Made by a program: the position numbers and the translations under genes. DNA of 64,000 bases from Microvirga sp. TS319 (lineage in GTDB: Bacteria > Pseudomonadota > Alphaproteobacteria > Rhizobiales > Beijerinckiaceae), in NCBI RefSeq assembly GCF_041276405.1, contig NZ_JBGGGT010000001.1, positions 603,501-667,500 of the forward strand. The letters run 5' to 3'. Positions 1 through 64,000 of this stretch are shown in pieces (positions within the stretch are counted from its first letter, which is position 1; each line of letters starts with the position of its first letter). The notes under the pieces were generated by a model, which saw nothing but the letters and a program-made list of their open reading frames with translations, searched no databases and was not told the DNA's origin.

Positions 1-480
1 GGAGCCTTTGTCGCGCAACCGTCAAAGCAGGAGGCGCGAGAGATCTTCGACGCACGGATGCTCATCGAGCCACGGGTCGCAGCACTGGCGGCGTCAGCCG
101 CCAAGCGACCTGATATCGTGCGGTTACGCCGGCATCTCGATGACGAGGAGGAGGCCCTTCACGCTGGCCAAGTCAACGCGGCGATCTCCCTATCAGCACG
201 GTTTCACGTGGCAATCGCCGAGGTCGCCGCGCATTCGATCCTGACAGAACTTGTCACGGATCTCGTGTCGCGCTCGTCGCTCATCATTGCTCTGTATTGG
301 TGCCGGCGCGATATCACCTGTGAAACTCATGCTCATCATGCACTCGTTGACGCACTCGCCCGGCATAAGATCAGCCATGCGTCCGAACTCATGGCTGATC
401 ACTTGGCAGACCTCGTGACAGGGCTCGATCTGACACCTAAGGATATTGGCCCAGGACGTCTCTCCGAGGTGCTGCGATAG
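1..480 (+). CDS. GntR-family (FadR subfamily) transcriptional regulator, C-terminal FCD part, 5' truncated by window
   Basis: The reading frame is open from base 1 and ends with TAG at 478-480, giving 159 residues; the N-terminal winged helix lies outside the window. The visible start (GAFVAQPSKQEAREIFDARM) is the usual linker between a GntR winged helix and an FCD ligand-binding domain, and the rest is an all-helical FCD domain with spaced histidines (ARFHVAIAEVA; HAHHALVDALARH) of the kind that bind a metal or carboxylate ligand in this family. Such proteins are normally repressors relieved by small organic acids. Its target is unknown; the nearest downstream genes are the 0.8-6 kb amine/opine oxidation cluster, but a LysR gene stands between them. 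Confidence 0.85.
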   Translation, partial: GAFVAQPSKQEAREIFDARMLIEPRVAALAASAAKRPDIVRLRRHLDDEEEALHAGQVNAAISLSARFHVAIAEVAAHSILTELVTDLVSRSSLIIALYWCRRDITCETHAHHALVDALARHKISHASELMADHLADLVTGLDLTPKDIGPGRLSEVLR

Positions 481-501
481 GGAGATCCGGCTTTTCGCAC
501 G

Positions 502-756
502 GTGCGCGTCAGGATCCTCGCAGCCATGATTTTGTTAGCGGGCCTTACCCTCTCCGTTGCCGCAGCCGAAGGCACAGGATCCGAGGACAGGATCTCCGAT
601 CCATCCTGGCACCATCATCTCTGGTCCCAAAAGTTCGACGCCGCCCCGCTCGGTAGACAACAGGATCCATCAACTCCCCATCCATCTCAGGCAAGGATAC
701 GAGCCGCCCGGACTGCGTTCCGTTCGGGTCGCAGGTCTGCCATCCTTCACTTCTAG
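502..756 (+). CDS. Possible small exported protein, doubtful
   Basis: An 84-residue frame begins at GTG 502 (alternative ATG 526). Its first 22 or so residues look like a signal peptide: a basic start, a hydrophobic core rich in Leu/Ala/Ile, and an Ala-Ala-Ala-Glu junction. The remainder has no recognisable domain and reads like low-constraint sequence, and there is no strong ribosome binding site. It could be a remnant of a secreted protein or chance. The 3' end runs up to an intergenic repeat at about 755. Confidence 0.22.
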   Translation: MRVRILAAMILLAGLTLSVAAAEGTGSEDRISDPSWHHHLWSQKFDAAPLGRQQDPSTPHPSQARIRAARTAFRSGRRSAILHF

Positions 757-807
757 AGCATCGGACGTGAAACGTGGGCCCACTTCTGGGATCCAATGCG
801 ATACTCC
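755..807. repeat. RIME-like palindromic repeat, family A, degenerate
   Basis: The sequence starts GAGCATCGGACG and ends around CCAATGCGATACTCC, with an internal GTGGGCCCAC dyad. It is a decayed copy of the family A element whose best copies lie at 18126-18176 and 28797-28846. It sits between the doubtful small ORF and the 3' end of the minus-strand LysR gene. Confidence 0.55.
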
Positions 808-829
808 AAGCCTTCAATGGCGCGATGCG

Positions 830-1732
830 CTAGTGTATGGCTAGATCGTCTTGCCAGCAATCAACATACTGGCGAAACTCGCGCATGAACGTGACGGCCA
901 GTGCAGAGGTAGAATGCTGACTTGATCGCAAGGAGACGAAGCCCGCATCAATGGATGGCGTGAATGGTTTCGCCACGATCCCTTTGTCCTGAAACTCGGC
1001 TGCAGAGTAGGGGTCGACCAGGCTGATCCCACCGCCTTCTGCCACGAGCAGGCAGGCGATGTGGGATAAGGGGGTCTCAAGTGAGATCGTGCGTGGAATA
1101 TCGGCGAGAGCCATATCGACCCGCGATCGAAAGAAAGTGCCTGGGCCGATGCCCACGAAATGTTCACCTCCGAGATCTATCGGCTTGATGGATTGGCGCC
1201 GGGCCAGCGGGTGGTCCTTTCGCATAATGGCAACGGCCGCGACCGGGAAAGTCTCGATCTCGAGTCCGGTCCGATCGAGCGGGCTATCCGCATATCCGAA
1301 GTCAGCCTGACCGCTCGCAACGGCATCGAGAACAAGATGCGATGGCACTCCGCTGAGGGTAATATGGACATCCGGCCTCTGAACAGAAAATCGGGCGACA
1401 AAACGGGTCAGGATACTTCCGGCCAGGGCCGGCATCGCGGAAATCCGGAGTGAACCGGCCGTCTGCGCCCGAAGCGCCTGAGCGAATGCCTCGATCCGTG
1501 TCAGTCCGACAAAGGACCGTTCGACCTCCTCAAGCAGCGCAGTCGCCTCGGCTGTCGGTACGATATGGTTACCGCGTCGCTCGAATAGGGCCAGGCCGGT
1601 CGTCTCCTCCAGGCTTCGGATCAGACGGCTGATGGCGGGCTGCGTGACAAAGAGTGCCTCGGAGGCGCTCGTGATGCTACCGGTGAGCATGACTGCGCGA
1701 AAAGCCTCGATCTGACGGGAGCTGATCTCCAT
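830..1732 (-). CDS. LysR-family transcriptional regulator
   Basis: A 300-residue protein with an N-terminal LysR winged helix-turn-helix (about residues 5-65: RQIEAFRAVMLTGSITSASE, then TQPAISRLIRSLEE) and a periplasmic-binding-protein-like effector domain. I start it at ATG 1732 (MEISSRQIEAF), where family members begin, rather than at 1774. It is transcribed away from the binding-protein/dehydrogenase operon beginning at 1892, so it is the likely regulator of that operon; a 7-bp inverted repeat with 11-bp spacing at 1744-1768 sits immediately upstream of its start. Closest recognisable types are opine or amino-acid catabolism regulators (OccR/NocR-like), but that assignment is by context only. 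Confidence 0.9.
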   Translation of the reverse strand: MEISSRQIEAFRAVMLTGSITSASEALFVTQPAISRLIRSLEETTGLALFERRGNHIVPTAEATALLEEVERSFVGLTRIEAFAQALRAQTAGSLRISAMPALAGSILTRFVARFSVQRPDVHITLSGVPSHLVLDAVASGQADFGYADSPLDRTGLEIETFPVAAVAIMRKDHPLARRQSIKPIDLGGEHFVGIGPGTFFRSRVDMALADIPRTISLETPLSHIACLLVAEGGGISLVDPYSAAEFQDKGIVAKPFTPSIDAGFVSLRSSQHSTSALAVTFMREFRQYVDCWQDDLAIH

Positions 1733-1743
1733 ATGGGTCCTGC

Positions 1744-1768
1744 GTAGCATAACGTTGAAGCATGCTAC
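1744..1768. promoter_or_regulatory. Candidate LysR operator GTAGCAT-N11-ATGCTAC
   Basis: A perfect 7-bp inverted repeat with an 11-bp spacer (1744-1750 and 1762-1768) lies 11 bp upstream of the LysR start at 1732 and about 120 bp upstream of the divergent binding-protein gene. LysR proteins characteristically bind T-N11-A dyads in such divergent regions; the symmetry is seen, the binding is inferred. Confidence 0.6.
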
Positions 1769-1879
1769 CCTCAATAAATCTGATTTGACCTTATGGAAAG
1801 CGCTGCACGATTATCGAGGGCCGTTTCGGTGGATTGGCAAGCCCGGATGCGGATGCCGCAGGGCGAAAAGACCAAATGA

Positions 1880-2728
<849 letters not shown>

Positions 2729-2793
2729 CTCCAAGTCCCGTTGTTACCGCGGGGCGGCCCTGGGCGCGCCTCGCCTTTTATGAACACGATTGC

Positions 2794-3927
2794 ATGACGC
2801 ATCATCGACCAGACCGAGAGCCCGATATCGCCGTCGTCGGCGGAGGTATCATGGGAGCCTGCGTGGCGTGGGGGCTGGCACGGCGGGGACTGAGCGTCTG
2901 CGTGCTGGACGAAGGCGACATTGCCCTGCGAGCCTCCCGGGCGAACTTCGCTCTTGTCTGGGTGCAAGGGAAGGGCCTCGGGTTTCCCGCCTACGGCGCC
3001 TGGACGAAATCCGCGGCCGAGGCTTGGCCCCGCTTGGCCTCGGAACTCATGTCCGATACGGGCGTCGATGTCGGGCTCGATCAGCCGGGCGGGTTCACGC
3101 TCTGCCTGTCGGACCGCGAATTGCAGGTGAATGCCGACGCGATGGTGCGCCTGCACAACCAGCGCGATACCGTCACATATCCCTATGAAGTCCTGGATCA
3201 TTCACAGACGAGGGCGCGGCTGCCTGACATCGGTCCCGATGTCAGCGGATCGATCTATTGTCCCCTCGACGGGCATGTGAATTCGCTGCGCCTATTCCGG
3301 GCCCTGCACGTTGCGTTGAAGGCGCGCGGCGTTGACTACCGGGCGGACCATGCAGTCACCGCTATCGAGCCGCGTGCCGGTGGCTTCGCCCTGAAGGGAG
3401 TTTGGGGCGAGGTGAGCGCTGCAAAAGTTGTCCTCGCAGCTGGGTTGGGCAACGCCCGGCTGGCGCCGATGGTTGGCCTCGAGGCGCCCCTGAAGCCGAG
3501 CCGGGGACAGATTATCGTTACCGAGAAAGCCGCCCCTTTCCTGCGTTATCCCGTCGTCACGGTTCGCCAGACCGACGAAGGGGGTGTCATGATCGGCGAC
3601 AGTGAGGAGGCAGATGGCTCAAGCCTTAGAATTGATCACTCCATCTCCTCCGTCATGGCCGACAGGGCCATCCGGATGTTTCCCCTGCTCGGTGACCTGA
3701 ATGTCGTCAGGACCTGGTCGGCCTTCCGTGTCATGACGCTGGACGGCTGCCCTGTATACGAGCAATCGGAAACCTGCCCCGGTGCCTTCATGGCGATGGC
3801 CCATTCAGGCGTGACTTTGGCACCCCAGCATGCCTTCTCGCTTGCGGATTACGTCGCCGATGGGGTGATCCCCGAGGAAACCGCTGTCTTCTCGACCAGG
3901 AGGTTCCGTGTTCCAGCGTCTGTCTGA
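2794..3927 (+). CDS. FAD-dependent amine/D-amino-acid/opine dehydrogenase, DAO-type catalytic subunit
   Basis: 377 residues from ATG 2794. An N-terminal dinucleotide-binding motif (GGGIMG, residues 16-21) and the overall DAO/glycine-oxidase pattern mark a flavoprotein that oxidises the C-N bond of an imino or amino acid. It resembles the beta subunits of octopine/nopaline oxidase (OoxB), D-hydroxyproline dehydrogenase and HcnC. It is followed by, and overlaps, a small 2Fe-2S protein and a large flavoprotein, the standard partners of this three-subunit enzyme. The electrons would leave through those subunits to the quinone pool. Which substrate is used cannot be read from the sequence; opine, D-hydroxyproline or another imino acid are the candidates. 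Confidence 0.87.
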   Translation: MTHHRPDREPDIAVVGGGIMGACVAWGLARRGLSVCVLDEGDIALRASRANFALVWVQGKGLGFPAYGAWTKSAAEAWPRLASELMSDTGVDVGLDQPGGFTLCLSDRELQVNADAMVRLHNQRDTVTYPYEVLDHSQTRARLPDIGPDVSGSIYCPLDGHVNSLRLFRALHVALKARGVDYRADHAVTAIEPRAGGFALKGVWGEVSAAKVVLAAGLGNARLAPMVGLEAPLKPSRGQIIVTEKAAPFLRYPVVTVRQTDEGGVMIGDSEEADGSSLRIDHSISSVMADRAIRMFPLLGDLNVVRTWSAFRVMTLDGCPVYEQSETCPGAFMAMAHSGVTLAPQHAFSLADYVADGVIPEETAVFSTRRFRVPASV

Positions 3928-4216
3928 TCGCGCTTCGGGTGAAGTCATCTTTACCTTCGACGGGCGTCCGATCACGGCGTCTGTCGGCGACAGCGTCGCC
4001 GCGGCGCTGCTTGCCGCAGGCATCCGCGTCTGCCGCACGACCCCGGTCTCCGGGACTCCGCGGGGGCCCTACTGCCTCATGGGTGTGTGTTTCGAATGCC
4101 TGGTGAGGATCGATGGCATGGACAACCGCCAGGGGTGCCTCGTGACAGTGCAGGAAGGCATGCGGGTGGAGACCCAACGCGGCGCACGCACTCTGACAAT
4201 GGAGCCGACCCAATGA
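3908..4216 (+). CDS. Small (2Fe-2S) ferredoxin-like subunit of the dehydrogenase complex
   Basis: 102 residues. The plant-type 2Fe-2S ligand pattern is complete: C56-X4-C61-X2-C64-X12-C77, in the context GPYCLMGVCFECLV. The start is GTG 3908, which overlaps the 3' end of the preceding gene by 20 bp and is preceded by a strong AGGAGG at 3898-3903; its stop overlaps the next start (ATGA at 4213-4216). The family corresponds to the small subunit found with HcnB/HcnC, OoxA/OoxB and D-hydroxyproline dehydrogenase. It carries electrons between the two flavoproteins. Confidence 0.9.
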   Translation: MFQRLSDRASGEVIFTFDGRPITASVGDSVAAALLAAGIRVCRTTPVSGTPRGPYCLMGVCFECLVRIDGMDNRQGCLVTVQEGMRVETQRGARTLTMEPTQ

Positions 4217-5739
4217 CGGAAGGTGCGGTCCGTAGAGGATGCGGGGTTGCGGACCTCGCGGATGATTACGACGTCATCGTCGTCGGTGCGGGACCTGCGG
4301 GCCTGTCAGCGGCAACGACACTTGCGGGATTGAAGGCACGGACACTCCTCGTCGACGAAAATCAGGCGCCGGGTGGCCAGATCTATCGCGCCATCACCGT
4401 GGCGCGGTCGGCAGATCGCCGGAGGCTGGGTGAGGATTATTGGCGCGGGCGCGGCATCGCCGAGAATTTTCTCCGCTCGGAGGCGGAGTATGCGCCGGCG
4501 ACAACCGCCTGGAGCATCCAATCCGTACAGGACGATACGGGACGGACGATCGGCCAGGACGTCGGTCTCTCGTCGAGCGGTATGGCGCGTCTCATCCGTG
4601 CAAAGCAGGTGGTGCTCGCAACGGGAGCCCTGGAGCGCCCCTTCCCGATTCCGGGCTGGACACTTCCGGGCGTCATGACCGCGGGGTCCGCCCAGATCGC
4701 CCTGAAGACCTCTGGCCTCATCCCAAGCGGAAAGGTCGTGATCGCAGGAACGGGTCCGCTGCTCTATCTCCTTGCGGCGCAGTTGATTGAAGCGGGCGCA
4801 ATGGTGTCGGCCGTCCTCGACACGACGCCGAGGGAGAACTGGCTTCGAGCCTTTCGGCATGCCCCGGGCTTTCTGATCTCGCCCTATCTCGCCAAGGGGC
4901 TGAAGCTGCTCGGAAAGGTACAGCGACGCACCCGGGTGATCCGATGGGTTTCCGCATTGTCAGCGAAAGGCGAGGGGGGACTGAGGGAAGTCGTCTGGAC
5001 GGCTGGCGGCCGCGAGCACCGCATGCCTGCGGATCTCCTTCTGCTCCACCAGGGCGTGGTCCCCAACGTCAATTTCTCAAATGCCGCGGGTTGCGCTCAC
5101 CATTGGGACGAGGCCCAGCTCACATTCCGGCCGCAGGTCGACGAATGGTTTGCAAGCTCGGTTGTCGGTCTCTCCCTTGCGGGCGACGGGGCTGGTATCG
5201 GGGGCGCCGAGGCGGCGGAGATCCAGGGACGTATCGCAGGACTGGGCTGCGCCTCCCATCTCGGTCTCGTCGCACCGGTGGAGCGTGATCGGCTTGCTGC
5301 GCCTCTCCGGAGATCCCTCGCACAGGCCACGCGGGGCAGGCGATTTCTCGATGCGTTGTACCGGCCCGCCGAAGCGTTCCGGGTACCGCAAGGCCCTGAC
5401 ACGATCGTGTGCCGCTGCGAGGAGATCTCAGCCGGACAGATCCGAGCATCGGTGAGTGCCGGCGCAGTCGGGCCGAATCAGATGAAGGTGTTTCTCCGGT
5501 GCGGCATGGGCCCATGCCAAGGCAGGCTCTGCGGGCTGACCGTAACCGAACTGATCGCGAACGAGCGTAGCAAGCATCCGTCGGAGATCGGGTATTACCG
5601 GCTGCGCTTTCCAGTCAAGCCATTGAAGCTGCGCGAGCTCGCCGCCTTGCCGCAGACAGACACTGCGAAGGTTGCCGTCTTGGCCGACCTCGCCGATACG
5701 CACCATTCCACTTACGTAACCGAAAGGAAGTCTCAGTGA
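4213..5739 (+). CDS. FAD/NAD(P)-binding oxidoreductase with C-terminal BFD-like 2Fe-2S domain (OoxA/HcnB type)
   Basis: 508 residues from ATG 4213, sharing ATGA with the preceding stop. An N-terminal GAGPAG motif (25-30) starts a pyridine-nucleotide-disulfide-oxidoreductase fold with a second nucleotide motif (GTGPLL, about 179-184). The C-terminal region carries C400-X-C402 and C430-X4-C435, the BFD-like 2Fe-2S ligand set (CRCEE and CGMGPCQGRLCG). This is the large subunit of the octopine oxidase/D-hydroxyproline dehydrogenase/HCN synthase family. With the neighbouring subunits it would oxidise an imino acid or opine. HCN synthase is unlikely on context alone, because the binding protein and RidA point to catabolism. 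Confidence 0.88.
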   Translation: MTEGAVRRGCGVADLADDYDVIVVGAGPAGLSAATTLAGLKARTLLVDENQAPGGQIYRAITVARSADRRRLGEDYWRGRGIAENFLRSEAEYAPATTAWSIQSVQDDTGRTIGQDVGLSSSGMARLIRAKQVVLATGALERPFPIPGWTLPGVMTAGSAQIALKTSGLIPSGKVVIAGTGPLLYLLAAQLIEAGAMVSAVLDTTPRENWLRAFRHAPGFLISPYLAKGLKLLGKVQRRTRVIRWVSALSAKGEGGLREVVWTAGGREHRMPADLLLLHQGVVPNVNFSNAAGCAHHWDEAQLTFRPQVDEWFASSVVGLSLAGDGAGIGGAEAAEIQGRIAGLGCASHLGLVAPVERDRLAAPLRRSLAQATRGRRFLDALYRPAEAFRVPQGPDTIVCRCEEISAGQIRASVSAGAVGPNQMKVFLRCGMGPCQGRLCGLTVTELIANERSKHPSEIGYYRLRFPVKPLKLRELAALPQTDTAKVAVLADLADTHHSTYVTERKSQ

Positions 5740-6080
5740 CGGAACGCCATATTCAAACGCCGATCATGCATCGTGTTGTCGTGCACAACGACCTGGTCTT
5801 TGTCGGCGGAACGGTCGCGGACGATCTCTCCGTTGGATTGGAGGGGCAGACCGAGCAGATTCTAGCTAAATTCGACCAATACTTGGGCGCCGCCGGCACC
5901 GACAAATCCCGCTTGTTGTCCGCGACGATCTTCCTGACAGATCTCAACCGTAAGCCGGAGATGGACGCAGCCTGGAAGCGCTGGCTGGATCCCAAGGACT
6001 TTCCGGCCCGCGCGACCGTCGGTGTTGCGGATCTTGGCGACGACACCCTTGTCGAGATCATGATTACGGCAACACGCTGA
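5736..6080 (+). CDS. RidA-family enamine/imine deaminase
   Basis: 114 residues from GTG 5736, overlapping the preceding stop (GTGA). R92 and E107 match the conserved Arg/Glu pair of RidA (R105 and E120 in E. coli, same spacing), in PARATVGVADL and LVEIMI. RidA proteins hydrolyse reactive imine or enamine products released by flavin amine oxidases and PLP enzymes. Its place at the end of a C-N-oxidising operon fits clearing of the imine made by the dehydrogenase. Translational coupling through five genes suggests fixed stoichiometry. Confidence 0.88.
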   Translation: MTERHIQTPIMHRVVVHNDLVFVGGTVADDLSVGLEGQTEQILAKFDQYLGAAGTDKSRLLSATIFLTDLNRKPEMDAAWKRWLDPKDFPARATVGVADLGDDTLVEIMITATR

Positions 6081-6090
6081 AACAGAACCA

Positions 6091-6142
6091 GAGCATCGGA
6101 CGCGGGAAGTGGACTTGCACTTTTGGGTCCGCACGATGCGCT
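6091..6142. repeat. RIME-like palindromic repeat, family A/B hybrid
   Basis: GAGCATCGGACG... followed by TGCACTTTTGGGTCCG and ending CACGATGCGCT: the left end is family A and the right end family B. It lies just after the dehydrogenase operon stop. Confidence 0.6.
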
Positions 6143-6188
6143 AGCGAGCACCTCGACTTGAACGCCGTTCCGAGCGAGACAGCTCTCC

Positions 6189-6224
6189 AGCGTCGGACGT
6201 AAAATCGAATCCGCGTCCGACGCT
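6189..6224. terminator. Inverted repeat, possible terminator
   Basis: AGCGTCGGACG (6189-6199) and CGTCCGACGCT (6214-6224) form a perfect 11-bp stem with a 14-base loop, followed by TTTAACATTTT. It could end transcription of the dehydrogenase operon or be another repeat relic; a fragment like a further RIME half follows at about 6241. Confidence 0.5.
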
Positions 6225-6318
6225 TTAACATTTTGATCTTGAGCATCTTTCACCCAAAACCGGGTGTCCGGGAATACGGTCTTGTGCCGGCAGCCCGGAC
6301 CAGGAGGTTCGCTCTTGA

Positions 6319-6501
6319 TCAGGCCGATTGTATCTGCGTCTCAAGGACGACGACCTCGGCGCCGCATGTAATGCCCCAGATACGGTACTGAGGTTCATGT
6401 GAGTTCTCGCAAAGAACCTGTACAACCCGGTACGTTTCTGGACGGGCTCGCCGGGGGTGAGCGGGTTGAACGATCTGGCCGACCTGGAACTTGGCACTCA
6501 T
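6319..6501 (-). CDS. Small conserved hypothetical protein
   Basis: 60 residues from ATG 6501 (MSAKFQVGQIVQP). The composition is that of a compact beta-barrel-like protein: an SH3-like opening (FQVGQIVQP), then TYRVVQVLCE, PQYRIWGI and VVVLETQ. I have an impression of similar short proteins in related genomes but cannot name a family. The longer frame to 6588 adds residues unlike a protein start. It is separate from the next minus-strand gene by 19 bp and may be cotranscribed with it. Confidence 0.55.
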   Translation of the reverse strand: MSAKFQVGQIVQPAHPRRARPETYRVVQVLCENSHEPQYRIWGITCGAEVVVLETQIQSA

Positions 6502-6520
6502 CGAAAGTCTCCGCGTCATA

Positions 6521-6988
6521 TCAATCGGCGTCGCCCCGACCATGTGTCTCGGAGACAACGGGGGCACGCCTGCGGTCCGTTCCAGCATTGGAGTGGGACG
6601 GACCCAATTTCAACCGCGCCTTGCCGTGAGCTGAAGCGGCATCTTGCGCGTCGGTGCTCGAGGCCACTTGAGGCGGGAAAACGCCGCTTCGCCGATGTCG
6701 CAACGAGATGGCGGGATTTCCGAATATCCTGGCTGCAACGATCATCTGATGGAGATGGGCGAGATGCAGCACATAGGGCTGGCGGTTCAGGCGTTGGCGT
6801 CGGGCGATCTCCACAGCAACGTCGTTGCGCATCGCTTCAGGATAGACCTCCAGGCTCTCGCGCTCCCAGTCGTACCAGCGATCGATCTCGGCAATTGCCG
6901 CCAAGCTGACCTGTATGGCTGCCTCCAGGTCCGCCAGTGCCGTCTTACTCCGCTCTCGCATCGCGTCGTTCCGCTCGATACGGTTCAT
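6521..6988 (-). CDS. Hypothetical helical protein
   Basis: 155 residues. The first ~95 residues look like real protein, mainly charged helices (ERSKTALADLEAAIQ, IDRWYDWERESLEVYPEAMR, VAVEIARRQRLNRQ), while the last ~55 residues are Ser/Arg/Pro-rich and read like out-of-frame sequence, so the C-terminus may be altered by a frameshift near base 6700. No function can be assigned. Confidence 0.45.
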   Translation of the reverse strand: MNRIERNDAMRERSKTALADLEAAIQVSLAAIAEIDRWYDWERESLEVYPEAMRNDVAVEIARRQRLNRQPYVLHLAHLHQMIVAARIFGNPAISLRHRRSGVFPPQVASSTDAQDAASAHGKARLKLGPSHSNAGTDRRRAPVVSETHGRGDAD

Positions 6989-7565
6989 CCTTGGACAAGG
7001 CGCAACATTCTCACTCCCTCACGTGGGATCGGTGACGGCCTTTCACAATCATCAGCTGAAGACCTTGGTACGGCACCGGGCTGACTTGCGGCCCTGGATT
7101 GTTAAGCCGGTGTCGCCGCCTCTTTTGATGAGGCGCCGATACTCTCTCCGGATGAGGGCAAGAACATCTGGAGATCGCCGGACGAAAGGCCCCGCAGCAG
7201 GCGGATCCTGATCACACTCCGGCAGGGCTGTACCAATGCGAGGCTCTCCGTCATCAGTGCCTCCGGCCTGACCGCGAACTCAGCTTATGGCCCCACGGTT
7301 CGTCCGACAACTTGGTACGGCAGCGGACAAATTCCTGCCAGGCTTGGAACTGTGTCGCGGAGCTTCTCCTTTAACCGTTGGATTCCAGCAGAGGAAACCA
7401 CAGTGAGGAGTGCCGCTTTGACTTTGCGCTCGTGCCTTCAGACACGAGCGGAAGTCGGGACGCGGGGCTCTCTCGGAAAGCCAAACTGCTCCGGCAGACG
7501 AATGGTCAGGCCGCATTGGCGGTGAGGCGCAAGCAGACCCAGGCCCTTCAACAAGGGAGATGATC
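6989..7565. other. Intergenic region without a convincing gene
   Basis: 577 bp between the divergent hypothetical gene and the TPP enzyme. I see no ORF with protein-like composition. A 16-bp motif, CTTGGTACGGCA(C/G)CGG, occurs twice in the same orientation (7064-7079 and 7312-7327), possibly a regulatory or duplicated segment upstream of the lactate/pyruvate operon. A short dyad CTCGTGCCTTCAGACACGAG lies around 7429-7448. Confidence 0.4.
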
Positions 7566-9320
7566 ATGGCGATGACTGCGGGTGATATCCTTGTCGAAAC
7601 ACTGATCGACTGGGACGTCGACATGGTATTCGGTCTCCCAGGCGATGGTATCAACGGCATCATCGAGTCACTCCGCAAGGCCGAGGATCGGATCCGGTTC
7701 GTTCAGGTGCGGCATGAGGAGGCCGCCGCCTTCATGGCGTGCGCACACGCCAAATGGACGGGGCGGCTCGGCGTCTGCATCGCCACCTCCGGGCCCGGGG
7801 GAATCCATCTCCTCAATGGGTTGTACGATGCAAAGCTCGACGGTCAGCCGGTGCTCGCCATCACGGGACTCCAGTTTCACGATCTCCTGCATACCTACAC
7901 GCAGCAGGACGTCGAGCTCGACAAGCTCTTCATGGATGTCTGCGTCTACAATTCACGGATCATGGGCGCGGCCCACGTGCAGAACGTCGCGGAGCTCGCC
8001 TGCCGCACGGCACTGGCGTATCGGGGCGTCGCTCATGTCACGATGCCGGTGGACCTGCAGGATCAGACCGTCAAGGAAGATATGCGCTCGAAGCGGAACC
8101 GTCCGGACCACGTCTCCTCCCTGATGGCCGAGAGCGCCCACATGCCGAGCGAGGACCAACTCGCCCATGCCGCCTCGATCCTGAACGAGGGGCGGAAGAT
8201 CGTTGTTATGGCGGGACGGGGAGCCCTTGGAGCGAGAGGTGAGGTGGAAGCAGTCGCCGAGCGGCTCGGCGCCCCTGTCGTGAAGCCGCTTCTCGGAAAA
8301 GGCGTCTTGCCGGATGAGCATCCCTATACGACAGGCGGAACCGGCCTCCTGGGAACACGGCCCTCGCAGGAGGCCCTTGAGAATTGCGACACGCTTTTGA
8401 TCGTCGGCTCCAGCTTCCCGTATATCGAGTATTACCCGAAGCCGGGTGAAGCCAAGTGCGTCCAGGTCGAGCTCGACCCGAAGCGTGTTGGCCTGCGCTG
8501 TCCCGTCGACGCGGCCCTCGTGGGCGATTCCGCACGAGTTCTGCGGGCGCTATTGCCCAAACTCGACCATCACCAAGACCGCTCGTTTCTGGAAAAGGCG
8601 CAGGCGGGTGTCGCCAAATGGCGCGACCTCATGCATGAGCGCGGAACCCGGACCGACACGCCCATGAAGCCGCAGGTCGTCGCCCACGAGCTCAACAAGC
8701 TCCTGTCCGACGACGCGATCATCACCACGGATTCCGGAACCATCACGAGCTGGGCCGCGCGTCACATCGACATGCGCGGCAATATGATGTTTTCGTGCTC
8801 CGGAAACCTCGCCACCATGGCATGCGGCCTGCCCTATGCGAATGCCGCAGCCCTTGCCTATCCTGGCCGACAGGTCGTCGCCTTTGTGGGCGATGGCGGG
8901 ATCACGATGCTGCTCGGGGAGCTTGCAACCGCCGTCAAGTACGATCTCGACGTGAAGATCATTGTGATCAAGAACAATACGCTCGGCCAGATCAAATGGG
9001 AGCAAATGGTCTTCCTGGGCAATCCGGAATATGCGTGTGAGCTTCAGCCGATCGACTTCGCCACGGTTGCGCAGGGTTTCGGCTGCACGGGCTTCACCAT
9101 CGAGGATCCTGCGACCTGCGCCGACATCCTGCGCCAGGCGCTCGCCGCACCTGGACCCGTCGTGATCCAGGCGGTCGTCGATCCGAACGAGCCTCCCATG
9201 CCGCCCAAGGTCGATCTCAAGCAGACGGCTCACCTCGCCGAGGCGCTTGCGCGCGGCACACCGAACGCCACATCCATCGCGCTCACGATTGCGTCGGACA
9301 AGGTGCGGGAGATTATCTGA
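7566..9320 (+). CDS. Thiamine-diphosphate-dependent enzyme, pyruvate oxidase/dehydrogenase (quinone) type
   Basis: 584 residues from ATG 7566, with AAGGGAG upstream (ATG 7560 is also possible but too close to it). Domains in order: TPP-binding N domain with the catalytic Glu in RHEEAAAF (about residue 51), central domain, and C-terminal TPP domain with GDGG (about 442) and the closing NN (about 470) of the thiamine motif. The pattern fits PoxB-like enzymes that decarboxylate pyruvate to acetate and CO2 with transfer of electrons to quinone. Acetolactate synthase and other TPP enzymes share this fold, but the following L-lactate dehydrogenase and D-lactate/glycolate dehydrogenase favour pyruvate. 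Ten bases separate its stop from the next start. Confidence 0.85.
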   Translation: MAMTAGDILVETLIDWDVDMVFGLPGDGINGIIESLRKAEDRIRFVQVRHEEAAAFMACAHAKWTGRLGVCIATSGPGGIHLLNGLYDAKLDGQPVLAITGLQFHDLLHTYTQQDVELDKLFMDVCVYNSRIMGAAHVQNVAELACRTALAYRGVAHVTMPVDLQDQTVKEDMRSKRNRPDHVSSLMAESAHMPSEDQLAHAASILNEGRKIVVMAGRGALGARGEVEAVAERLGAPVVKPLLGKGVLPDEHPYTTGGTGLLGTRPSQEALENCDTLLIVGSSFPYIEYYPKPGEAKCVQVELDPKRVGLRCPVDAALVGDSARVLRALLPKLDHHQDRSFLEKAQAGVAKWRDLMHERGTRTDTPMKPQVVAHELNKLLSDDAIITTDSGTITSWAARHIDMRGNMMFSCSGNLATMACGLPYANAAALAYPGRQVVAFVGDGGITMLLGELATAVKYDLDVKIIVIKNNTLGQIKWEQMVFLGNPEYACELQPIDFATVAQGFGCTGFTIEDPATCADILRQALAAPGPVVIQAVVDPNEPPMPPKVDLKQTAHLAEALARGTPNATSIALTIASDKVREII

Positions 9321-9330
9321 GAGGCCCGTC

Positions 9331-10554
9331 ATGGCACTCGCCCATCCCATCCTCGATTCGAAAGAGATCGCCGCGGCAAAAGCATCCAAGACCGAGGGCG
9401 TCCCGGGATGGGATGCAATCGCCAATATCGAGGATCTGCGCGAGCTCGCCAGGAACCGGGTTCCGAAGACCTTCTTCGAGTATGTCGAAGCCGGCTCCTA
9501 CGACGAGATCACCCTGGGGGCGAACAGGTCCGCGCTCGATGCGTTGGAACTGCGTCAGCAGGTGATGGTGGACGTCTCCTCTCGCGTCCAGGCAACGACC
9601 ATCGTCGGCCAGCCGGTCTCTCTCCCGGTCGCCCTTGCACCGGCGGGTCTGACGGGAGCCGTGTATCCGAACGGTGAGATCCATGCAGCACAGGCGGCAG
9701 AGGCGTTCGGCGTTCCCTTCTGCCTGAGCACGATGTCCGTCTGCTCGATCGAGGACGTGGCGGCTGCCGTCGCGAAGCCCTTCTGGTTCCAGCTCTATCT
9801 GATGAAGGATCGCGGGTTCAGCCAGTCGCTCATCGAACGGGCCCATGCGGCGCGATGCCCGGTGCTGGTGCTGACCATGGATCTGCATGTGGAGGGGCAG
9901 CGCACGGCCGATGTACATAACGGCCTCGGCATCCCGCCAAGGCTGACGCTCACCAATATCCTCGATATTGCCAAGCATCCGCGCTGGGCCTTCGGAATGG
10001 TGCGGAGCAAGGAATACACTTTCGGAAATCTGAAGGATGCGATCAGGAACTCGGGCAATCTCGGTATTCTGTCGGAATGGGTCAAGCAGCAGTTCGATCC
10101 ATCTTTTGATCGGAGCGACCTCGAGTGGGTGCGCAAGCTCTGGCCGGGCAAGCTGATCGTGAAGGGCATCCTCGATCCGCAGGATGCCGAGATCGCGGTC
10201 GCCGCAGGCGCGGATGCGGTCCTCGTGTCGAACCATGGCGGGCGCCAACTCGATGGTGCTCCCTCGACCGTGGAGGCATTCCCCCCCATACGCGATGCCG
10301 TGGGAGACCGGACCGAGCTTCTCTTCGATAGCGGGATCCGCTCGGGGCTCGACGTTCTGAAGGCCCTCGCCCTGGGCGCACGGGCGTGCTTCATCGGCAG
10401 GGCCTATCTCTATGGATTGGGTGCCCGAGGCAAAGTAGGCGTTTGCAAGGCCCTTTCGTTGATATCGGAAGAACTCGACACTGGAATGGCGCTCACGGGC
10501 GTAACGGATGTGAAGGCGGTTTCACGCGATGTCCTCGTGCATCCTGACGAGTGA
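9331..10554 (+). CDS. FMN-dependent alpha-hydroxy-acid dehydrogenase, L-lactate dehydrogenase (LldD) type
   Basis: 407 residues from ATG 9331, ten bases after the TPP gene. The FMN-dehydrogenase active-site motif SNHGGRQLDG is present at about residues 300-309 with its catalytic His, and the C-terminal FMN phosphate-binding FDSGIRSG and GRAYLYGLGA segments follow. The N-terminus (DLRELARNRVPKTFFEYVEAGS) is typical. In this family the product would be pyruvate from L-lactate, with electrons to quinone; glycolate oxidase and mandelate dehydrogenase are alternatives with the same motifs. The start is supported by codon frame and spacing. Confidence 0.88.
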   Translation: MALAHPILDSKEIAAAKASKTEGVPGWDAIANIEDLRELARNRVPKTFFEYVEAGSYDEITLGANRSALDALELRQQVMVDVSSRVQATTIVGQPVSLPVALAPAGLTGAVYPNGEIHAAQAAEAFGVPFCLSTMSVCSIEDVAAAVAKPFWFQLYLMKDRGFSQSLIERAHAARCPVLVLTMDLHVEGQRTADVHNGLGIPPRLTLTNILDIAKHPRWAFGMVRSKEYTFGNLKDAIRNSGNLGILSEWVKQQFDPSFDRSDLEWVRKLWPGKLIVKGILDPQDAEIAVAAGADAVLVSNHGGRQLDGAPSTVEAFPPIRDAVGDRTELLFDSGIRSGLDVLKALALGARACFIGRAYLYGLGARGKVGVCKALSLISEELDTGMALTGVTDVKAVSRDVLVHPDE

Positions 10555-10586
10555 TGCAAGACCGCCGGTAACCGGAGGAGTCTGAG

Positions 10587-13580
10587 ATGGCCAACGTGGC
10601 CCTGACCGAGGCCGAGCAGCTGTCGTCGGATAATCGCCGGAGGCATCCTGACCGGCGCATCGAGCGGGCGCCGGACGGACGCATCAGAACCGCCTATACG
10701 GAAGTTCCGGACCTGGACGCGAAAGCGCTGCTTCGAGAGCTCGAGGCCGCACTCGAGGGTGAAGTCCGCTTCGACGATGGCAGCCGGGCACTTTATGCAA
10801 CGGATTCCTCGAATTATCGCCAGGTGCCCATCGGAGTCGTCATTCCGAAAACGCGCGGCGACGTCGTCAAGGCCATCGAGATCTGCCGGCAGCATCACGC
10901 TCCTGTTCTGCCACGTGGGGGCGGAACGAGCCTTGCGGGCGAGTGCTGCAACACCGCCGTCGTCATCGATTTCTCGAAATACCTGAACAGGGTGCTCGAC
11001 ATCGATCCCGTACGCCGACTGGCTCGTGTCGAGCCGGGCTGTATCCTGGACGATCTGCGGGATGAGGCCGCAAAGCATGGCCTTACCTTTGGGCCGGACC
11101 CGGCCACGCACGATCACAACACTCTTGGCGGCATGATCGGCAACGATTCCGGCGGCGTTCATGCAGTCATGAACGGGATCACGGTGCATAACGTGCAGGC
11201 GCTGGAGGTTCTGACCTATGAGGGGCTGGAACTGAGTGTCGGACCGACGGATGACGGGACATTCCGCTCGATCCTGCGCTCAGGGGGGCGCCGTGCCGAG
11301 ATCTATCGTCGACTCGATGAACTGCGTAACCGCTACGGCGATCGCATCCGATCGAAGTTTCCGGATATCCCGCGCCGGGTATCCGGTTATGAGAACCTCG
11401 ATCAGCTTCTTCCTGAAAAGGGCATGAATGTTGCCCGCGCGCTCGTCGGTACCGAAGGCACGTGCGTGACTGTCCTAGAAGCGACCCTCAACCTCATTCA
11501 CAATCCTCATGAACGGGTCATCGTAATCGTCGGCTTCCCGGACATCTACCAGGCGGCGGATGCCGTGCCTCGCGTTCTCAAGCACCATCCGATTGGCCTC
11601 GAGGGCTTCGACGAAACCCTTGTCGACCGGTACAGGACAAAGGGGCTGCACACCGACGACCTGAAGATCTTGCCGAAAGGCCAGGGATGGCTCCTGGTCG
11701 AATTCGGGGGCGACAGCGAGGATGACGCCGCCGCGAAAGCCCAGAGGTTCGTGGATGAGTTCAAGAGCATCGATGGGGTCGATCCGAAGCTCATCCGCGA
11801 CAAGGCCCAGCAGAAGCGGATCTGGAACGTGCGCGATGATTCCCTCGGGGCGGAATCCTACGTGCCTAATCATCCCGACACATGGCCGGGATGGGAGGAC
11901 AGCGCGGTCGCTCCCGATCAACTCGGGGCTTATCTCCGGGAGTTGAAGGCTCTCTTCCGCAAATACGGTTACGATCCCGTCATTTACGGCCATTTCGGCG
12001 GCGGCGTCGTCCATTGCGCCATCGCGTTCGATCTCTACGACGAGCCGGGAATCGAACAATGGCGCCGGTTCCTCGACGAGGCGGCGGAGCTCGTCGTGCG
12101 CCATGACGGATCGCTGTCGGGGGAGCATGGGGACGGTCAGGCGCGAGGAGCCCTTCTTGAAAAGATGTACGGGCCGGAACTGGTCCAGGCGTTCCGCGAG
12201 TTCAAGGCAATCTGGGATCCCCATTGGCACATGAATCCCGGTAAGGTCGTCGATCCCTATCCGATCATCTCGGATCTCCGGGTCGGACCGAGCTATCATC
12301 CCCGCGAGCTCAAGACCCATTTCAGCTTCCCGAACGAAGGAGGCTTCGAGCGCGCCGTTCAGCGCTGCGTCGGTGTGGGAAAGTGCCGCCGGCATGACAG
12401 CCATGAGGAGGTCATGTGCCCGAGCTACCTCGTAACGCACGAGGAGAAATACACGACACGCGGCCGTGCCCGGCTGCTCTTCGAGATGCTGCACGGCGGC
12501 CCGCTCAAGAACGGATGGCGAAGCAAGGCCGTCGAAGATGCGCTGGGCCTGTGTCTGGCCTGCAAGGGTTGCAAGAGCGACTGTCCGGTCGGCGTCGACA
12601 TGGCGAGCTACAAGGCCGAGTTCCGCGCCCATCACTATGCCTGGCGACTGCGGCCACGGCACGCCTATGCCATGGGACGCATCCATTGGCTCGCGCGCGA
12701 GGCATCGCGCATGCCCTGGCTCGCCAACACGATGATGCGGGCTCCGCTTCTGAGCAGCCTCGCCAAGGCGGTCGGCGGGATCGCGCAGCAGCGCTCCATC
12801 CCGCCCCTTGCCCACGAGCCCTTCACCGATTGGTTCCGTCGGCGCCGCGCGCCACGGAGCACGGGGCAGCGCGTCCTCCTGTGGCCTGACACCTTCAACA
12901 ATTACTTCCGGCCAGGAACGGCCATCGCGGCGACGAAAACTCTCGAAGCACTCGGTTTTCAGGTCGTCATTCCGGATCGGCCTCTGTGCTGCGGCCGCCC
13001 GCTATACGATTGGGGTTGGCTCGGAGCAGCCGAGCGACTATGGCGACAGACCATGACGACGTTGTTCGAGGAGATCCGGGCCGGCACACCCCTCATCGGC
13101 CTCGAGCCTGCCTGCCTGGCGGCCTTCAAGGACGAGCTTCTCAATCTTTTCCCCGAGGATGACTTGGCCCAGCGACTCTCCAGGCAAAGCATCTTCTTCA
13201 GCGATTTCGTCAACGAGCATGCCGACGGCATCGCACTGCCGAAAGACGGATCGGACAGAGCGCTGGTGCAGATCCACTGTCATCACCACGCAGTGATCAA
13301 GGCCGAGGGTGAGCGCCAACTGCTCGACCGGGTCGGTCTGACCTACGACGTCGTGCCATCGGGATGCTGCGGCATGGCGGGTGCCTTCGGCTTCAGCGCC
13401 GAAACCTACGACGTCGCGATGGAGATAGGTGAGCGGGTGCTGCTGCCGACCGTGCGGGCGGCCGATCGAGGAACACTTATCCTGGCTGACGGCTACAGCT
13501 GCCGGGAACAGATCGAGCAGGGCACGGGACGGGAAACGCTTCATGTGGCGGAGCTCCTGGCCCACCGCATGGGTCTGTGA
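10587..13580 (+). CDS. Fused FAD-linked and Fe-S (CCG-domain) dehydrogenase: D-lactate or glycolate dehydrogenase
   Basis: 997 residues from ATG 10587, preceded by CCGGAGGAG. The N-terminal half is a PCMH-type FAD domain (LPRGGGTSLAG at about 107-117, then a GlcD/Dld-like FAD-linked C domain with HFGGGVVHCAIAF). The C-terminal half is GlcF-like: two 4Fe-4S ligand groups (CVGVGKCRR, about 593; CLACKGCKSDCP, about 656) and two CCG repeats (LCCGRPLYDWG about 801; SGCCGMAGAFGF about 928). Such fusions oxidise D-lactate, glycolate or 2-hydroxyglutarate at the membrane. Context with LldD and the TPP enzyme favours D-lactate; with malate synthase G at 26.5 kb, glycolate is equally interesting. Confidence 0.9.
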   Translation: MANVALTEAEQLSSDNRRRHPDRRIERAPDGRIRTAYTEVPDLDAKALLRELEAALEGEVRFDDGSRALYATDSSNYRQVPIGVVIPKTRGDVVKAIEICRQHHAPVLPRGGGTSLAGECCNTAVVIDFSKYLNRVLDIDPVRRLARVEPGCILDDLRDEAAKHGLTFGPDPATHDHNTLGGMIGNDSGGVHAVMNGITVHNVQALEVLTYEGLELSVGPTDDGTFRSILRSGGRRAEIYRRLDELRNRYGDRIRSKFPDIPRRVSGYENLDQLLPEKGMNVARALVGTEGTCVTVLEATLNLIHNPHERVIVIVGFPDIYQAADAVPRVLKHHPIGLEGFDETLVDRYRTKGLHTDDLKILPKGQGWLLVEFGGDSEDDAAAKAQRFVDEFKSIDGVDPKLIRDKAQQKRIWNVRDDSLGAESYVPNHPDTWPGWEDSAVAPDQLGAYLRELKALFRKYGYDPVIYGHFGGGVVHCAIAFDLYDEPGIEQWRRFLDEAAELVVRHDGSLSGEHGDGQARGALLEKMYGPELVQAFREFKAIWDPHWHMNPGKVVDPYPIISDLRVGPSYHPRELKTHFSFPNEGGFERAVQRCVGVGKCRRHDSHEEVMCPSYLVTHEEKYTTRGRARLLFEMLHGGPLKNGWRSKAVEDALGLCLACKGCKSDCPVGVDMASYKAEFRAHHYAWRLRPRHAYAMGRIHWLAREASRMPWLANTMMRAPLLSSLAKAVGGIAQQRSIPPLAHEPFTDWFRRRRAPRSTGQRVLLWPDTFNNYFRPGTAIAATKTLEALGFQVVIPDRPLCCGRPLYDWGWLGAAERLWRQTMTTLFEEIRAGTPLIGLEPACLAAFKDELLNLFPEDDLAQRLSRQSIFFSDFVNEHADGIALPKDGSDRALVQIHCHHHAVIKAEGERQLLDRVGLTYDVVPSGCCGMAGAFGFSAETYDVAMEIGERVLLPTVRAADRGTLILADGYSCREQIEQGTGRETLHVAELLAHRMGL

Positions 13581-13591
13581 GGAGACTGCCG

Positions 13592-14027
13592 ATGCGGCCG
13601 GTGGGAAAAACGATCTGGGCCATCGCGGAGGGCGAAATTGCGTCATACAGCACGAGCCAGGATCGGACTTTCGTGTCCCACGTAACGGCCTGCATCCTCA
13701 ATGCCGGGCCGTCCGATGCAAGGGGCAGGATCACGGTGTTTTTCTCGGACAGAAATCCGGTTGGGCCGTACTGCGTGAGGGTGCCGGCTGGGCGCACGCT
13801 GCACCTGCGATTCAATGACCTTCAGGATCCCGACCCTATTCCTCGTGATACGGACTACGCGTCGCTATTCGAATCCGATGTGCCCGATCGTCATTCGGCA
13901 TACCTGGCTCGACTCGAGAAAGGCTGAGCTCACACTCCTCACGACGACAGCCTACAGCCAGGATTGGGTGAGCGCGGGCGGAAACGGAATGGTAGCGGTA
14001 TGCGGCGGATCGAAGATTACGCCTTGA
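13592..14027 (+). pseudogene. Sensory-rhodopsin-transducer family protein (ASRT-like), frameshifted
   Basis: ATG 13592 opens a frame (MRPVGKTIWAIAEG) that resembles the Anabaena sensory rhodopsin transducer family over ~95 residues, including DARGRITVFFSDRNPVGPY, VPAGRTLHLRFNDL and DTDYASLFESDVP. It then runs into 16 unrelated residues ending at 13927. In the next frame, from about 13880, the expected continuation appears (PIVIRHTWLDSRKAELTLLTTTAYSQD) and runs to 14027. One extra base around 13880-13886 (GTGCCCGATCGTC) would explain it: a real mutation, or a sequencing error. Family members are small beta-rich soluble proteins; many occur without a rhodopsin and have no known role. No rhodopsin gene is in the window. 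Confidence 0.75.
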
Positions 14028-15790
14028 TCGGCGATTGCGAGACGGCCGCGCTCGTTTCGAGGGACGGCTCGATCGACTGGCTTTGCTGGCCACGCTTTGA
14101 CTCGGAAGCATGTTTCGCGGCCTTGCTGGGAACACCCGAGCACGGACGCTGGCTCATTGCGCCTTCCTGCGGCGTAAACCGGGCCACGCGGCGATATCGC
14201 GACGACGCGCTCATTCTCGAGACCACGTTCGAAACGGATCAAGGGATCGTCACGCTCATCGACTTCATGCCAGTCCGTGATTCCGGATCGGATCTCGTCC
14301 GCATTGTCAGGTGCGAGAAGGGCGAGGTGCCAATGAGGGTCGAGTTCACCCTCCGGTTCGATTATGGCCGGCTGATGCCCTGGATGGAACGACCGGATGA
14401 ACGCTGCTGGCAGGTCGTTGCAGGCCCGCATTCGGCAGTTCTTCGAACGGACGTGCCCGTCCAGGCGCAGCATTACGGGATAACGGCCGATTTCACCGTC
14501 CGCGAGGACCGACCGGAACCGTTCGTCCTCAGCTACCGGGCCTCGCACCTGCCGCTTCCCGAGCCCGTCGATGCCGAGAATGCGTTGCACCGGACCGAGC
14601 AATGGTGGCGCCGCTGGATCAGCCATTGTTCCTATAAGGGGGCTTGGGCAGAGCCGGTTCAGCGCTCGCTCATCACGATCAAGGCCATGACCTATCGCCC
14701 GACTGGAGGGATCATAGCAGCTCCGACCACATCTCTCCCGGAAAGGCAGGGCGGTCAACGGAACTGGGATTATCGGTTCTGCTGGCTCCGGGATGCCACC
14801 TTCATGGTCGCCTGTCTGCTCAAGGCAGGGTTTCGCGACGAGGCGCGCGCCTGGCGCGACTGGCTCCTGCGCGCCGTCGCCGGAATGCCCGCGCAGGTCC
14901 AGCCGATCTATGGGATCGCCGGTGAGCACCGGCTGAACGAGTGGGAGGCATCATGGCTGCCCGGCTTTAACGGCGCCAAGCCGGTCAGGGTCGGGAATGC
15001 GGCATTCACACAATTTCAGCTCGATGTTTTCGGAGAAGTGATGAATGCCCTGCATTTCGCCAGGCGGGCGGAGATCGCTCCAAGCGAAGCCGGATGGCAT
15101 CTGCAGAAGGCTCTTCTCGATCATCTCGGTGAAGTCTGGGACGAGCCGGACGAAGGGATCTGGGAGGTCCGAGCGGGACGCCAACACTTCGTGCACTCGA
15201 AGGTCATGGCCTGGGTGGGCGTCGACCGTGCGATAAAGGCGACTGAATTATGCGGCCTGGAAGGGCCGGTCGAGCAATGGAAGACGCTCCGCAACCGGAT
15301 CCATGCCGAGGTATGCGAGCGTGGCTTCGATCCCCAGAGAGGGGCGTTCGTTCAGGCATTCGGTTCACAGTATCTGGATGCGAGCACACTCGTCATTCCG
15401 ATTGTCGGCTTCCTGCCTGTAACCGATCCGAGGATGCAAAGCACGATTGCGGTAATCGAGCGTGACCTCATACGGGATGGCTTCGTCCTCCGTTACGATA
15501 CGGGCAAAACGAAGGATGGATTGCCGCCAGGAGAGGGGGCTTTCCTTGTCTGCAGCTTCTGGCTCGCGGAGAACTATTCTCTTCAGGGACGACATGATGA
15601 GGCGCGGGATCTGTTCGAGCGTCTCCTTACATTGCGCAACGATGTCGGTCTCCTGGCTGAGGAATACGACCCGGCGGCCAAGACGTTCCTGGGGAACTTT
15701 CCGCAGGCGCTGTCACACCTTGCCCTGGTCAACACGGCTCACAAGCTTTCATGCGAGCCCGATGCAGCGCGTGCGAGCCTCGACCCTTGA
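14000..15790 (+). CDS. Glycoside hydrolase family 15 protein (glucoamylase/trehalase-like)
   Basis: 596 residues from ATG 14000 (MRRIEDYALIGDCETAALV), the position where bacterial relatives begin; a TTG further upstream at 13964 only adds unusual residues. The N-terminal domain of these proteins is followed by an (alpha/alpha)6 barrel: WDYRFCWLRDATF at about residue 256 carries the conserved catalytic-site segment and LLAEEYDP near the end carries a second acidic residue. Substrates in the family include alpha-glucans, trehalose and glucose-containing oligosaccharides; no signal peptide is visible, so an intracellular role is likely. It follows the transducer homologue and precedes an SDR. 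Confidence 0.87.
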   Translation: MRRIEDYALIGDCETAALVSRDGSIDWLCWPRFDSEACFAALLGTPEHGRWLIAPSCGVNRATRRYRDDALILETTFETDQGIVTLIDFMPVRDSGSDLVRIVRCEKGEVPMRVEFTLRFDYGRLMPWMERPDERCWQVVAGPHSAVLRTDVPVQAQHYGITADFTVREDRPEPFVLSYRASHLPLPEPVDAENALHRTEQWWRRWISHCSYKGAWAEPVQRSLITIKAMTYRPTGGIIAAPTTSLPERQGGQRNWDYRFCWLRDATFMVACLLKAGFRDEARAWRDWLLRAVAGMPAQVQPIYGIAGEHRLNEWEASWLPGFNGAKPVRVGNAAFTQFQLDVFGEVMNALHFARRAEIAPSEAGWHLQKALLDHLGEVWDEPDEGIWEVRAGRQHFVHSKVMAWVGVDRAIKATELCGLEGPVEQWKTLRNRIHAEVCERGFDPQRGAFVQAFGSQYLDASTLVIPIVGFLPVTDPRMQSTIAVIERDLIRDGFVLRYDTGKTKDGLPPGEGAFLVCSFWLAENYSLQGRHDEARDLFERLLTLRNDVGLLAEEYDPAAKTFLGNFPQALSHLALVNTAHKLSCEPDAARASLDP

Positions 15791-15848
15791 GCGACTGACG
15801 TGGCGGGAATCGTAAAGGACAGAGTTCTATGACCGGGAGAGCGGTGTG

Positions 15849-16910
15849 ATGAGCGATATGAAAGCACAGGACTTGCGCAGGAGCGACGATCGCGTCCGCT
15901 CGAATCCGGTTGCCGTCGTGACCGGATCCTCCGCCGGTGTCGGACGCGCGACGGCGATCGAATTCGGCCGGCGCGGTTACGATGTCGCCCTTCTGGCGCG
16001 TGGAGGCGAGGGGCTGGAGGGCGCTCGCCGGGATGTGGAAGCCGTTGGCGGCGAGGTGCTCGTGATCCCCGTCGATACGGCGGATTGCGCCGGCATGTTC
16101 GCGGCTGCCGATGCCATCCTGGCACGCTGGAGGCGGATCGACGTATGGGTCAACAACGCCATGGCGACCGTCGTCGGTCCTGTCGACCGGATTCCAGCAT
16201 CCGAATACAAACGGGTGACCGAGGTGACATATCTCGGAGTCATTCATGGCACGCTGGCGGCCCTCAGGCACATGCGCGCGCGCAACAAAGGCACTATCGT
16301 TCAGATCGGCTCGGCCCTCGCCTATCGGTCGATCCCCCTGCAATCCGCCTATTGCGGTGCGAAGGCGGCGATCCGGGGCTTTACGGATTCGCTCCGAACC
16401 GAGCTTCTGCACGATCACAGCGCCATCCGTCTGACGATGGTGCAGCTGCCTGGCGTCAACACTCCCCAGTTCGACTGGTCCCGGACCCACGAGAAATATC
16501 ATCATCAGCCTGTCGGGGCATGCTACGAGCCTGAGGTCGTTGCGAGGTCCATTGTCGATGCGGCGGAGGAGGGACCGCGCGAGCTCTGGGTCGGCACTCC
16601 AGCCATCATGGCCATTCTGGGCAATATGGTTGCTCCCGGACTGCTCGACAAATATCTCGCGAAAACCGCCTACGACCAGCAGCTCTCGTCAAAGCCCGTG
16701 CGCCCCGATGACCCCGATATTCTCTTCGAACCGGCCCGTAAGGATCACGGAGTACGGGGGCGTTTCAGTTCCCGTGCCAAGACGCGCCTGATCGATGCCG
16801 ATCCGGCCCATCTGCATGCGGGACTCGCACTCGCAGCCGTAGGGCTCACAGCCGCCTTGTTTCTGTTCGGCGCCCGCTCGGTCGGAAGACGTCTGGAGCG
16901 CGCAGCCTGA
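15849..16910 (+). CDS. SDR-family oxidoreductase with C-terminal membrane segment
   Basis: 353 residues from ATG 15849. A classical SDR core has the nucleotide motif TGSSAGVGRA (about 23-32), a variant NNA at VNNAMATV, and the catalytic YxxxK in SAYCGAKAA (about Y167/K171). After about residue 260 the protein continues with a C-terminal extension ending in a hydrophobic helix (GLALAAVGLTAALFLFGA, about 324-341), so it may be anchored at the membrane. Substrate unknown. It follows the GH15 gene with a 58-bp gap and is probably cotranscribed. Confidence 0.85.
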   Translation: MSDMKAQDLRRSDDRVRSNPVAVVTGSSAGVGRATAIEFGRRGYDVALLARGGEGLEGARRDVEAVGGEVLVIPVDTADCAGMFAAADAILARWRRIDVWVNNAMATVVGPVDRIPASEYKRVTEVTYLGVIHGTLAALRHMRARNKGTIVQIGSALAYRSIPLQSAYCGAKAAIRGFTDSLRTELLHDHSAIRLTMVQLPGVNTPQFDWSRTHEKYHHQPVGACYEPEVVARSIVDAAEEGPRELWVGTPAIMAILGNMVAPGLLDKYLAKTAYDQQLSSKPVRPDDPDILFEPARKDHGVRGRFSSRAKTRLIDADPAHLHAGLALAAVGLTAALFLFGARSVGRRLERAA

Positions 16911-17450
16911 TGAGACCGGGGATCACCCTCGACGCGATTTGTCTTTCCCGGAGCGTGTCAACGTCGGTCGCGAACACCGGAACCGGAGTTGCAAAGGCTC
17001 ACTCAATCCTCCGGTATTCTTGCATCTGAGGGAGGTAAGCGGGCTTATCCGGATCGTCGCATTTTCAGGAGCTGTCTGAATTGTCATCATGCCAGAGCAA
17101 TTTTTCGGGGAAGTGGATCCAGTTCATCATAGAGAATGCGGCCGAGCCAAAGAAAAGAGCTGGTTTCACATCAGTGGAACCAGCTCTAGCTTTGATTTCA
17201 AGCGCCTATCTGACCCACCCCCGGTTCTCGACGCATCGTTCGTCGCGTTCGTGCGAGCGCGTCGCGGTGGGTCGCGGCCAAGGCGATAGAAGACCGTTCG
17301 TGGATAAACCCGGTCGCTCTTGACGATCAGAGCAATCCACATCCGTGTGGAACCAACTCTGTTCGTCGCTGCGCCTCATTTGGGGGGCGACTCATTGGAC
17401 CCATCCTGCTATACCCGTCGCCGAATTCTCTGGATACAGCTGAGGGGGAC
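16911..17450. other. Intergenic region with two hairpins, no convincing gene
   Basis: 540 bp between the SDR and ureidoglycolate-lyase genes. It holds a strong dyad at 17156-17187 and a smaller one at 17336-17351 (TCCACA-TCCG-TGTGGA). ORFs here have no protein-like composition. Confidence 0.45.
17156..17187. terminator. Stem-loop, possible terminator or structured element
   Basis: AGAGCTGGTTTCAC (17156-17169) pairs with GTGGAACCAGCTCT (17174-17187) with a four-base loop; only one position is a G-T pair. There is no clear T-run after it, so it could be a terminator, a processing site or an element fragment. Confidence 0.5.
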
Positions 17451-17993
17451 ATGAGCATCATGCCAGGCAATGTCACGGTCAGGTCACAGGTTCTCGATCC
17501 GACTGCGGTTGCACCGTATGGCTGGATGCTCGGCAAGCCATATCCAGGTGAAACTGCGGCGGCCGCATACCGGAATCCAATGAGTGCCTTCTGGCAAGAG
17601 CATCTGTTCGATCCGGGGTCGGATGGTGAAGTCGAGATCCTTTGGGTCACCTATCGCGACAGCAATCAAGCCGTTGATCGGCTGGAGGCCCATCACCGGA
17701 CCCAGCAAGCCATCGTACCACTGACTGGGGAAATCGTTCAGATCGTTGCGTTGAGCGACGAGCAAGGCGCTCCCGACCTTTCTACGGTCCGGGCGTTTCA
17801 CTTGTCCCCTGGGGTCGGAATGTGCATGCGTCCCGGCGTTTGGCATTCGACCCGTATTGTTGGGGCAGAAGCCATGTGCCTGATGTTGACCCGTCGCTCG
17901 ACAACGCGAGATCTTGTCGACCACCTTGCCAGTGGCGCTCCAGCGAAAGAGACGAGCCTCAGAGACGTCCAACACATCCAACTAATTCGGTAG
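17451..17993 (+). CDS. Ureidoglycolate lyase (AllA) family protein
   Basis: 180 residues from ATG 17451. The sequence follows the cupin-like AllA fold: an N-terminal segment with APYGWMLGKPYP, a middle block with LEAHHRTQQAIVPLTGE, and FHLSPGVGMCMRPGVWHSTRIV near the C-terminus. AllA cleaves ureidoglycolate to glyoxylate and urea, the last step of purine ring breakdown. No other allantoin gene is adjacent, but guanine deaminase lies at 30.1 kb. Many homologues are annotated only as ureidoglycolate lyase family, and the substrate may differ. Confidence 0.8.
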   Translation: MSIMPGNVTVRSQVLDPTAVAPYGWMLGKPYPGETAAAAYRNPMSAFWQEHLFDPGSDGEVEILWVTYRDSNQAVDRLEAHHRTQQAIVPLTGEIVQIVALSDEQGAPDLSTVRAFHLSPGVGMCMRPGVWHSTRIVGAEAMCLMLTRRSTTRDLVDHLASGAPAKETSLRDVQHIQLIR

Positions 17994-18062
17994 GCCTGGG
18001 AAAGAGGTTGAGAGGAGCTCTCGCAGCCAATGCTATGAACCGGCACATTGGCTGAGGACATA

Positions 18063-18113
18063 AGCGCATCGTGCGGAAAAGTGGACCCGGTTTTCCGCTC
18101 GCAACGATGCGCT
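18063..18113. repeat. RIME-like palindromic repeat, family B
   Basis: GCGCATCGTGCGGAAAAGTGG at the left end and CAACGATGCGCT at the right end are reverse complements apart from small differences around a GACCCGG centre. It forms a pair with the family A copy 13 bases downstream. Confidence 0.75.
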
Positions 18114-18125
18114 TCTCTAGGAGTG

Positions 18126-18176
18126 GAGCATCGGATTGGATCCCAAAAGTGGATTCCACTTTTGGGTCCGATGCTC
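18126..18176. repeat. RIME-like palindromic repeat, family A, near-perfect
   Basis: GAGCATCGGATTGGATCCCAAAAGTGG then mirror-image CCACTTTTGGGTCCGATGCTC: an almost perfect dyad over 51 bases. It is the reference copy for family A with 28797-28846. Confidence 0.8.
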
Positions 18177-18517
18177 TAAGACGAGATGACCAGATTTGGC
18201 ATTTCTCGGGCCGAGCCTGGACTTCCCCTCTAAACCTGCTTTCGGCACGAGGTGGAGTGAACTCCGTTCATGTTCCTGCATATGCGGCAGAGGCGCGCGA
18301 CAGGATCCACGAAATCGCAGCGGAATATCATACGCCGACTGTGGATCGCGCCTGTCATCGAACCATCACTAAAATATCATCCAACCTTTGCATACCCTCA
18401 CTAGGACAAGGTCCGTCGCGCTTGGGCCGCGTTTCGCGCACCATCAGCCGCCATTCGAGCCAGGTCGGAGGCATTCAGCCGGCTCGCGTATGACCGCCTA
18501 GTCAAGGGATGAATTGA

Positions 18518-20146
18518 ATGTTGAAGATGAATCGCCGACAGGCGCTTGGACTTCTCGGTGCAACCGGCGGAACCCTGATGCTGCCTCGCTTCGCCATCGG
18601 GCAGAGCGCACGCCCTTCGATCACGATCGCGGTGCAGAAGATCACCATCAACGGCACGCTCGATGTATGGTACGAACAGTCCAACGTGGGTGAGCGTGTG
18701 TTCTTCCCGAATTTATGGGAGGGGCTGATCCTGCGGAACTGGATGGGCAATCAGGGCCCGGTTCCCGGCCTCGCCACGGAATGGAGGCGCCTCGACGACA
18801 AGACCGTCGAGCTCAAGTTGCGTCAGGGTGTGAAGTTCCACAACGGCGACGAGATGACCGCAGACGATGTGGTGTTCTCGTTCTCGCCGGAGCGCATGTT
18901 CGCGGACACGCAGCCCGACGGCGGCAAGACGATCTATGAGGACAGCTACAGGCCCAAGACGGATAAGGAGCTTCCTGCTTCCGTTCCTGGGGTCGCCCGG
19001 CGCATATGGCCGGCTCTGCGTGGGGTTGAAGCCGTCGATCGGTACACGGTCCGGTTCCACAACGCCTCTCCTGATGTCACCCTCGAAGGACGCCTGTTCG
19101 CGTTCGGCAGCCAGATCACCAGCCGACGCGCGTGGAACGACGCCAAGTCCTATACGGAATGGGCACGTAAGCCCATCACCACCGGCCCCTACAAGGTCGT
19201 CGAGTATAGGCCGGACGTCTCCCTCGTGCTGGAGGCGCACGACGATTACTGGGGTGGACGTCCGCCACTGCAGCAGATCCGATTCATCGAGGTGCCGGAG
19301 GTGTCCTCGCGCGTCAATGGCCTGCTCTCGGGCGAGTATGATTTCGCCTGTGACCTTCCGCCGGACCAGGTCGGCGCCGTGGAGAAGACCAAGGGCTTTG
19401 AAGTGCAGGGCTCTCCCATCCTGAACCACCGCATCTCGACCTTCAACAAGTATCACCCGGTCCTTGAGAATCCGCTGGTTCGCCGCGCCATGACCCACGC
19501 GATCGACCGCCAGGCGATCGTCCAGGCGTTGTGGGCCGGAAAGACCAACGTGCCGAAAGGCCTTCAGTTCGAGTTCTACGGGGATATGTTCATCAATGGC
19601 TGGGACGTGCCGGCCTATGATCCGAAGCTCGCGCAGACCCTGTTGAAAGAGGCCGGCTACAAGGGCGATCCCATCCCCTTCCGCGTACTCAACAACTACT
19701 ACACCAACCAGGTTCCCAATGCGCAGATCATGGTCGAGACGTGGAAGCAGGTCGGCCTGAACGTCGAGATCCAGATGAAGGAGAACTGGGCCCAGATCCA
19801 CGACGCCTCCGCGCCCCGTGGCGTGCGGGACTGGTCGGCAGGCGGAGCCTTCAACGACCCCGTCGCAACGATCGTCAACCAGTTCGGGCCGAACGGTGAG
19901 GTGCAGCAGAAGAAGGACTGGACCAACGAAGAAGCCAACAGAATGGCCGACATCATTCAGAAATCGACCGATCGCGCGGCCCGGAAGAAGGCTTTCGCCC
20001 GGATGCTGGAGATCTGCGAACGTGAGGATCCTGCTTACCAGATCATACACCAGAATGCGGTGTTTACAGGGATGAAATCGTCCCTGAAGTGGAAGGCTGC
20101 TCCGGCCTTCGCCATGGATTTCCGCAAGGAGAATTGGTCCTTCTGA
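18518..20146 (+). CDS. Periplasmic solute-binding protein, SBP family 5 (peptide/opine type)
   Basis: 542 residues from ATG 18518. A Tat-like signal starts it (MNRRQALGLLGATGGTLMLPRFAIGQ), and the large two-domain family 5 pattern follows: LWEGLILRN, PGLATEWRRLDDKTVELKLRQGVKFHNGDEMTADDVVFS-type region, PVL ENPLVRRAMTHAIDRQAIV. Family members bind peptides, nickel, glutathione, and opines including the agrocinopine-binding protein AccA. The operon has a phosphodiesterase gene, which a peptide uptake system would not need. It is separated from the ATPase genes by a strong hairpin that may set a higher level for this component. Confidence 0.9.
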   Translation: MLKMNRRQALGLLGATGGTLMLPRFAIGQSARPSITIAVQKITINGTLDVWYEQSNVGERVFFPNLWEGLILRNWMGNQGPVPGLATEWRRLDDKTVELKLRQGVKFHNGDEMTADDVVFSFSPERMFADTQPDGGKTIYEDSYRPKTDKELPASVPGVARRIWPALRGVEAVDRYTVRFHNASPDVTLEGRLFAFGSQITSRRAWNDAKSYTEWARKPITTGPYKVVEYRPDVSLVLEAHDDYWGGRPPLQQIRFIEVPEVSSRVNGLLSGEYDFACDLPPDQVGAVEKTKGFEVQGSPILNHRISTFNKYHPVLENPLVRRAMTHAIDRQAIVQALWAGKTNVPKGLQFEFYGDMFINGWDVPAYDPKLAQTLLKEAGYKGDPIPFRVLNNYYTNQVPNAQIMVETWKQVGLNVEIQMKENWAQIHDASAPRGVRDWSAGGAFNDPVATIVNQFGPNGEVQQKKDWTNEEANRMADIIQKSTDRAARKKAFARMLEICEREDPAYQIIHQNAVFTGMKSSLKWKAAPAFAMDFRKENWSF

Positions 20147-20152
20147 CAGTCG

Positions 20153-20180
20153 AGGCCCCGGCGGCGCGCCGCCGGGGCCT
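20153..20180. terminator. Perfect 13-bp hairpin between binding-protein and ATPase genes
   Basis: AGGCCCCGGCGGC (20153-20165) is fully complementary to GCCGCCGGGGCCT (20168-20180) with a two-base gap between the arms. It has no T-run, so it probably partly terminates transcription or shields the binding-protein mRNA end, as intergenic hairpins do in other ABC operons. Confidence 0.7.
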
Positions 20181-20253
20181 GATCTCATGTCGTCATACGG
20201 TATGAAACGTGAGCCGAAAGATCCGATGCGGCTCGTCAAACGGGAGACCTGTC

Positions 20254-21252
20254 ATGTCCCTCATCGCGGTACGTGATCTGCGCGTTGCCTTCGATGGCAC
20301 TCAGGTCCTCCACGGCATCGACCTTGATGTCGCGAAGGGGGAGGCCGTCGGGCTGGTCGGGGAATCAGGATGCGGAAAATCCGTGACATGGCTCGCGGCC
20401 CTTGGCTTGCTGCCGGCCAAGGCCCGTGTCACGGGCTCGGTAACGATTGACGGGCAGGAGCTGTGCGGAGCGTCCCGGTCGATCTTGGAAGGGGTTCGGG
20501 GAAGGCGCATCGCGATGATCTTCCAGGATCCCTCCTCCGCGTTGAACCCCGTCGTCCGCGTGGGGCGTCAGATCGCCGAGGCACTTCGCATTCATCGCGG
20601 ACTCGAAGGCGGTGCCGCCCGCAGCGAAGCCATCCGGCTGATGGATATGGTGGGCATTCCCGATGCCCGAGGTCGGTTCGACATCTATCCGCATGAGTTC
20701 TCGGGAGGGCAATGCCAGCGCCTGATGATCGCGATGGCGCTTGCCGGAGAGCCGGATCTGCTGATCGCCGACGAGCCGACCACAGCGCTGGACGCCACCA
20801 TTCAGGCCCAGATTCTCGACCTCCTGAGCACGGTCCGAGCCGAAACCGGCATGGCCATGGTGTTCATTTCCCATGATCTCGGCGCCGTCAGTCAAGTGTG
20901 CGAGCGGATCTGCGTCATGTATGCCGGCCGCATCGTCGAGGAGGGGGCCATCGGTGCTCTGTTCGAGCAGCCGCGTCATCCCTATACGCGCGGGCTGTTC
21001 GATGCCATTCCGCGCCTCGACGGCGGGCGCGAGAAGCTCGTCCCCATCGCCGGCACCGTGCCGGACCCGAGACGCCTGCCGCAGGGATGCGCCTTTTCTC
21101 CCCGTTGTCCCCGGGCAACGGGTCTCTGTCGTGACAGCCAGCCCATCCTGCGGCCTCAGCAGGACGGCCGCCGGCTATCCTGCTTTCACCCGGGAGCAGG
21201 AAAGGATCAGCGTCTGCAGGCTTCCGGTCAGCACGAGAGCGTTGCGGCATGA
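20254..21252 (+). CDS. ABC transporter ATP-binding protein, dipeptide/oligopeptide (DppD) type
   Basis: 332 residues from ATG 20254 (upstream ATG/GTG codons in frame give unusual extensions). Walker A GESGCGKS at 36-43, an ABC signature FSGGQCQR at about 149, Walker [13 protein letters not shown] at about 169, and the C-terminal oligopeptide-transporter cluster with [10 protein letters not shown]. It energises the permeases at 22256 and 23198; the second ATPase starts at its stop (ATGA overlap 21249-21252). Confidence 0.9.
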
Positions 21253-22232
21253 CCGCTCTTCTACAGGCGGAGGATCTCGTGCGGGTTTATGAATCCCGCC
21301 ACGGTCTTTGGACAAAGCCCGCTTCCGTGCGGGCCGTCGACCGCGTGAGCCTAACGGTATCGGCAGGCGAAACGCTGGGGATCGTCGGAGAAAGCGGCTC
21401 GGGAAAGTCGACCCTCGGCCGAATGCTCCTGGGCATCGACCCTGCGAGCGAAGGGCAGGTGCTGTTCGACGGAAAACCGATGCCGGCTCCGGGAACACCG
21501 GCTTGGCGCAAGCTCAGGGCGCAGATGCAGCTGGTGTTTCAGGATCCTCTCGCCGCCCTCGATCGCCGCCTTCCGATTGCCGAACAAATCGGCGAGCCTC
21601 TGGTGATCCACGGTCTCGTCTCCCCAGCCGACGTGAAGGATCGAGCACTCGAACTGATGGCGGCCGTGGGCCTCCGTCGCGATCAGGGAGGGCGCTATCC
21701 CCATGAGCTGTCCGGCGGCCAGCGCCAGCGCGTCGTCATTGCCCGCGCCCTCGCCACGGAGCCGAGACTGCTGGTGTGCGACGAGCCCGTATCGGCTCTT
21801 GACGTTTCGATCCAGGCTCAGGTGGTGAACCTGCTGCGCGAACTGCAGGAGAGGCATGGCATCGCCATGGTGTTCATCAGCCACGACCTGAAGGTCGTGC
21901 GCAACATCGCAGACCGCGTGGCGGTGATGTATCTGGGCCGGATCGTCGAGGAGGCCTCCTCCGATGACATCTTCACCAAGCCCCTGCATCCCTATACGCG
22001 AGCCCTGGTGTCCTCGGTGCCGATCCCTGGACGTAAGCTCGAGAGCCGCATCATCCTGCAGGGAGAACCGCCGAATCCCGCCAAGCGGCCGACAGGATGC
22101 GCATTCCATCCGCGCTGTTCCATGGCTCAGGCATTGTGCACAAGCTCCGATCCCGCGCTCAAGGCGCCTGAAGGCGGGCGCGTGACGGCCTGTCATTTTC
22201 CCGATCCTTCGAAGGTTCCCCTTGTGGCGTAA
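21249..22232 (+). CDS. ABC transporter ATP-binding protein, dipeptide/oligopeptide (DppF) type
   Basis: 327 residues, start ATG 21249 overlapping the preceding stop. Walker [10 protein letters not shown] at about 47, signature LSGGQRQR at about 154, Walker [13 protein letters not shown] at about 174, and C-terminal CAFHPRCSMA. It forms a heterodimer with the gene before it in the same importer. Confidence 0.9.
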   Translation: MTALLQAEDLVRVYESRHGLWTKPASVRAVDRVSLTVSAGETLGIVGESGSGKSTLGRMLLGIDPASEGQVLFDGKPMPAPGTPAWRKLRAQMQLVFQDPLAALDRRLPIAEQIGEPLVIHGLVSPADVKDRALELMAAVGLRRDQGGRYPHELSGGQRQRVVIARALATEPRLLVCDEPVSALDVSIQAQVVNLLRELQERHGIAMVFISHDLKVVRNIADRVAVMYLGRIVEEASSDDIFTKPLHPYTRALVSSVPIPGRKLESRIILQGEPPNPAKRPTGCAFHPRCSMAQALCTSSDPALKAPEGGRVTACHFPDPSKVPLVA

Positions 22233-22255
22233 GCTCCGCCTGAGGAATTTGTCCC

Positions 22256-23185
22256 ATGTCATCGTTCATTCTATCGCGGCTGGCGCGCGCTTCGATCACC
22301 GTGCTGCTGGTCATGACCTTCGCCTTCTGCGTACTGCGCCTTTCCGGAGATCCTGCCCAGATACTGCTCGGGCCGGATGCTCCTCAGGAAGCCATCGATG
22401 CCTTTCGTGAGCGTTGGGGGCTGAACGATCCCATTTTCGTACAGTACTGGGCCTATCTGAAATCCCTCCTGTCTCTCGATTTCGGCGTGTCAATGCGGGA
22501 CAGGTCGCCCGCCCTGCAACTGGTCTTGGAGCGTATTCCCACGACGCTGCAGCTGACGATCCCGGCCCTGATCCTGAAGATCGGCATCGGCATTCCGGCC
22601 GGTGTCTATGCGGCGCTTCACCGGGAAAGCATTGCCGATCGGGGTGTGATCATGCTGGCCGTTTTCGGCTTCACCCTGCCGTCATTCGTGATCGGGTTGC
22701 TTCTCGTGCTGGTCTTCTCGGTGACGCTCGGATGGCTGCCCTCTGGCGGTCAGGGCACCTGGATTCATGGAATCCTGCCGACTTTGACCATGAGCATCGG
22801 CGGCATTGGTATTCTGGCGAGGTTCTCCCGCTCCGCCATGATCGAGGTCCTGGGCCAGCCATATATCCGGACCGCTTCCGCGAAGGGCGTCAACTGGCGC
22901 GACGTGGTCTGGAAACATGCTCTTCCCAACGCTTCCGTCCCGATCGTCACCATCGTTGGTTTCATGATCGGATCGTTGATTGCAGGCGCGGTCGTCGTCG
23001 AGACGATCTTCGCCTGGCCCGGCATCGGCCGTCTGCTCGTCGTGTCGGTCTCCAACCGGGACCTCGCGGTGGTGCAATGCCTGCTTCTCTTGATCGCCGG
23101 CACGATGGTGCTGGCCAATCTCACGGTTGATATTCTGTATGGCTGGCTGGACCCGCGTCTGCGGAGCAAGTCAGGAGCACATTAG
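22256..23185 (+). CDS. ABC transporter permease, DppB type
   Basis: 309 residues from ATG 22256. Six predicted membrane helices in the Dpp/Opp permease arrangement, starting LSRLARASITVLLVMTFAFC and ending GTMVLANLTVDILYGWLDPR, and a cytoplasmic EAA loop around IRTASAKGVNWRDV. It pairs with the second permease at 23198 and imports the solute bound by the protein at 18518. Confidence 0.9.
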   Translation: MSSFILSRLARASITVLLVMTFAFCVLRLSGDPAQILLGPDAPQEAIDAFRERWGLNDPIFVQYWAYLKSLLSLDFGVSMRDRSPALQLVLERIPTTLQLTIPALILKIGIGIPAGVYAALHRESIADRGVIMLAVFGFTLPSFVIGLLLVLVFSVTLGWLPSGGQGTWIHGILPTLTMSIGGIGILARFSRSAMIEVLGQPYIRTASAKGVNWRDVVWKHALPNASVPIVTIVGFMIGSLIAGAVVVETIFAWPGIGRLLVVSVSNRDLAVVQCLLLLIAGTMVLANLTVDILYGWLDPRLRSKSGAH

Positions 23186-23197
23186 GGAGATGCGAGC

Positions 23198-24073
23198 ATG
23201 ACCGATCTCGTCGCGAAGGGAGCAATGGAGGCTCCACGCTCAAGGCTGCTGCAGCGCGCCCGGCGCAGAATGCCCTTCCTCGTCGCGTGCGGCTTTCTTT
23301 GGCTCGCTCTGATGATCCTCGTCGCACTCTTGACCGACGTAATCCGTCCTTACGCCATTACGAAGATGGATCTTTCCGCCCGCCTGGCTGCCCCGGCTAC
23401 GCGAGGGCATTGGTTGGGAACGGATGAGCTGGGACGGGATGTTCTGTCGCGACTGCTGCAATCCATCCGCGTTTCGCTCGTGATCGCGTTCGGAGCCACG
23501 CTGCTGTCGGCGGTGTTCGGGACGGTTCTGGGATTCCTGGCTTCCCGGTACCGGGGAATCGTCGAACATGTGGTCCTGACGCTGGCGGACTGTCAAGCTG
23601 CGCTGCCATTCATGATCCTGTCCCTGTCCGTTCTGGCCTTCTTCGGATCGTCGATGACGCTTCTGGTCTGCCTGATGGGCTTCTATGGGTGGGAACGTTA
23701 CGCCCGCATTGCGCGCGGTCTTGCCATTTCCGCGAGTGCCCAGGGCTATGCCTCTGCGGTCATGCAGCTCGGTGCGACGCCCACGCGCGTCTACCTCAGG
23801 CACATCCTGCCGAACGTCGCCTCGACGCTGATCGTCTCCATGACCCTGACGTTTCCGGAGATTATCCTGATGGAAAGCGGCCTTTCGTTCCTTGGGCTCG
23901 GGGTGCAGCCTCCCGAGACATCGCTGGGCAACATGGTCGGCTTCGGCCGCGAGTATCTCACGCGGGCTCCATGGATCATGCTGGCGCCGGCACTCGTCAT
24001 CATGGTGACGACGCTCTCGATCTCGCTGGTGGGGGACTGGCTGCGCGACCGGCTCGATCCGACCGTGCGCTGA
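23198..24073 (+). CDS. ABC transporter permease, DppC type
   Basis: 291 residues from ATG 23198, 12 bases after the DppB-type stop. The N-terminal helix is followed by the characteristic HWLGTDELGRDVLSRL segment, then five further helices with EAA loop GYASAVMQLGATPTRVYLRHILPN-like region. It completes the importer. Confidence 0.9.
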   Translation: MTDLVAKGAMEAPRSRLLQRARRRMPFLVACGFLWLALMILVALLTDVIRPYAITKMDLSARLAAPATRGHWLGTDELGRDVLSRLLQSIRVSLVIAFGATLLSAVFGTVLGFLASRYRGIVEHVVLTLADCQAALPFMILSLSVLAFFGSSMTLLVCLMGFYGWERYARIARGLAISASAQGYASAVMQLGATPTRVYLRHILPNVASTLIVSMTLTFPEIILMESGLSFLGLGVQPPETSLGNMVGFGREYLTRAPWIMLAPALVIMVTTLSISLVGDWLRDRLDPTVR

Positions 24074-24118
24074 GCCGACTTTCGCGACAATCCGATCCTG
24101 CAGAAGGAAGACCAGATC

Positions 24119-24865
24119 ATGACGACGATTATCGGCCATCGCGGCGCACGCAATATTTGGGCGGAGAATTCTCTGACCGGTTTCCGCAATGTGCTGGAAC
24201 TTGGTGTGACGGCCGTGGAACTCGATCTTCACCTCAGTGACGCGGGCGAGATTCTGGTGATCCACGATGCTGCTCTGGACCGGACGACCGATCGAAGCGG
24301 CCCTGTCGGAAACTTGAGTGCCGATGAGCGCAGGGCGGTGCGGCTTAGAGGCCCTGAGGGTCTGACGGAGGATCGGGTTCCCGTTCTCGAAGAGGTGCTC
24401 GACGTCCTGGTTCCCCACCAGGGAGTGCTGCTGCATGTGGAGATCAAGCATGATGGGAATGGGCAGCCATATCCCGGCCTCGTCGAGAAGGCTGTGTCGA
24501 TGCTGCGCCGCTATGGGCTCACGAATCGTGCCTGGTTGACCTGCTTCGACATGAGCGTTCTGGAAGTCTGCCGCCAGGAAGCTCCCGAGATCAGGCGGCT
24601 CGTGTCGGCCAATGCCGATTGGGCCGATAGGGCAGGCGGGATGGAGTCCTTCCTCACGCAGGCGAAGCCGCTGGTCGACATCATCGCCGTCCATCACGAG
24701 CTGATGGCAGCCGAATGGAGCCGGATCATTGCCGCCCATCCTAAGGAGAAGCTATGCGTCTGGACCGTCAACGATGAGCAAGGGTTGCGGCATTGGCTCG
24801 GCAAAGGTCTCGGTTATCTGACCTCGGATAGCCCCGATCTGGCTCTTCGATTGCAGGGTGTCTAG
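24119..24865 (+). CDS. Glycerophosphodiester phosphodiesterase-family enzyme (GDPD), possibly AccF-like
   Basis: 248 residues from ATG 24119. The GDPD signature is complete: HRG at 7-9, ENS at 16-18, E34 and D36 in VELDLHL, and H49-D50. GDPDs cleave glycerophosphodiesters, and one member, AccF, opens the sugar phosphodiester agrocinopine. No signal peptide is seen, so the enzyme acts inside the cell on a solute that the preceding importer brings in. This makes a diester, not a peptide, the expected cargo. It could also be a UgpQ-type enzyme. Confidence 0.88.
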   Translation: MTTIIGHRGARNIWAENSLTGFRNVLELGVTAVELDLHLSDAGEILVIHDAALDRTTDRSGPVGNLSADERRAVRLRGPEGLTEDRVPVLEEVLDVLVPHQGVLLHVEIKHDGNGQPYPGLVEKAVSMLRRYGLTNRAWLTCFDMSVLEVCRQEAPEIRRLVSANADWADRAGGMESFLTQAKPLVDIIAVHHELMAAEWSRIIAAHPKEKLCVWTVNDEQGLRHWLGKGLGYLTSDSPDLALRLQGV

Positions 24866-25163
24866 GCGTCTGGAATAACGAGGTGATAACGGCCACCTCA
24901 GTGCAAAGGCCGGTCCGCACCCTGCGCCGCAGTGTTTCAGGGCGGGTAGAGACGGCCTGCGATCCCGCCAGCTGTGGTGGATGCACCGGTTCGCTCGTCA
25001 TGCCAACGTTGCGCGGGCTTCATGCTGCCGTCATGCACGGCTCTTAGGCCAGTATGGCAATGACCAAAGGCGCAGGCGCCAGGAAAGCACTCAAGCTCGA
25101 ACCGTTTTGTCGCAGGCGTTTCGAATCATTGCCTCAGCCCACGCTCCAAAGGATTTCATCTCG

Positions 25164-26081
25164 ATGACACAGCATGTACTTGGCACCGGCATCTCGGCGA
25201 AGCCCGGCAAGCCGGACCTCAGCGAGTTTGCCCGGAACCTCGATCGCGCTCAGGCTTTCGGTGTCGATACGGTCGAGCTGCCGATCTTCGACCTCGATCT
25301 TGTCGTCGGCGGCCGGATCCGCAGGGACCAGCTCGAGGCTCTCAAGGCGATCTGTGCCGGACGCGACGTGATCTATACCGTCCATGGTCCACTGGCCATC
25401 AACTTCTTCGATGCACCGTTCCGCAGCCAACGCCATTTCGAGATACTGCAGGCTTCGCTCGAAGTATCCGGGGAACTGGGAGCCGTTCACTACGTCATGC
25501 ATTCCGGCCTTGTCGGAGTGACCCAGCACGACGGGGTCGAGGAAGCCTATGCCAGGCAGCGCGAATGGTTGGCTCGTGCCGGGGACATCGCGAAGCGCCA
25601 TGATATCATCCTGTGCGTCGAGAATCTCTTCGGGGGCTATGAGGGCAAGGTCCATACCGCAAGTCCTTCGCGTCTCGCACGTGAACTCGCGGCAGTCGGG
25701 CACAGCCATGTCATGGCAACGCTGGATTTCAGCCATGCCTACCTGAACCTCTCCTTTACCGGGGGAGACCTCGTGTCGGAATGCGCGGCGCTCGCGCCTT
25801 TCGCCAAGCATCTGCACGTGCATGATTCCTTCGGCCGTCAGGACGACATCTGGATGTTCACGCAGGGCGAGCGGCTGGCCTATGGCCATGGCGACCTTCA
25901 TCTGCCGGTCGGATGGGGTGACATTCCCTGGGAGGCGCTGATGACATCCTGCATCTTCCCGAGCGGAGTCGTGTTCAATATCGAACTGCAGGATCGGTAC
26001 TGGCATGTGGGTCAGGAATGCGTCGACGCGACCAGGGCACTGGCCGCGAAGGCCCGGACGGCTCTCGCCGCCGCTGCCTGA
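25164..26081 (+). CDS. Sugar phosphate isomerase/epimerase, xylose-isomerase-like TIM barrel
   Basis: 305 residues from ATG 25164 (MTQHVLGTGISAKPGKPD); the long frame upstream to 24981 has no protein-like composition. AP-endonuclease-2/xylose isomerase-like fold, with HYVMHSGLVG, ILCVENLFGGYEG (acidic metal ligand), MATLDFSHAYLN and KHLHVHDSFG carrying the usual His/Asp/Glu metal-binding residues. It sits 298 bp after GDPD, in the place where the acc operon has a sugar phosphatase (AccG), and may work on the sugar released by the phosphodiesterase. Substrate not readable from the sequence. Confidence 0.85.
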   Translation: MTQHVLGTGISAKPGKPDLSEFARNLDRAQAFGVDTVELPIFDLDLVVGGRIRRDQLEALKAICAGRDVIYTVHGPLAINFFDAPFRSQRHFEILQASLEVSGELGAVHYVMHSGLVGVTQHDGVEEAYARQREWLARAGDIAKRHDIILCVENLFGGYEGKVHTASPSRLARELAAVGHSHVMATLDFSHAYLNLSFTGGDLVSECAALAPFAKHLHVHDSFGRQDDIWMFTQGERLAYGHGDLHLPVGWGDIPWEALMTSCIFPSGVVFNIELQDRYWHVGQECVDATRALAAKARTALAAAA

Positions 26082-26491
26082 CTTTTCGAGGCGCATGAAG
26101 GCGATCAACTCGAGTTGATCGCCTTCATCGAAGCCCTGGCGCATGGCAAGCATAGGGCACGACGAGCTGCAGGCGGTCGCCGCGAGGTTCGCGGTATGGC
26201 GCTCGTGCTTCACTTGGAGACTGAAGAGCTTATCTTTTTTGGGGCCATGCTCAGCGAAGGAAAATCCCGTTTCTTGGGCGTGGCGTCAGGCTCCCGGCCG
26301 CCGACCTTCGGGACCGGCGAAGGGGCAGTCTTTCAGATCGATTCTTTCCATTTTGGCAAAAGTCTTGGCCTATTTAGGTCCTTATTGTTGAGAGCGCATC
26401 TTGCTATGACAGGAGTGAGCGCCTCTTTCGCCTGCCTACGCTGGCGAGTGGCTGGTTCTGGCATGACTTTCAAACGTCCAAGGGAAGACAG
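26082..26491. other. Intergenic region before malate synthase, no convincing gene
   Basis: 410 bp. It begins with a 34-base perfect palindrome (26095-26128). An open frame of 126 codons from 26115 lies on the plus strand but contains the palindrome and has no protein-like pattern, so I do not call it. The malate synthase promoter should be in the AT-richer part near 26330-26480. Confidence 0.45.
26095..26128. terminator. Perfect 34-base palindrome, likely bidirectional terminator
   Basis: ATGAAGGCGATCAACTC is followed directly by its exact reverse complement; the centre is CTCGAG. It lies 13 bp after the isomerase stop and would fold to a very stable hairpin. No T-run follows, so it may also be a protein-binding site. 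Confidence 0.7.
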
Positions 26492-28669
26492 ATGAATCGC
26501 GTTCAGACGCATGGGCTGTCGGTAGCGGAGGCTCTTCACGATTTTGTGGTGCGGGAGGCGCTTCCCGGCACGGGGATCGCGGCGGATGCGTTCTTTGCCG
26601 GCCTGGCCGGGCTGGTGCGCGATTTCGCGCCGCGCAACCGGGCCCTGCTGGCCACCCGCGACAGCCTCCAGGCCGCGATCGACGCCTTCTACCGCGCCCG
26701 CGCCGGCCAGCCGCTCGACCCGGCCGCCGCCGAGCGCTTCCTGCGCGAGATCGGCTACATCGTGCCCGCGCCCGAGGCGGTGAGCGTGACGACCGCCCAC
26801 GTCGATGACGAGATCGCCCGCATCGCCGGTCCGCAGCTCGTGGTGCCGGTCTCCAATGCCCGCTACGCGCTCAATGCCGCCAATGCCCGCTGGGGCAGCC
26901 TCTACGATGCCCTCTACGGCACCGATGCGATCCCCGATGACGGCGCCACCGCCCGCTCGGACGGCTACAACACGGCGCGCGGCGCCGCGGTGGTGGCCCG
27001 CGCCCGCGCGCTGCTCGACGAGGCCGTGCCGCTGGCCCAGGGCAGCCACGCCGCCGCCGCCGGCTATGCCGTCCGGGCCGGGGCGCTGGTGGTCCGGCTT
27101 CAGGACGGGCGCGAGACCGGCCTGGCCGACCCGGCCCAGTGCGTCGGCTACCAGGGCGCGGCGGAGAGCCCCTCTGCGGTGCTGCTCGGCCACCACAACC
27201 TGCATCTCGAGCTCCGGATCGACCGCTCGCATCCGATCGGGGCCGCCGATCCGGCCGGCGTGGCCGATCTCGTGCTCGAGGCGGCGGTGTCGACGATCAT
27301 GGACCTGGAGGACTCGGTCGCGGCGGTGGATGCCGCCGACAAGGTCGCGGTCTACCGCACCTGGCTCGGCCTGATGAAGGGCGATCTCGTCGAGACCTTC
27401 GCCAAGGGCGGGCAGACCGTCACGCGCCGGCTCAACCCGGACCGGGTCTACACCGCGCCCGGAGGCGGCGCGGTGCGGCTGCCGGGCCGCAGCCTGATGC
27501 TGGTGCGCAATGTCGGCCATCACATGCTCACCGATGCGGTGCTCGACGAAGCCGGGCAGGAGATCCCCGAGACGATCCTCGATGCGGCGGTCACGGCGCT
27601 GATCGCGCTGCACGATCTCAAAGGCACCGGGCCGCTGCGCAACAGCCGCACCGGATCGGTCTACATCGTCAAGCCGAAGATGCACGGGCCGGACGAGGTG
27701 GCGTTCGCCGACGCGCTGTTTGGCGCGGTCGAGGACCTGCTCGGGCTGTCCCGCGACACGCTCAAGATGGGCATCATGGACGAAGAGCGGCGCACCACGG
27801 TCAACCTCCAGGCCTGCCTCGCGGCGGCGGCCCGGCGGGTGTTTTTCATCAACACCGGCTTTCTCGACCGCACCGGCGACGAGATCCACACGGGCATGGA
27901 GGCCGGCCCGATGCTGCGCAAGGCCGACATGAAGGCGAGCGTGTGGATCCAGGCATACGAGGACCACAACGTGGATGTGGGGCTGGCCTGCGGGCTGCCG
28001 GGCCATGCCCAGATCGGCAAGGGCATGTGGGCGGCGCCCGACCGGATGGCCGCGATGCTGGCCCAGAAGATCGCCCATCCGGAGGCCGGCGCCAGCACCG
28101 CCTGGGTGCCGTCGCCGACCGCCGCGACGCTGCATGCGCTGCACTATCATGCGGTCGACGTGGGGGCGCGCCAGGCGGCGCTGCGCCAGCGCGCGCCGGC
28201 GCCGCTGGCCGCGCTCCTGACGGTGCCGGTGGCGCAGTCGAACTGGGCGCCGGCGGCAGTGCAGGAGGAGCTCGACAACAACTGCCAGGGCATTCTCGGC
28301 TATGTCGTGCGCTGGGTCGACCAGGGGGTAGGCTGCTCGAAGGTGCCGGACATCCACGAGGTCGGGCTGATGGAGGACCGGGCGACGCTGCGGATTTCGA
28401 GCCAGCATATCGCGAACTGGCTGCGGCACGGGATCGTGACGCGCGCGCAGGTGGAGGAGAGCCTGCGGCGCATGGCGGCGGTGGTCGACCGGCAGAATGC
28501 GGGCGACCCGCTCTACCGGGCGATGGCGCCCGGCTTTGACGGCCCGGCCTTCCAGGCCGCCTGCGATCTGGTGTTCGAGGGCGCCGCCCAGCCCAACGGC
28601 TACACCGAGTGGATCCTCCATAAACACCGAAAAACCGCCAAGGCCATCGGTGCGGCTGATGCTGTTTAG
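26492..28669 (+). CDS. glcB: Malate synthase G
   Basis: 725 residues from ATG 26492, the usual length for the G isoform. Recognisable blocks: [16 protein letters not shown] at the start, [14 protein letters not shown] (catalytic-barrel Glu/Asp), [21 protein letters not shown] region, and [15 protein letters not shown] and [23 protein letters not shown] near the C-terminus. It condenses glyoxylate with acetyl-CoA to malate. The gene is far richer in G and C, especially at third positions, than its neighbours, so long open frames appear on both strands in other frames. That points to a different recent history from the rest of the window. The product consumes glyoxylate made by the oxidases at 10.6 kb or the lyase at 17.5 kb. 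Confidence 0.95.
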
Positions 28670-28703
28670 CCCAGGACGGGTTGCATAACGGCCCCTGCGT
28701 CGA

Positions 28704-28728
28704 GCCGTGATCCCCATGGGGGCACGGC
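28704..28728. terminator. Hairpin after malate synthase, likely terminator
   Basis: GCCGTG (28704-28709) pairs with CACGGC (28723-28728), and CCCCAT/ATGGGG form the inner stem. It lies 34 bp after the malate synthase stop. Confidence 0.6.
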
Positions 28729-28734
28729 CCGGCT

Positions 28735-28784
28735 AGCGCATCGTGCGAAAAAGTGGCATCGGTTTTTCGCGAGAACGATGCGCT
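28735..28784. repeat. RIME-like palindromic repeat, family B
   Basis: AGCGCATCGTGCGAAAAAGTGG mirrored by ACGATGCGCT, with GGTTTTTCGCGAGA in the middle. It is paired with a family A copy 12 bases further on, as at 18063-18176 and 47164-47280. Confidence 0.75.
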
Positions 28785-28796
28785 GTTCTATCGTGG

Positions 28797-28846
28797 GAGC
28801 ATCGAATTGATCCCAAAAGTGGATTCCACTTTTGGGTCCGATGCTC
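28797..28846. repeat. RIME-like palindromic repeat, family A
   Basis: GAGCATCGAATTGATCCCAAAAGTGG followed by its mirror CCACTTTTGGGTCCGATGCTC. It lies before the LysR gene start, and its outer part is read through by an upstream extension of that gene's frame. Confidence 0.78.
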
Positions 28847-28940
28847 TCGCAGCCCGGTTCGTTGCTGCAGCACTCGATTGTGCTTCAAGCTTTGCAGTGT
28901 GCTCTTTAGCCAGTATGGTCCCTGCGAGGGACGTTCGCTG

Positions 28941-29888
28941 GTGGGCACATTGGATCATCTCCGTGATCTTGAGATCTTCGCGCAAGTCGTTGCAACCGGA
29001 GGCATGTCGACCGCGGCGCGGAATCTCGGTCTCTCGCCAGCCGTTGTCTCGAAGCGGATCCGCAGGCTCGAAGAGCGTCTCGGCGCGAGACTTTTGCAAA
29101 GGACAACCCGACAGCTCGCTCTGACTGAGATCGGCCAAGGCTTCTATGAGCGGGTCGTCCTAATCCTCGCGAGCATTGAAAATGCAGAGATGTGGGTTGC
29201 GCACGGAAGCGCCACGGTCCGGGGCTTGCTGCGGGTTTCCGCTCCGACATCGTTCGGGCGGATGCACATCGCTCCTCATTTGAAAGGGGTTCTCGACCTC
29301 TACCCGGCCTTGACCGTCGACCTCGTGCTTTCCGACGATTTCGTCGACATCATTCGTGACGGCTTCGACCTTGCAATCCGCATCGCGGATCTGGAAAACT
29401 CAAGTCTTATAGCGCGCCGGCTCGCGCCAAATCACCGCATTCTCTGTGCGTCCCCCGCCTATCTGGCGCGTCATGGGACACCTGAGTGCATCGATGACTT
29501 GAGCGGCCATGTGCTGCTTTCCCATATGGCGGCGGAGTGGCAACTCGAAGGGCCTGAAGGGTCGAGGCATGTTCGGGTGGACAGCCGTCTGAAGACCAAC
29601 TCGAGCGAGGTTGTGAGAGAGGCGGTCATTGCGGGCATCGGGATTGCCTTAAGATCCACCTGGGATGTCGGGCCAGAGGTGAAAAGCGGTTCTCTTGTCC
29701 AAATTCTTCCCGAATACACGGGATCAAAGCGCGTCATCATCCAGGCCGTCTATCCGAGCCGACGGCATCTCGAACAAAAGGTTCGCGCGTTCATCGACTA
29801 TTTCCAAGCCCTGTATGGAGACACGCCCTATTGGGACAAAGGTCTTAACGTACTGTCCTCCAACCAGGGTGGTTTCTCAACCGTGTGA
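28941..29888 (+). CDS. LysR-family transcriptional regulator
   Basis: 315 residues from GTG 28941 (GTLDHLRDLEIFAQV), with GAGGGA about ten bases upstream; the frame extends upstream to 28743 but that part is the repeat and not protein. The LysR winged helix is residues 5-62 (FAQVVATGGMSTAARNLGLS, VSKRIRRLEERLG), then the ligand domain. Closest pattern is the large AaeR/DmlR-like group that has LSHMAAEW-type sequences. It is not divergent to a nearby metabolic operon; guanine deaminase is convergent at its 3' end, so its target is unclear. Confidence 0.87.
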   Translation: MGTLDHLRDLEIFAQVVATGGMSTAARNLGLSPAVVSKRIRRLEERLGARLLQRTTRQLALTEIGQGFYERVVLILASIENAEMWVAHGSATVRGLLRVSAPTSFGRMHIAPHLKGVLDLYPALTVDLVLSDDFVDIIRDGFDLAIRIADLENSSLIARRLAPNHRILCASPAYLARHGTPECIDDLSGHVLLSHMAAEWQLEGPEGSRHVRVDSRLKTNSSEVVREAVIAGIGIALRSTWDVGPEVKSGSLVQILPEYTGSKRVIIQAVYPSRRHLEQKVRAFIDYFQALYGDTPYWDKGLNVLSSNQGGFSTV

Positions 29889-29962
29889 AAGCTGGGGCGG
29901 GTCGGAAGGGGCAGACCAGGATCGATGGAGACCGCCTCAGTCCTATGCCGTCGCAGTCATTG

Positions 29963-30067
29963 AGAGCGTCGAACGCCGAAGTGGGCACCGGCTCTGCAGG
30001 AAACGATGCTCAATAACATGGACCTAACGCATCGGATGTGGGTTCGATTTCAGGTCCGATGCTGTCG
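29963..30067. repeat. Degenerate RIME-like repeat pair
   Basis: Two decayed halves: GAGCGTCGAACGCCGAAGTGGGC...CGATGCTC (29963-30012) and GCATCGGATGTGGGTTCGATTTC...GTCCGATGC (about 30027-30067). They lie between the convergent LysR and guanine deaminase genes. Confidence 0.45.
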
Positions 30068-30103
30068 AGGAGAAGGACGTCTCCTGTTTTCCCATGACTG
30101 AGC

Positions 30104-31486
30104 CTACCCACTCTTACGCGGAGTGAACGGGCTGCGCGCCACGATTTCTCCGTTGACCCAGGTCATCGCAATGTTGCTGCGCGTCGCGTTCAAGACGAGC
30201 TTTTGAAAGAGATCCTCGATCGTGTCCAGATCCGGCGACCAACCGACATTTGAGCCAGGAGCGTGGAGGTCGATGACGAGCGCATCAAACTTGCAGCCGA
30301 GAGCGAACTTTCCGACAGGCAGTCCCAGAGCCTCGCCGCCTCCGGCCGTCGCCAGCCAGAAGGCTTCGGAAACCGAGATGGCCGAGCCTGTTACGCCGCG
30401 CTCCTCCGCGGACAGGCACGGATCGACGCCACTCTGGCGTGCACGGGATGCCAGCAAGGCATGACGGCATCCGTCCAGCATCGATGGGCTATGTCCGGCA
30501 GAGATATCGCTTCCCAGTCCGACATGCACGCATTTGTCCAGTGCCGCCCGCAACGGGAACACGGCATTTGCAAAGTAGAAGTTGGAAAGTGGGCAATGTG
30601 CGACGGCTGCTCCCGTCTGTTGGATCAGTGTCAAATCGTCATCGGTGACAAAGTTGGAATGAGCCAGGATAGTGTTCTGACGCAACAATCCGAAACGAGC
30701 CAGAACTTCCGCGTCGCTCGCTCCAAATCGCTCCCGAACGAAGCCGCTTTCCCAATCGCTTTCCGAACAATGTGTCTGGACCGGGCAATCCAATTCCTCA
30801 GCAAGCTTTCCGAGGCCCTCGAGCAGGGCGTCAGTGCAGCTCGGAATGAACCGTGGCGTGATGATAGGGCGGACAAGTGCATCCTCGTCATTGGCAAGCT
30901 CCCGGACGCGTTGGACGAAGGCGCGGGTCTCCCTCACCGCCGTAGAGGCATCCGCATCGCGATAGAAGTCCGGACATTGATGGGGATCATCCATCGCGAC
31001 CCTGCCTACGAAGGCTCTCTGCCCCTTCGCGAGACAGATCTCCGCAAGCGCAAGGGAGGCTTCAAGGTGAATGGTCGCAAAGTACACCGCCGTGGTCGTG
31101 CCATTGGCGAGCAGAGCTTCGACGAGAGAAGAGTAGACCTCACGGGCAAATGAGAGATCGGAGAAACGTGCTTCGAGAGGAAACGTATATTTCTGCAGCC
31201 ATACCTCGAGCGGGGCATCCAAAGCCTTTCCCAGCTGCGGCCACTGCGGGGCGTGGATGTGCAGATCGACAAGGCCCGGCAGGAGAAACTGGCCGTCCTG
31301 AAGCTCGATCAGGCTGCATTGGCGCTCGGCCCGGGTCCTGATCTCGGCGGAGCGCGGATGGTCCTTGGGGAGGATCTCGGAAATCGTGCCAGCAGCGTCT
31401 ATCAGGATCAGGATGTTTTCCAGAATTTCCAGGCGTCCGCGCGTGGGCGTATGAAACGCCGTGCCTGCAATAACCCTGTCCGGCAT
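30104..31486 (-). CDS. guaD: Guanine deaminase
   Basis: 460 residues from ATG 31486 (MPDRVIAGTAFHTPTRGRLE), with AGGAAG upstream; the frame continues to 31567 but an extension is unlikely. Amidohydrolase fold: PGLVDLHIHAPQW with the metal-binding HIH (H76, H78), a central THCSESDWESGF, AHSNFVTDDD, and GLGSDISAGHS with the metal-binding Asp. Together these are the guanine deaminase pattern and it converts guanine to xanthine and ammonia in the cytoplasm. It links to purine breakdown and so to the ureidoglycolate lyase homologue at 17.5 kb, although no xanthine or urate genes lie between them. Confidence 0.92.
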   Translation of the reverse strand: MPDRVIAGTAFHTPTRGRLEILENILILIDAAGTISEILPKDHPRSAEIRTRAERQCSLIELQDGQFLLPGLVDLHIHAPQWPQLGKALDAPLEVWLQKYTFPLEARFSDLSFAREVYSSLVEALLANGTTTAVYFATIHLEASLALAEICLAKGQRAFVGRVAMDDPHQCPDFYRDADASTAVRETRAFVQRVRELANDEDALVRPIITPRFIPSCTDALLEGLGKLAEELDCPVQTHCSESDWESGFVRERFGASDAEVLARFGLLRQNTILAHSNFVTDDDLTLIQQTGAAVAHCPLSNFYFANAVFPLRAALDKCVHVGLGSDISAGHSPSMLDGCRHALLASRARQSGVDPCLSAEERGVTGSAISVSEAFWLATAGGGEALGLPVGKFALGCKFDALVIDLHAPGSNVGWSPDLDTIEDLFQKLVLNATRSNIAMTWVNGEIVARSPFTPRKSG

Positions 31487-31698
31487 CCGATCATCCTTCC
31501 TCATTGGTCGAGAGAACGTCATACGGTGCCGCCGCAGGCTGGCAAGGGATTCCTTGGGCGCTGTCATGACCGCAGATTACCGGTGTTCCGTCGAGAGCGG
31601 GGCTGCCGTATGCCTACGTTGGCGAGATCGCGCGGACAAAATCCTGAAAAATCAAAGCCTTATGGCGGCCTCCGCTCCTGCAGGGAACTGGATGACGT

Positions 31699-32589
31699 CT
31701 ATGCTTCGAGTTCGCGACAGAAGTGCCTGGCTTCGCGCATGACCGCGCGGGTCAAAGGGGCCAGCACAGAGCTCACGATCCGGCTCGGCTGCCAGAATAA
31801 GGGAACATCCAAAGGTTGATCCGGCCTGAGCGCAACCAGCCTCCCGGTGCGAAGGTGGTCTACCACGAGCGGTTCCGGGTTCATGCCCCAGCCGATTCCG
31901 GCCAGGGCCGCGTCCACGAAGGCCTGGGAGGAGGGAAGCCAGTGAAGCGGGGGATGAAGGTCGGTTCCGAACACCTGCCGCAGCCATTCTGCCTGGAGCC
32001 GGTCCTTCTGATTGAAGGTCAAACAAGGGGCGCGTGCAGCCGCGAGTTCACTGACTCCATCGGCAAACCACCGGGAGCAATAGCCTGGGCTCGCGGTCGC
32101 AATATAGCGCAGGGCTCCGAGGGGATGACAGTCGCAGCCCTGGACGGGCGTGCTGTGGGCCGTCACGGCCGCCGCCACCTCGCCGCGTCGCAGCCATTCC
32201 GCACTATGGTCCTGATCATCCAATACGAGATCGAACAGGTATCCCTCTGTCCTTGCCATCGCTGGGATGAACCAGGTCGCGAGACTGTCGGCATTGACGG
32301 CAATCCGCAGGGTTACCGGCCGGCTTGCGCCTCCAAGGCCTGGGAGGCTCTCGTGCAGGGAACTCTCAAGCATCGCGACCTGCTCGACATGCTGGCACAG
32401 GCGCTGGCCGACCTCGGTCGCCGTGCAGGGCTGACCCCGGACCACGAGCACGACCCCGAGCCGCTCCTCAAGCAGTTTGACCCTCTGCGAGATGGCTGAG
32501 GGCGTGACATTGAGGTGGTGCGCGGCCCGCTCGAAGCTCCCGGTCCGGAGGACCGCCGCGAGGGCGGAGAGATGCGCATAATCGAGCAT
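31699..32589 (-). CDS. ArgP/LysG-type LysR regulator of a basic amino acid exporter
   Basis: 296 residues from ATG 32589 (MLDYAHLSALAAVLRTGSFE). The LysR winged helix is typical of the ArgP (IciA) group (ERAAHHLNVTPSAISQRVKLLEERLG). It is divergent from a LysE-family exporter gene at 32682, with only 92 bp between the starts; this pairing is standard for argP-argO and lysG-lysE. It is expected to activate the exporter when lysine or arginine accumulates. Confidence 0.9.
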   Translation of the reverse strand: MLDYAHLSALAAVLRTGSFERAAHHLNVTPSAISQRVKLLEERLGVVLVVRGQPCTATEVGQRLCQHVEQVAMLESSLHESLPGLGGASRPVTLRIAVNADSLATWFIPAMARTEGYLFDLVLDDQDHSAEWLRRGEVAAAVTAHSTPVQGCDCHPLGALRYIATASPGYCSRWFADGVSELAAARAPCLTFNQKDRLQAEWLRQVFGTDLHPPLHWLPSSQAFVDAALAGIGWGMNPEPLVVDHLRTGRLVALRPDQPLDVPLFWQPSRIVSSVLAPLTRAVMREARHFCRELEA

Positions 32590-32591
32590 GA

Positions 32592-32606
32592 ATTAGTATC
32601 TCTAAT
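32592..32606. promoter_or_regulatory. Candidate ArgP-type operator ATTAG-N5-CTAAT
   Basis: A 15-bp dyad ATTAGTATCTCTAAT lies in the AT-rich divergent region between the ArgP-like gene and the exporter. LysR regulators use T-N11-A dyads, and this one has T (second base) and A in register. It is the strongest symmetrical site in this short region; function is inferred. Confidence 0.5.
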
Positions 32607-32681
32607 GCGGTATGAGTAAATTTAACTATCCTAATTCTGAAGCCTGACTTAGCTGATGTCGACCCATAATCGGAGTTCGGC

Positions 32682-33296
32682 ATGACGATTCCTTTCTTCG
32701 CAGGTTTTATGCTGGGTTTGAGCCTGATCCTCGTCATTGGGGCGCAGAACGCTTTCGTTCTGCGTCTGGGCCTAAAGGGCGAGCATGTCCTTCCGGTCGT
32801 CCTGACTTGCGCCCTGTCCGATGCCGCGCTGATCCTGGTCGGGGTTGCCGGATTTGCTCATCTGAACGCCATCATGCCCTGGGTCGAGCCAGTCATGCGA
32901 TATGCAGGCGCGGCTTTTCTCATCGTGTACGGTGTTCGTAGTTTCAGATCTGCGTTCTCCACCACGGCGGGCCTGAAGGTTTCAGGAACAACCTCGATGA
33001 CCCTTCAAGGCGCTCTGCTCACCTGTTTGGCGCTCACCTGGCTCAACCCACACGTCTACCTTGATACGGTCGTGCTGATCGGAACGATCTCGACGCAGTT
33101 CGACGAGGGGCGGGGGCTGTTCGCGCTCGGGGCCATGCTTGCATCCGTCACTTTCTTCTTCTCGCTTGGCTACGGTGCACGCCTGCTACGCCCTTTCTTC
33201 GCTCGACCCGGGACGTGGCGGGTTCTCGATGCGGGCATCGGTCTCGTGATGTGGGCCACCGCGGCAAGGGTGCTGCTGCCTTCAGGGCCGGGATAG
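32682..33296 (+). CDS. LysE/ArgO-family basic amino acid exporter
   Basis: 204 residues from ATG 32682. About six membrane helices, with the LysE-family opening FFAGFMLGLSLILVIGAQNAFVLR and LTCLALTWLNPHVYLDTVV, and the small size usual for the family. It would export lysine or arginine. The divergent ArgP-type regulator supports this. Confidence 0.9.
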   Translation: MTIPFFAGFMLGLSLILVIGAQNAFVLRLGLKGEHVLPVVLTCALSDAALILVGVAGFAHLNAIMPWVEPVMRYAGAAFLIVYGVRSFRSAFSTTAGLKVSGTTSMTLQGALLTCLALTWLNPHVYLDTVVLIGTISTQFDEGRGLFALGAMLASVTFFFSLGYGARLLRPFFARPGTWRVLDAGIGLVMWATAARVLLPSGPG

Positions 33297-33318
33297 ACAC
33301 CAAGCGGAACGACAGCCT

Positions 33319-34296
33319 TTATGCCGCACCGGGCCTTTCATCATTTGCAAGGTCATAATGGCAGGCAAATTCATGGCCGCCTCCTGCCTGACGCAAGTTC
33401 GGCCGAACGCGCGCGCACTCCTCGGTCGCCATCGGGCATCTGGTGCGGAACACGCAGCCGGAGGGGGGATCCATCGGAGACGGAATATCGCCTCTGAGCA
33501 CCCCGCGGATCTTCGGTGCGTCCCGATCGGCCTTCGGCGAAGCGGCGAGCAGCGCGCGCGTATAGGGATGGCGCGGTCGCATAGACACGTCCGCCGCGGA
33601 CCCGATCTCCATGATGCGCCCGAGATACAGCACCGCGATGCGGTCGCACATCAACTCGACAACATCCAGGTCATGGGAAATGAACAGCATCGCCAGGTCG
33701 AAACGCTGCCGCAGGTCCTGCATCAGATTGATCACCTGAGCCTGAACGGACACGTCGAGCGCGGAAACCGGCTCGTCAGCCACGATCAGCTTCGGCTCCA
33801 CGGCCAAAGCACGGGCAATTCCGATACGTTGGCGTTGCCCTCCCGAGAACTCATGCGGGAAACGCGACATGTGTGCTGCGGGCAGGCCGACGATCTCCAA
33901 AAGCTCTCCAATCCGCTCGGTGCGTCGAACGCCGGTGGCAAGGCGGTGGGCATCAATGGCCTCGCCGATGATGTCACGGACGCGCAATCGCGGGTTCAGG
34001 CTCGCATAAGGGTCCTGGAAGACCATCTGGGCGTTGCGGCGCAGCGATCTCAGTTGCCGTTCGGGATAGGTGGAGATGTCCTCGCCCCTGAACTTGATTG
34101 CGCCCGACGTCGGGTCGATAAGCCTTAGGACCAGGCGGCCGATCGTGCTCTTGCCCGAACCGGACTCGCCGACCAGGCCTAGCACTTCGCCTGGAGCCAC
34201 ATGGAAGCTGACATCCTCGACCGCGCGGACGAGATGAGGGGCTCGCCCGAAATGTTTCGTCAGGCCCTCGACGGCCAGAAGCGGCGACCCACTCAC
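33319..34296 (-). CDS. ABC transporter ATP-binding protein (DppF/OppF type)
   Basis: 325 residues. I start it at GTG 34296, whose GTGA overlaps the stop of the previous gene; an ATG at 34314 in the same frame is possible but would overlap more. Walker [14 protein letters not shown], signature [15 protein letters not shown], Walker [13 protein letters not shown], and the C-terminal [11 protein letters not shown]. Last gene of the second peptide-type importer. Confidence 0.9.
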
Positions 34297-35291
34297 GCGG
34301 CGATCTCCCGCCATCTCAGACAGCGCACGCTGCGATCCATCTCGGTTTCCAGCGCGACCGCACCCAGGCGGCACGGGCCAACCGCCCGGTCGCAGCGTGG
34401 CGCGAAGGCGCAGCCGTCCTGAACTCTCCCGATCGAACCGGGGATCGACTGCACCAGGCGTCGTCCATCTGCTCCGCGCCGGGCGCGGGCGGGCAGGCAG
34501 TTCAACAATGCGCTCGTGTAGGGATGGCGTGGTGTGCGGAAGATCTCCCCGACCGTGCCGGTCTCGACGACCTGGCCGGCATACATGACAGTCACCCGAT
34601 CTGCGATCTCGGCGACGACACCGAGATTGTGGGTGATGAACAGCACGCCCATGCCGACCTCCCGCTGAAGGCGTTGAATGAGCGCAAGGATCTGAGCCTG
34701 AATGGTCACATCGAGGGCCGTGGTCGGCTCATCCGCGATGAGCAGCGAAGGATTGCAGGACATGGCCAGCGCGATCATCACTCTCTGACGCATCCCGCCC
34801 GACATCTGATGCGGGTATTCGCGGACACGCCGTCTGGCGTCCGGGATCTCCACAAGATCGAGCATCTCTTCCGCCCGCTTGAGGGCCGCAGCGTGGCCGA
34901 GCCCCATATGCAAGCGAATGGGTTCGGCGATCTGTTCACCGATAGTCAGGACCGGGTTGAGGCTCGTCATCGGCTCTTGGAAGACCATCGCGATCTCCGC
35001 GCCGCGCAGCTTGCGCAACTCGGGCAGCGGCAGGGCCGAAAGGTCGGCAATTGTTCCGGACCGTTGGCGGAACAGAATCCTTCCCCCGGAAACGCGCCCG
35101 GTGAAACGCGGCAGCAAACCCATGATGGCGAGGCTCGTCACGGATTTTCCTGAGCCCGATTCGCCCACGAGAGCGACGGTTTCTCCCGGAGCGACGGAAA
35201 GCGTCACCCCGCGCACGGGTGTGACGTCTCCGTCCTCGGTGCGAAAGCTGACCTCAAGATCCTGAATCGATAGGAGTGAAGGCATATGCAT
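34293..35291 (-). CDS. ABC transporter ATP-binding protein (DppD/OppD type)
   Basis: 332 residues from ATG 35291 (MHMPSLLSIQDLEVSF), preceded by GGAAGG ten bases away; ATG 35285 is a near alternative. The frame is open far upstream over the permease gene, but only this part has ABC features: Walker [13 protein letters not shown], signature MSGGMRQRVMIALAM, Walker [13 protein letters not shown], and C-terminal CAFAPRCDRA. It starts just after the permease stop. Confidence 0.9.
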   Translation of the reverse strand: MHMPSLLSIQDLEVSFRTEDGDVTPVRGVTLSVAPGETVALVGESGSGKSVTSLAIMGLLPRFTGRVSGGRILFRQRSGTIADLSALPLPELRKLRGAEIAMVFQEPMTSLNPVLTIGEQIAEPIRLHMGLGHAAALKRAEEMLDLVEIPDARRRVREYPHQMSGGMRQRVMIALAMSCNPSLLIADEPTTALDVTIQAQILALIQRLQREVGMGVLFITHNLGVVAEIADRVTVMYAGQVVETGTVGEIFRTPRHPYTSALLNCLPARARRGADGRRLVQSIPGSIGRVQDGCAFAPRCDRAVGPCRLGAVALETEMDRSVRCLRWREIAA

Positions 35292-35293
35292 GC

Positions 35294-36142
35294 TCACAGC
35301 GCCTTCCGGAGTTTGGGGTCGAGCATGTCTCGCAGTCCATCGCCGACGATCTGAAGCGAGAGGGCAGCCGACACGATGGCGATGCCTGGAAAGAGTACGA
35401 CCCAGAAGGCCTGGTCCGCATATTGCTGCCCGGAAGCGATCATGGTCCCCCAGGTCGGCAGTTCCGGGGGCACGCCCGCGCCCAGGAAGGAGAGGGCGGC
35501 CTCGGCCAAGACGGCATAGGCGTAGATGAAGGTCGCCTGCACCAGAACCGGCGAGGCGACATTCAGGAAGATATGAACGGACAGAATCCGCCGTGTCGAG
35601 ACACCCAATGCGCGAGCGGCCTCGACGAACGGCAATTCGCGGATCACCAGGGTCGAGGCACGCACGACACGGATGACCCGCGGCGTGTAGACGATGGACA
35701 GTGCGAGTACGACATTGAAAGCAGACGCTCCAAGGACGGCGACCAGAAAAATCGCCAGCAGAATATCGGGAAGCGCCATTGACGCGTCGACAGCCCGCAT
35801 GATGGCACCATCGAGAGACCGGAAGTATCCGGCAAGGAGGCCGAACAGCGTACCGAACGTCATCGAGACGAGTACCACGGCGAACCCGATACCAAGCGAA
35901 GCGCGGGCGCCATAGATGATCCGCGACAGAATATCCCGTCCGAACTCGTCGGTACCCAGCCAGTTCAGCTCGCTTGGCGGCTTGAGACGGCGAATGACCT
36001 TGATGGCCGTCGGTTCGTAGGGAGCGACCCAAGGAGCAAGGAGCGCCATCAGCATGATGACGCACAGCACGATGAAGGCGAAGAAAACGAGTCTCCGCCG
36101 GAACATGAGACGGAGAAACAGGAGGAAGGGGGATCGTGCCAT
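35294..36142 (-). CDS. ABC transporter permease (DppC type)
   Basis: 282 residues from ATG 36142 (MARSPFLLFLRLM); a TTG at 36148 overlaps the stop of the preceding gene and is a less likely start. N-terminal helix, then LNWLGTDEFGRDILSRIIYGARAS and five more helices with the DppC EAA loop, ending in GDGLRDMLDP. Confidence 0.9.
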   Translation of the reverse strand: MARSPFLLFLRLMFRRRLVFFAFIVLCVIMLMALLAPWVAPYEPTAIKVIRRLKPPSELNWLGTDEFGRDILSRIIYGARASLGIGFAVVLVSMTFGTLFGLLAGYFRSLDGAIMRAVDASMALPDILLAIFLVAVLGASAFNVVLALSIVYTPRVIRVVRASTLVIRELPFVEAARALGVSTRRILSVHIFLNVASPVLVQATFIYAYAVLAEAALSFLGAGVPPELPTWGTMIASGQQYADQAFWVVLFPGIAIVSAALSLQIVGDGLRDMLDPKLRKAL

Positions 36143-36144
36143 GA

Positions 36145-37086
36145 TCAATACCGCACGCGAGGATCGACAAAGGTGTAAATGATGTCGATCAGCAGGTTGA
36201 TCAGCACGTAGATCCCGGCCACGACGATGAGCGCACCCTGGATGACAGGGTAGTCCCGGCGCAGCACGGCCGAAACCACGAGATTTCCAATGCCCGGAAG
36301 CCCGAATACGGTTTCGGTGACGATCGCGCCGCCAACCAGCAGGGCGGCCGTGAGACCGACAACGGTGATGATCGGAACGAGGGCATTGCGGAAGGCGTGA
36401 TGCAGAATCACGCGTGCTTCGGATAGCCCCTTCGAACGTGCGGTACGGACATAATCGTCATTGAGCACGTCGAGCATGCTGGCTCGTGTGAAGCGGACGA
36501 TCAGAGCGGAATTGGCGATTCCGAGAACGGTCGCGGGCAGTGCCAGATGAAGGATGCGTTCCATGAATGCGGCGCCCGGCTCGCCGTATCCGGCGACAGG
36601 AAACCAACCGAGCCGGACAGCGAAGAGCTGAATGAAGATCAGACCGAGCCAGAAACTCGGGATATTCGCTGCCAGCATGGCGAGACCGCTGACGGTCTGA
36701 TCCACAAGACGACCACGCCACACGGCGGAGACGATGCCGGCCGGAATGCCGACCAGCGCGGCAATGAGAACAGCCAAGAGCGCCAGGAAAAAGGTGGGTT
36801 CTGCCCGTTCCGCGATCGCCTGGATCACAGGACGCTGCAGGAAGATCGACTGGCCGAGATTTCCCGTCGAGATCTCCTTGAGCCACAGCGCGAATTGAAC
36901 GAGGATCGGCTTGTCGAGCCCGTAGACCTCCCGTAGCCGAGCGATATCCTCAGGAGTTGCCTGGTCCCCCAACATGAGAGCTGCCGGATCCCCCGGCGCC
37001 AACCGGGTGAGAAAGAAGACCATCGTGGCGACCAAAAACATCACGATGATGAGGCTGCCGAGACGCCGGATGAGCTTGAGCCACAT
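36145..37086 (-). CDS. ABC transporter permease (DppB type)
   Basis: 313 residues from ATG 37086. Six helices, with the family opening LGSLIIVMFLVATMVFFLTRLAPGDPAAL and a cytoplasmic loop around VRTARSKGLSEARV. It pairs with the DppC-type gene. It begins 79 bp after the binding-protein stop, a gap that holds a hairpin. Confidence 0.9.
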   Translation of the reverse strand: MWLKLIRRLGSLIIVMFLVATMVFFLTRLAPGDPAALMLGDQATPEDIARLREVYGLDKPILVQFALWLKEISTGNLGQSIFLQRPVIQAIAERAEPTFFLALLAVLIAALVGIPAGIVSAVWRGRLVDQTVSGLAMLAANIPSFWLGLIFIQLFAVRLGWFPVAGYGEPGAAFMERILHLALPATVLGIANSALIVRFTRASMLDVLNDDYVRTARSKGLSEARVILHHAFRNALVPIITVVGLTAALLVGGAIVTETVFGLPGIGNLVVSAVLRRDYPVIQGALIVVAGIYVLINLLIDIIYTFVDPRVRY

Positions 37087-37112
37087 TGCTTCCTGCTCCG
37101 AGACAAGGAGGC

Positions 37113-37133
37113 GGAGGCGACAATCTCGCCTCC
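37113..37133. terminator. Hairpin between binding-protein and permease genes
   Basis: GGAGGCGA (37113-37120) pairs with TCGCCTCC (37126-37133) across five bases. It lies between the binding-protein stop and the permease start on the minus strand, the same relative place as the hairpin at 20153-20180 in the other ABC operon. Confidence 0.55.
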
Positions 37134-37164
37134 ACTGTTGTTCTTTTAAGCAAAGGTCGTCTGC

Positions 37165-38730
37165 TTACTTGGCGAGCTCGACGTTCCAGAATGCTGGCCA
37201 TGGCATCGGCGTGTAGCCCTTCATCTTCGCCGATACGCCGCTCAGCGCCGCGAAGTTGCCGACGCGGATATACGGAACTTCGTCATAGACGACCTGCTGG
37301 ACCTTGCCCCAGAGAGCACCGCGCTTTGCCGGGTCCGGCTCGCTGTTGAAGGCTGCAAGGGCGGCCTCCTTGGCGGGCGTCTGCCACCATCCCGGCGCGC
37401 CGTCGCCGAGCTGCGGCGGCGACAGCATGGGTTCCGGCAGGAATGCGGAGTGGGTAATATAAACGTCCCAGAGTGCAGGGTCGCCGCGTCGCTGGATCAG
37501 GGTCGCCCAATCGACCACGTCAAGCGAGACGTTGAAGCCGGCCGCCTTCAACTCCTCGGCCAGCACCAGCGCAATGCGATTATGGAAGTCGTACTGCTTG
37601 GAGTTGAGGATCCGAATGGGAGTGCCGTCGTATTTGGCTTCCGCCAACAGCTTCTTGGCGCTCTCGGCATCGCCTTTGTTGTATTTGTCGGTGCCGCCTG
37701 TGGAGTAGAAGGGAGATCCTTTCGGGAAGTGCTCTCCGGCAACCTGATAGAATTTCGGATCACCGAAGCCCGCGAGCAGAAGCTCCTCCGCATTCAATGC
37801 CATCTGGAACGCCTGACGGATCTTCGGATCCGCCATCGGTCCCTGCTTGGTGTTCACCGGAACATAGGGGAAGCCATACGGCATGGTCACCACGGCTGTC
37901 ACACCTGAGGCCGAGGATACCCTTTTGTTGCTCTCGACGGGGAGCTGATCGGCGAACTGATACTGGCCTGCGACGACGCCCTCGACACGCGTGTTGGCGT
38001 TCGGGACGGGAATGAAGCGCAATTCATCGATCTTCGCTTCGCGTTTGCCCGCATAGCCGCTCGCGGGCTCGGTCCGAGGCGTATAGCCGTCGTGTTTCAC
38101 CATGACGACATACTGATCAGGCTTGCGCTCACGGAACTTGTAGGGGCCGGTGCCGATGAACTCGATGAGAGGGTTGGCAATGGACTCCTTCGCCATGATG
38201 GCGGCGAAACCGGACGGGAGTGCGAGATGGGCCAGCAGCGCCGGCTGGACCTCCGAGAGAGCGATCTCGACCGTCAGCGGTCCTTTCGCGGAAATCGAGG
38301 CAATGCTCTTGGCAAGCCCCTTGCCGCGCGGAGTCATCTCGACCCACCGCTTGAGGGAGGCGACGACGTCCTCGGCATCAAGGGCGCGTCCGTTGTGGAG
38401 CTTCACGTCCTTGCGGATCTCGATGGTGTAGGTTTTCCCGTCGGCCGATATCTTTGGCATCTCGGCAGCCAGCATCGGCTGGACTGCCCATTGAGCATCG
38501 AAGGTAAACAGCGGCTCGTAGACATGTTGCATGATAAGGCCGACGAGATCGGCCGTGGATGCCATCGGATCCAGAGATTGTGGCTCGCCGACCATGGCCA
38601 GATTGGCACTGGTCGCCGCCTGTGCCCAAACCGGGTTCGGCGCGAACAAGGCGGCTGCAGCCATTCCGGTTGCAACAAGACCAAGTCCGCGCCTCGTGAG
38701 CGCGCCTGTGCGATCCTGACGATCTTTCAT
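37165..38730 (-). CDS. Periplasmic solute-binding protein, SBP family 5 (peptide type)
   Basis: 521 residues from ATG 38730 (MKDRQDRTGALTRRGLGLVATGMAAAALFAPNPVWA), with GGAGG five bases upstream. A signal peptide ends near AQA, and the family 5 pattern follows: GEPQSLDPMASTADLVGLIMQHVYEPLF, KDVKLHNGRALDAEDVVAS, PKIRQAFQMALNAEELL. It is the first gene of the minus-strand operon with two permeases and two ATPases; no enzyme gene accompanies it, so peptide import is the default guess. The promoter should lie at 38731-38900. Confidence 0.9.
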   Translation of the reverse strand: MKDRQDRTGALTRRGLGLVATGMAAAALFAPNPVWAQAATSANLAMVGEPQSLDPMASTADLVGLIMQHVYEPLFTFDAQWAVQPMLAAEMPKISADGKTYTIEIRKDVKLHNGRALDAEDVVASLKRWVEMTPRGKGLAKSIASISAKGPLTVEIALSEVQPALLAHLALPSGFAAIMAKESIANPLIEFIGTGPYKFRERKPDQYVVMVKHDGYTPRTEPASGYAGKREAKIDELRFIPVPNANTRVEGVVAGQYQFADQLPVESNKRVSSASGVTAVVTMPYGFPYVPVNTKQGPMADPKIRQAFQMALNAEELLLAGFGDPKFYQVAGEHFPKGSPFYSTGGTDKYNKGDAESAKKLLAEAKYDGTPIRILNSKQYDFHNRIALVLAEELKAAGFNVSLDVVDWATLIQRRGDPALWDVYITHSAFLPEPMLSPPQLGDGAPGWWQTPAKEAALAAFNSEPDPAKRGALWGKVQQVVYDEVPYIRVGNFAALSGVSAKMKGYTPMPWPAFWNVELAK

Positions 38731-39188
38731 GCAGTCCTCCATCGATCCGCCCACCACGTTCCCTTATATCTCGATAGGCGATGATGAAAATTTATTGAGT
38801 TGCTTCGCAGACTGTCAATTCCCTCGGTCAAAAAGTCGTCGAAACTAGCCATAATACTGAGGGGGCAGCGAAGCTGCTTGTAACAAGATTAGCATATTTA
38901 TGGAATTTACTTTCATAGATGGGGATCGGGTCAAAGGGGATCTTTGAGATGAGCTTTGATCTCGTCCTGCCATATCGGCGCGTGATCGACCCATCCCACG
39001 CGGTCAGCCTCGATACGACGACGCTTCTGCCGCTCTTGTCCACCACGCCATCCTTTCCGGGCGACGTCTGGTTCTTGGCCTGTTCTGATACGAGCTTGGT
39101 TATTGCGAAGGCGATTTGATGATGATCCGCAAGGATCCGGGAAATCACAGCCTCACTTCGCTCATCCGTCGACTGTCGCCATGCGTTG
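38731..39188. other. Intergenic region, promoter of the minus-strand ABC operon, no convincing gene
   Basis: 458 bp between the binding-protein gene and a LysR gene 3' end. It includes an AT-rich stretch near 38760-38900, expected to hold the promoter of the minus-strand operon. Plus-strand frames of 60-66 codons at 38919 and 39116 do not look like proteins. Confidence 0.4.
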
Positions 39189-40082
39189 TCAGTCTCGATA
39201 GCGCAGCGCATCCACCAGCAATGCGAAAGCCGGCGCGTGCTGCCGGCGGCTCGGGTAATAGAGATGGTAACCCGAAAACGGCGGACACCAGTCGCTGAGA
39301 ACGTGAACAAGCCGACCGTTGTCGAGATGTGCCTGAACGTGGTCCTCCATCAAGTAGGCCAATCCGAGCCCGGACAGCGCCGCTTTGAGGGCCATGGTCG
39401 TCGTGTTGAACACGAGCCGCCCCTCGACCCGCACCTTAAGCTCTCGCCCATCCTGCTCGAACTCCCAAGCGTAGAGCCCCCCAGCGGTCCGCATGCGCAG
39501 GTTGATGCAGGCATGATCGACGAGGTCTTGCGGCTTTGTCGGTCGGGGGTGTCCCGCGAAGTAGGATGGCGCCCCGACGACAGCCATCCGCAGCTCCGGC
39601 CCAATCCGCACCGCGATCATGTCCTGCGCGAGATGCTCGCCAAGCCGCACGCCGGCATCGTACCGCTCGGCGACGATGTCGGTGAGGCCATTGTCGATAT
39701 CCAGTTCCACCTTGATGTCGGGGTATTCCGGCAGCAGCCGATCCAGGACAGGCCAGAGAATCGTCTCGGCCGCATGCTCGCCCGTGTTGATGCGAATGGT
39801 ACCGGCAGGTTTCTGGCGGAGTTCGCTGAGCGCCGCCAGCTCGGAATCGATCGTTCCGAAGGCGGGGGCGAGGGTTCGCAGGAGGCGCTCGCCCGCCTCG
39901 GTCGGTACGACGCTCCGGGTCGTGCGGGACAGGAGACGGATTCCGAGCCTCTCCTCAAGGCGTCGCATCGCGTAGCTGAGCGCTGACTGGGAGGTGCCGA
40001 GCTTGGCCGCGGCTTTCGTGAAGCTGCGCTCCTCGGCCACCGCGAGAAACGTCATCAGGTCAGCCAGTTCGTCGCGCTGCAT
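39189..40082 (-). CDS. LysR-family transcriptional regulator of the adjacent oxidoreductase operon
   Basis: 297 residues from ATG 40082 (MQRDELADLMTFLAVAEERSFTKAAAKL). The N-terminal helix-turn-helix includes TSQSALSYAMRRLEERLGIRLL; the effector domain follows to YPSRRQHAPAFALLVDALR. It is divergent from the cupin gene at 40210 and so is the likely regulator of the cupin-reductase-dehydrogenase cluster. Similar LysR/aldo-keto-reductase/SDR arrangements are common in proteobacteria. Confidence 0.9.
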   Translation of the reverse strand: MQRDELADLMTFLAVAEERSFTKAAAKLGTSQSALSYAMRRLEERLGIRLLSRTTRSVVPTEAGERLLRTLAPAFGTIDSELAALSELRQKPAGTIRINTGEHAAETILWPVLDRLLPEYPDIKVELDIDNGLTDIVAERYDAGVRLGEHLAQDMIAVRIGPELRMAVVGAPSYFAGHPRPTKPQDLVDHACINLRMRTAGGLYAWEFEQDGRELKVRVEGRLVFNTTTMALKAALSGLGLAYLMEDHVQAHLDNGRLVHVLSDWCPPFSGYHLYYPSRRQHAPAFALLVDALRYRD

Positions 40083-40100
40083 TCATGAATCTCCGATATA

Positions 40101-40123
40101 AGATCATGCTGATTTCTTGATCT
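40101..40123. promoter_or_regulatory. Candidate LysR operator AGATCA-N11-TGATCT
   Basis: A perfect 6-bp inverted repeat with an 11-base spacer lies between the divergent LysR (start 40082) and cupin (start 40210) genes. The geometry matches the LysR T-N11-A rule. Confidence 0.6.
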
Positions 40124-40209
40124 AATCGCCGAAACCCTTGAGCGCTAGATCTGCGCCTGTCCGTCTTGGCCCCGTCCAGATGGAAACCTGAAAGCGCAGG
40201 AGACAAACG

Positions 40210-41629
<1,420 letters not shown>

Positions 41630-41728
41630 CGCAAACCCGCGTCCGCAGACAACCATCCGACATCCTGGTCGATGCCGGACGGCTCGAGTGACGTTCAACA
41701 GACCAACGAAGCCAATCGAAAGTACACA

Positions 41729-42790
41729 ATGGCAAGCTTCCGCTACAAAACCTTTGGCTACGCGGCTCCGTCTGCCGGAGCCCGTCTTCAACCCTTCTCC
41801 TTCGAGCGCCGTGCCATGCGCCCGAACGACGTCGCGATGGAAATCCTCTACTCCGGCGTCTGCCACTCGGACCTGCACTGGGCTCGTAACGATTGGGGCT
41901 GGTCCAACTATCCGGTCGTGCCCGGCCATGAGATCGTCGGCCGCGTGATCGAGGTCGGCTCCGAGGTTACCCGCTTCAGGGCCGGCGATCATGTGGCGGT
42001 CGGCTGCATGGTCGATAGCTGCCAGCATTGCGACCAGTGCCGCAGAGGCGAGGAGCAGCTCTGCCGCGAAGGCAATACCGGCACTTATGGCGGCTTCGAC
42101 CGCATTACGCAGGAGATGACCCATGGAGGCTATTCCAAGCACATCGTGGTGCGCCAGGAGTTCGTCCTGCGCGTGCCCGACGGGCTCGACCTCTCTCGGG
42201 CGGCCCCACTGCTGTGCGCGGGCATCACGACCTACTCGCCCCTGCGCACATGGAATGCGGGCCCGGGCAGCCGCGTCGGTGTAATCGGCCTCGGGGGGCT
42301 CGGCCACATGGCCGTGAAGCTCGCAGCGGGTCTCGGGGCTCATGTGACGGTCATGAGCCGCACGCCCGACAAGCGGGCCGATGCGCTGGCGCTCGGGGCC
42401 GACCGCTTGCTCGTCTCCACCGATCCGGACGCGATGGCGCAGGCGGCCAGCAGTTTCGATCTCATCATCGACACCGTTCCCAACAAGCACGATCTTAATC
42501 CGTATCTACCGCTGCTGGATATCGACGGCACGTTGGTGATCGTCGGCCAGATCGGCCCGCTCGACGAAATGTCAACCGTACCGCTCCTGCTGGGGCGGCG
42601 GCGGGTTGCCGGTTCTCCGATCGGTGGCATCCGTGAAACCCAGGAAATGCTCGACTTCTGCGCCCGTAAGAACATCCTGCCCGAGACCGAGACGATCCGG
42701 ATGGACGAGATCAACGAGGCCTATGAGCGCATGGAGCGGTCCGACGTGCGTTATCGTTTCGTGATCGATATGGCCTCGCTCACGACCTGA
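41729..42790 (+). CDS. Zinc-dependent alcohol dehydrogenase, cinnamyl-alcohol-dehydrogenase/YahK type
   Basis: 353 residues from ATG 41729 ([20 protein letters not shown]). Catalytic zinc ligands in GVCHSDLHW and GHEIVG, structural zinc Cys set in [15 protein letters not shown], nucleotide motif [11 protein letters not shown]. This is the NADP-dependent CAD/YahK group of aldehyde reductases. It lies between the aldo/keto reductase and the SDR in one operon. Confidence 0.9.
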
Positions 42791-42873
42791 TCGTCATAAC
42801 CCCGATGCGCTGCCAAATCCTCAAGAAGCAGCGGCGCACCGGCTTCCTGAATTGCAACCGCAAGGAGAGCCAC

Positions 42874-43611
42874 ATGGCCCAAGGGATCAAGGACAAGGTC
42901 GTCGTCATTACAGGCGCCAGCAGCGGTTTGGGCGAAGCCGCTGCGCGCCGTCTGGCGCAGGACGGAGCCAAACTGGTGCTCGGGGCACGGCGCCTGGATC
43001 GACTCCAGATCCTCGCCGAGGAGCTTTCGCTGGGCCAAGACGCCGCCGTGCGGACCGACGTCACGCAGGTTGATCAGATCAAGCGGCTGGTGGACCATGC
43101 TGTCGAATGCCATGGCCGCATCGATGTGCTTCTCAACAATGCCGGCCTGATGCCGCACTCGCCGCTCGAACGCGGCAAGGTGGAGGATTGGGACCGCATG
43201 ATCGATGTGAACATCAAAGGCGTCCTCTACGGCATCGGCGCGGCACTGCCGTACATGAAGGAGCAGAGAAGCGGCCACATCATCAACGTGTCGTCGGTGG
43301 CGGGCCACAAGGTGCGGGCGGGCGGCGCGGTCTACTCCGCGACCAAGCACGCGGTGCGCATTATCTCCGAGGGTCTGCGACAGGAGGTGAAGCCCTACAA
43401 CATCCGCACCACCATCATATCGCCCGGCATGGTGGCAACGGAACTCCCGGACAGTATCACCGAGTCCGACATCGCTGAGGCCATGCGCAAGGCCTATGAG
43501 CGCGCGATCCCGGCGGAATCTTTCGCCAGCATGGTGGCTTTCGCCATGAGCCAGCCGGACGATGTCGACGTGAACGAGATCCTCTTTAGGCCGACCAGCC
43601 AGGAGTACTGA
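42874..43611 (+). CDS. SDR-family oxidoreductase
   Basis: 245 residues from ATG 42874 ([22 protein letters not shown]), with AAGGAG upstream. Classical SDR with [22 protein letters not shown] and the active-site YSATKHA. It is the last gene of the operon with the cupin, aldo/keto reductase and alcohol dehydrogenase. Confidence 0.9.
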
Positions 43612-43629
43612 GCCAAGGGCGGAACGGCA

Positions 43630-43671
43630 GCCCCCAACGCTCTCCCGATCATGAGCGAGAGCGTTGGGGGC
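43630..43671 (+). terminator. Terminator hairpin after the SDR gene
   Basis: GCCCCCAACGCTCTC (43630-43644) pairs with GAGAGCGTTGGGGGC (43657-43671), a 15-bp stem with a 12-base loop, 19 bp after the SDR stop. A CGAGCTTGG follows rather than a T-run. Confidence 0.65.
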
Positions 43672-43718
43672 CGAGCTTGGGCGCGGGAGGCCGCAGGCCG
43701 CAGGCTTACAACTCGATC

Positions 43719-43822
43719 GAGCGCATCGAACGCGGGACGTGGGAACTGGTTTTGCGTGACAAGATGCTCGACCCCATAGACTGACAGAATCGGATGTGGG
43801 CTCGTTGACACGTTCGATGCTG
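43719..43822. repeat. Degenerate RIME-like repeat pair
   Basis: GAGCGCATCGAACGCGGGACGTGG ... AAGATGCTCGAC (43719-43770) and AATCGGATGTGGGCTCG ... CGTTCGATGCTGT (43787-43822) keep the ends of the two families but have lost the perfect dyads. Confidence 0.4.
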
Positions 43823-44164
43823 TAAGCTCGGCAAACAGGTCGAAGAAGTAACCATGGGTTGCCTGAGACCCGGTAACATCGAGACAGTGGCACTTCGAAA
43901 TGTCGTTCACGACCGCAACTGGCCGATTGACGAGGTGGCTCCGCCTATCGTGCCGGGCTGTGGCGCAATGGAATGATGCCGGAAGGTTATGCACACAACC
44001 TTGAAGCCCTGATACGAGCGAGCGCTGATTACAGGCGACTTCGAGCCAGCGCGTTACGTTAATTCATGGTTTACGAAAGAATGAAACAGGCTGATCGACA
44101 GCAACAATCAGGAGCTTCATGAGTTGGAGGCCTGAAGGTGCTTCCTCCCAAAACCTTCCAACTG

Positions 44165-44194
44165 GCCCCATCAGTCGAACAATTCTGGTGGGGC
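44165..44194. terminator. Hairpin near the DUF6894 gene, likely terminator
   Basis: GCCCCA (44165-44170) pairs with TGGGGC (44189-44194), with CAG/CTG inside; on the plus strand TTCTTC follows. It lies 33 bp beyond the minus-strand stop at 44227, so it could end that transcript. Confidence 0.5.
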
Positions 44195-44226
44195 TTCTTC
44201 GTATGCAGAGCTTTGACAAGTCCTCC

Positions 44227-44481
44227 TCATCCAAGGCTTGGATCTGTAATATCGCTAAAGTGAACCATTAGAATCGGTCGGTCCGCCTCGTCCACGATCT
44301 CAACCAGGAAGGCATTCTGCTGCTCAGCGGTCAAGGTCTTCCAGTAAGGCACAGCCTCGGTAAAGGCTCTGATGATCCGCGCAGCAACGCCTCGCGCTCG
44401 ATCAACATCAGCCAAGTTGAAACTTCTTGGGTATCTGACGCGCTTCTGCTGGTTTGAGACGAAGAACCTAAATTGGGGCAT
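44227..44481 (-). CDS. DUF6894-like hypothetical protein
   Basis: 84 residues from ATG 44481 (MPQFRFFVSNQQKRVRYPRSF). The pattern of a short N-terminal beta hairpin, a mid helix rich in Arg/Ala, then VEIVDEADRPILMVHFSDI matches the small DUF6894 proteins that are abundant in Methylobacterium and Bradyrhizobium relatives. Function unknown. It reads on the opposite strand from the H-NOX gene. Confidence 0.6.
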   Translation of the reverse strand: MPQFRFFVSNQQKRVRYPRSFNLADVDRARGVAARIIRAFTEAVPYWKTLTAEQQNAFLVEIVDEADRPILMVHFSDITDPSLG

Positions 44482-44901
44482 GGCAAGAATATTAGCACAG
44501 ATACTCCCACATTAAGCGGCTCTTAGGTGTTAGTTCACATTGCTGAAGCGATCAGTTCAGACGCTTGGAAGAACCGCCGCCCTGCAGGATCAACTCGTTG
44601 TGGAGGGACAATGCGGCTCCCGACAGCCCCAGGGCCTTGTCGGATCACCAAAGCAGGCGTGCCATGGCACCCTTCCTGATGAGCCAAACCCAATCGGGAG
44701 GACGAAATCTACAGCGCCAAGAGTTCGTGTGGGTTCCCTTACTTTAGACACAGGACTCGTCGAATATCGCTGTACGCTGGCTCGCCAGTGGTCGGTCGCA
44801 ACGGATATCTTCAGTGTCAATCGGGCCGTTGGGCAAGGCGGGCTCTGATCATCAAAGGACGTCGGCTCAAGAATTGCGACGGAACCGTAGGTTCTCAGAA
44901 C
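44482..44901. other. Divergent intergenic region upstream of H-NOX
   Basis: 420 bp between the minus-strand DUF6894 gene and the H-NOX gene. No protein-like frame was found. The promoter of the H-NOX/kinase operon should be here; I could not place -10/-35 elements with confidence. Confidence 0.4.
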
Positions 44902-45456
44902 ATGAAGGGAATCGTCTTCACCGAGTTCCTTGAAATGGTTGAGAGAAAGTTCTCGCCGGAACTCGCTGACGCCATAATCGAAGAGGCTGAACTTCCTTCG
45001 GGAGGGGCCTATACGAGCGTCGGAACTTACGATCACAGGGAAATGGTCAAGCTCGTGTCGTGTCTTAGCAACGAGACGGGCATCAGCACCGCCGATCTCT
45101 TGCGGTCATTCGGCATATACATGTTTGAGCGATTCTATGTCTTGTTTCCCGAGTACTTCGACGGAATCGACACTTCTTTTCGCTTTTTGGAGCAGATCGA
45201 AAATTACATTCATGTCGAAGTGCGCAAGCTATACCCTGAAGCGGAGTTGCCGACTTTCGAGTGTGATACATCCCAGCCGGGATCTCTGCGTCTTACCTAC
45301 AGATCCACTCGCCCGTTCGCCAGCCTGGCCGAGGGCTTGATCTGCGGTTGTGTGGCTCACTTCGGAGAGGATGCTGACATTGAAGTCGAGGACCTCTCGA
45401 ATGGAGCCGGGACTAAGGCCTGCTTTCTTGTCTCCCGACGAGGTAGCTCGCCGTGA
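44902..45456 (+). CDS. H-NOX heme gas-sensor protein (HNOB domain), predicted NO-selective
   Basis: 184 residues from ATG 44902 ([18 protein letters not shown]), where the H-NOX domain begins; the open frame to 44788 is not protein-like. Proximal heme ligand H104 sits in [18 protein letters not shown], and the heme-propionate YxSxR motif is Y133-S135-R137 (LTYRSTRPF). The position of Tyr140 in Thermoanaerobacter H-NOX, which stabilises O2, corresponds to L142 here, so O2 binding is not expected and NO selectivity is. It is coupled by GTGA to the kinase gene at 45453; bacterial H-NOX proteins usually modulate a neighbouring histidine kinase or diguanylate cyclase. Confidence 0.92.
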
Positions 45457-47165
45457 GTACACTTGAGCAGCTTGAGCGGCGTCTGGAGCGGGAGAGGCAA
45501 GCGCGAAAGGCGGCTGAGGCGATCGCCGAGGAAAAGACGCGGGAGATCTACGACGCGAACATCCGCCTGCAGCAGCTCAACAATCATCTGGAGGAACTTG
45601 TGCGGCAGCGAACTGCCGAGGTTGCCGCGGCCCGCGATGAAGCCATCCAGGCAAGTCAGGCAAAATCGAATTTTCTCGCGAGCATGAGCCACGAGCTCAG
45701 AACACCCCTGAACGCAATTATCGGTTATAGCGAGATTCTCCTTGAGGAGACGGACGATTTGACGAGGCCCGAGCTCAGGCCGGACCTCGAAAAGATCCGC
45801 GGTGCCGGCAAGCACTTACTCGGGCTGATCAACGACATTCTCGACCTGTCGAAGATCGAGGCTGGAAAAATGGATCTCTTCCTCGAGAGTATCGACATTT
45901 CCGCCCTCGTTGCTGACGTGAGTGCGACCGTTCAGCCGCTGATGGCGAAGAACAGCAACACGTTTGACGTGCATTGCGGTCTCGACCTCGGAGTCGCGCA
46001 TTCCGACCAGACAAAGATGCGGCAGATCCTGCTGAATCTCCTCAGCAATGCGGCGAAGTTCACAAAGGGCGGTCGGATCATACTCTCGGCCAGGCAGTCA
46101 ACCAGAGAGGATCGTGACTGTCTGGAGTTCGAGGTTTCAGACACCGGCATCGGAATGACGATCGAACAGATGGCGAAACTGTACTCGCCCTTCAGTCAGG
46201 CCGACGTGTCGACGACACGAAACTATGGTGGAACTGGACTCGGACTGGCGATCACTAAACATTTCTGTCTCATGCTCGGTGGCGATGTCGCGGTCCGGAG
46301 CGAACTCGGCAAGGGTTCAAGTTTCATCGTCACTCTCCCGGCCGTCTGTCGTACCGACGAGACGACGTCTCCCGAGCGGGCAGAGGGCACGTCCGGCACC
46401 GTGTTAGTGATCGACGACGAGCGCGCCACACACGATCTCCTGGAGCGGGAGCTCGGCGCGCGTGGCTACAGGGTGGTGCATGCTGCAGGTGGGCGCGAGG
46501 GGTTGCGGCTTGCACGCGAGGTGAGGCCGGATGCCATTACGCTTGACGTCATCATGCCTGAGTTTGATGGTTGGGCCGTATTGCGGGAGCTCAAGGCGGA
46601 CCCGGATCTGAAAGGCATTCCGGTGGTCCTTGTGACGATCCTGGGCGACCGGGAGATGGGCTATGCCCTTGGTGCCGCGGATTACTTGACGAAGCCGATC
46701 GATCCCGAGGCTCTGCTCGGTGTTCTGGGATGTTTCCGCGGGCGCCGAGGCGATCTTTCCGTTCTGGTCGTCGATGACGATCCAATGACACGTGAGATGC
46801 TGCGGCGGATCCTGTCGAAGCGAGGCTGGTCGGTGACCGAAGCCGCTGATGGCTCCGATGCCCTTTCCGCTCTAGGTCGGGGGGCACCGGCGGTGGTCCT
46901 TTTGGATCTGATGATGCCTGGAATGGACGGATTCGAAGTGCTTGACACAATGCGCCGGGAGGCCTCTTGGCGTGATATTCCCGTCGTCGTGGTCACGGCC
47001 AAGGACCTGTCCATCGAGGAGGTCTCATGGTTGAACCAGCATGCCGAAAAGATTTTCCAGAAGGGGGCCTATAAGCGATCCGAACTTGTGGGCGTTATTC
47101 ACGACATGATTGCGAGAGGCACGGGAATAAGCGTCTCACGCCGGTCTGCGAGCGATGCTCGCTAG
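45453..47165 (+). CDS. Hybrid histidine kinase with two receiver domains, H-NOX partner
   Basis: 570 residues from GTG 45453, overlapping the H-NOX stop by GTGA. Domains: N-terminal coiled coil (about 1-70, alternating ERR/LER/EEL) with no membrane helix; HisKA with H80 in [11 protein letters not shown]; HATPase with N199 (LLSNAAKF), DTGIGM (230-235) and GTGLGL (260-265); REC1 with D365 (ITLDVIMP) and K414; REC2 with D485 (VLLDLMMP). The coiled coil without a sensor domain fits a kinase controlled by the H-NOX protein. REC2's expected conserved Lys region (IFQKGAY, K537) is slightly displaced. Phosphotransfer could continue to the DivK-like protein encoded after it. Confidence 0.9.
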
Positions 47166-47216
47166 TGCATCGGACGGGAAAAGTGGATTTGCACTTATGG
47201 GTTCGATTCGATGCTC
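47164..47216. repeat. RIME-like palindromic repeat, family A
   Basis: AGTGCATCGGACGGGAAAAGTGGATTT then TGCACTTATGGGTTCG and CGATGCTCCC. It starts at the kinase stop codon, so it separates the H-NOX/kinase pair from the receiver/cyclase pair. Confidence 0.65.
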
Positions 47217-47228
47217 CCTTCTGAGATG

Positions 47229-47280
47229 AGCGCATCGTTCCTGCGAAAAACCGGGACCACTTTTTCGCACGATGCGCTAG
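47229..47280. repeat. RIME-like palindromic repeat, family B
   Basis: AGCGCATCGTTCCTGCGAAAAACCGG and the mirror CACTTTTTCGCACGATGCGCTAG. It is paired with the family A copy at 47164-47216 and ends 35 bp before the DivK-like gene. Confidence 0.75.
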
Positions 47281-47315
47281 CTATTTGGTCTTTTTCCTGA
47301 GCGCCGGAGACGATC

Positions 47316-47690
47316 ATGCCCACGATCCTGCTGGTCGAAGATAACGAGTTGAACCGTGATATGCTCTCGCGCAGGCTCGTGCGTAAGGGATACGACGTTC
47401 TCATTGCCGAGGATGGTGCCAAAGGGTTGAGCGCTGCGGCCGAAGGCAAGCCGGATCTCATTCTGATGGATATGAGCCTGCCGGTTGTCGATGGTTGGGA
47501 AGCGACACGAAGGCTCAAGGCGGAGCCAAGGACGCGATCCATCCCGGTGATCGCCCTGACGGCGCACGCCATGTCGAGTGATCGGGAAAAAGCCGTGTCG
47601 GTAGGCTGTGACGACTACGACACCAAGCCGGTTGAACTGGAACGCCTGCTCGCGAAGATCGAACGCCTTCTCCAGGCTGGCTCCTCATGA
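47316..47690 (+). CDS. Single-domain response regulator, DivK/CheY-like
   Basis: 124 residues from ATG 47316. One receiver domain: E8 and D9 acidic pocket in LVEDNEL, phosphoacceptor D52 in LILMDMSLP, T82 in ALTAHAM and K104 in DTKPV. No output domain, so it would pass or buffer phosphate between other proteins. Its stop overlaps the cyclase start by ATGA (47687-47690), so the two are translated together. Confidence 0.92.
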   Translation: MPTILLVEDNELNRDMLSRRLVRKGYDVLIAEDGAKGLSAAAEGKPDLILMDMSLPVVDGWEATRRLKAEPRTRSIPVIALTAHAMSSDREKAVSVGCDDYDTKPVELERLLAKIERLLQAGSS

Positions 47691-49321
47691 TCAGAAGTTT
47701 ACGATCATCGACGAATGACGCTCTCGATCACCCCACTCATGGAAGTCAGGTACGCGCGCGTCTCACCCATGTCCGGCAGGAACTTCTGGCTCCAGTGAGT
47801 GCAATTGCAGGCTATTCCGATATGCTTTGTGATGAGGCAGCCCGGCTAGGCCTATCGGGGCTCATGCCAGACATAGGACGGATCCGGGAGTCTGCCGAGG
47901 TCTTGCTCGGGCTTGTCGAGAGGCTTCTCGGCGCCGATGTCCCGGCGCCTCGCGGCGAGGGGGAGAGCCTGTCTGGGTTCCAGGAGCGGTTGCTCCATGA
48001 CCTCCGCAATCCACTCAGCGCCATCAAGGGCTATAGCGAGATGCTGCTCGAAGATCTCAGTGATCTCAGGGCTGTGTCGCTTCGCCAGGACCTCGAACAG
48101 CTTCAGACCGAGACGATCCGGCTCCTTTCCAGTCTGGAATGGATCGTCAACCTCACCTGCTATCAAGCCGAACCTGCTGCGACCGAGGCGGAGCAGACGC
48201 AGCTCCAAAGTACCGACTTTCTGCTCGGAACGCGAACGCCCGGGCTTACTCGGGAGCGTCCGCGGGAAACAGGGAAGATCCTGGTCGTCGACGACAATGC
48301 CAGCAATCGTGGTCTTCTCCTGCGGCGGTTGGAGCGTGAAGGGCATCAGGCGATCGAGGCCATCTCAGGGGAGCAGGCTTTGCAAATCCTCAGGGTTGAA
48401 GAAGTCGATTTGATGCTGCTCGATCTGATAATGCCCGACATGAATGGCCTTCAGGTGCTCGAGCGATTGAAGACGCATGAGCGCTTCCGGGATATCCCGG
48501 TCATCATGATCTCGGGGCATCAGGAGACCGCCAGCGTCATCCGCTGCATTGAGGCAGGCGCTGAGGATTATCTGCCCAAGCCTTTCGATCAGGTTCTTCT
48601 CCGCGCCCGCATCAATGCCTGCTTGGAGCGGAAGCACTGGCGCGATCGTGAGCTTGGCTACCTTGCACAGCTTAAGACCGAAAAGGAGAGATCGGATGCT
48701 CTCCTCCGCAATACCCTGCCTGGGCAAATAGTGGACCGTCTCAATGGTGGAGAGGTGGTGATCGCCGACCGGTTCGAGAGCGCCACCATCCTGTTCTGCG
48801 ATCTGGTGGGATTCACCAAGGTGGCCGCGCGTGTAGCGCCAGGTCGACTCGTCGAAAATCTCAACCGGATCTTCTCAGCCTTCGATACCCTTGCGGAGAG
48901 TCTGGGCATCGAGAAGATCAAGACAATCGGCGACGCCTATATGGCTGCTGCAGGTCTTCCCGAGGCCAGGCCGGACCATGCCGAGGTCATGGGTGAGCTG
49001 GCCCTTCAGATGCTTGGGGCACTCGAGCAGATCAATCGGGATACCAAGGTCCGCTTTCGCGCGAGGATCGGAATGCACTCAGGTCCGGTCGTCGCCGGCG
49101 TGATCGGCAGGAACAAGTTCATCTATGACGTCTGGGGCGACACGGTCAACGTCGCAAGCCGCCTTGAAGCCTGCAGCCTGCCGGGACACATTCAGGTCTC
49201 GGAGGAGCTGCGCGGCGCACTCGAGAACTATTATGAGTTCGAGCCGCGCGGCGTCATCAGTGTCCGGGGTAAGGGGAGAATGACAACGTCATTCCTAACA
49301 GCCAGGAGACGTAAGGCATAA
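47687..49321 (+). CDS. HisKA-like/REC/class III nucleotide cyclase, predicted adenylate cyclase
   Basis: 544 residues from ATG 47687. Two HisKA-like repeats come first: residues 30-47 (QELLAPVSAIAGYSDML, with Q31 in place of the usual His) and 100-120 (LLHDLRNPLSAIKGYSEML, with H104). There is no HATPase domain. A REC domain follows (200-310; acid pair D202-D203, phosphoacceptor D246, S276, K298), then a class III cyclase (about 365-540). Metal ligands D372 (FCDLVGF) and D416 (TIGDAYM), substrate residues K412 and D481 (the adenylate pair; guanylate cyclases have Glu and Cys), and N488 and R492 (VNVASR) are present. So phosphorylation of D246 could switch cAMP production. H104 without a kinase domain could be an extra phosphoacceptor or dimerisation site. 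Confidence 0.88.
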   Translation: MIRSLRSSTNDALDHPTHGSQVRARLTHVRQELLAPVSAIAGYSDMLCDEAARLGLSGLMPDIGRIRESAEVLLGLVERLLGADVPAPRGEGESLSGFQERLLHDLRNPLSAIKGYSEMLLEDLSDLRAVSLRQDLEQLQTETIRLLSSLEWIVNLTCYQAEPAATEAEQTQLQSTDFLLGTRTPGLTRERPRETGKILVVDDNASNRGLLLRRLEREGHQAIEAISGEQALQILRVEEVDLMLLDLIMPDMNGLQVLERLKTHERFRDIPVIMISGHQETASVIRCIEAGAEDYLPKPFDQVLLRARINACLERKHWRDRELGYLAQLKTEKERSDALLRNTLPGQIVDRLNGGEVVIADRFESATILFCDLVGFTKVAARVAPGRLVENLNRIFSAFDTLAESLGIEKIKTIGDAYMAAAGLPEARPDHAEVMGELALQMLGALEQINRDTKVRFRARIGMHSGPVVAGVIGRNKFIYDVWGDTVNVASRLEACSLPGHIQVSEELRGALENYYEFEPRGVISVRGKGRMTTSFLTARRRKA

Positions 49322-49644
49322 ATCGGCGAAAGATATTGCAATGGCCGCGGCCTCGAGATGCACAAAGCCTCGAGGCCCTCTCTGCGCATCGGACAGAGGT
49401 TCTATTTCACGCCCAATGCTCAGGGATGCGCAACCGTATGCTCGAAGCCTGAGCGGATCCTCCTCCCGACAACGAGGAGGACAGATCCAATGCCGCTTTC
49501 CGGTCATGGCAAGAAGGCGTATCATGATCCCATACATCAAGGTCCTGCGTTGGATTGGCTCTCCCGACGAGCCGCATTCAACCGACCTTTCGTCGACGTC
49601 GTTTTTGCGTTGCGTGGTTTGCTTGGCCACCAGGGAGAATGACG
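49322..49644. other. Intergenic region with terminator, no convincing gene
   Basis: 323 bp. It contains the terminator at 49349-49377; the other open frames (for example 94 codons at 49358) have no protein-like pattern. Confidence 0.4.
49349..49377 (+). terminator. Terminator hairpin after the cyclase gene
   Basis: GGCCTCGAG (49349-49357) pairs with CTCGAGGCC (49369-49377) across an 11-base loop; CTCTCT follows. It lies 28 bp after the cyclase stop and would end the sensory operon. Confidence 0.65.
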
Positions 49645-50940
49645 ATGTCCGACCTCATCGCCACAGCTGCTGCGCTTGTCGCCATGTCGGTAACGGTGCT
49701 CGCCGTCAGTCTGGTCCCTGTGCCTCTGGCGGCGCAACCCGCTCAAGCGGGCACGGCGACTGAGGATATCGGGGTCCGCCCCTTCCATGTCGATATCCCC
49801 GACTCGGCGCTCGCAGACCTTCGGCGCCGTATTGCCGCAACCAAGTGGCCGAAGCAGGAAACGGTCCCGGATCCCTCGCAAGGCGTGCAACTCGCAACCA
49901 TGCAGGCTCTCGCGCGCTATTGGTCGACGGATTACGACTGGCGCAAGGTCGAGGCGAGATTGAACGCCTTGCCGCAGTTCATGACGAGCATCGACGGACT
50001 GGACATTCATTTCATCCACGTTCGTTCGCCCCATCCGGACGCATTGCCGGTGATCATCACCCACGGATGGCCCGGATCGATCATCGAGCAGTTGAAGATC
50101 ATCGAGCCGCTGACCGACCCCACGGCCCATGGCGGGACTGCATCGGATGCCTTCGACGTAGTGATCCCGTCGCTGCCCGGACACGGGTTCTCAGGGCAAC
50201 CTACCGCTCCCGGCTGGGACCCGCAGCACATCGCCCGCGCCTGGGCCGTGCTGATGAAGCGCCTCGGCTACACACGGTTCGTGGCGCAAGGCGGCGACTG
50301 GGGCGATGCGGTCTCGGAGCAGATGGCGTTGCAGGCGCCTCCGGAACTGCTTGCCATTCACACCAACATGCCGGCCACCGTGCCCGACGAGATCGCCAAG
50401 GCGCTCCAGGACGGCGGCCCTCCACCGTCGGACCTCTCCGCTGACGAGAAGCATGCCTACGATCAGCTCGACTATTTCTACAAGCATGGCCTGGCTTACG
50501 CTCAAGAGATGAGCAACCGCCCGCAGACGCTGTACGGGATCGAGGATTCGCCCATCGGCCTCGCCGCCTGGATGCTCGACCACGACATCCGCAGTTACGA
50601 ACTCATCGCGCGGGTCTTTGACGGCCAACCCGAGGGTCTGACGCGCGACGACATCCTCGACAACATCACGCTCTACTGGCTGACGAACACGGCGGTCTCG
50701 TCGGCGCGCCTGTATTGGGAGAACAAGCTGGCCTTCTTCGCTCCAAAGCACATCACCATTCCGGTGGCCGTAAGCGTCTTTCCGGACGAGATCTATGCCG
50801 CTCCGCGGAGCTGGGCCGAGAAAGCGTTTCCCGGGCTGATCCACTATAACCGCCTCGACAAAGGCGGGCACTTTGCCGCCTGGGAGCAGCCGGAACTCCT
50901 GACCCAGGAACTCCGAGCCGCATTCAAGTCATTGCGCTGA
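49645..50940 (+). CDS. Exported epoxide hydrolase, alpha/beta-hydrolase fold
   Basis: 431 residues from ATG 49645 (MSDLIATAAALVAMSVTVLAVSLVPVPLAAQPAQA), with GGGAG eight bases upstream. The first ~30 residues form a signal peptide. An epoxide-hydrolase N-terminal domain (about 42-140: IGVRPFHVDIPDSALADLRRRI) precedes the catalytic domain: oxyanion HGWPG (about 139), nucleophile Asp in GGDWGD (about 217) and catalytic His in GGHFAAWEQP (about 410). The two tyrosines of the lid are hard to place. It resembles juvenile-hormone/microsomal type enzymes and would act in the periplasm. Confidence 0.88.
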   Translation: MSDLIATAAALVAMSVTVLAVSLVPVPLAAQPAQAGTATEDIGVRPFHVDIPDSALADLRRRIAATKWPKQETVPDPSQGVQLATMQALARYWSTDYDWRKVEARLNALPQFMTSIDGLDIHFIHVRSPHPDALPVIITHGWPGSIIEQLKIIEPLTDPTAHGGTASDAFDVVIPSLPGHGFSGQPTAPGWDPQHIARAWAVLMKRLGYTRFVAQGGDWGDAVSEQMALQAPPELLAIHTNMPATVPDEIAKALQDGGPPPSDLSADEKHAYDQLDYFYKHGLAYAQEMSNRPQTLYGIEDSPIGLAAWMLDHDIRSYELIARVFDGQPEGLTRDDILDNITLYWLTNTAVSSARLYWENKLAFFAPKHITIPVAVSVFPDEIYAAPRSWAEKAFPGLIHYNRLDKGGHFAAWEQPELLTQELRAAFKSLR

Positions 50941-51231
50941 CAGAATGGGAGCCGCGTGTCCGCGATGCGGTGCGCTGTCGGATTTTCGCCATCATGCGGC
51001 GGTTAAGTGATCTCGGAAAGCCTCGGGCGGCCGTGCCGCGCCAGCGCCCCGCGCCTGACGGGCGGGGCGTGCGAACAGGATCCTGCAGGGGCGAGCGCGG
51101 CTTCAGGGTTGTTCCCGGTGAGATCGGGCGTTGTGTGGCGTCGGGGTTTGCTCAACTGTCCCGCAATCCGCGGCCGACATCCACGTTGCACACCGGACAG
51201 GGGCCGCACCGCTTCCAGAGGAGTCCGGTCG

Positions 51232-51801
51232 ATGGCTGAACTGGTGGTCGTCGGGTTCGACAGCCCGACCGATGCGGACCGCGTCCTGACCGAGCTGACG
51301 CGCCTGCAGAAGGAATACCTGATCGATCTCGAGGATGCGGTGGTCGCGATCCGCAGCCCGGATGGCACGGTGCGCATCAAGCAGAGCGTCAACCTGGTGA
51401 GCCTGGGCGCGGCCTCGGGCGGCCTGCGCGGCGCCCTGTGGGGCAGCCTGATCGGTCTGTTGTTTCTCAATCCGCTCGCCGGCTTTGCCATCGGCGGGGC
51501 GGTCGGGGTCGGCTCGGGCGCGCTGAGCGGGAGCCTGATCGATTACGGCATCAACGACGACTTCATCAAGGGGATCGGCGCGACGCTCAAGCCCGAGACC
51601 TCGGCGCTGTTTCTGCTGATCCGCAAGTCGCAGCCCGAGAAGGTGCTCGCCGAGCTGGCGGGGTTCAAGGGCCATGTGATCCGCTCGTCGCTGTCGCCCG
51701 AGCAGGAAGCCAAGCTCCAGGCGGCGCTGGCTCGGGCGCACCCGCCGAGCCCGAGCGAGGGTGTCGAGTCTGCGGGCGGGATGGCGGCGTCACCGGCGTA
51801 A
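51232..51801 (+). CDS. DUF1269-family membrane-associated protein
   Basis: 189 residues from ATG 51232 (MAELVVVGFDSPTDADRVLTELTRLQKEYL). The N-terminal ferredoxin-like part is followed by a glycine-rich hydrophobic hairpin (SLIGLLFLNPLAGFAIGGAVGVGSGALSG-type region, about 80-105) and a C-terminal helix. This is the DUF1269 pattern, found in stress- and envelope-related loci without a defined role. It is in the very GC-rich stretch 51.2-52.4 kb. Confidence 0.8.
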   Translation: MAELVVVGFDSPTDADRVLTELTRLQKEYLIDLEDAVVAIRSPDGTVRIKQSVNLVSLGAASGGLRGALWGSLIGLLFLNPLAGFAIGGAVGVGSGALSGSLIDYGINDDFIKGIGATLKPETSALFLLIRKSQPEKVLAELAGFKGHVIRSSLSPEQEAKLQAALARAHPPSPSEGVESAGGMAASPA

Positions 51802-51827
51802 GGGGCCAAGCGGCACAGGAGAGCGCG

Positions 51828-52130
51828 ATGCTGTCACGACGGTTGTTTCTGACGTGGATCCTGGGCACGGCGGCGGCCACGACGGTCGGGGTTGCGACCG
51901 AGGCCGCGGCCCAGCCTAGCCGCGAACCGGGCCGGCCGAGCCGGCCCGGCCCCGGTCGTCCTGGTCCCAGTCGTCCTGGCCGGCGGCCGCCGCCGCCGCG
52001 GCGGCGCCCTGAGCGCCGGCCGCGGCCGCGTTCGGGCTTTGTCTGGGTGCCGGGACGCTGGGTCTGGAGCGCCCGGCGCGGGCGCTGGGTCTGGCGGGAC
52101 GGCTATTGGCGCCGGCGGCGGCGCTGGTAG
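51828..52130 (+). CDS. Arg/Pro/Trp-rich small exported protein
   Basis: 100 residues from ATG 51828, with AGGAGAG upstream. A signal peptide (MLSRRLFLTWILGTAAATTVGVATEAAAQ) ends at about residue 29; a Pro-Gly-Arg-rich stretch follows, then a basic aromatic tail with WVPGRW, WVWRDGYW and a poly-Arg end. The tail fits the small WxxGxW/YXWV-type repeat proteins in the periplasm of related bacteria. Function unknown. Confidence 0.65.
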   Translation: MLSRRLFLTWILGTAAATTVGVATEAAAQPSREPGRPSRPGPGRPGPSRPGRRPPPPRRRPERRPRPRSGFVWVPGRWVWSARRGRWVWRDGYWRRRRRW

Positions 52131-52156
52131 CGGCCTGCGCGCAGGAGGAGGCGCCG

Positions 52157-52375
52157 ATGCGGTTGGGCGTGAACGTCTCGGCCCCGCTGATGTATGGCCT
52201 GAGCTGGATCCTGCTCGGGGCCGCGATCCTGATGGTCGTGCTCGCCGGCGCGACCGCGCTTGGCCTGGACTGGCTGCCGGTCGCGCCGGTCACGGACCTG
52301 ATCGCCGCGGCGCTCTGTGGGCTGCTGGCCATGGCGTGCCGCTCGCTCGGCCGCCGGTTCGAGCAGCCGATCTAG
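52157..52375 (+). CDS. Small membrane protein, two helices
   Basis: 72 residues from ATG 52157, with AGGAGG at 52143-52149. Two hydrophobic helices (about 12-33 and 43-60), a short loop between them and an Arg-rich end. No family recognised. It is separated by 26 bp from the upstream secreted-protein gene and shares its base composition. Confidence 0.55.
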   Translation: MRLGVNVSAPLMYGLSWILLGAAILMVVLAGATALGLDWLPVAPVTDLIAAALCGLLAMACRSLGRRFEQPI

Positions 52376-52446
52376 GGGCGCGGGACAGGGGGGATGTCGC
52401 GTCGGCCCGCCTGCCCAGGGGCTGACCTGAGCTGCCGGAGGGCGCA

Positions 52447-53076
52447 ATGGGTCGTGATGATGCCGTGCCGGATCCCGCGGCGCCCCGCCTGAGGCAGCCC
52501 CCGTATTGGCTTCGCGGGGTGTTGAGCGTTGTCATGATCCTGGGCGGGATGATGATCTTGGCCGACGTCGCGGTCGCCTCATCTATCAGCCCGCCCCTCA
52601 TCGGGGCAGCCGCCATCGTCGTGGGCACCTTCGAGATCGTCCATGCAGCGTGGACGCGCGGCTGGGGCGGCCTTGCATGGCAGATGCTGCTCGGGCTGCT
52701 TTACATCGTCCTGGGCCTCGTGCTCGTCGGCGCGACAGGCTCGGGTGTCATGGTGCTTTCCCAGGTCTTTGTTCGCTCGGCCCGGCAGGGCGAGCTGCTG
52801 CTTGCCTACAGCCTCGGGTTGCTGCTGCTGCTGTCGGGGATCGTGCGTGTCCTTTGGGGAGGGAGCCTTTGGCAGGAGAACGGCTGGGTCATGCTGCTGT
52901 CGGGTGCATTCGGCGTTGCGGCAGGGCTCATCGTTCTGGCCGAATTCCCGAAGACGGGCTTCTGGGTGTTCGGGCTCCTGCTCGGGATTGACTTCATCCT
53001 GCACGGTGCGGCGTGGCTGGGCTCCGCGTCACTCTGGGGTGGCAGGCCGCCACATGCCAGAGATGTCAGGCATTGA
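52447..53076 (+). CDS. HdeD-like (DUF308) membrane protein
   Basis: 209 residues from ATG 52447. Six predicted helices in pairs with short Gly/Ala loops: SVVMILGGMMILADVAV, LGLLYIVLGLVLVG, LLLLLSGIVRVLWGGSLW and VFGLLLGIDFILHGAAWLGS are the family repeats. HdeD-type proteins are linked to acid-stress envelope protection in E. coli. Its role here is not shown by neighbours. Confidence 0.85.
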   Translation: MGRDDAVPDPAAPRLRQPPYWLRGVLSVVMILGGMMILADVAVASSISPPLIGAAAIVVGTFEIVHAAWTRGWGGLAWQMLLGLLYIVLGLVLVGATGSGVMVLSQVFVRSARQGELLLAYSLGLLLLLSGIVRVLWGGSLWQENGWVMLLSGAFGVAAGLIVLAEFPKTGFWVFGLLLGIDFILHGAAWLGSASLWGGRPPHARDVRH

Positions 53077-53149
53077 GGTCGATGTCTCGAGATCGGACCA
53101 CGATCCGGCTCAACATCGGGAATTGTTCTCAATAGGCGGGAGGATGTCC

Positions 53150-54613
53150 ATGTTTTCGTGTGTGTCGGCCGATGAAGTCGAGCGTTCCGAAGCGTGGGCC
53201 TGCTCCTGTTGTCAGCCGCAGCTTCAGGCCGCCGCTCGGCGGATCGGCAGGGACCTGTCCCGACGCGGTTTCATCGCAGGGGCGAGTGCCTCGCTCGTCT
53301 CGCTTGGCCTCGTCCGTCCGGTCGGCGCACAATCGTCATCCTCCCGACCGACGCCGCCGCTCGCGTTCGGAAACTTCCTGCTGTTCGACGGCACGTCCAG
53401 CGTGGTGCGGGGAGGGCTTCGCCTCCTTGTCGAGCGCAATCGCATCAAGCAGATCGTCAGCGGTGACCCGGCGCCGCCGGAGGGCACACAGATGATCGAT
53501 TGTGGCGGTCGGGTTCTGATGCCGGGCCTGATCGATGCCCACTGGCATACGATGTTCGCGGCACTTCCGATCCCCGTCCTGATTTCGGCTGACGTGGGAT
53601 ACATTTTTCTTGCCGCGAGCGCTGAGGCGGAACGGACGCTGATGCGTGGCTTCACCACCATCCGGGACCTGGGCGGCCCTTCCTTTGCATTGAAGCAGGC
53701 GATTGATGAGGGCCTCGTCACAGGACCTCGCATTTATCCTTCGGGAGCCATGATCACGACCACCGGTGGGCATGGCGACATGCGACCTCTATCCGATCTG
53801 CCGAGGATTCCGGGCGGTCCGCTGAGTCATATGGAGCAAACCGGCAGTGCCAATATCGCCGACAATGCGGACGAGGTCCGCCTGCGGGTGCGTGAACAGC
53901 TCCTCCAGGGCGCTTCGCAGATCAAGCTCGTCGGTGGCGGAGGCGTCGCATCGCCGCGTACCACGCTGGACATGATCACGTTCAGCGAGGAGGAGCTCCG
54001 CGCGGGTGTCCAGGCGGCAGCCGACCGGAATACCTACGTGGCGGTGCATGCCTATTCACCCACCGCGATCCGGCGGGCCATCGCTGCAGGCGCTCAATGC
54101 ATCGAGCACGGGCATCTGATGGACGAGGCAACTGCCAGTCTCATGGCGGACAAGGGCACATGGCTCAGCACGCAACCGTTCATCGACGATGACGACATGC
54201 CTCCGCTGACGGGCCAGAGCCGCATCAATCTGCTTCAGGTCATCGCCGGAACGGACGATGTTTACAGGCTCGCGAAGGACCGCAAGATCAAGACCGCCTT
54301 CGGAACGGACTTGCTGTTCTCGAACGCGCTTACGGGGCGGCAGGGACTCCTGCTGACCCATTTGACCCGCTGGTACGACAATGCCGAGATATTGACGATG
54401 GCAACCTCCGGCAACGCTGAGCTTCTGGCGATGTCGGGTTCGCGAAACCCCTACCCGGGAAAGCTGGGAGTCATCGAAGAGGGAGCCCTCGCCGACCTGT
54501 TGGTGATCGATGGCAATCCCATTGACGACATTGAGCTTGTCGCCGACCCGGACAAGAACCTCATGGTTATCATGAAGGACGGCAGGCTGTATAAGAACAC
54601 CTTGCCTGGCTAG
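53150..54613 (+). CDS. Tat-exported metal-dependent amidohydrolase
   Basis: 487 residues from ATG 53150, six bases after GGGAGG (53138-53143); ATG 53144 is an alternative. The N-terminal ~35 residues carry a Cys-rich stretch (ACSCCQPQL) before a twin-arginine motif (SRRGFIAGASASLVSLGL), unusually long for a Tat signal. The mature enzyme is an amidohydrolase: PGLIDAHWHT (metal-binding His pair), then KLVGGGGVASP, the central VHAYSP, and FGTDLLFS with the conserved Asp. Members act on imides, dipeptides or ring compounds, often periplasmic. Substrate unknown. Confidence 0.85.
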   Translation: MFSCVSADEVERSEAWACSCCQPQLQAAARRIGRDLSRRGFIAGASASLVSLGLVRPVGAQSSSSRPTPPLAFGNFLLFDGTSSVVRGGLRLLVERNRIKQIVSGDPAPPEGTQMIDCGGRVLMPGLIDAHWHTMFAALPIPVLISADVGYIFLAASAEAERTLMRGFTTIRDLGGPSFALKQAIDEGLVTGPRIYPSGAMITTTGGHGDMRPLSDLPRIPGGPLSHMEQTGSANIADNADEVRLRVREQLLQGASQIKLVGGGGVASPRTTLDMITFSEEELRAGVQAAADRNTYVAVHAYSPTAIRRAIAAGAQCIEHGHLMDEATASLMADKGTWLSTQPFIDDDDMPPLTGQSRINLLQVIAGTDDVYRLAKDRKIKTAFGTDLLFSNALTGRQGLLLTHLTRWYDNAEILTMATSGNAELLAMSGSRNPYPGKLGVIEEGALADLLVIDGNPIDDIELVADPDKNLMVIMKDGRLYKNTLPG

Positions 54614-54662
54614 AGCATCGGACCCAAAAGTGGACGCTACTTTTGGGATCGATTCGATGCTC
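54612..54662. repeat. RIME-like palindromic repeat, family A
   Basis: AGAGCATCGGACCCAAAAGTGG, then CTACTTTTGGGATCG and GATGCTCCC; it overlaps the amidohydrolase stop codon region. Confidence 0.72.
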
Positions 54663-54673
54663 CCTCCTTGGAT

Positions 54674-54723
54674 GAGTCCGTCGTTCCTGCAAAAAGCCGG
54701 GGGCACTTTTTCGCACGATGCTG
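54674..54723. repeat. RIME-like palindromic repeat, family B, one arm decayed
   Basis: GAGTCCGTCGTTCCTGCAAAAAGCC and the mirror GGCACTTTTTCGCACGATGCTG; the left end has diverged. It is paired with 54612-54662. Confidence 0.6.
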
Positions 54724-54779
54724 CTGTTCCTCCACCGGTCCAAGTCAGCAGGGTCAGCGGCATGAGCCGTCCCAAGCTA

Positions 54780-56333
54780 TCAGGGGATATTGTGCGGCAT
54801 TTGGTCGATGCTCTCGGCGATCCTGCGTGCCACGTAGGGGTAGAACGGGTTGGACGAGATCCGAACCAGTGCGTCAAGAGGAACGACAAGGACGCCGCGC
54901 TCGCCGCGCGGTGTCAGGGCGCCGAGATTGATGCCGAACTCCTCCTTATTGTCCGGCTGCGAACCATAGAGCGGGTCGGTTACGGGAAAGGGCAGGGCGA
55001 CATGGGAGAGCGAGAATGCAAAGGGGGGGAATGTCAGGCCGAGTGGCGTCATCGTCTCAGCCGTTGCGCCGCTTTCGGTGAGCCGTTCGACGGCCTCGAG
55101 CGACGATGGATCTGAGTTCGTGACGAGCGTCGTCCTGAACGCGCGCGGAGCAGAAGGCAAGAGCCGGTCGACGATCGTCTCCATGGAGCGGTCGATCAGC
55201 GGGCCGAGGCTGATGGCCCGGTTAAGATCGAACAGGGTCAGTTCACTGCCATTAGCTGGAAGCCTCGAGTAAAGGCTTGTGATGATCGCCCGGGTGCTGA
55301 CGGTGAAGTCGACGACCGACTGGAACGTATGAATCGGCGGGAGGGCCGCAATGCTGCCATCGGCGACTGCGCGATTGATCTGATCCTGAAGAGCTTGCGT
55401 GACCTGAAAGGCCTGCCGCGCTCCGTTGACGGGGAAAGAGTTGTACTTGAAGGGGTTGAACTCGGGCAGCACATCGAGCCAGGCCGCCCTGGCGAAGGCC
55501 GGGAAGAAGGCAGGCAATCCGGCAATGCCGGCATAGCGAGCGAAGATCGTGAGGCCGACCATCGGTGAGAGAAGGATCAGACGCTTCGGTCGCGGAAGAT
55601 CGTCTTTTCCGATGGCGTCTAAGGCGTACTTCACCGCGAGTGCCCCACCGTTCGAGAAGCCGACGATGTGAAGCGGCCTGCCTGGGCCTGCGCGTCGGAC
55701 AGCCTCTCGCACGGCCAGCCGGGTCGCTGCCATCCAGTCCTCCCACTCAACGGTCGTCAAGGCGGCCGGAACGGTGCCGTGGCCCGGCAAGCGGATGCCA
55801 ACGGCGACGAAACCATGGTCGCGATAGAGGGCGGCGAGGTGACGGAGGCTGTAGGGGGCATCGGTCAGGCCGTGCAGAAACACGGCGGCGCCAGTCGGCT
55901 CGCCCTTGGGTTCCATGACGTAGGAGCGATTCCAGTCGGTCTGAAAGCCTTGAGGGTCCACCGGGCTGCCTGCAACATAGCGGCTCAGCGGCATCGCGGC
56001 GCCTTCGCCGGGTTTGCGGAAGACTTCGCGCCTGACCTCGGCAAGGATTCGGTCCTCGGCCTGGAGATAGCCCTGCCAGTCGGTGGCGTCGATGGCATCC
56101 GCATCGAGCTCGTCCGGAACGAAGGTGTGCCATGGCTCCAGCGGAGGGGCGCGGAGAGCGTCCCACGCACGGAAGGCGAGACCGGCGACGATCAGGCAAA
56201 GCAAGACGCCCGCCAATACGGTCGCGCCGATCGCGATTCTTCTCAGTCCTGTATAGACGATCGATCTCAAGAGCCGTTCTCCCGCACAAAAACATCCGTC
56301 AGTTCGATCATTGCGGCGCGTCAGGCGAACCAT
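54780..56333 (-). CDS. Membrane-anchored alpha/beta hydrolase
   Basis: 517 residues from ATG 56333 (a TTG at 56345 is less likely). After ~30 residues comes one hydrophobic helix (about 33-55: RIAIGATVLAGVLLCLIVAGLAFRA), then an alpha/beta-hydrolase domain with HGLTDAPYS (oxyanion) and nucleophile Ser in GFSNGG. It continues to a large C-terminal part with no recognised domain. The fold fits serine lysophospholipases/carboxylesterases; the helix would anchor it at the inner membrane with the catalytic domain outside. Substrate unknown. Confidence 0.82.
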   Translation of the reverse strand: MVRLTRRNDRTDGCFCAGERLLRSIVYTGLRRIAIGATVLAGVLLCLIVAGLAFRAWDALRAPPLEPWHTFVPDELDADAIDATDWQGYLQAEDRILAEVRREVFRKPGEGAAMPLSRYVAGSPVDPQGFQTDWNRSYVMEPKGEPTGAAVFLHGLTDAPYSLRHLAALYRDHGFVAVGIRLPGHGTVPAALTTVEWEDWMAATRLAVREAVRRAGPGRPLHIVGFSNGGALAVKYALDAIGKDDLPRPKRLILLSPMVGLTIFARYAGIAGLPAFFPAFARAAWLDVLPEFNPFKYNSFPVNGARQAFQVTQALQDQINRAVADGSIAALPPIHTFQSVVDFTVSTRAIITSLYSRLPANGSELTLFDLNRAISLGPLIDRSMETIVDRLLPSAPRAFRTTLVTNSDPSSLEAVERLTESGATAETMTPLGLTFPPFAFSLSHVALPFPVTDPLYGSQPDNKEEFGINLGALTPRGERGVLVVPLDALVRISSNPFYPYVARRIAESIDQMPHNIP

Positions 56334-56358
56334 TCGGGACGGCAAGACGCTCCACGGG

Positions 56359-56428
56359 GCGCATCGTTTGAGCGAAAACCGGGGCCACTTTTCGCTAGCG
56401 CGGCCCGCTGGGTCCGCACGATGCTCTA
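56359..56428. repeat. RIME-like repeat, family B with extra sequence
   Basis: GCGCATCGTTTGAGCGAAAACCGGGGCCACTTTTCGC keeps the family B core, but the right end is altered to GGGTCCGCACGATGCTCTAG, mixing the ends of the two families. Confidence 0.5.
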
Positions 56429-56456
56429 GCGGTCGGATCGGTCCTTGCGACCGAAA

Positions 56457-57572
56457 TCATGTCCTCCTGCCGGATCCCGACACATGGCCGGAACGATCAT
56501 GGCCGGGAAAGCCGTCTCCGGTTCCAGCCCCCATATCGATGGCCTTTTCTCGTTCGTCCGGCGGCCCGAGAAGAATTGCGAGCCAGCGCGTGTCCGGGTG
56601 CCGGGCACAGAAGGTGAGGGCAGCCACCGTGATCGGCACGCCGATGAAGGTGCCGGGCAGCCCCCACAGGAACGTCCATAGGAAAATCGAAAACAGAACC
56701 ATAAACGGCGACATTGCCAAGGCCGAGCCGGAAAGGCGCGGTTCGATGTAGCTGCCGACCACGAACTGGATCGCGTTCAGGCACACGAAGACAGTGACCG
56801 CCGATTGCCAGGTGTCGAACTCCAGCATCGCGAGCAGAGTCGGGAAGACGGTGGCGACAAGCGGGCCGATGAACGGGATGTAGTTCAGTGCGAAGGCGAT
56901 GATGCCCCACTCCCGGGCGAGCGGCAGCCCGAAGAGAATTGCGAAGATCCAGACGAGCATTCCTGTCAGCAAGCTCATGAGCGTGCGAACCGCCATGTAT
57001 CGTCTGATCTTGGCGGCCGTTTCCTCACTACCTTCCCACAGAAGGCGAATCGTAGCTCCGTCCGGTAATGCCTTGATTTTCCTGGCTGTTCCTTCGACCT
57101 CGAGGAGGCCCAGGATCACGTAGAGCAGGACGACCACCCAGAAGCTCAGTGTCGTGTTCACGTGGCTGGTGAACTTTTGGATCAATCCCAAGAGCCAGCC
57201 GACATTGAAGTGATCAGCCCACAGGCTTGCGACCGCAATGCCCTGATCCTCGAGCCATGCCGTCGTCCTGTCGTACAGGGCCTGGAAACGCCCGATATTC
57301 GCCAAGCCCCAGCGGCCGACGTGGCCGAACCCCCACGCGATCAGCGAGGCGAATGCGATGAACGCCGTGACGAGTAACAGAATGGTCGCCATGAGGGCAA
57401 CAAGTCGCGGCAGCAGGACCTGGAGCCGTCTCTGCAAGGGCCAAAGAAGTGCAATGAGAAACAAAGCGAAGGCTACCGGCGTGACAACGGCGCTTGCAAC
57501 CTTCAGTGCCGCGAGCAGGAGGACAAGGGTTCCCGTCAGGATCCACGGATTCAGGCGTCCCTGTTTCGCCAT
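56457..57572 (-). CDS. AI-2E family transporter (PerM/TqsA-like)
   Basis: 371 residues from ATG 57572 ([20 protein letters not shown]), with GAGAGAGG upstream. Eight or so hydrophobic helices are visible (for example 9-30, 32-50, 58-80, 145-160), with the UPF0118/AI-2E end region [44 protein letters not shown] and [16 protein letters not shown]. Family members move autoinducer-2, Na+ or antibiotic-like molecules; here the substrate is unknown. Confidence 0.87.
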
Positions 57573-58601
57573 TGACCTCTCTCCAGGCCTTGACGGCGCT
57601 TCATTTGTCTCCGTTGGTCTGTCCATCTGCGGATCGCAGCGTTGCCGCCCCCATGTCGGCGTCGCTCCTCAAGCCCAACGGGATCACGGATGATCGGACA
57701 GGTCATGCAATGCCCGCCGCCTCGCCCGGCCCCTGAGATGGTGACGACCTCGGTCGGACCTGACGGCAATGAACTCCAAGACGTGATGGCTGAGTTTTCA
57801 GCTATCAGGCCAGAGGATATTGCCGGTGGATGTCAGGTTCATCCGGTCTAACCCTGAGAGTCATCAGGAATCGTTCTTTGTCGTGAGATCTCTTCAACAC
57901 TGTCGCCGACGCTGGAACGCAACGCTTTACTGTTGGACCAGGAGCCAATGCCTTGGGGGCGGATCAACAGCAACCATACTCCGTTTTCGGCAAAGCCCCA
58001 ACTCGCACCTCTTGCCGGTACAGCTTGAATATCCGCTCTCTCTGGGCCGTCGATCCGCAGGCATGACTTCTCCAACTGGTTTTTCAACCGGGTTGCGCAT
58101 CAGCGCGAGACCATCGGCGCGACGAGCCAGGAGTTTGACCTCTGCCGTTCGCTCTGACTATCGGGGAAAACCCCGAGGTCGGCGGAGAAAGTTCGGAACC
58201 AAGCTGCAAGGCGCACATCCCGACACTCCAGCTCTTGCCGGTCGGGAGACTATGGCAGCGGTCGATCCGGATCTCGCTCGAACCCTCGCCTGTGAATTCC
58301 AGGCCATCCTGCTCGGGACCTCCGGAGACGTGGCCAGATCAAATGGTCAGAAGGACGACAATCCCGGTCACATATGACTTGCGGGGACTTCAATGTCTGA
58401 GGCGACGCGAGTCGTTTTGTTGCGCAGATTGCATTCCCAAACGGCATTTTCGGACCGTTTATGAAGCAGCCTCCGACAATATAGCCAGGGTGTTTCTTGA
58501 GCGTCCCATCAGCATTCCAGGAAAAATCAATGACATTTCATCATTTGTATTGATGATCCGCTCAGCGTAATCGGGTTATCACACGATTCTTTGGAAGACC
58601 C
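57573..58601. other. Gene-poor region of about 1 kb
   Basis: 1029 bp between the AI-2E transporter and the DMT permease. Its open frames (for example 57820-58377) have no hydrophobic pattern, codon bias or recognisable motif; I see no tRNA- or rRNA-like structure. A decayed gene is possible. The promoter for the DMT permease should be in the AT-richer 58480-58580. Confidence 0.5.
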
Positions 58602-59528
58602 ATGACCCAGGCCACCGCCACGATGTCTGCGCCCGATGCCAAGCGCTTCGACGGAACCACCTTCGGGCTCTACGCCGCCACCGTCTTCCTGTGGGGCGTG
58701 AGCTGGATCGGAATCCACGCGCAGCTCGGCGTGGTGGCGCCGGAGATGTCGGTGCTGTGGCGCTTCCTGCTTGCGACCATCCTCATGTGGGCCTGGGTGC
58801 TCGCCACCGGCCACCGGGTTCGGTTCGGGCTCGCCGATCACCTGCGTTTCGCGGCGGTCGGATGCTGTCTGTTCTCGTTCAATTTCATCTCGTTCTATTA
58901 CGGTGGCTTGAGCGTGCCGTCCGGGCTGCTCTCGGTGGTGTTCTCACTCGCCTCCGTGTTCAATCTCGTCCTGAGCTTCGTCATCTTCCGGCAGAAGGTT
59001 GAGCCGCGGGTGGCGCTCGGAGGCGTGATCGGCGTCATGGGCATCGGGCTCCTGTTCTGGCCGGAAATAGCGGGTGCGGGCTTCAATGCGGACGCGCTCA
59101 GGGGCCTCGGCCTCTGCGTAATGGGCACGCTGTTCTTCTGCTCGGGCAACATGATCTCGACCGTGGTGCAGCGCCGGGGCGTGCCGCTGCTCTCCGCCAC
59201 CGCCTGGGGCATGACCTATGGCTGCGGCGTGCTGCTCGCGCTGAACGTTCTTCGCGGCAACGCCTTCATCATCGAGCCGACGGCCACCTATATCGGCTCG
59301 CTGCTCTATCTCTCGATCGGCGCTTCGGTTCTGGCCTTCATGGCTTATCTCACGCTGCTGCGTCGCCTCGGGGCCGCGCGCGCAGGCTATTCGACCGTGC
59401 TGTTTCCCATCATCGCGCTTGCCGTATCCACGCTGCTCGAAGGCTACCAGTGGACGGCGCTCGCCGGGATCGGCGTGGTGTTCGCGCTCATCGGCAACGT
59501 GCTGGTGCTGCGCAGGCCTGCTCGTTGA
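58602..59528 (+). CDS. EamA/DMT-family permease
   Basis: 308 residues from ATG 58602. Ten predicted helices in two EamA repeats, with GLYAATVFLWGVSWIGIHAQLG at the start and YSTVLFPIIALAVSTLLEGYQWTALAGIGVVFALIGNVLVL at the end. Family members export amino acids, metabolites or drugs. Its stop is four bases before the stop of the convergent LysR gene, so the two could interfere. Confidence 0.87.
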   Translation: MTQATATMSAPDAKRFDGTTFGLYAATVFLWGVSWIGIHAQLGVVAPEMSVLWRFLLATILMWAWVLATGHRVRFGLADHLRFAAVGCCLFSFNFISFYYGGLSVPSGLLSVVFSLASVFNLVLSFVIFRQKVEPRVALGGVIGVMGIGLLFWPEIAGAGFNADALRGLGLCVMGTLFFCSGNMISTVVQRRGVPLLSATAWGMTYGCGVLLALNVLRGNAFIIEPTATYIGSLLYLSIGASVLAFMAYLTLLRRLGAARAGYSTVLFPIIALAVSTLLEGYQWTALAGIGVVFALIGNVLVLRRPAR

Positions 59529-59531
59529 GGC

Positions 59532-60422
59532 TCACTCCGCGGCGATCGGATAGACCGGGCGCGTGGAGCCCAGATTGTCGAGCGACTGCTTGATCTGGAG
59601 GCCTAAAGCATCTGCGAGCGGGTTCTCCTCGCCACGCGCCCGGATGAGACCGATCTTGCACGAGGGCAAGGCAGGGAACCCGTCGGAAGGCCCCAGGATG
59701 CGCATGCCGGGGCGTACTGCGCTTTCCGGGAGGACCGAGACCGCGAGGCCCGACAGGACCGCGGCGCCCACGGCTGTGGAATTCCAGCTCACATAGGCGA
59801 TGCGGAAAGCGCGGTCTGCACTCTCCAGAGCCTCCGTAGCGTAGTGACGCCAGTCGCAGTTCGGGCGGCCGAGGGCCAGCGGGATCGGCGTCTCCTCATG
59901 CACGCCATGGCGGCCCGAAGTGACCCATAAAAGCTGTTCGATGCGCACGATCTCGGATGGGCCGCGCCGGTCCACATGGGTGATGATCGCGAGGTCGAGG
60001 TCGCCGTGCTGCACCCGCCCGATCAGGTTGTGGGTGGGTTCGCACATCACCGTCACCTCCGCTTTCGGGTTGGAGCGCGAGAACCGCGCCAGGATTTCCG
60101 GCAGGTAGCGGTCGGCATAGTCGTCGGGAAGGCCTAAACGCACGCGGCCCGTGAGCTCGTGCTCATTGAAGGAAGCCATGCATTCAGCGTTCAGGCGCAC
60201 GATCCGGCGGGCGTAGTCGAGGAGCCGCTCGCCCTCGTCCGTGAGCTTGGAAAGGCGTCCGTCGCGCTCGAAGATCGGGCGCCCCACTCGGTCTTCCAAT
60301 CGCTTCATCTGCATGGAGACGGCGCTCTGCGTTTTGTGGACGATCTCCGCTGCGCGGGTGAACGATCCCGTATCCGCGATCGCCACGAAGGTGCGGAGCT
60401 GGTCGATATCAAGCAGGTGCAT
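59532..60422 (-). CDS. LysR-family transcriptional regulator
   Basis: 296 residues from ATG 60422 (MHLLDIDQLRTFVAIADTGSFTRAAE); extension to 60491 is less likely. LysR winged helix includes KTQSAVSMQMKRLEDRVGRPIF, then the effector domain. It converges with the DMT permease and its start faces the DUF1127 gene across 270 bp, so it may regulate either that gene or itself. Confidence 0.87.
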   Translation of the reverse strand: MHLLDIDQLRTFVAIADTGSFTRAAEIVHKTQSAVSMQMKRLEDRVGRPIFERDGRLSKLTDEGERLLDYARRIVRLNAECMASFNEHELTGRVRLGLPDDYADRYLPEILARFSRSNPKAEVTVMCEPTHNLIGRVQHGDLDLAIITHVDRRGPSEIVRIEQLLWVTSGRHGVHEETPIPLALGRPNCDWRHYATEALESADRAFRIAYVSWNSTAVGAAVLSGLAVSVLPESAVRPGMRILGPSDGFPALPSCKIGLIRARGEENPLADALGLQIKQSLDNLGSTRPVYPIAAE

Positions 60423-60569
60423 GGCCACGATCCCATTATCAACGATTCTTATGATACAAATCTCAAACAATCGTTTCAAGTGATGAAACAAGTCATGCTA
60501 TATATTCCGACAGGGCGAAAAGATTCGTATTTAGAAACAAAGGCTTAGAGGAAGCTCCGTTCTCAGTGA

Positions 60570-60640
60570 CGTTCCATAATATCTCCCCGGAGCGCGACTG
60601 GAACGACTTTGGTACTCCCTGGAACGATTCGGAACGTTCC
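60570..60640. promoter_or_regulatory. Cluster of GGAACG/CGTTCC motifs before the DUF1127 gene
   Basis: CGTTCC (60570-60575), GGAACG (60600-60605), GGAACG (60621-60626) and the palindrome GGAACGTTCC (60631-60640) lie within 71 bp, ending about 50 bp before the DUF1127 start at 60693. Repeated hexamers in a promoter suggest multiple binding sites; the binding protein is unknown. Confidence 0.5.
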
Positions 60641-60692
60641 AGAGCATCCCGAGAGCCCCTGTGAGATCATTCACGAGCGAAAGGAGACTGAC

Positions 60693-60995
60693 ATGTCCCG
60701 GTCTGCGGCGCCTATCCTGATCTCTCCTGTATCCCTGATGCTGGGCAGGCTTCTGCGTGCGCTCGTCTCATTCGCCAGGGCCGTCGGGGATCGCCGCGAG
60801 GTCAAGCATCTCGCCGAGTTCGACGAGCGCATGCTCAAGGATATCGGCCTTACGCGCGGCGACGTTGAAAGCGCTCTGATGGAGCCCATTCATCACCGCC
60901 CGTCATCGATGCTCGTGCGATGCGTGGAGACGTCAGCCCGGCACATGGATCTGCCGCCACCGCACGCCAGTCATGGCCGGTGGACCCGTGCGTGA
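60693..60995 (+). CDS. DUF1127-domain small protein
   Basis: 100 residues from ATG 60693, with AAAGGAG upstream. The DUF1127 core, ALVSFARAVGDRREVKHLAEFDERMLKDIGLTRGDVESAL-type helix pair, lies at about residues 25-65. Small DUF1127 proteins in rhizobia and Agrobacterium affect RNA and phosphate responses. The C-terminal ~30 residues are an extension of low complexity. Confidence 0.85.
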   Translation: MSRSAAPILISPVSLMLGRLLRALVSFARAVGDRREVKHLAEFDERMLKDIGLTRGDVESALMEPIHHRPSSMLVRCVETSARHMDLPPPHASHGRWTRA

Positions 60996-61000
60996 GGAGG

Positions 61001-61735
61001 CTAGGACTTCCTCGGGCGCGTTCCCCAGGCATCCTCCAGAATCCCTTGAAGGGATGTGAGATACTGTATCTGCATCTCGCGTCCCTTTTCCATCATCTCG
61101 CCCCATGAAGCGGACGGCGAGGGCTCCGGAGGCTTCTCGGTGTCGGGGCTCGGGAGGAAGCCGGCCATCATCTCCTGGAATGGATTGGCGGCAGGCTTCT
61201 GCTCCGCCGCCGGGACCTTCAACCATCCGGACCAGAGTTCCGCCCAGGCATTGACCGCATCCTGCTTGGACGTCTCGGCCGTATTCGGCGAAGCAAAGCT
61301 TTGGACGACCTTCGACTGCGCTGCCATCCACTGCGTCAATCCCCCTGCGAGGAGGCCGGCATAGATCGGCAGGATCTGCTGCATGACGTCGACACCGATG
61401 CCGGCAAAATTCGCTGCCTGATGGGCGACCAGGCGGCTGGTTTCGTCGGAGCCGAAGAGCTGATCCAGCAGGCGTCTGCCCTCCTGCTGCGCCTGCGGGG
61501 AATAGGGTTGTCCGGCGGGCTGCCAGAAATTCTGATAGCCGCCACTCATCAGGGATTGCAGGAGGCGACCCGGATCGCCGTTGGTCATGGTGTGCTGAAG
61601 CCCCATGGCGAAGGCCGGCAGAACGGCGGCCATGGTCCGCTGCTGCTGGTCGGCCGAGAGCTGGAACTGCCGTGCCAAGGTGTCAAAAGCCGCTTGGGTC
61701 TGCGCTTGGCGCATCAGATCGAACCAGTTGAACAT
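61001..61735 (-). CDS. DUF937-family protein
   Basis: 244 residues from ATG 61735 (MFNWFDLMRQAQTQAAFDTLARQF). The helical DUF937 repeat pattern is visible (LSADQQQRTMAAVLPAFAMGLQ, SRLVAHQAANFAGIGVDVMQQILPIYAGLLAGGLT), then a proline-rich C-terminal part. The family includes YidB-like proteins of unknown role. It converges with the DUF1127 gene and is followed upstream by the MATE gene on the same strand. Confidence 0.82.
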   Translation of the reverse strand: MFNWFDLMRQAQTQAAFDTLARQFQLSADQQQRTMAAVLPAFAMGLQHTMTNGDPGRLLQSLMSGGYQNFWQPAGQPYSPQAQQEGRRLLDQLFGSDETSRLVAHQAANFAGIGVDVMQQILPIYAGLLAGGLTQWMAAQSKVVQSFASPNTAETSKQDAVNAWAELWSGWLKVPAAEQKPAANPFQEMMAGFLPSPDTEKPPEPSPSASWGEMMEKGREMQIQYLTSLQGILEDAWGTRPRKS

Positions 61736-61772
61736 GGCAGGCTCCTCGAAGGCTTGAACGCCCGGTTGCCCT

Positions 61773-63152
61773 TTATGGGATGGGGACAGCTTGCCTCTCC
61801 AAACGCCGGATTGTCCAGAACGCAGTGATGATCGCGGCGATCCCGAAAACGATCGATCCGGCGCCGATGCCGATCAGGGCGCCCTTGGGCCCGCCGATCT
61901 GCGCCCCGAAATAGGCGAATGGGATCATTCCCAGCGTCGCCCGCCCCCAATTGAAGAAGGTGGAGAGCAGGGGATAGCCGAGGTTGTTGAACGACGCATT
62001 GGACACGAAGACCAGGCTCACGAAGAACCAGATGAAACCGCTCAGCTGGCAGAAGAAGCGCACCAGTTCCGCCGTCAGCGGCGGGGCGTTGAAAGCCAGG
62101 ACGATCGCTTCCTGCAGCAGGAACAGCAGAAACCACACGCTCAGGACGTAGACGATCATGAAGGTGAGAGAATCCTTCAGGGTCGCCCTCATGCGGTCAT
62201 ACCGGCCCGCGCCCCAGTTCTGCCCCAGAACCGGACCGATGGCTCCTGCCAGCGCAAAGACGCCCGCGAAGGAGACCGGCGTCACGCGGTCGATAATGGC
62301 CGAGGCCGCAATCGCCTGATCGCCGAACCGCGCCATGACGCCGGTGAAGAATGCGTTGGCGGCTGGTGCGGCGAGGTTGGTGAGAACAGCCGGAACGGCG
62401 ATGGCGAAGAAGGGCCTCGCGTCGAGGATCACGGATTGCAGGCTGGGCTTTGCCAGAAGCCGATGGGTGCGGGTGACATAGCGATACCCGACATAAAGAT
62501 AGACCACGCGCGCGAGGCTGATGGTCAGGGCTGCGCCGTTGGATTTCAGATCCAGGACGAAGATCGTGACGGGATCGAGAAACACCGTGATGATGGCCAC
62601 GGAGAGTGTCGCATACATGCTGCGCTTGGCGTCGCCTGCGGCGCGCAGGAGGGTGGAGAACGCCATGCCGGCAGCCATCATCGCATTCGTCGGCAAGGCG
62701 ATCCAAAGGAAGCCGTGTGCGACCTGATAGGCTTGGCCGCTCGCTCCCATGGCTTTGAGAATCTGTGGCAGAAAGGGCATGACGATCAGGCTGACGGCCG
62801 CGCCGATCGCCACCATGAGGATGCTGCCCGAGGTCGCGAGCCGCCGCGCATCCTCGTGCCGGCGCGCCCCGAGCGCGCGCGACACGAGAGCGCCGATCGG
62901 GATCATCAAACCGACATTGATCGAGACCGTGAAGAACATCACGACCGTCGCGAGACCGACGCCCGCCGTCATGCTCGGGTCGTGGAGCCACGAGATGTAA
63001 AGCAGCGACACGAGGTCGACGATGAAGATCGCGATCAGTCCGGCCGCGCCCGTCCCGGTCATCACGAGCACGTGGCGCATGGTCGAGCCCTGCACGAAGA
63101 CAGGCGCATCGGCGCGCGCCTCCGAGGCCCGCTCGGCAGGGTTGGCGTCCAT
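61773..63152 (-). CDS. MATE-family multidrug efflux transporter
   Basis: 459 residues from ATG 63152, sharing TGATG with the stop of the upstream gene. Twelve helices in two MATE halves, with VVMFFTVSINVGLMIPIGALVSRALGAR and later PVLGQNWGAGRYDRM (the paired motif in the second half). It exports cationic compounds with Na+ or H+. It may be cotranscribed with the Kef-type gene. Confidence 0.9.
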   Translation of the reverse strand: MDANPAERASEARADAPVFVQGSTMRHVLVMTGTGAAGLIAIFIVDLVSLLYISWLHDPSMTAGVGLATVVMFFTVSINVGLMIPIGALVSRALGARRHEDARRLATSGSILMVAIGAAVSLIVMPFLPQILKAMGASGQAYQVAHGFLWIALPTNAMMAAGMAFSTLLRAAGDAKRSMYATLSVAIITVFLDPVTIFVLDLKSNGAALTISLARVVYLYVGYRYVTRTHRLLAKPSLQSVILDARPFFAIAVPAVLTNLAAPAANAFFTGVMARFGDQAIAASAIIDRVTPVSFAGVFALAGAIGPVLGQNWGAGRYDRMRATLKDSLTFMIVYVLSVWFLLFLLQEAIVLAFNAPPLTAELVRFFCQLSGFIWFFVSLVFVSNASFNNLGYPLLSTFFNWGRATLGMIPFAYFGAQIGGPKGALIGIGAGSIVFGIAAIITAFWTIRRLERQAVPIP

Positions 63153-64000
63153 CAGAGTGCTCCTTCGCCGAGAATATCTCGTGTTTCCGGACTCAAGGCC
63201 TTGGCCTTCCCGGTGGGAGATGTGAGGGGTTCCGGCGCGATCTTGGCTCCGACCACGAGCTCGGCTCCGAAACTCGCGCCGATTTCCTTCTGGAGGAAGA
63301 GTCGGGCGATGTCGCGCTTGCGCACGTCGTGAGCCGCGCCGAGGGCGGTTTCCGCTTCGATTCCAAGCTCCTCGAGGGCCGAGCGGCCAAAGACGATAGC
63401 GGATTCGAACGTTTCACGAAGCTGATAATCGATCCCGATCTTCAAGAGCTTCACCGCATGAATCCGATCATAGGCGCGCACGAAGCTGCGGGCGTTCGGG
63501 AAGTTCTCGTGAATGATCTCGGCGATCTTCTCGATGGTGTCCGGCTCATCCGTGCATACGCAGATCATTTCCGCCTTTTCGGCGCCGGCCGCCCGGAGCA
63601 CGTCGAGGCGCGTCCCGTCCCCGTAATAGATCTTGAGGCCGAAACGGGCGGCATCGCGCACGCGTTCCACGTTGTTGTCGATGACGGTCGCGTTGATGTC
63701 CTGTGCGAGCAGCACCTGATTGACGATCTGCCCGAAGCGCCCGAAGCCGATCACGAGGACGCGGCTCGACAGTTCGCCCTCCTGCCCGAGCAGATCCTCT
63801 ATGCCCGGGCCCATGGATCGCTCGGGACGGGCGAGAAGGACTTTCTCGACAAGGGTCGAGAAGATGGGGCCGAGAAGCATCGTGATGGCCGCCAGTGCCG
63901 TCACAGACTGCGCCTCGGCCTGAGCCATCAATCCGGCGCCCGTGGCGACGGGCAGGAGTACGAAGGCGAATTCGCCTGCCGTGCACAGGAGCGTACCGGA
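63152..64000 (-). CDS. Kef-type monovalent cation:proton antiporter, C-terminal part, 5' truncated by window
   Basis: 282 residues to the stop at 63152-63154; the N-terminal membrane domain runs beyond base 64000. The visible start has the last antiporter helices (GEFAFVLLPVATGAG, then AITMLLGPIFSTLVEKV), followed by the RCK/TrkA-N NAD-binding domain VLVIGFGRFGQIVNQVLLAQ (GFGRFG) with D in VIDNNVERV, then a C-terminal tail. These are glutathione-regulated K+ efflux proteins of the KefB/KefC group (CPA2). Its stop overlaps the MATE start. Confidence 0.88.
   Translation of the reverse strand, partial: SGTLLCTAGEFAFVLLPVATGAGLMAQAEAQSVTALAAITMLLGPIFSTLVEKVLLARPERSMGPGIEDLLGQEGELSSRVLVIGFGRFGQIVNQVLLAQDINATVIDNNVERVRDAARFGLKIYYGDGTRLDVLRAAGAEKAEMICVCTDEPDTIEKIAEIIHENFPNARSFVRAYDRIHAVKLLKIGIDYQLRETFESAIVFGRSALEELGIEAETALGAAHDVRKRDIARLFLQKEIGASFGAELVVGAKIAPEPLTSPTGKAKALSPETRDILGEGAL

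Follow-up and report, generated by a model that had tools for sequence, protein, structure and literature searches.

Organization of the locus

The window, by which we mean the whole stretch of 64,000 nucleotides from Microvirga sp. TS319 that was analysed, encodes four proteins of interest on its forward strand: an H-NOX (HNOB) heme sensor of 184 residues (P0001; 44902..45456); a cytosolic hybrid histidine kinase of 570 residues (P0002; 45453..47165) in which a coil is followed by HisKA (H80), HATPase and two receivers, REC1 (D365) and REC2 (D485); a stand-alone DivK-like receiver (D52; 47316..47690); and a predicted response-regulator class III adenylate cyclase of 544 residues (P0004; 47687..49321) with the layout degenerate DHp1, DHp2, REC and catalytic domain (CYC). 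All four frames are open and the catalytic residues checked are intact. The reading frames lie where an earlier note on this DNA had placed them, with Pfam domains that agree, and the two overlaps that it claimed, GTGA between the H-NOX and kinase genes (45453-45456) and ATGA between the DivK and cyclase genes (47687-47690), are both present in the sequence.

The kinase and DivK genes are separated by 150 nucleotides, compared with 28, 29 and 36 nucleotides in three relatives from the same genus. A RIME-like intergenic repeat (47163..47279, no strand assigned) lies here, with the kinase stop codon TAG at its left end. One end of the repeat has 94 exact copies genome-wide (none in a backwards-read control), and further copies of the repeat occur elsewhere in the window. 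The RIME pair that had been proposed between the two gene pairs corresponds to this genome-wide, presumably RIME-type repeat. The repeat-lengthened gap could uncouple expression on its two sides.

The H-NOX protein

P0001 matches the HNOB profile (Pfam PF07700, 7e-41), and its proximal histidine H104, together with Y133, S135 and R137, is invariant in an alignment of ten H-NOX proteins, as expected from the earlier observation that H104 and the YxSxR motif are kept. NO is its predicted ligand. The GC content of the gene is 0.532, against a mean of 0.623 (sd 0.028) for 41 open reading frames in the window, and H-NOX is present in one of 48 genus genomes. Its rarity in the genus marks the H-NOX as a newcomer at the operon; together with the low GC, it suggests a graft that could be of recent date and not yet tuned.

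A mosaic kinase

In P0002, Pfam detects HisKA, HATPase and two receivers but no sensor domain, and a scan with a 19-residue window gives no hydrophobic peak; the two agree with the earlier description of a kinase with two receivers that lacks a sensor or membrane domain. The front of the kinase, about 60 residues that went unremarked in that description, is a recognisable H-NOX-partner coil. A profile built from 13 H-NOX partners without a kinase-domain match recognizes P0002 at 6e-19 and all of 30 H-NOX kinases, and none of 21 cyclase-operon kinases at E<1e-5 (two at <0.01). With its overlapping gene, partner coil and cytosolic HisKA/HATPase, P0002 has the features of an H-NOX-partner kinase.

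The rest of the protein has a different affinity. Residues 221-560 are 79-90% identical to the cyclase-operon kinases of the genus, and a tree of residues 221-570 (46113..47165) unites the window and three genus rows in a starred clade (100/99). For residues 61-220 (45633..46112), the crossover region, identity to the genus kinases is 45-90% versus 75-100% among the genus kinases themselves; the window falls outside the genus clade in the corresponding tree, and residues 141-220 are unusually diverged. By sequence comparison, then, the kinase is a mosaic of a coil typical of H-NOX partner fronts (residues 1-60; 45453..45632) and a genus cyclase-operon kinase (residues 221-570). The comparison shows neither an abrupt break at residue 60 nor that residues 61-220 came from a donor; in this region the window kinase is not nearer to H-NOX kinases than that of locus L029 (closeness in four segments of 0.80, 0.65, 0.40 and 0.52 versus 0.79, 0.67, 0.37 and 0.53). 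The kinase tree does not separate H-NOX kinases cleanly from cyclase-operon kinases (4 and 5 changes), and it places L128 and L230 beside cyclase kinases (97/92), which suggests that sensors of this kinase type have been swapped more often, with the direction of single swaps uncertain.

The DivK-like receiver and the cyclase

The DivK-like receiver, in which Pfam finds a single receiver domain, is 93% identical in two genus relatives and identical at 96 of 124 residues (77%) in the third; its PDB matches are the PleD receiver and DivK (1m5t, 2e-26). It could relay the signal to other targets.

Pfam finds two HisKA stretches, a receiver and Guanylate_cyc (4e-57) in P0004, with no HATPase match. 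D246 of the REC domain (48278..48613), and D372, K412, D416, D481, N488 and R492 of the catalytic domain (48764..49300), are identical in all 25 aligned rows, window included (L123, an ORF of 2943 aa, was dropped from the alignment and tree), so both the receiver aspartate and the adenylate pair K412/D481 noted earlier are kept. The residues are those of a class III adenylate cyclase, namely the metal aspartates D372 and D416, the ATP-type purine pair K412/D481, N488 and R492, a set that we take to be class IIIa, and cAMP is the predicted product.

DHp2 (47978..48133) is a HisKA domain without HATPase. Its histidine, cyclase H104, is found in 17 of the 17 rows that span both HisKA regions, and at the acceptor site of DHp1 13 of these rows have Q, three have E and one has H; the count leaves out L032 and L125 (whose fronts are ORF over-extensions), L030, L031, L124, L126 and L127 (which are without the region) and L140. 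ChpT/Spo0B-like pseudo-kinase phosphotransferases have a DHp with an acceptor histidine and no ATPase activity, and H104 in the orphan DHp2 is a candidate site for the phosphotransfer that the relay otherwise lacks. A copying of DHp2 from the DHp of its own kinase finds no clear support, with closeness of 0.42-0.64 to its own versus a mean of 0.41-0.54 to others (16 rows).

A conserved trio in the order and H-NOX loci elsewhere

The kinase, DivK-like receiver and HisKA-REC-cyclase form a conserved unit within the order. Of the order loci other than the window's own, 14 have a cyclase at E<=1e-80; all 14 also have DivK, and 13 have HK-REC-REC. At the remaining one the contig ends. This conservation as a unit argues that the two halves of the locus belong together. 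In three genus relatives the kinase is 77-78% and the cyclase 79% identical to those of the window; the kinase fronts carry two hydrophobic peaks, and no H-NOX is found in the three genomes. The flanks of the window, L027, L028 and L029 have only the operon in common within the stretches compared, other than family matches at 35% identity. The window thus holds the ordered trio of homologous members, and P0002 has a coil instead of the membrane/periplasmic sensor front, which makes the locus a variant rather than a standard member of the operon. The H-NOX-type coil on a cyclase-operon kinase body suggests that both halves are wired to one kinase. Together with the conserved trio, it lends support to the earlier suggestion that the H-NOX acts through a phosphorelay on a class III cyclase.

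Of 135 further H-NOX loci examined, two have a class III cyclase beside the H-NOX. One, in a Myxococcales MAG (L140), holds a decayed set of H-NOX, kinase remnant, DivK and HisKA/REC-CYC; the other, in a Parvularculaceae MAG, is a direct pair of H-NOX and coil-GAF-cyclase. The decayed counterpart rules out that the four-gene set is unique. A single shared origin with L140 is not favoured, as in the cyclase tree the window joins its genus relatives (100/100) and L140 falls in another part, next to L119, though at an unstarred join (87/79) in which L140 is a long branch. Kin were found in one of 62 family genomes for L139 and, by cyclase, in one of 14 order genomes for L140, each time the locus itself. 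Eighteen plasmid records have an H-NOX match, six of which were examined. In addition, the order H-NOX/HK-REC-REC/DivK recurs elsewhere: 16 of the 18 Paenibacillus/Cohnella loci show it, as does L230. The search for conserved neighbourhoods proposed in the earlier note thus recovers the trio as conserved in the order, and the full four-part set elsewhere, among the loci examined, only as the decayed L140. In that note the exact four-gene arrangement was not known to be described; none of the titles and abstract openings listed in literature searches describes an H-NOX-to-adenylate-cyclase system.

A proposed sensor-swapped phosphorelay

The explanation that we consider best, and likely to be right, is a phosphorelay whose sensor has been swapped. 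The genus's own operon encodes an HK-REC-REC hybrid kinase of the membrane, a DivK-like receiver and a class III cyclase of HisKA-HisKA-REC build; in the lineage of the window, the membrane front of the kinase would have been replaced by a separately encoded H-NOX and its partner coil through a crossover between kinase residues ~61 and 220. NO on the H-NOX heme would alter the contact of H-NOX with the coil/DHp, and thereby change, by analogy probably inhibit, autophosphorylation of H80. Phosphate would pass from H80 to D365/D485, on to a histidine, most economically cyclase H104 in DHp2, and then to D246, and DivK (D52) would compete for it as a receiver or act as a sink. The phosphorylation of D246 would set cyclase activity, and NO would hence set cAMP. 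The predicted relay itself has good backing in anatomy and in comparison across genomes; the phosphate route and the sign of regulation we infer. NO may lower cAMP, given that it mostly inhibits the H-NOX kinases known so far.

A wider reading is more tentative: that a natural sensor transplant, H-NOX with its portable coil, created NO-to-cAMP signaling through a relay ending inside the cyclase, which would bring a histidine phosphotransfer domain of its own, and that H-NOX and class III cyclases were joined more than once, in the lineages of the window, the Myxococcales MAG and the Parvularculaceae MAG, convergently with soluble guanylate cyclase.

One alternative concerns a single step, is compatible with the sensor-swapped relay and has only slightly less than an even chance of being correct. 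The HisKA domains of the cyclase may serve to dimerise only, the kinase histidine passing phosphate directly to D246; DHp domains are dimer modules and the DHp1 acceptor is mostly lost, but the DHp2 histidine is kept in every row while that acceptor drifts. A relay of the same build with another input, in which H-NOX senses O2, redox or its zinc/cysteine state rather than NO, is unlikely. The solved structures nearest to P0001 are probably NO-sensing H-NOX proteins, and the position presumed to correspond to the O2-stabilising tyrosine of Tt H-NOX is Leu142; on the other side, P0001 has five cysteines, and PMC8738867 describes a cysteine-mediated oxidation response in some H-NOX proteins and O2 binding by those of obligate anaerobes. 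Marginally less probable is a failed or decaying graft, in which H-NOX and coil replaced the membrane sensor accidentally and control of the kinase was lost: the rarity and low GC of the H-NOX gene, the diverged segment 141-220 and the decay of L140 would fit, against which stand the open frames, the intact catalytic residues, the GTGA overlap and the full coil. Least probable, by a small margin, are two independent halves bordered by the repeat, with H-NOX/kinase acting on another regulator and DivK/cyclase served by another kinase. The long, repeat-containing gap and the H-NOX kinases elsewhere without a cyclase found nearby speak for this; the origin of kinase residues 221-570, DivK and cyclase in one conserved trio and the gap of 28-36 nucleotides in the genus relatives speak against it.

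Comparison with known systems

The sensor-swapped relay resembles systems in which an H-NOX works with a histidine kinase and a response regulator, namely HnoX-HnoK-HnoB of Shewanella and H-NOX/HqsK of Vibrio. There, a stand-alone H-NOX acts on a kinase, from which a phosphorelay leads to a regulator or to an enzyme of second-messenger metabolism (PMC8846402, PMC8738867). As described, these systems end in c-di-GMP enzymes, transcription or quorum sensing, in contrast to the class III adenylate cyclase here; a cAMP output, if true, would be a new branch. The Paenibacillus REC-HD-GYP/H-NOX/HK-REC-REC/DivK operons share the order of H-NOX, coil, kinase and DivK, but the neighbouring output is HD-GYP (Pfam, one locus, L130), with no cyclase match there.

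The HK-REC-REC/DivK-like/HisKA2-REC-CYC operon of the order, for which we found no name, has the same trio, order and layout and also occurs on Sinorhizobium plasmids. Where the window has H-NOX, this operon was found with a sensor protein like Tll0287, with binding proteins or with the kinase's own membrane front. Tll0287/DUF3365 (sCache_heme) proteins likewise stand as sensors ahead of the same trio, but they carry c-type heme and are extracytoplasmic. According to PMC12889525, a signaling-linked version bound NO tightly, a figure legend names Guanylate_cyc among the associated domains, and stand-alone versions, the kind carried by the order's operons, are judged redox-like. The locus and its three H-NOX-free genus relatives amount to a natural sensor-swap experiment that indicates where a foreign gas sensor can be joined to a kinase of the membrane and opens the function of the H-NOX coil to direct testing. 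In addition, the kept histidine in the orphan HisKA offers a testable route to output for an HK-REC-REC kinase without an adjacent Hpt gene.

The pathway of animal soluble guanylate cyclase has the same kinds of element: H-NOX, a signaling coil and a class III cyclase. The window does not encode a member of that family: its components are separate proteins linked by a predicted two-component relay, a Lys/Asp pair of ATP type replaces the GTP residues, and no H-NOXA domain was found in a Pfam search of the four proteins. NO-to-cAMP signaling through this relay, if true, would be a bacterial parallel of animal NO-cGMP signaling.

The four-gene locus and its conserved residues

The four genes lie on the forward strand of a genome of 6.26 Mb in two contigs, and encode an H-NOX (P0001; 44902-45456, Pfam HNOB), a hybrid kinase (P0002; 45453-47165, HisKA-HATPase-REC-REC), a stand-alone DivK-like receiver (47316-47690, REC) and a response-regulator cyclase (P0004; 47687-49321, two HisKA stretches followed by REC and Guanylate_cyc). 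The GTGA and ATGA gene overlaps described in the earlier note are both found in the sequence. The H-NOX residues it named, H104 and the YxSxR motif (Y133, S135 and R137), are invariant in an alignment of 10 H-NOX, and its receiver residue D246 and K412/D481 pair in the cyclase are identical in 25/25 aligned rows, the window included, as are the catalytic-domain residues D372, D416, N488 and R492. Kinase residues H80, N199, D230, D365 and D485 are all present, likewise D52 of DivK. Residues K412/D481, which align with identical letters in adenylate cyclase 9 C2, form the ATP-type pair. The kinase carries two receivers (Pfam) and no hydrophobic peak (Kyte-Doolittle, 19-residue window), in keeping with what had been noticed. 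The four-gene observation is confirmed, and the NO-to-cAMP reading is, on sequence comparison, supported and sharpened.

The kinase, DivK and cyclase as a unit

A cyclase search across 397 order genomes found 15 at E<=1e-80, own genome counted. The conserved neighbourhood that the earlier note proposed to look for is kept for the kinase/DivK/cyclase trio: a DivK-like receiver precedes the cyclase at all 14 non-own loci (two via tblastn alone), an HK-REC-REC kinase lies ahead of DivK at 13 (the contig of the other, L115, ends), and REC is preceded by two HisKA domains at 13 of the 14. The upstream sensor gene, scanned at seven of these loci, is Tll0287-like at six and Peripla_BP at one; a Sinorhizobium plasmid copy of the trio has a Tll0287-like protein too. 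Within the genus, cyclase relatives occur in 20/48 genomes at E<=1e-60, own counted. Six neighbourhoods were read (L030-L032 and L125-L127) beyond those of L027, L028 and L029, three relatives with the operon and no H-NOX; the upstream protein is of the binding-protein type at all four scanned (L030, L125, L126 and L127), and no receiver was seen in the L127 kinase. The kept order of DivK, kinase and HisKA domains, together with varied upstream sensors, makes the trio a single unit with changing sensors. In the stretches compared, L027, L028, L029 and the window have the same three-gene operon in differing surroundings, as if it moved as a cassette.

The kinase-DivK gap is 150 nt in the window; L027 has 29 nt at this place, L028 has 36 nt and L029 has 28 nt. 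It contains a RIME-like repeat (47163-47279) with the kinase stop TAG at its left end, and one end of this repeat has 94 exact copies genome-wide (backwards control, 0). The repeat noted earlier between the two gene pairs is there and is a genome-wide element; the halves of the locus go together, since the trio is one conserved unit.

Tll0287-like proteins, the sensor type met most often in the order's operons, precede HK-REC-REC/DivK/REC-cyclase operons across several of its families (L117:3855-4682, L116:10699-11553, L118:10788-11681, L120:10719-11540, L123:4142-4888, L124:10237-11160 and L024:1976-2830). One study describes the Tll0287/DUF3365 domain as a c-heme Cache, reports tight NO binding for the signalling-associated version tested and a redox-like appearance for the stand-alone version, and lists Guanylate_cyc among associated domains in a figure legend (PMC12889525). 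The Tll0287-like sensors of the order are of this heme family too, yet stand-alone, and for that reason NO sensing is not claimed for them; their combination with the trio suggests a heme-sensor-to-cAMP pathway. At L123 (7980-16811) the REC-cyclase frame extends to 2943 aa with only half a cyclase domain, which may reflect either an interrupted gene or a masked stretch.

Origin of the H-NOX and of a mosaic kinase

HNOB was found in 1/48 genus genomes, the window's own, and in 11/298 family genomes, own counted. P0001 relatives occur in 19/397 order genomes at E<=1e-5 and in 9/385 class genomes at E<=1e-25, own counted in both. The H-NOX gene has a GC content of 0.532, compared with an average of 0.623 (sd 0.028) over those 41 window ORFs of >=200 aa that do not overlap; the intergenic stretch upstream is equally low (0.533), and the kinase body, DivK and cyclase lie at 0.588-0.592. 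The H-NOX appears to be a newcomer at this operon.

L027, L028 and L029 encode kinases of ~800 aa with 77-78% identity across P0002 residues 47-570, cyclases with 79% identity to the window's, and DivK proteins with 93% identity (L027 and L029) or 96/124 identical residues (L028). Their kinases have ~290 residues ahead of HisKA, with two hydrophobic peaks ~180 residues apart that are absent from P0002 (Kyte-Doolittle, 19-residue window); no Pfam sensor family matched in the two kinases scanned. P0002 instead starts with a motif (33 residues, not shown) that is also found at the start of varied H-NOX partner proteins. A profile of this coil (residues 1-60), built on 13 H-NOX partners without a kinase-domain match, matches P0002 at 6e-19 and 30/30 H-NOX partner kinases, versus 0/21 cyclase-operon kinases at 1e-5 (2/21 at <0.01). 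Of the window's 257 remaining ORFs, it matches none at <0.01. In pairwise comparison the coil reaches 44.7-75.9 bits with the 30 H-NOX kinases and 16.2-24.3 bits with the 21 cyclase-operon kinases. The coil signature (window 45453-45632) opens many H-NOX partner proteins with diverse outputs (L069-L094 and L128-L207), and the coil may be a portable H-NOX docking adaptor.

The kinase body has 79-80% identity to the three genus kinases and at best 51% to H-NOX kinases. In its tree (52 rows), the window groups with the genus kinases (100/99), and next with 11 cyclase-operon kinases (100/99). H-NOX and cyclase labels, with 4 and 5 changes, are intermixed and neither forms a clean group (H-NOX kinases L128 and L230 stand beside cyclase kinases, 97/92), so this kinase type has met both sensor kinds repeatedly. 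By segment, P0002 residues 221-560 have 79-90% identity to genus kinases (86-92% among these), residues 5-60 have 15-17% to genus kinases versus a mean of 62% to seven H-NOX kinases, and residues 61-220 are intermediate (45-90%, versus 75-100% among genus kinases). The tree built on residues 66-220 excludes the window from the genus clade without resolving its place, and across 61-220 its identity to H-NOX kinases does not exceed that of L029. These identities and this tree place the crossover somewhere within 61-220; part of the DHp/ATPase may be donor-derived or instead fast-evolving. P0002 is thus a mosaic kinase.

A possible phosphotransfer step and the possible direction of regulation

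A point beyond the earlier note is the second HisKA domain of the cyclase. In the 17 rows truly spanning both HisKA regions, its acceptor His is kept 17/17, and the first HisKA has Q (13), E (3) or H (1) at this position. Since the His is kept and the Pfam scan of P0004 gave no HATPase match, the second HisKA fits a candidate phosphotransfer domain, for which ChpT and Spo0B are precedents; it would supply the phosphotransfer needed by an HK-REC-REC kinase with no adjoining Hpt gene. NO mostly inhibits H-NOX kinases and so, by analogy, NO might lower cAMP rather than raise it.

Cyclase output at other H-NOX loci

H-NOX neighbourhoods are described as mostly HK/RR and DGC/PDE in a 2022 review (PMC8738867), whose main text has no occurrence of 'camp'; NO sensors in c-di-GMP networks are covered by PMC8846402. 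Among searched titles and abstract starts, with subscription papers mostly outside, no H-NOX/adenylate cyclase system appeared.

Of the 591 confirmed named H-NOX loci that a scan based on alignment A1 gave, the best 80 were kept. The next ORF on either strand, resolved at 79 of these (all but L202), is HisKA+HATPase with one DivK-type receiver (23), HK-REC1-REC2 (19), HATPase only (10), a kinase with two DivK-type receivers (8), EAL (7), another kinase form (5), without a match (5), a cyclase (1) or HisKA alone (1, L140). A cyclase domain lies near the H-NOX at two of the best 80 (L139 and L140; tblastn, E<=1e-4). A further 36 loci, 30 of them belonging to the family and order and 6 taken from the 18 plasmid records, gave a single weak cyclase match (L076, E 1e-7), ~9 kb from the H-NOX. 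ORF scans found no cyclase at 8 loci of the class or at 11 more of the class to which the L140 genome belongs; these scans left the H-NOX ORF unresolved at L210, L223, L224 and L233. A cyclase thus accompanies H-NOX at 2/135 other loci, a count over sets that may overlap and differ in method and flank length. The arrangement, unfamiliar to the earlier note, is rare; it is not unique, as L140 holds a counterpart.

At Paenibacillus/Cohnella H-NOX loci (L129-L131, L133-L138, L141, L143, L145, L148, L149, L152 and L154-L156), the neighbour is HK-REC-REC at 18/18, with DivK at 16/18 and an upstream DivK-matching protein of 343-356 aa at 16/18, which is REC-HD-GYP at L130, the sole one tested. The review knew of no report of a putative NO-sensing H-NOX from Gram-positives (PMC8738867).

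In L140, a Myxococcales MAG, the H-NOX is in frame with a kinase remnant and DivK, followed by a HisKA ORF and a REC-CYC with 55% identity to P0004 across 349 residues; natural deletion and assembly fault both fit this fusion and cannot be told apart. L140 does not group with the window in the cyclase tree, and therefore H-NOX probably joined this module at least twice. In L139, a Parvularculaceae MAG, a coil-GAF-class III cyclase of 469 aa starts 2 nt after the H-NOX, a direct pair (together 9647-11958) in a family where the cyclase occurs in 1/62 genomes, itself. The coil of soluble guanylate cyclase is described as a signalling helix in PMC2828450. The L139 pair resembles a two-gene bacterial counterpart of that enzyme.
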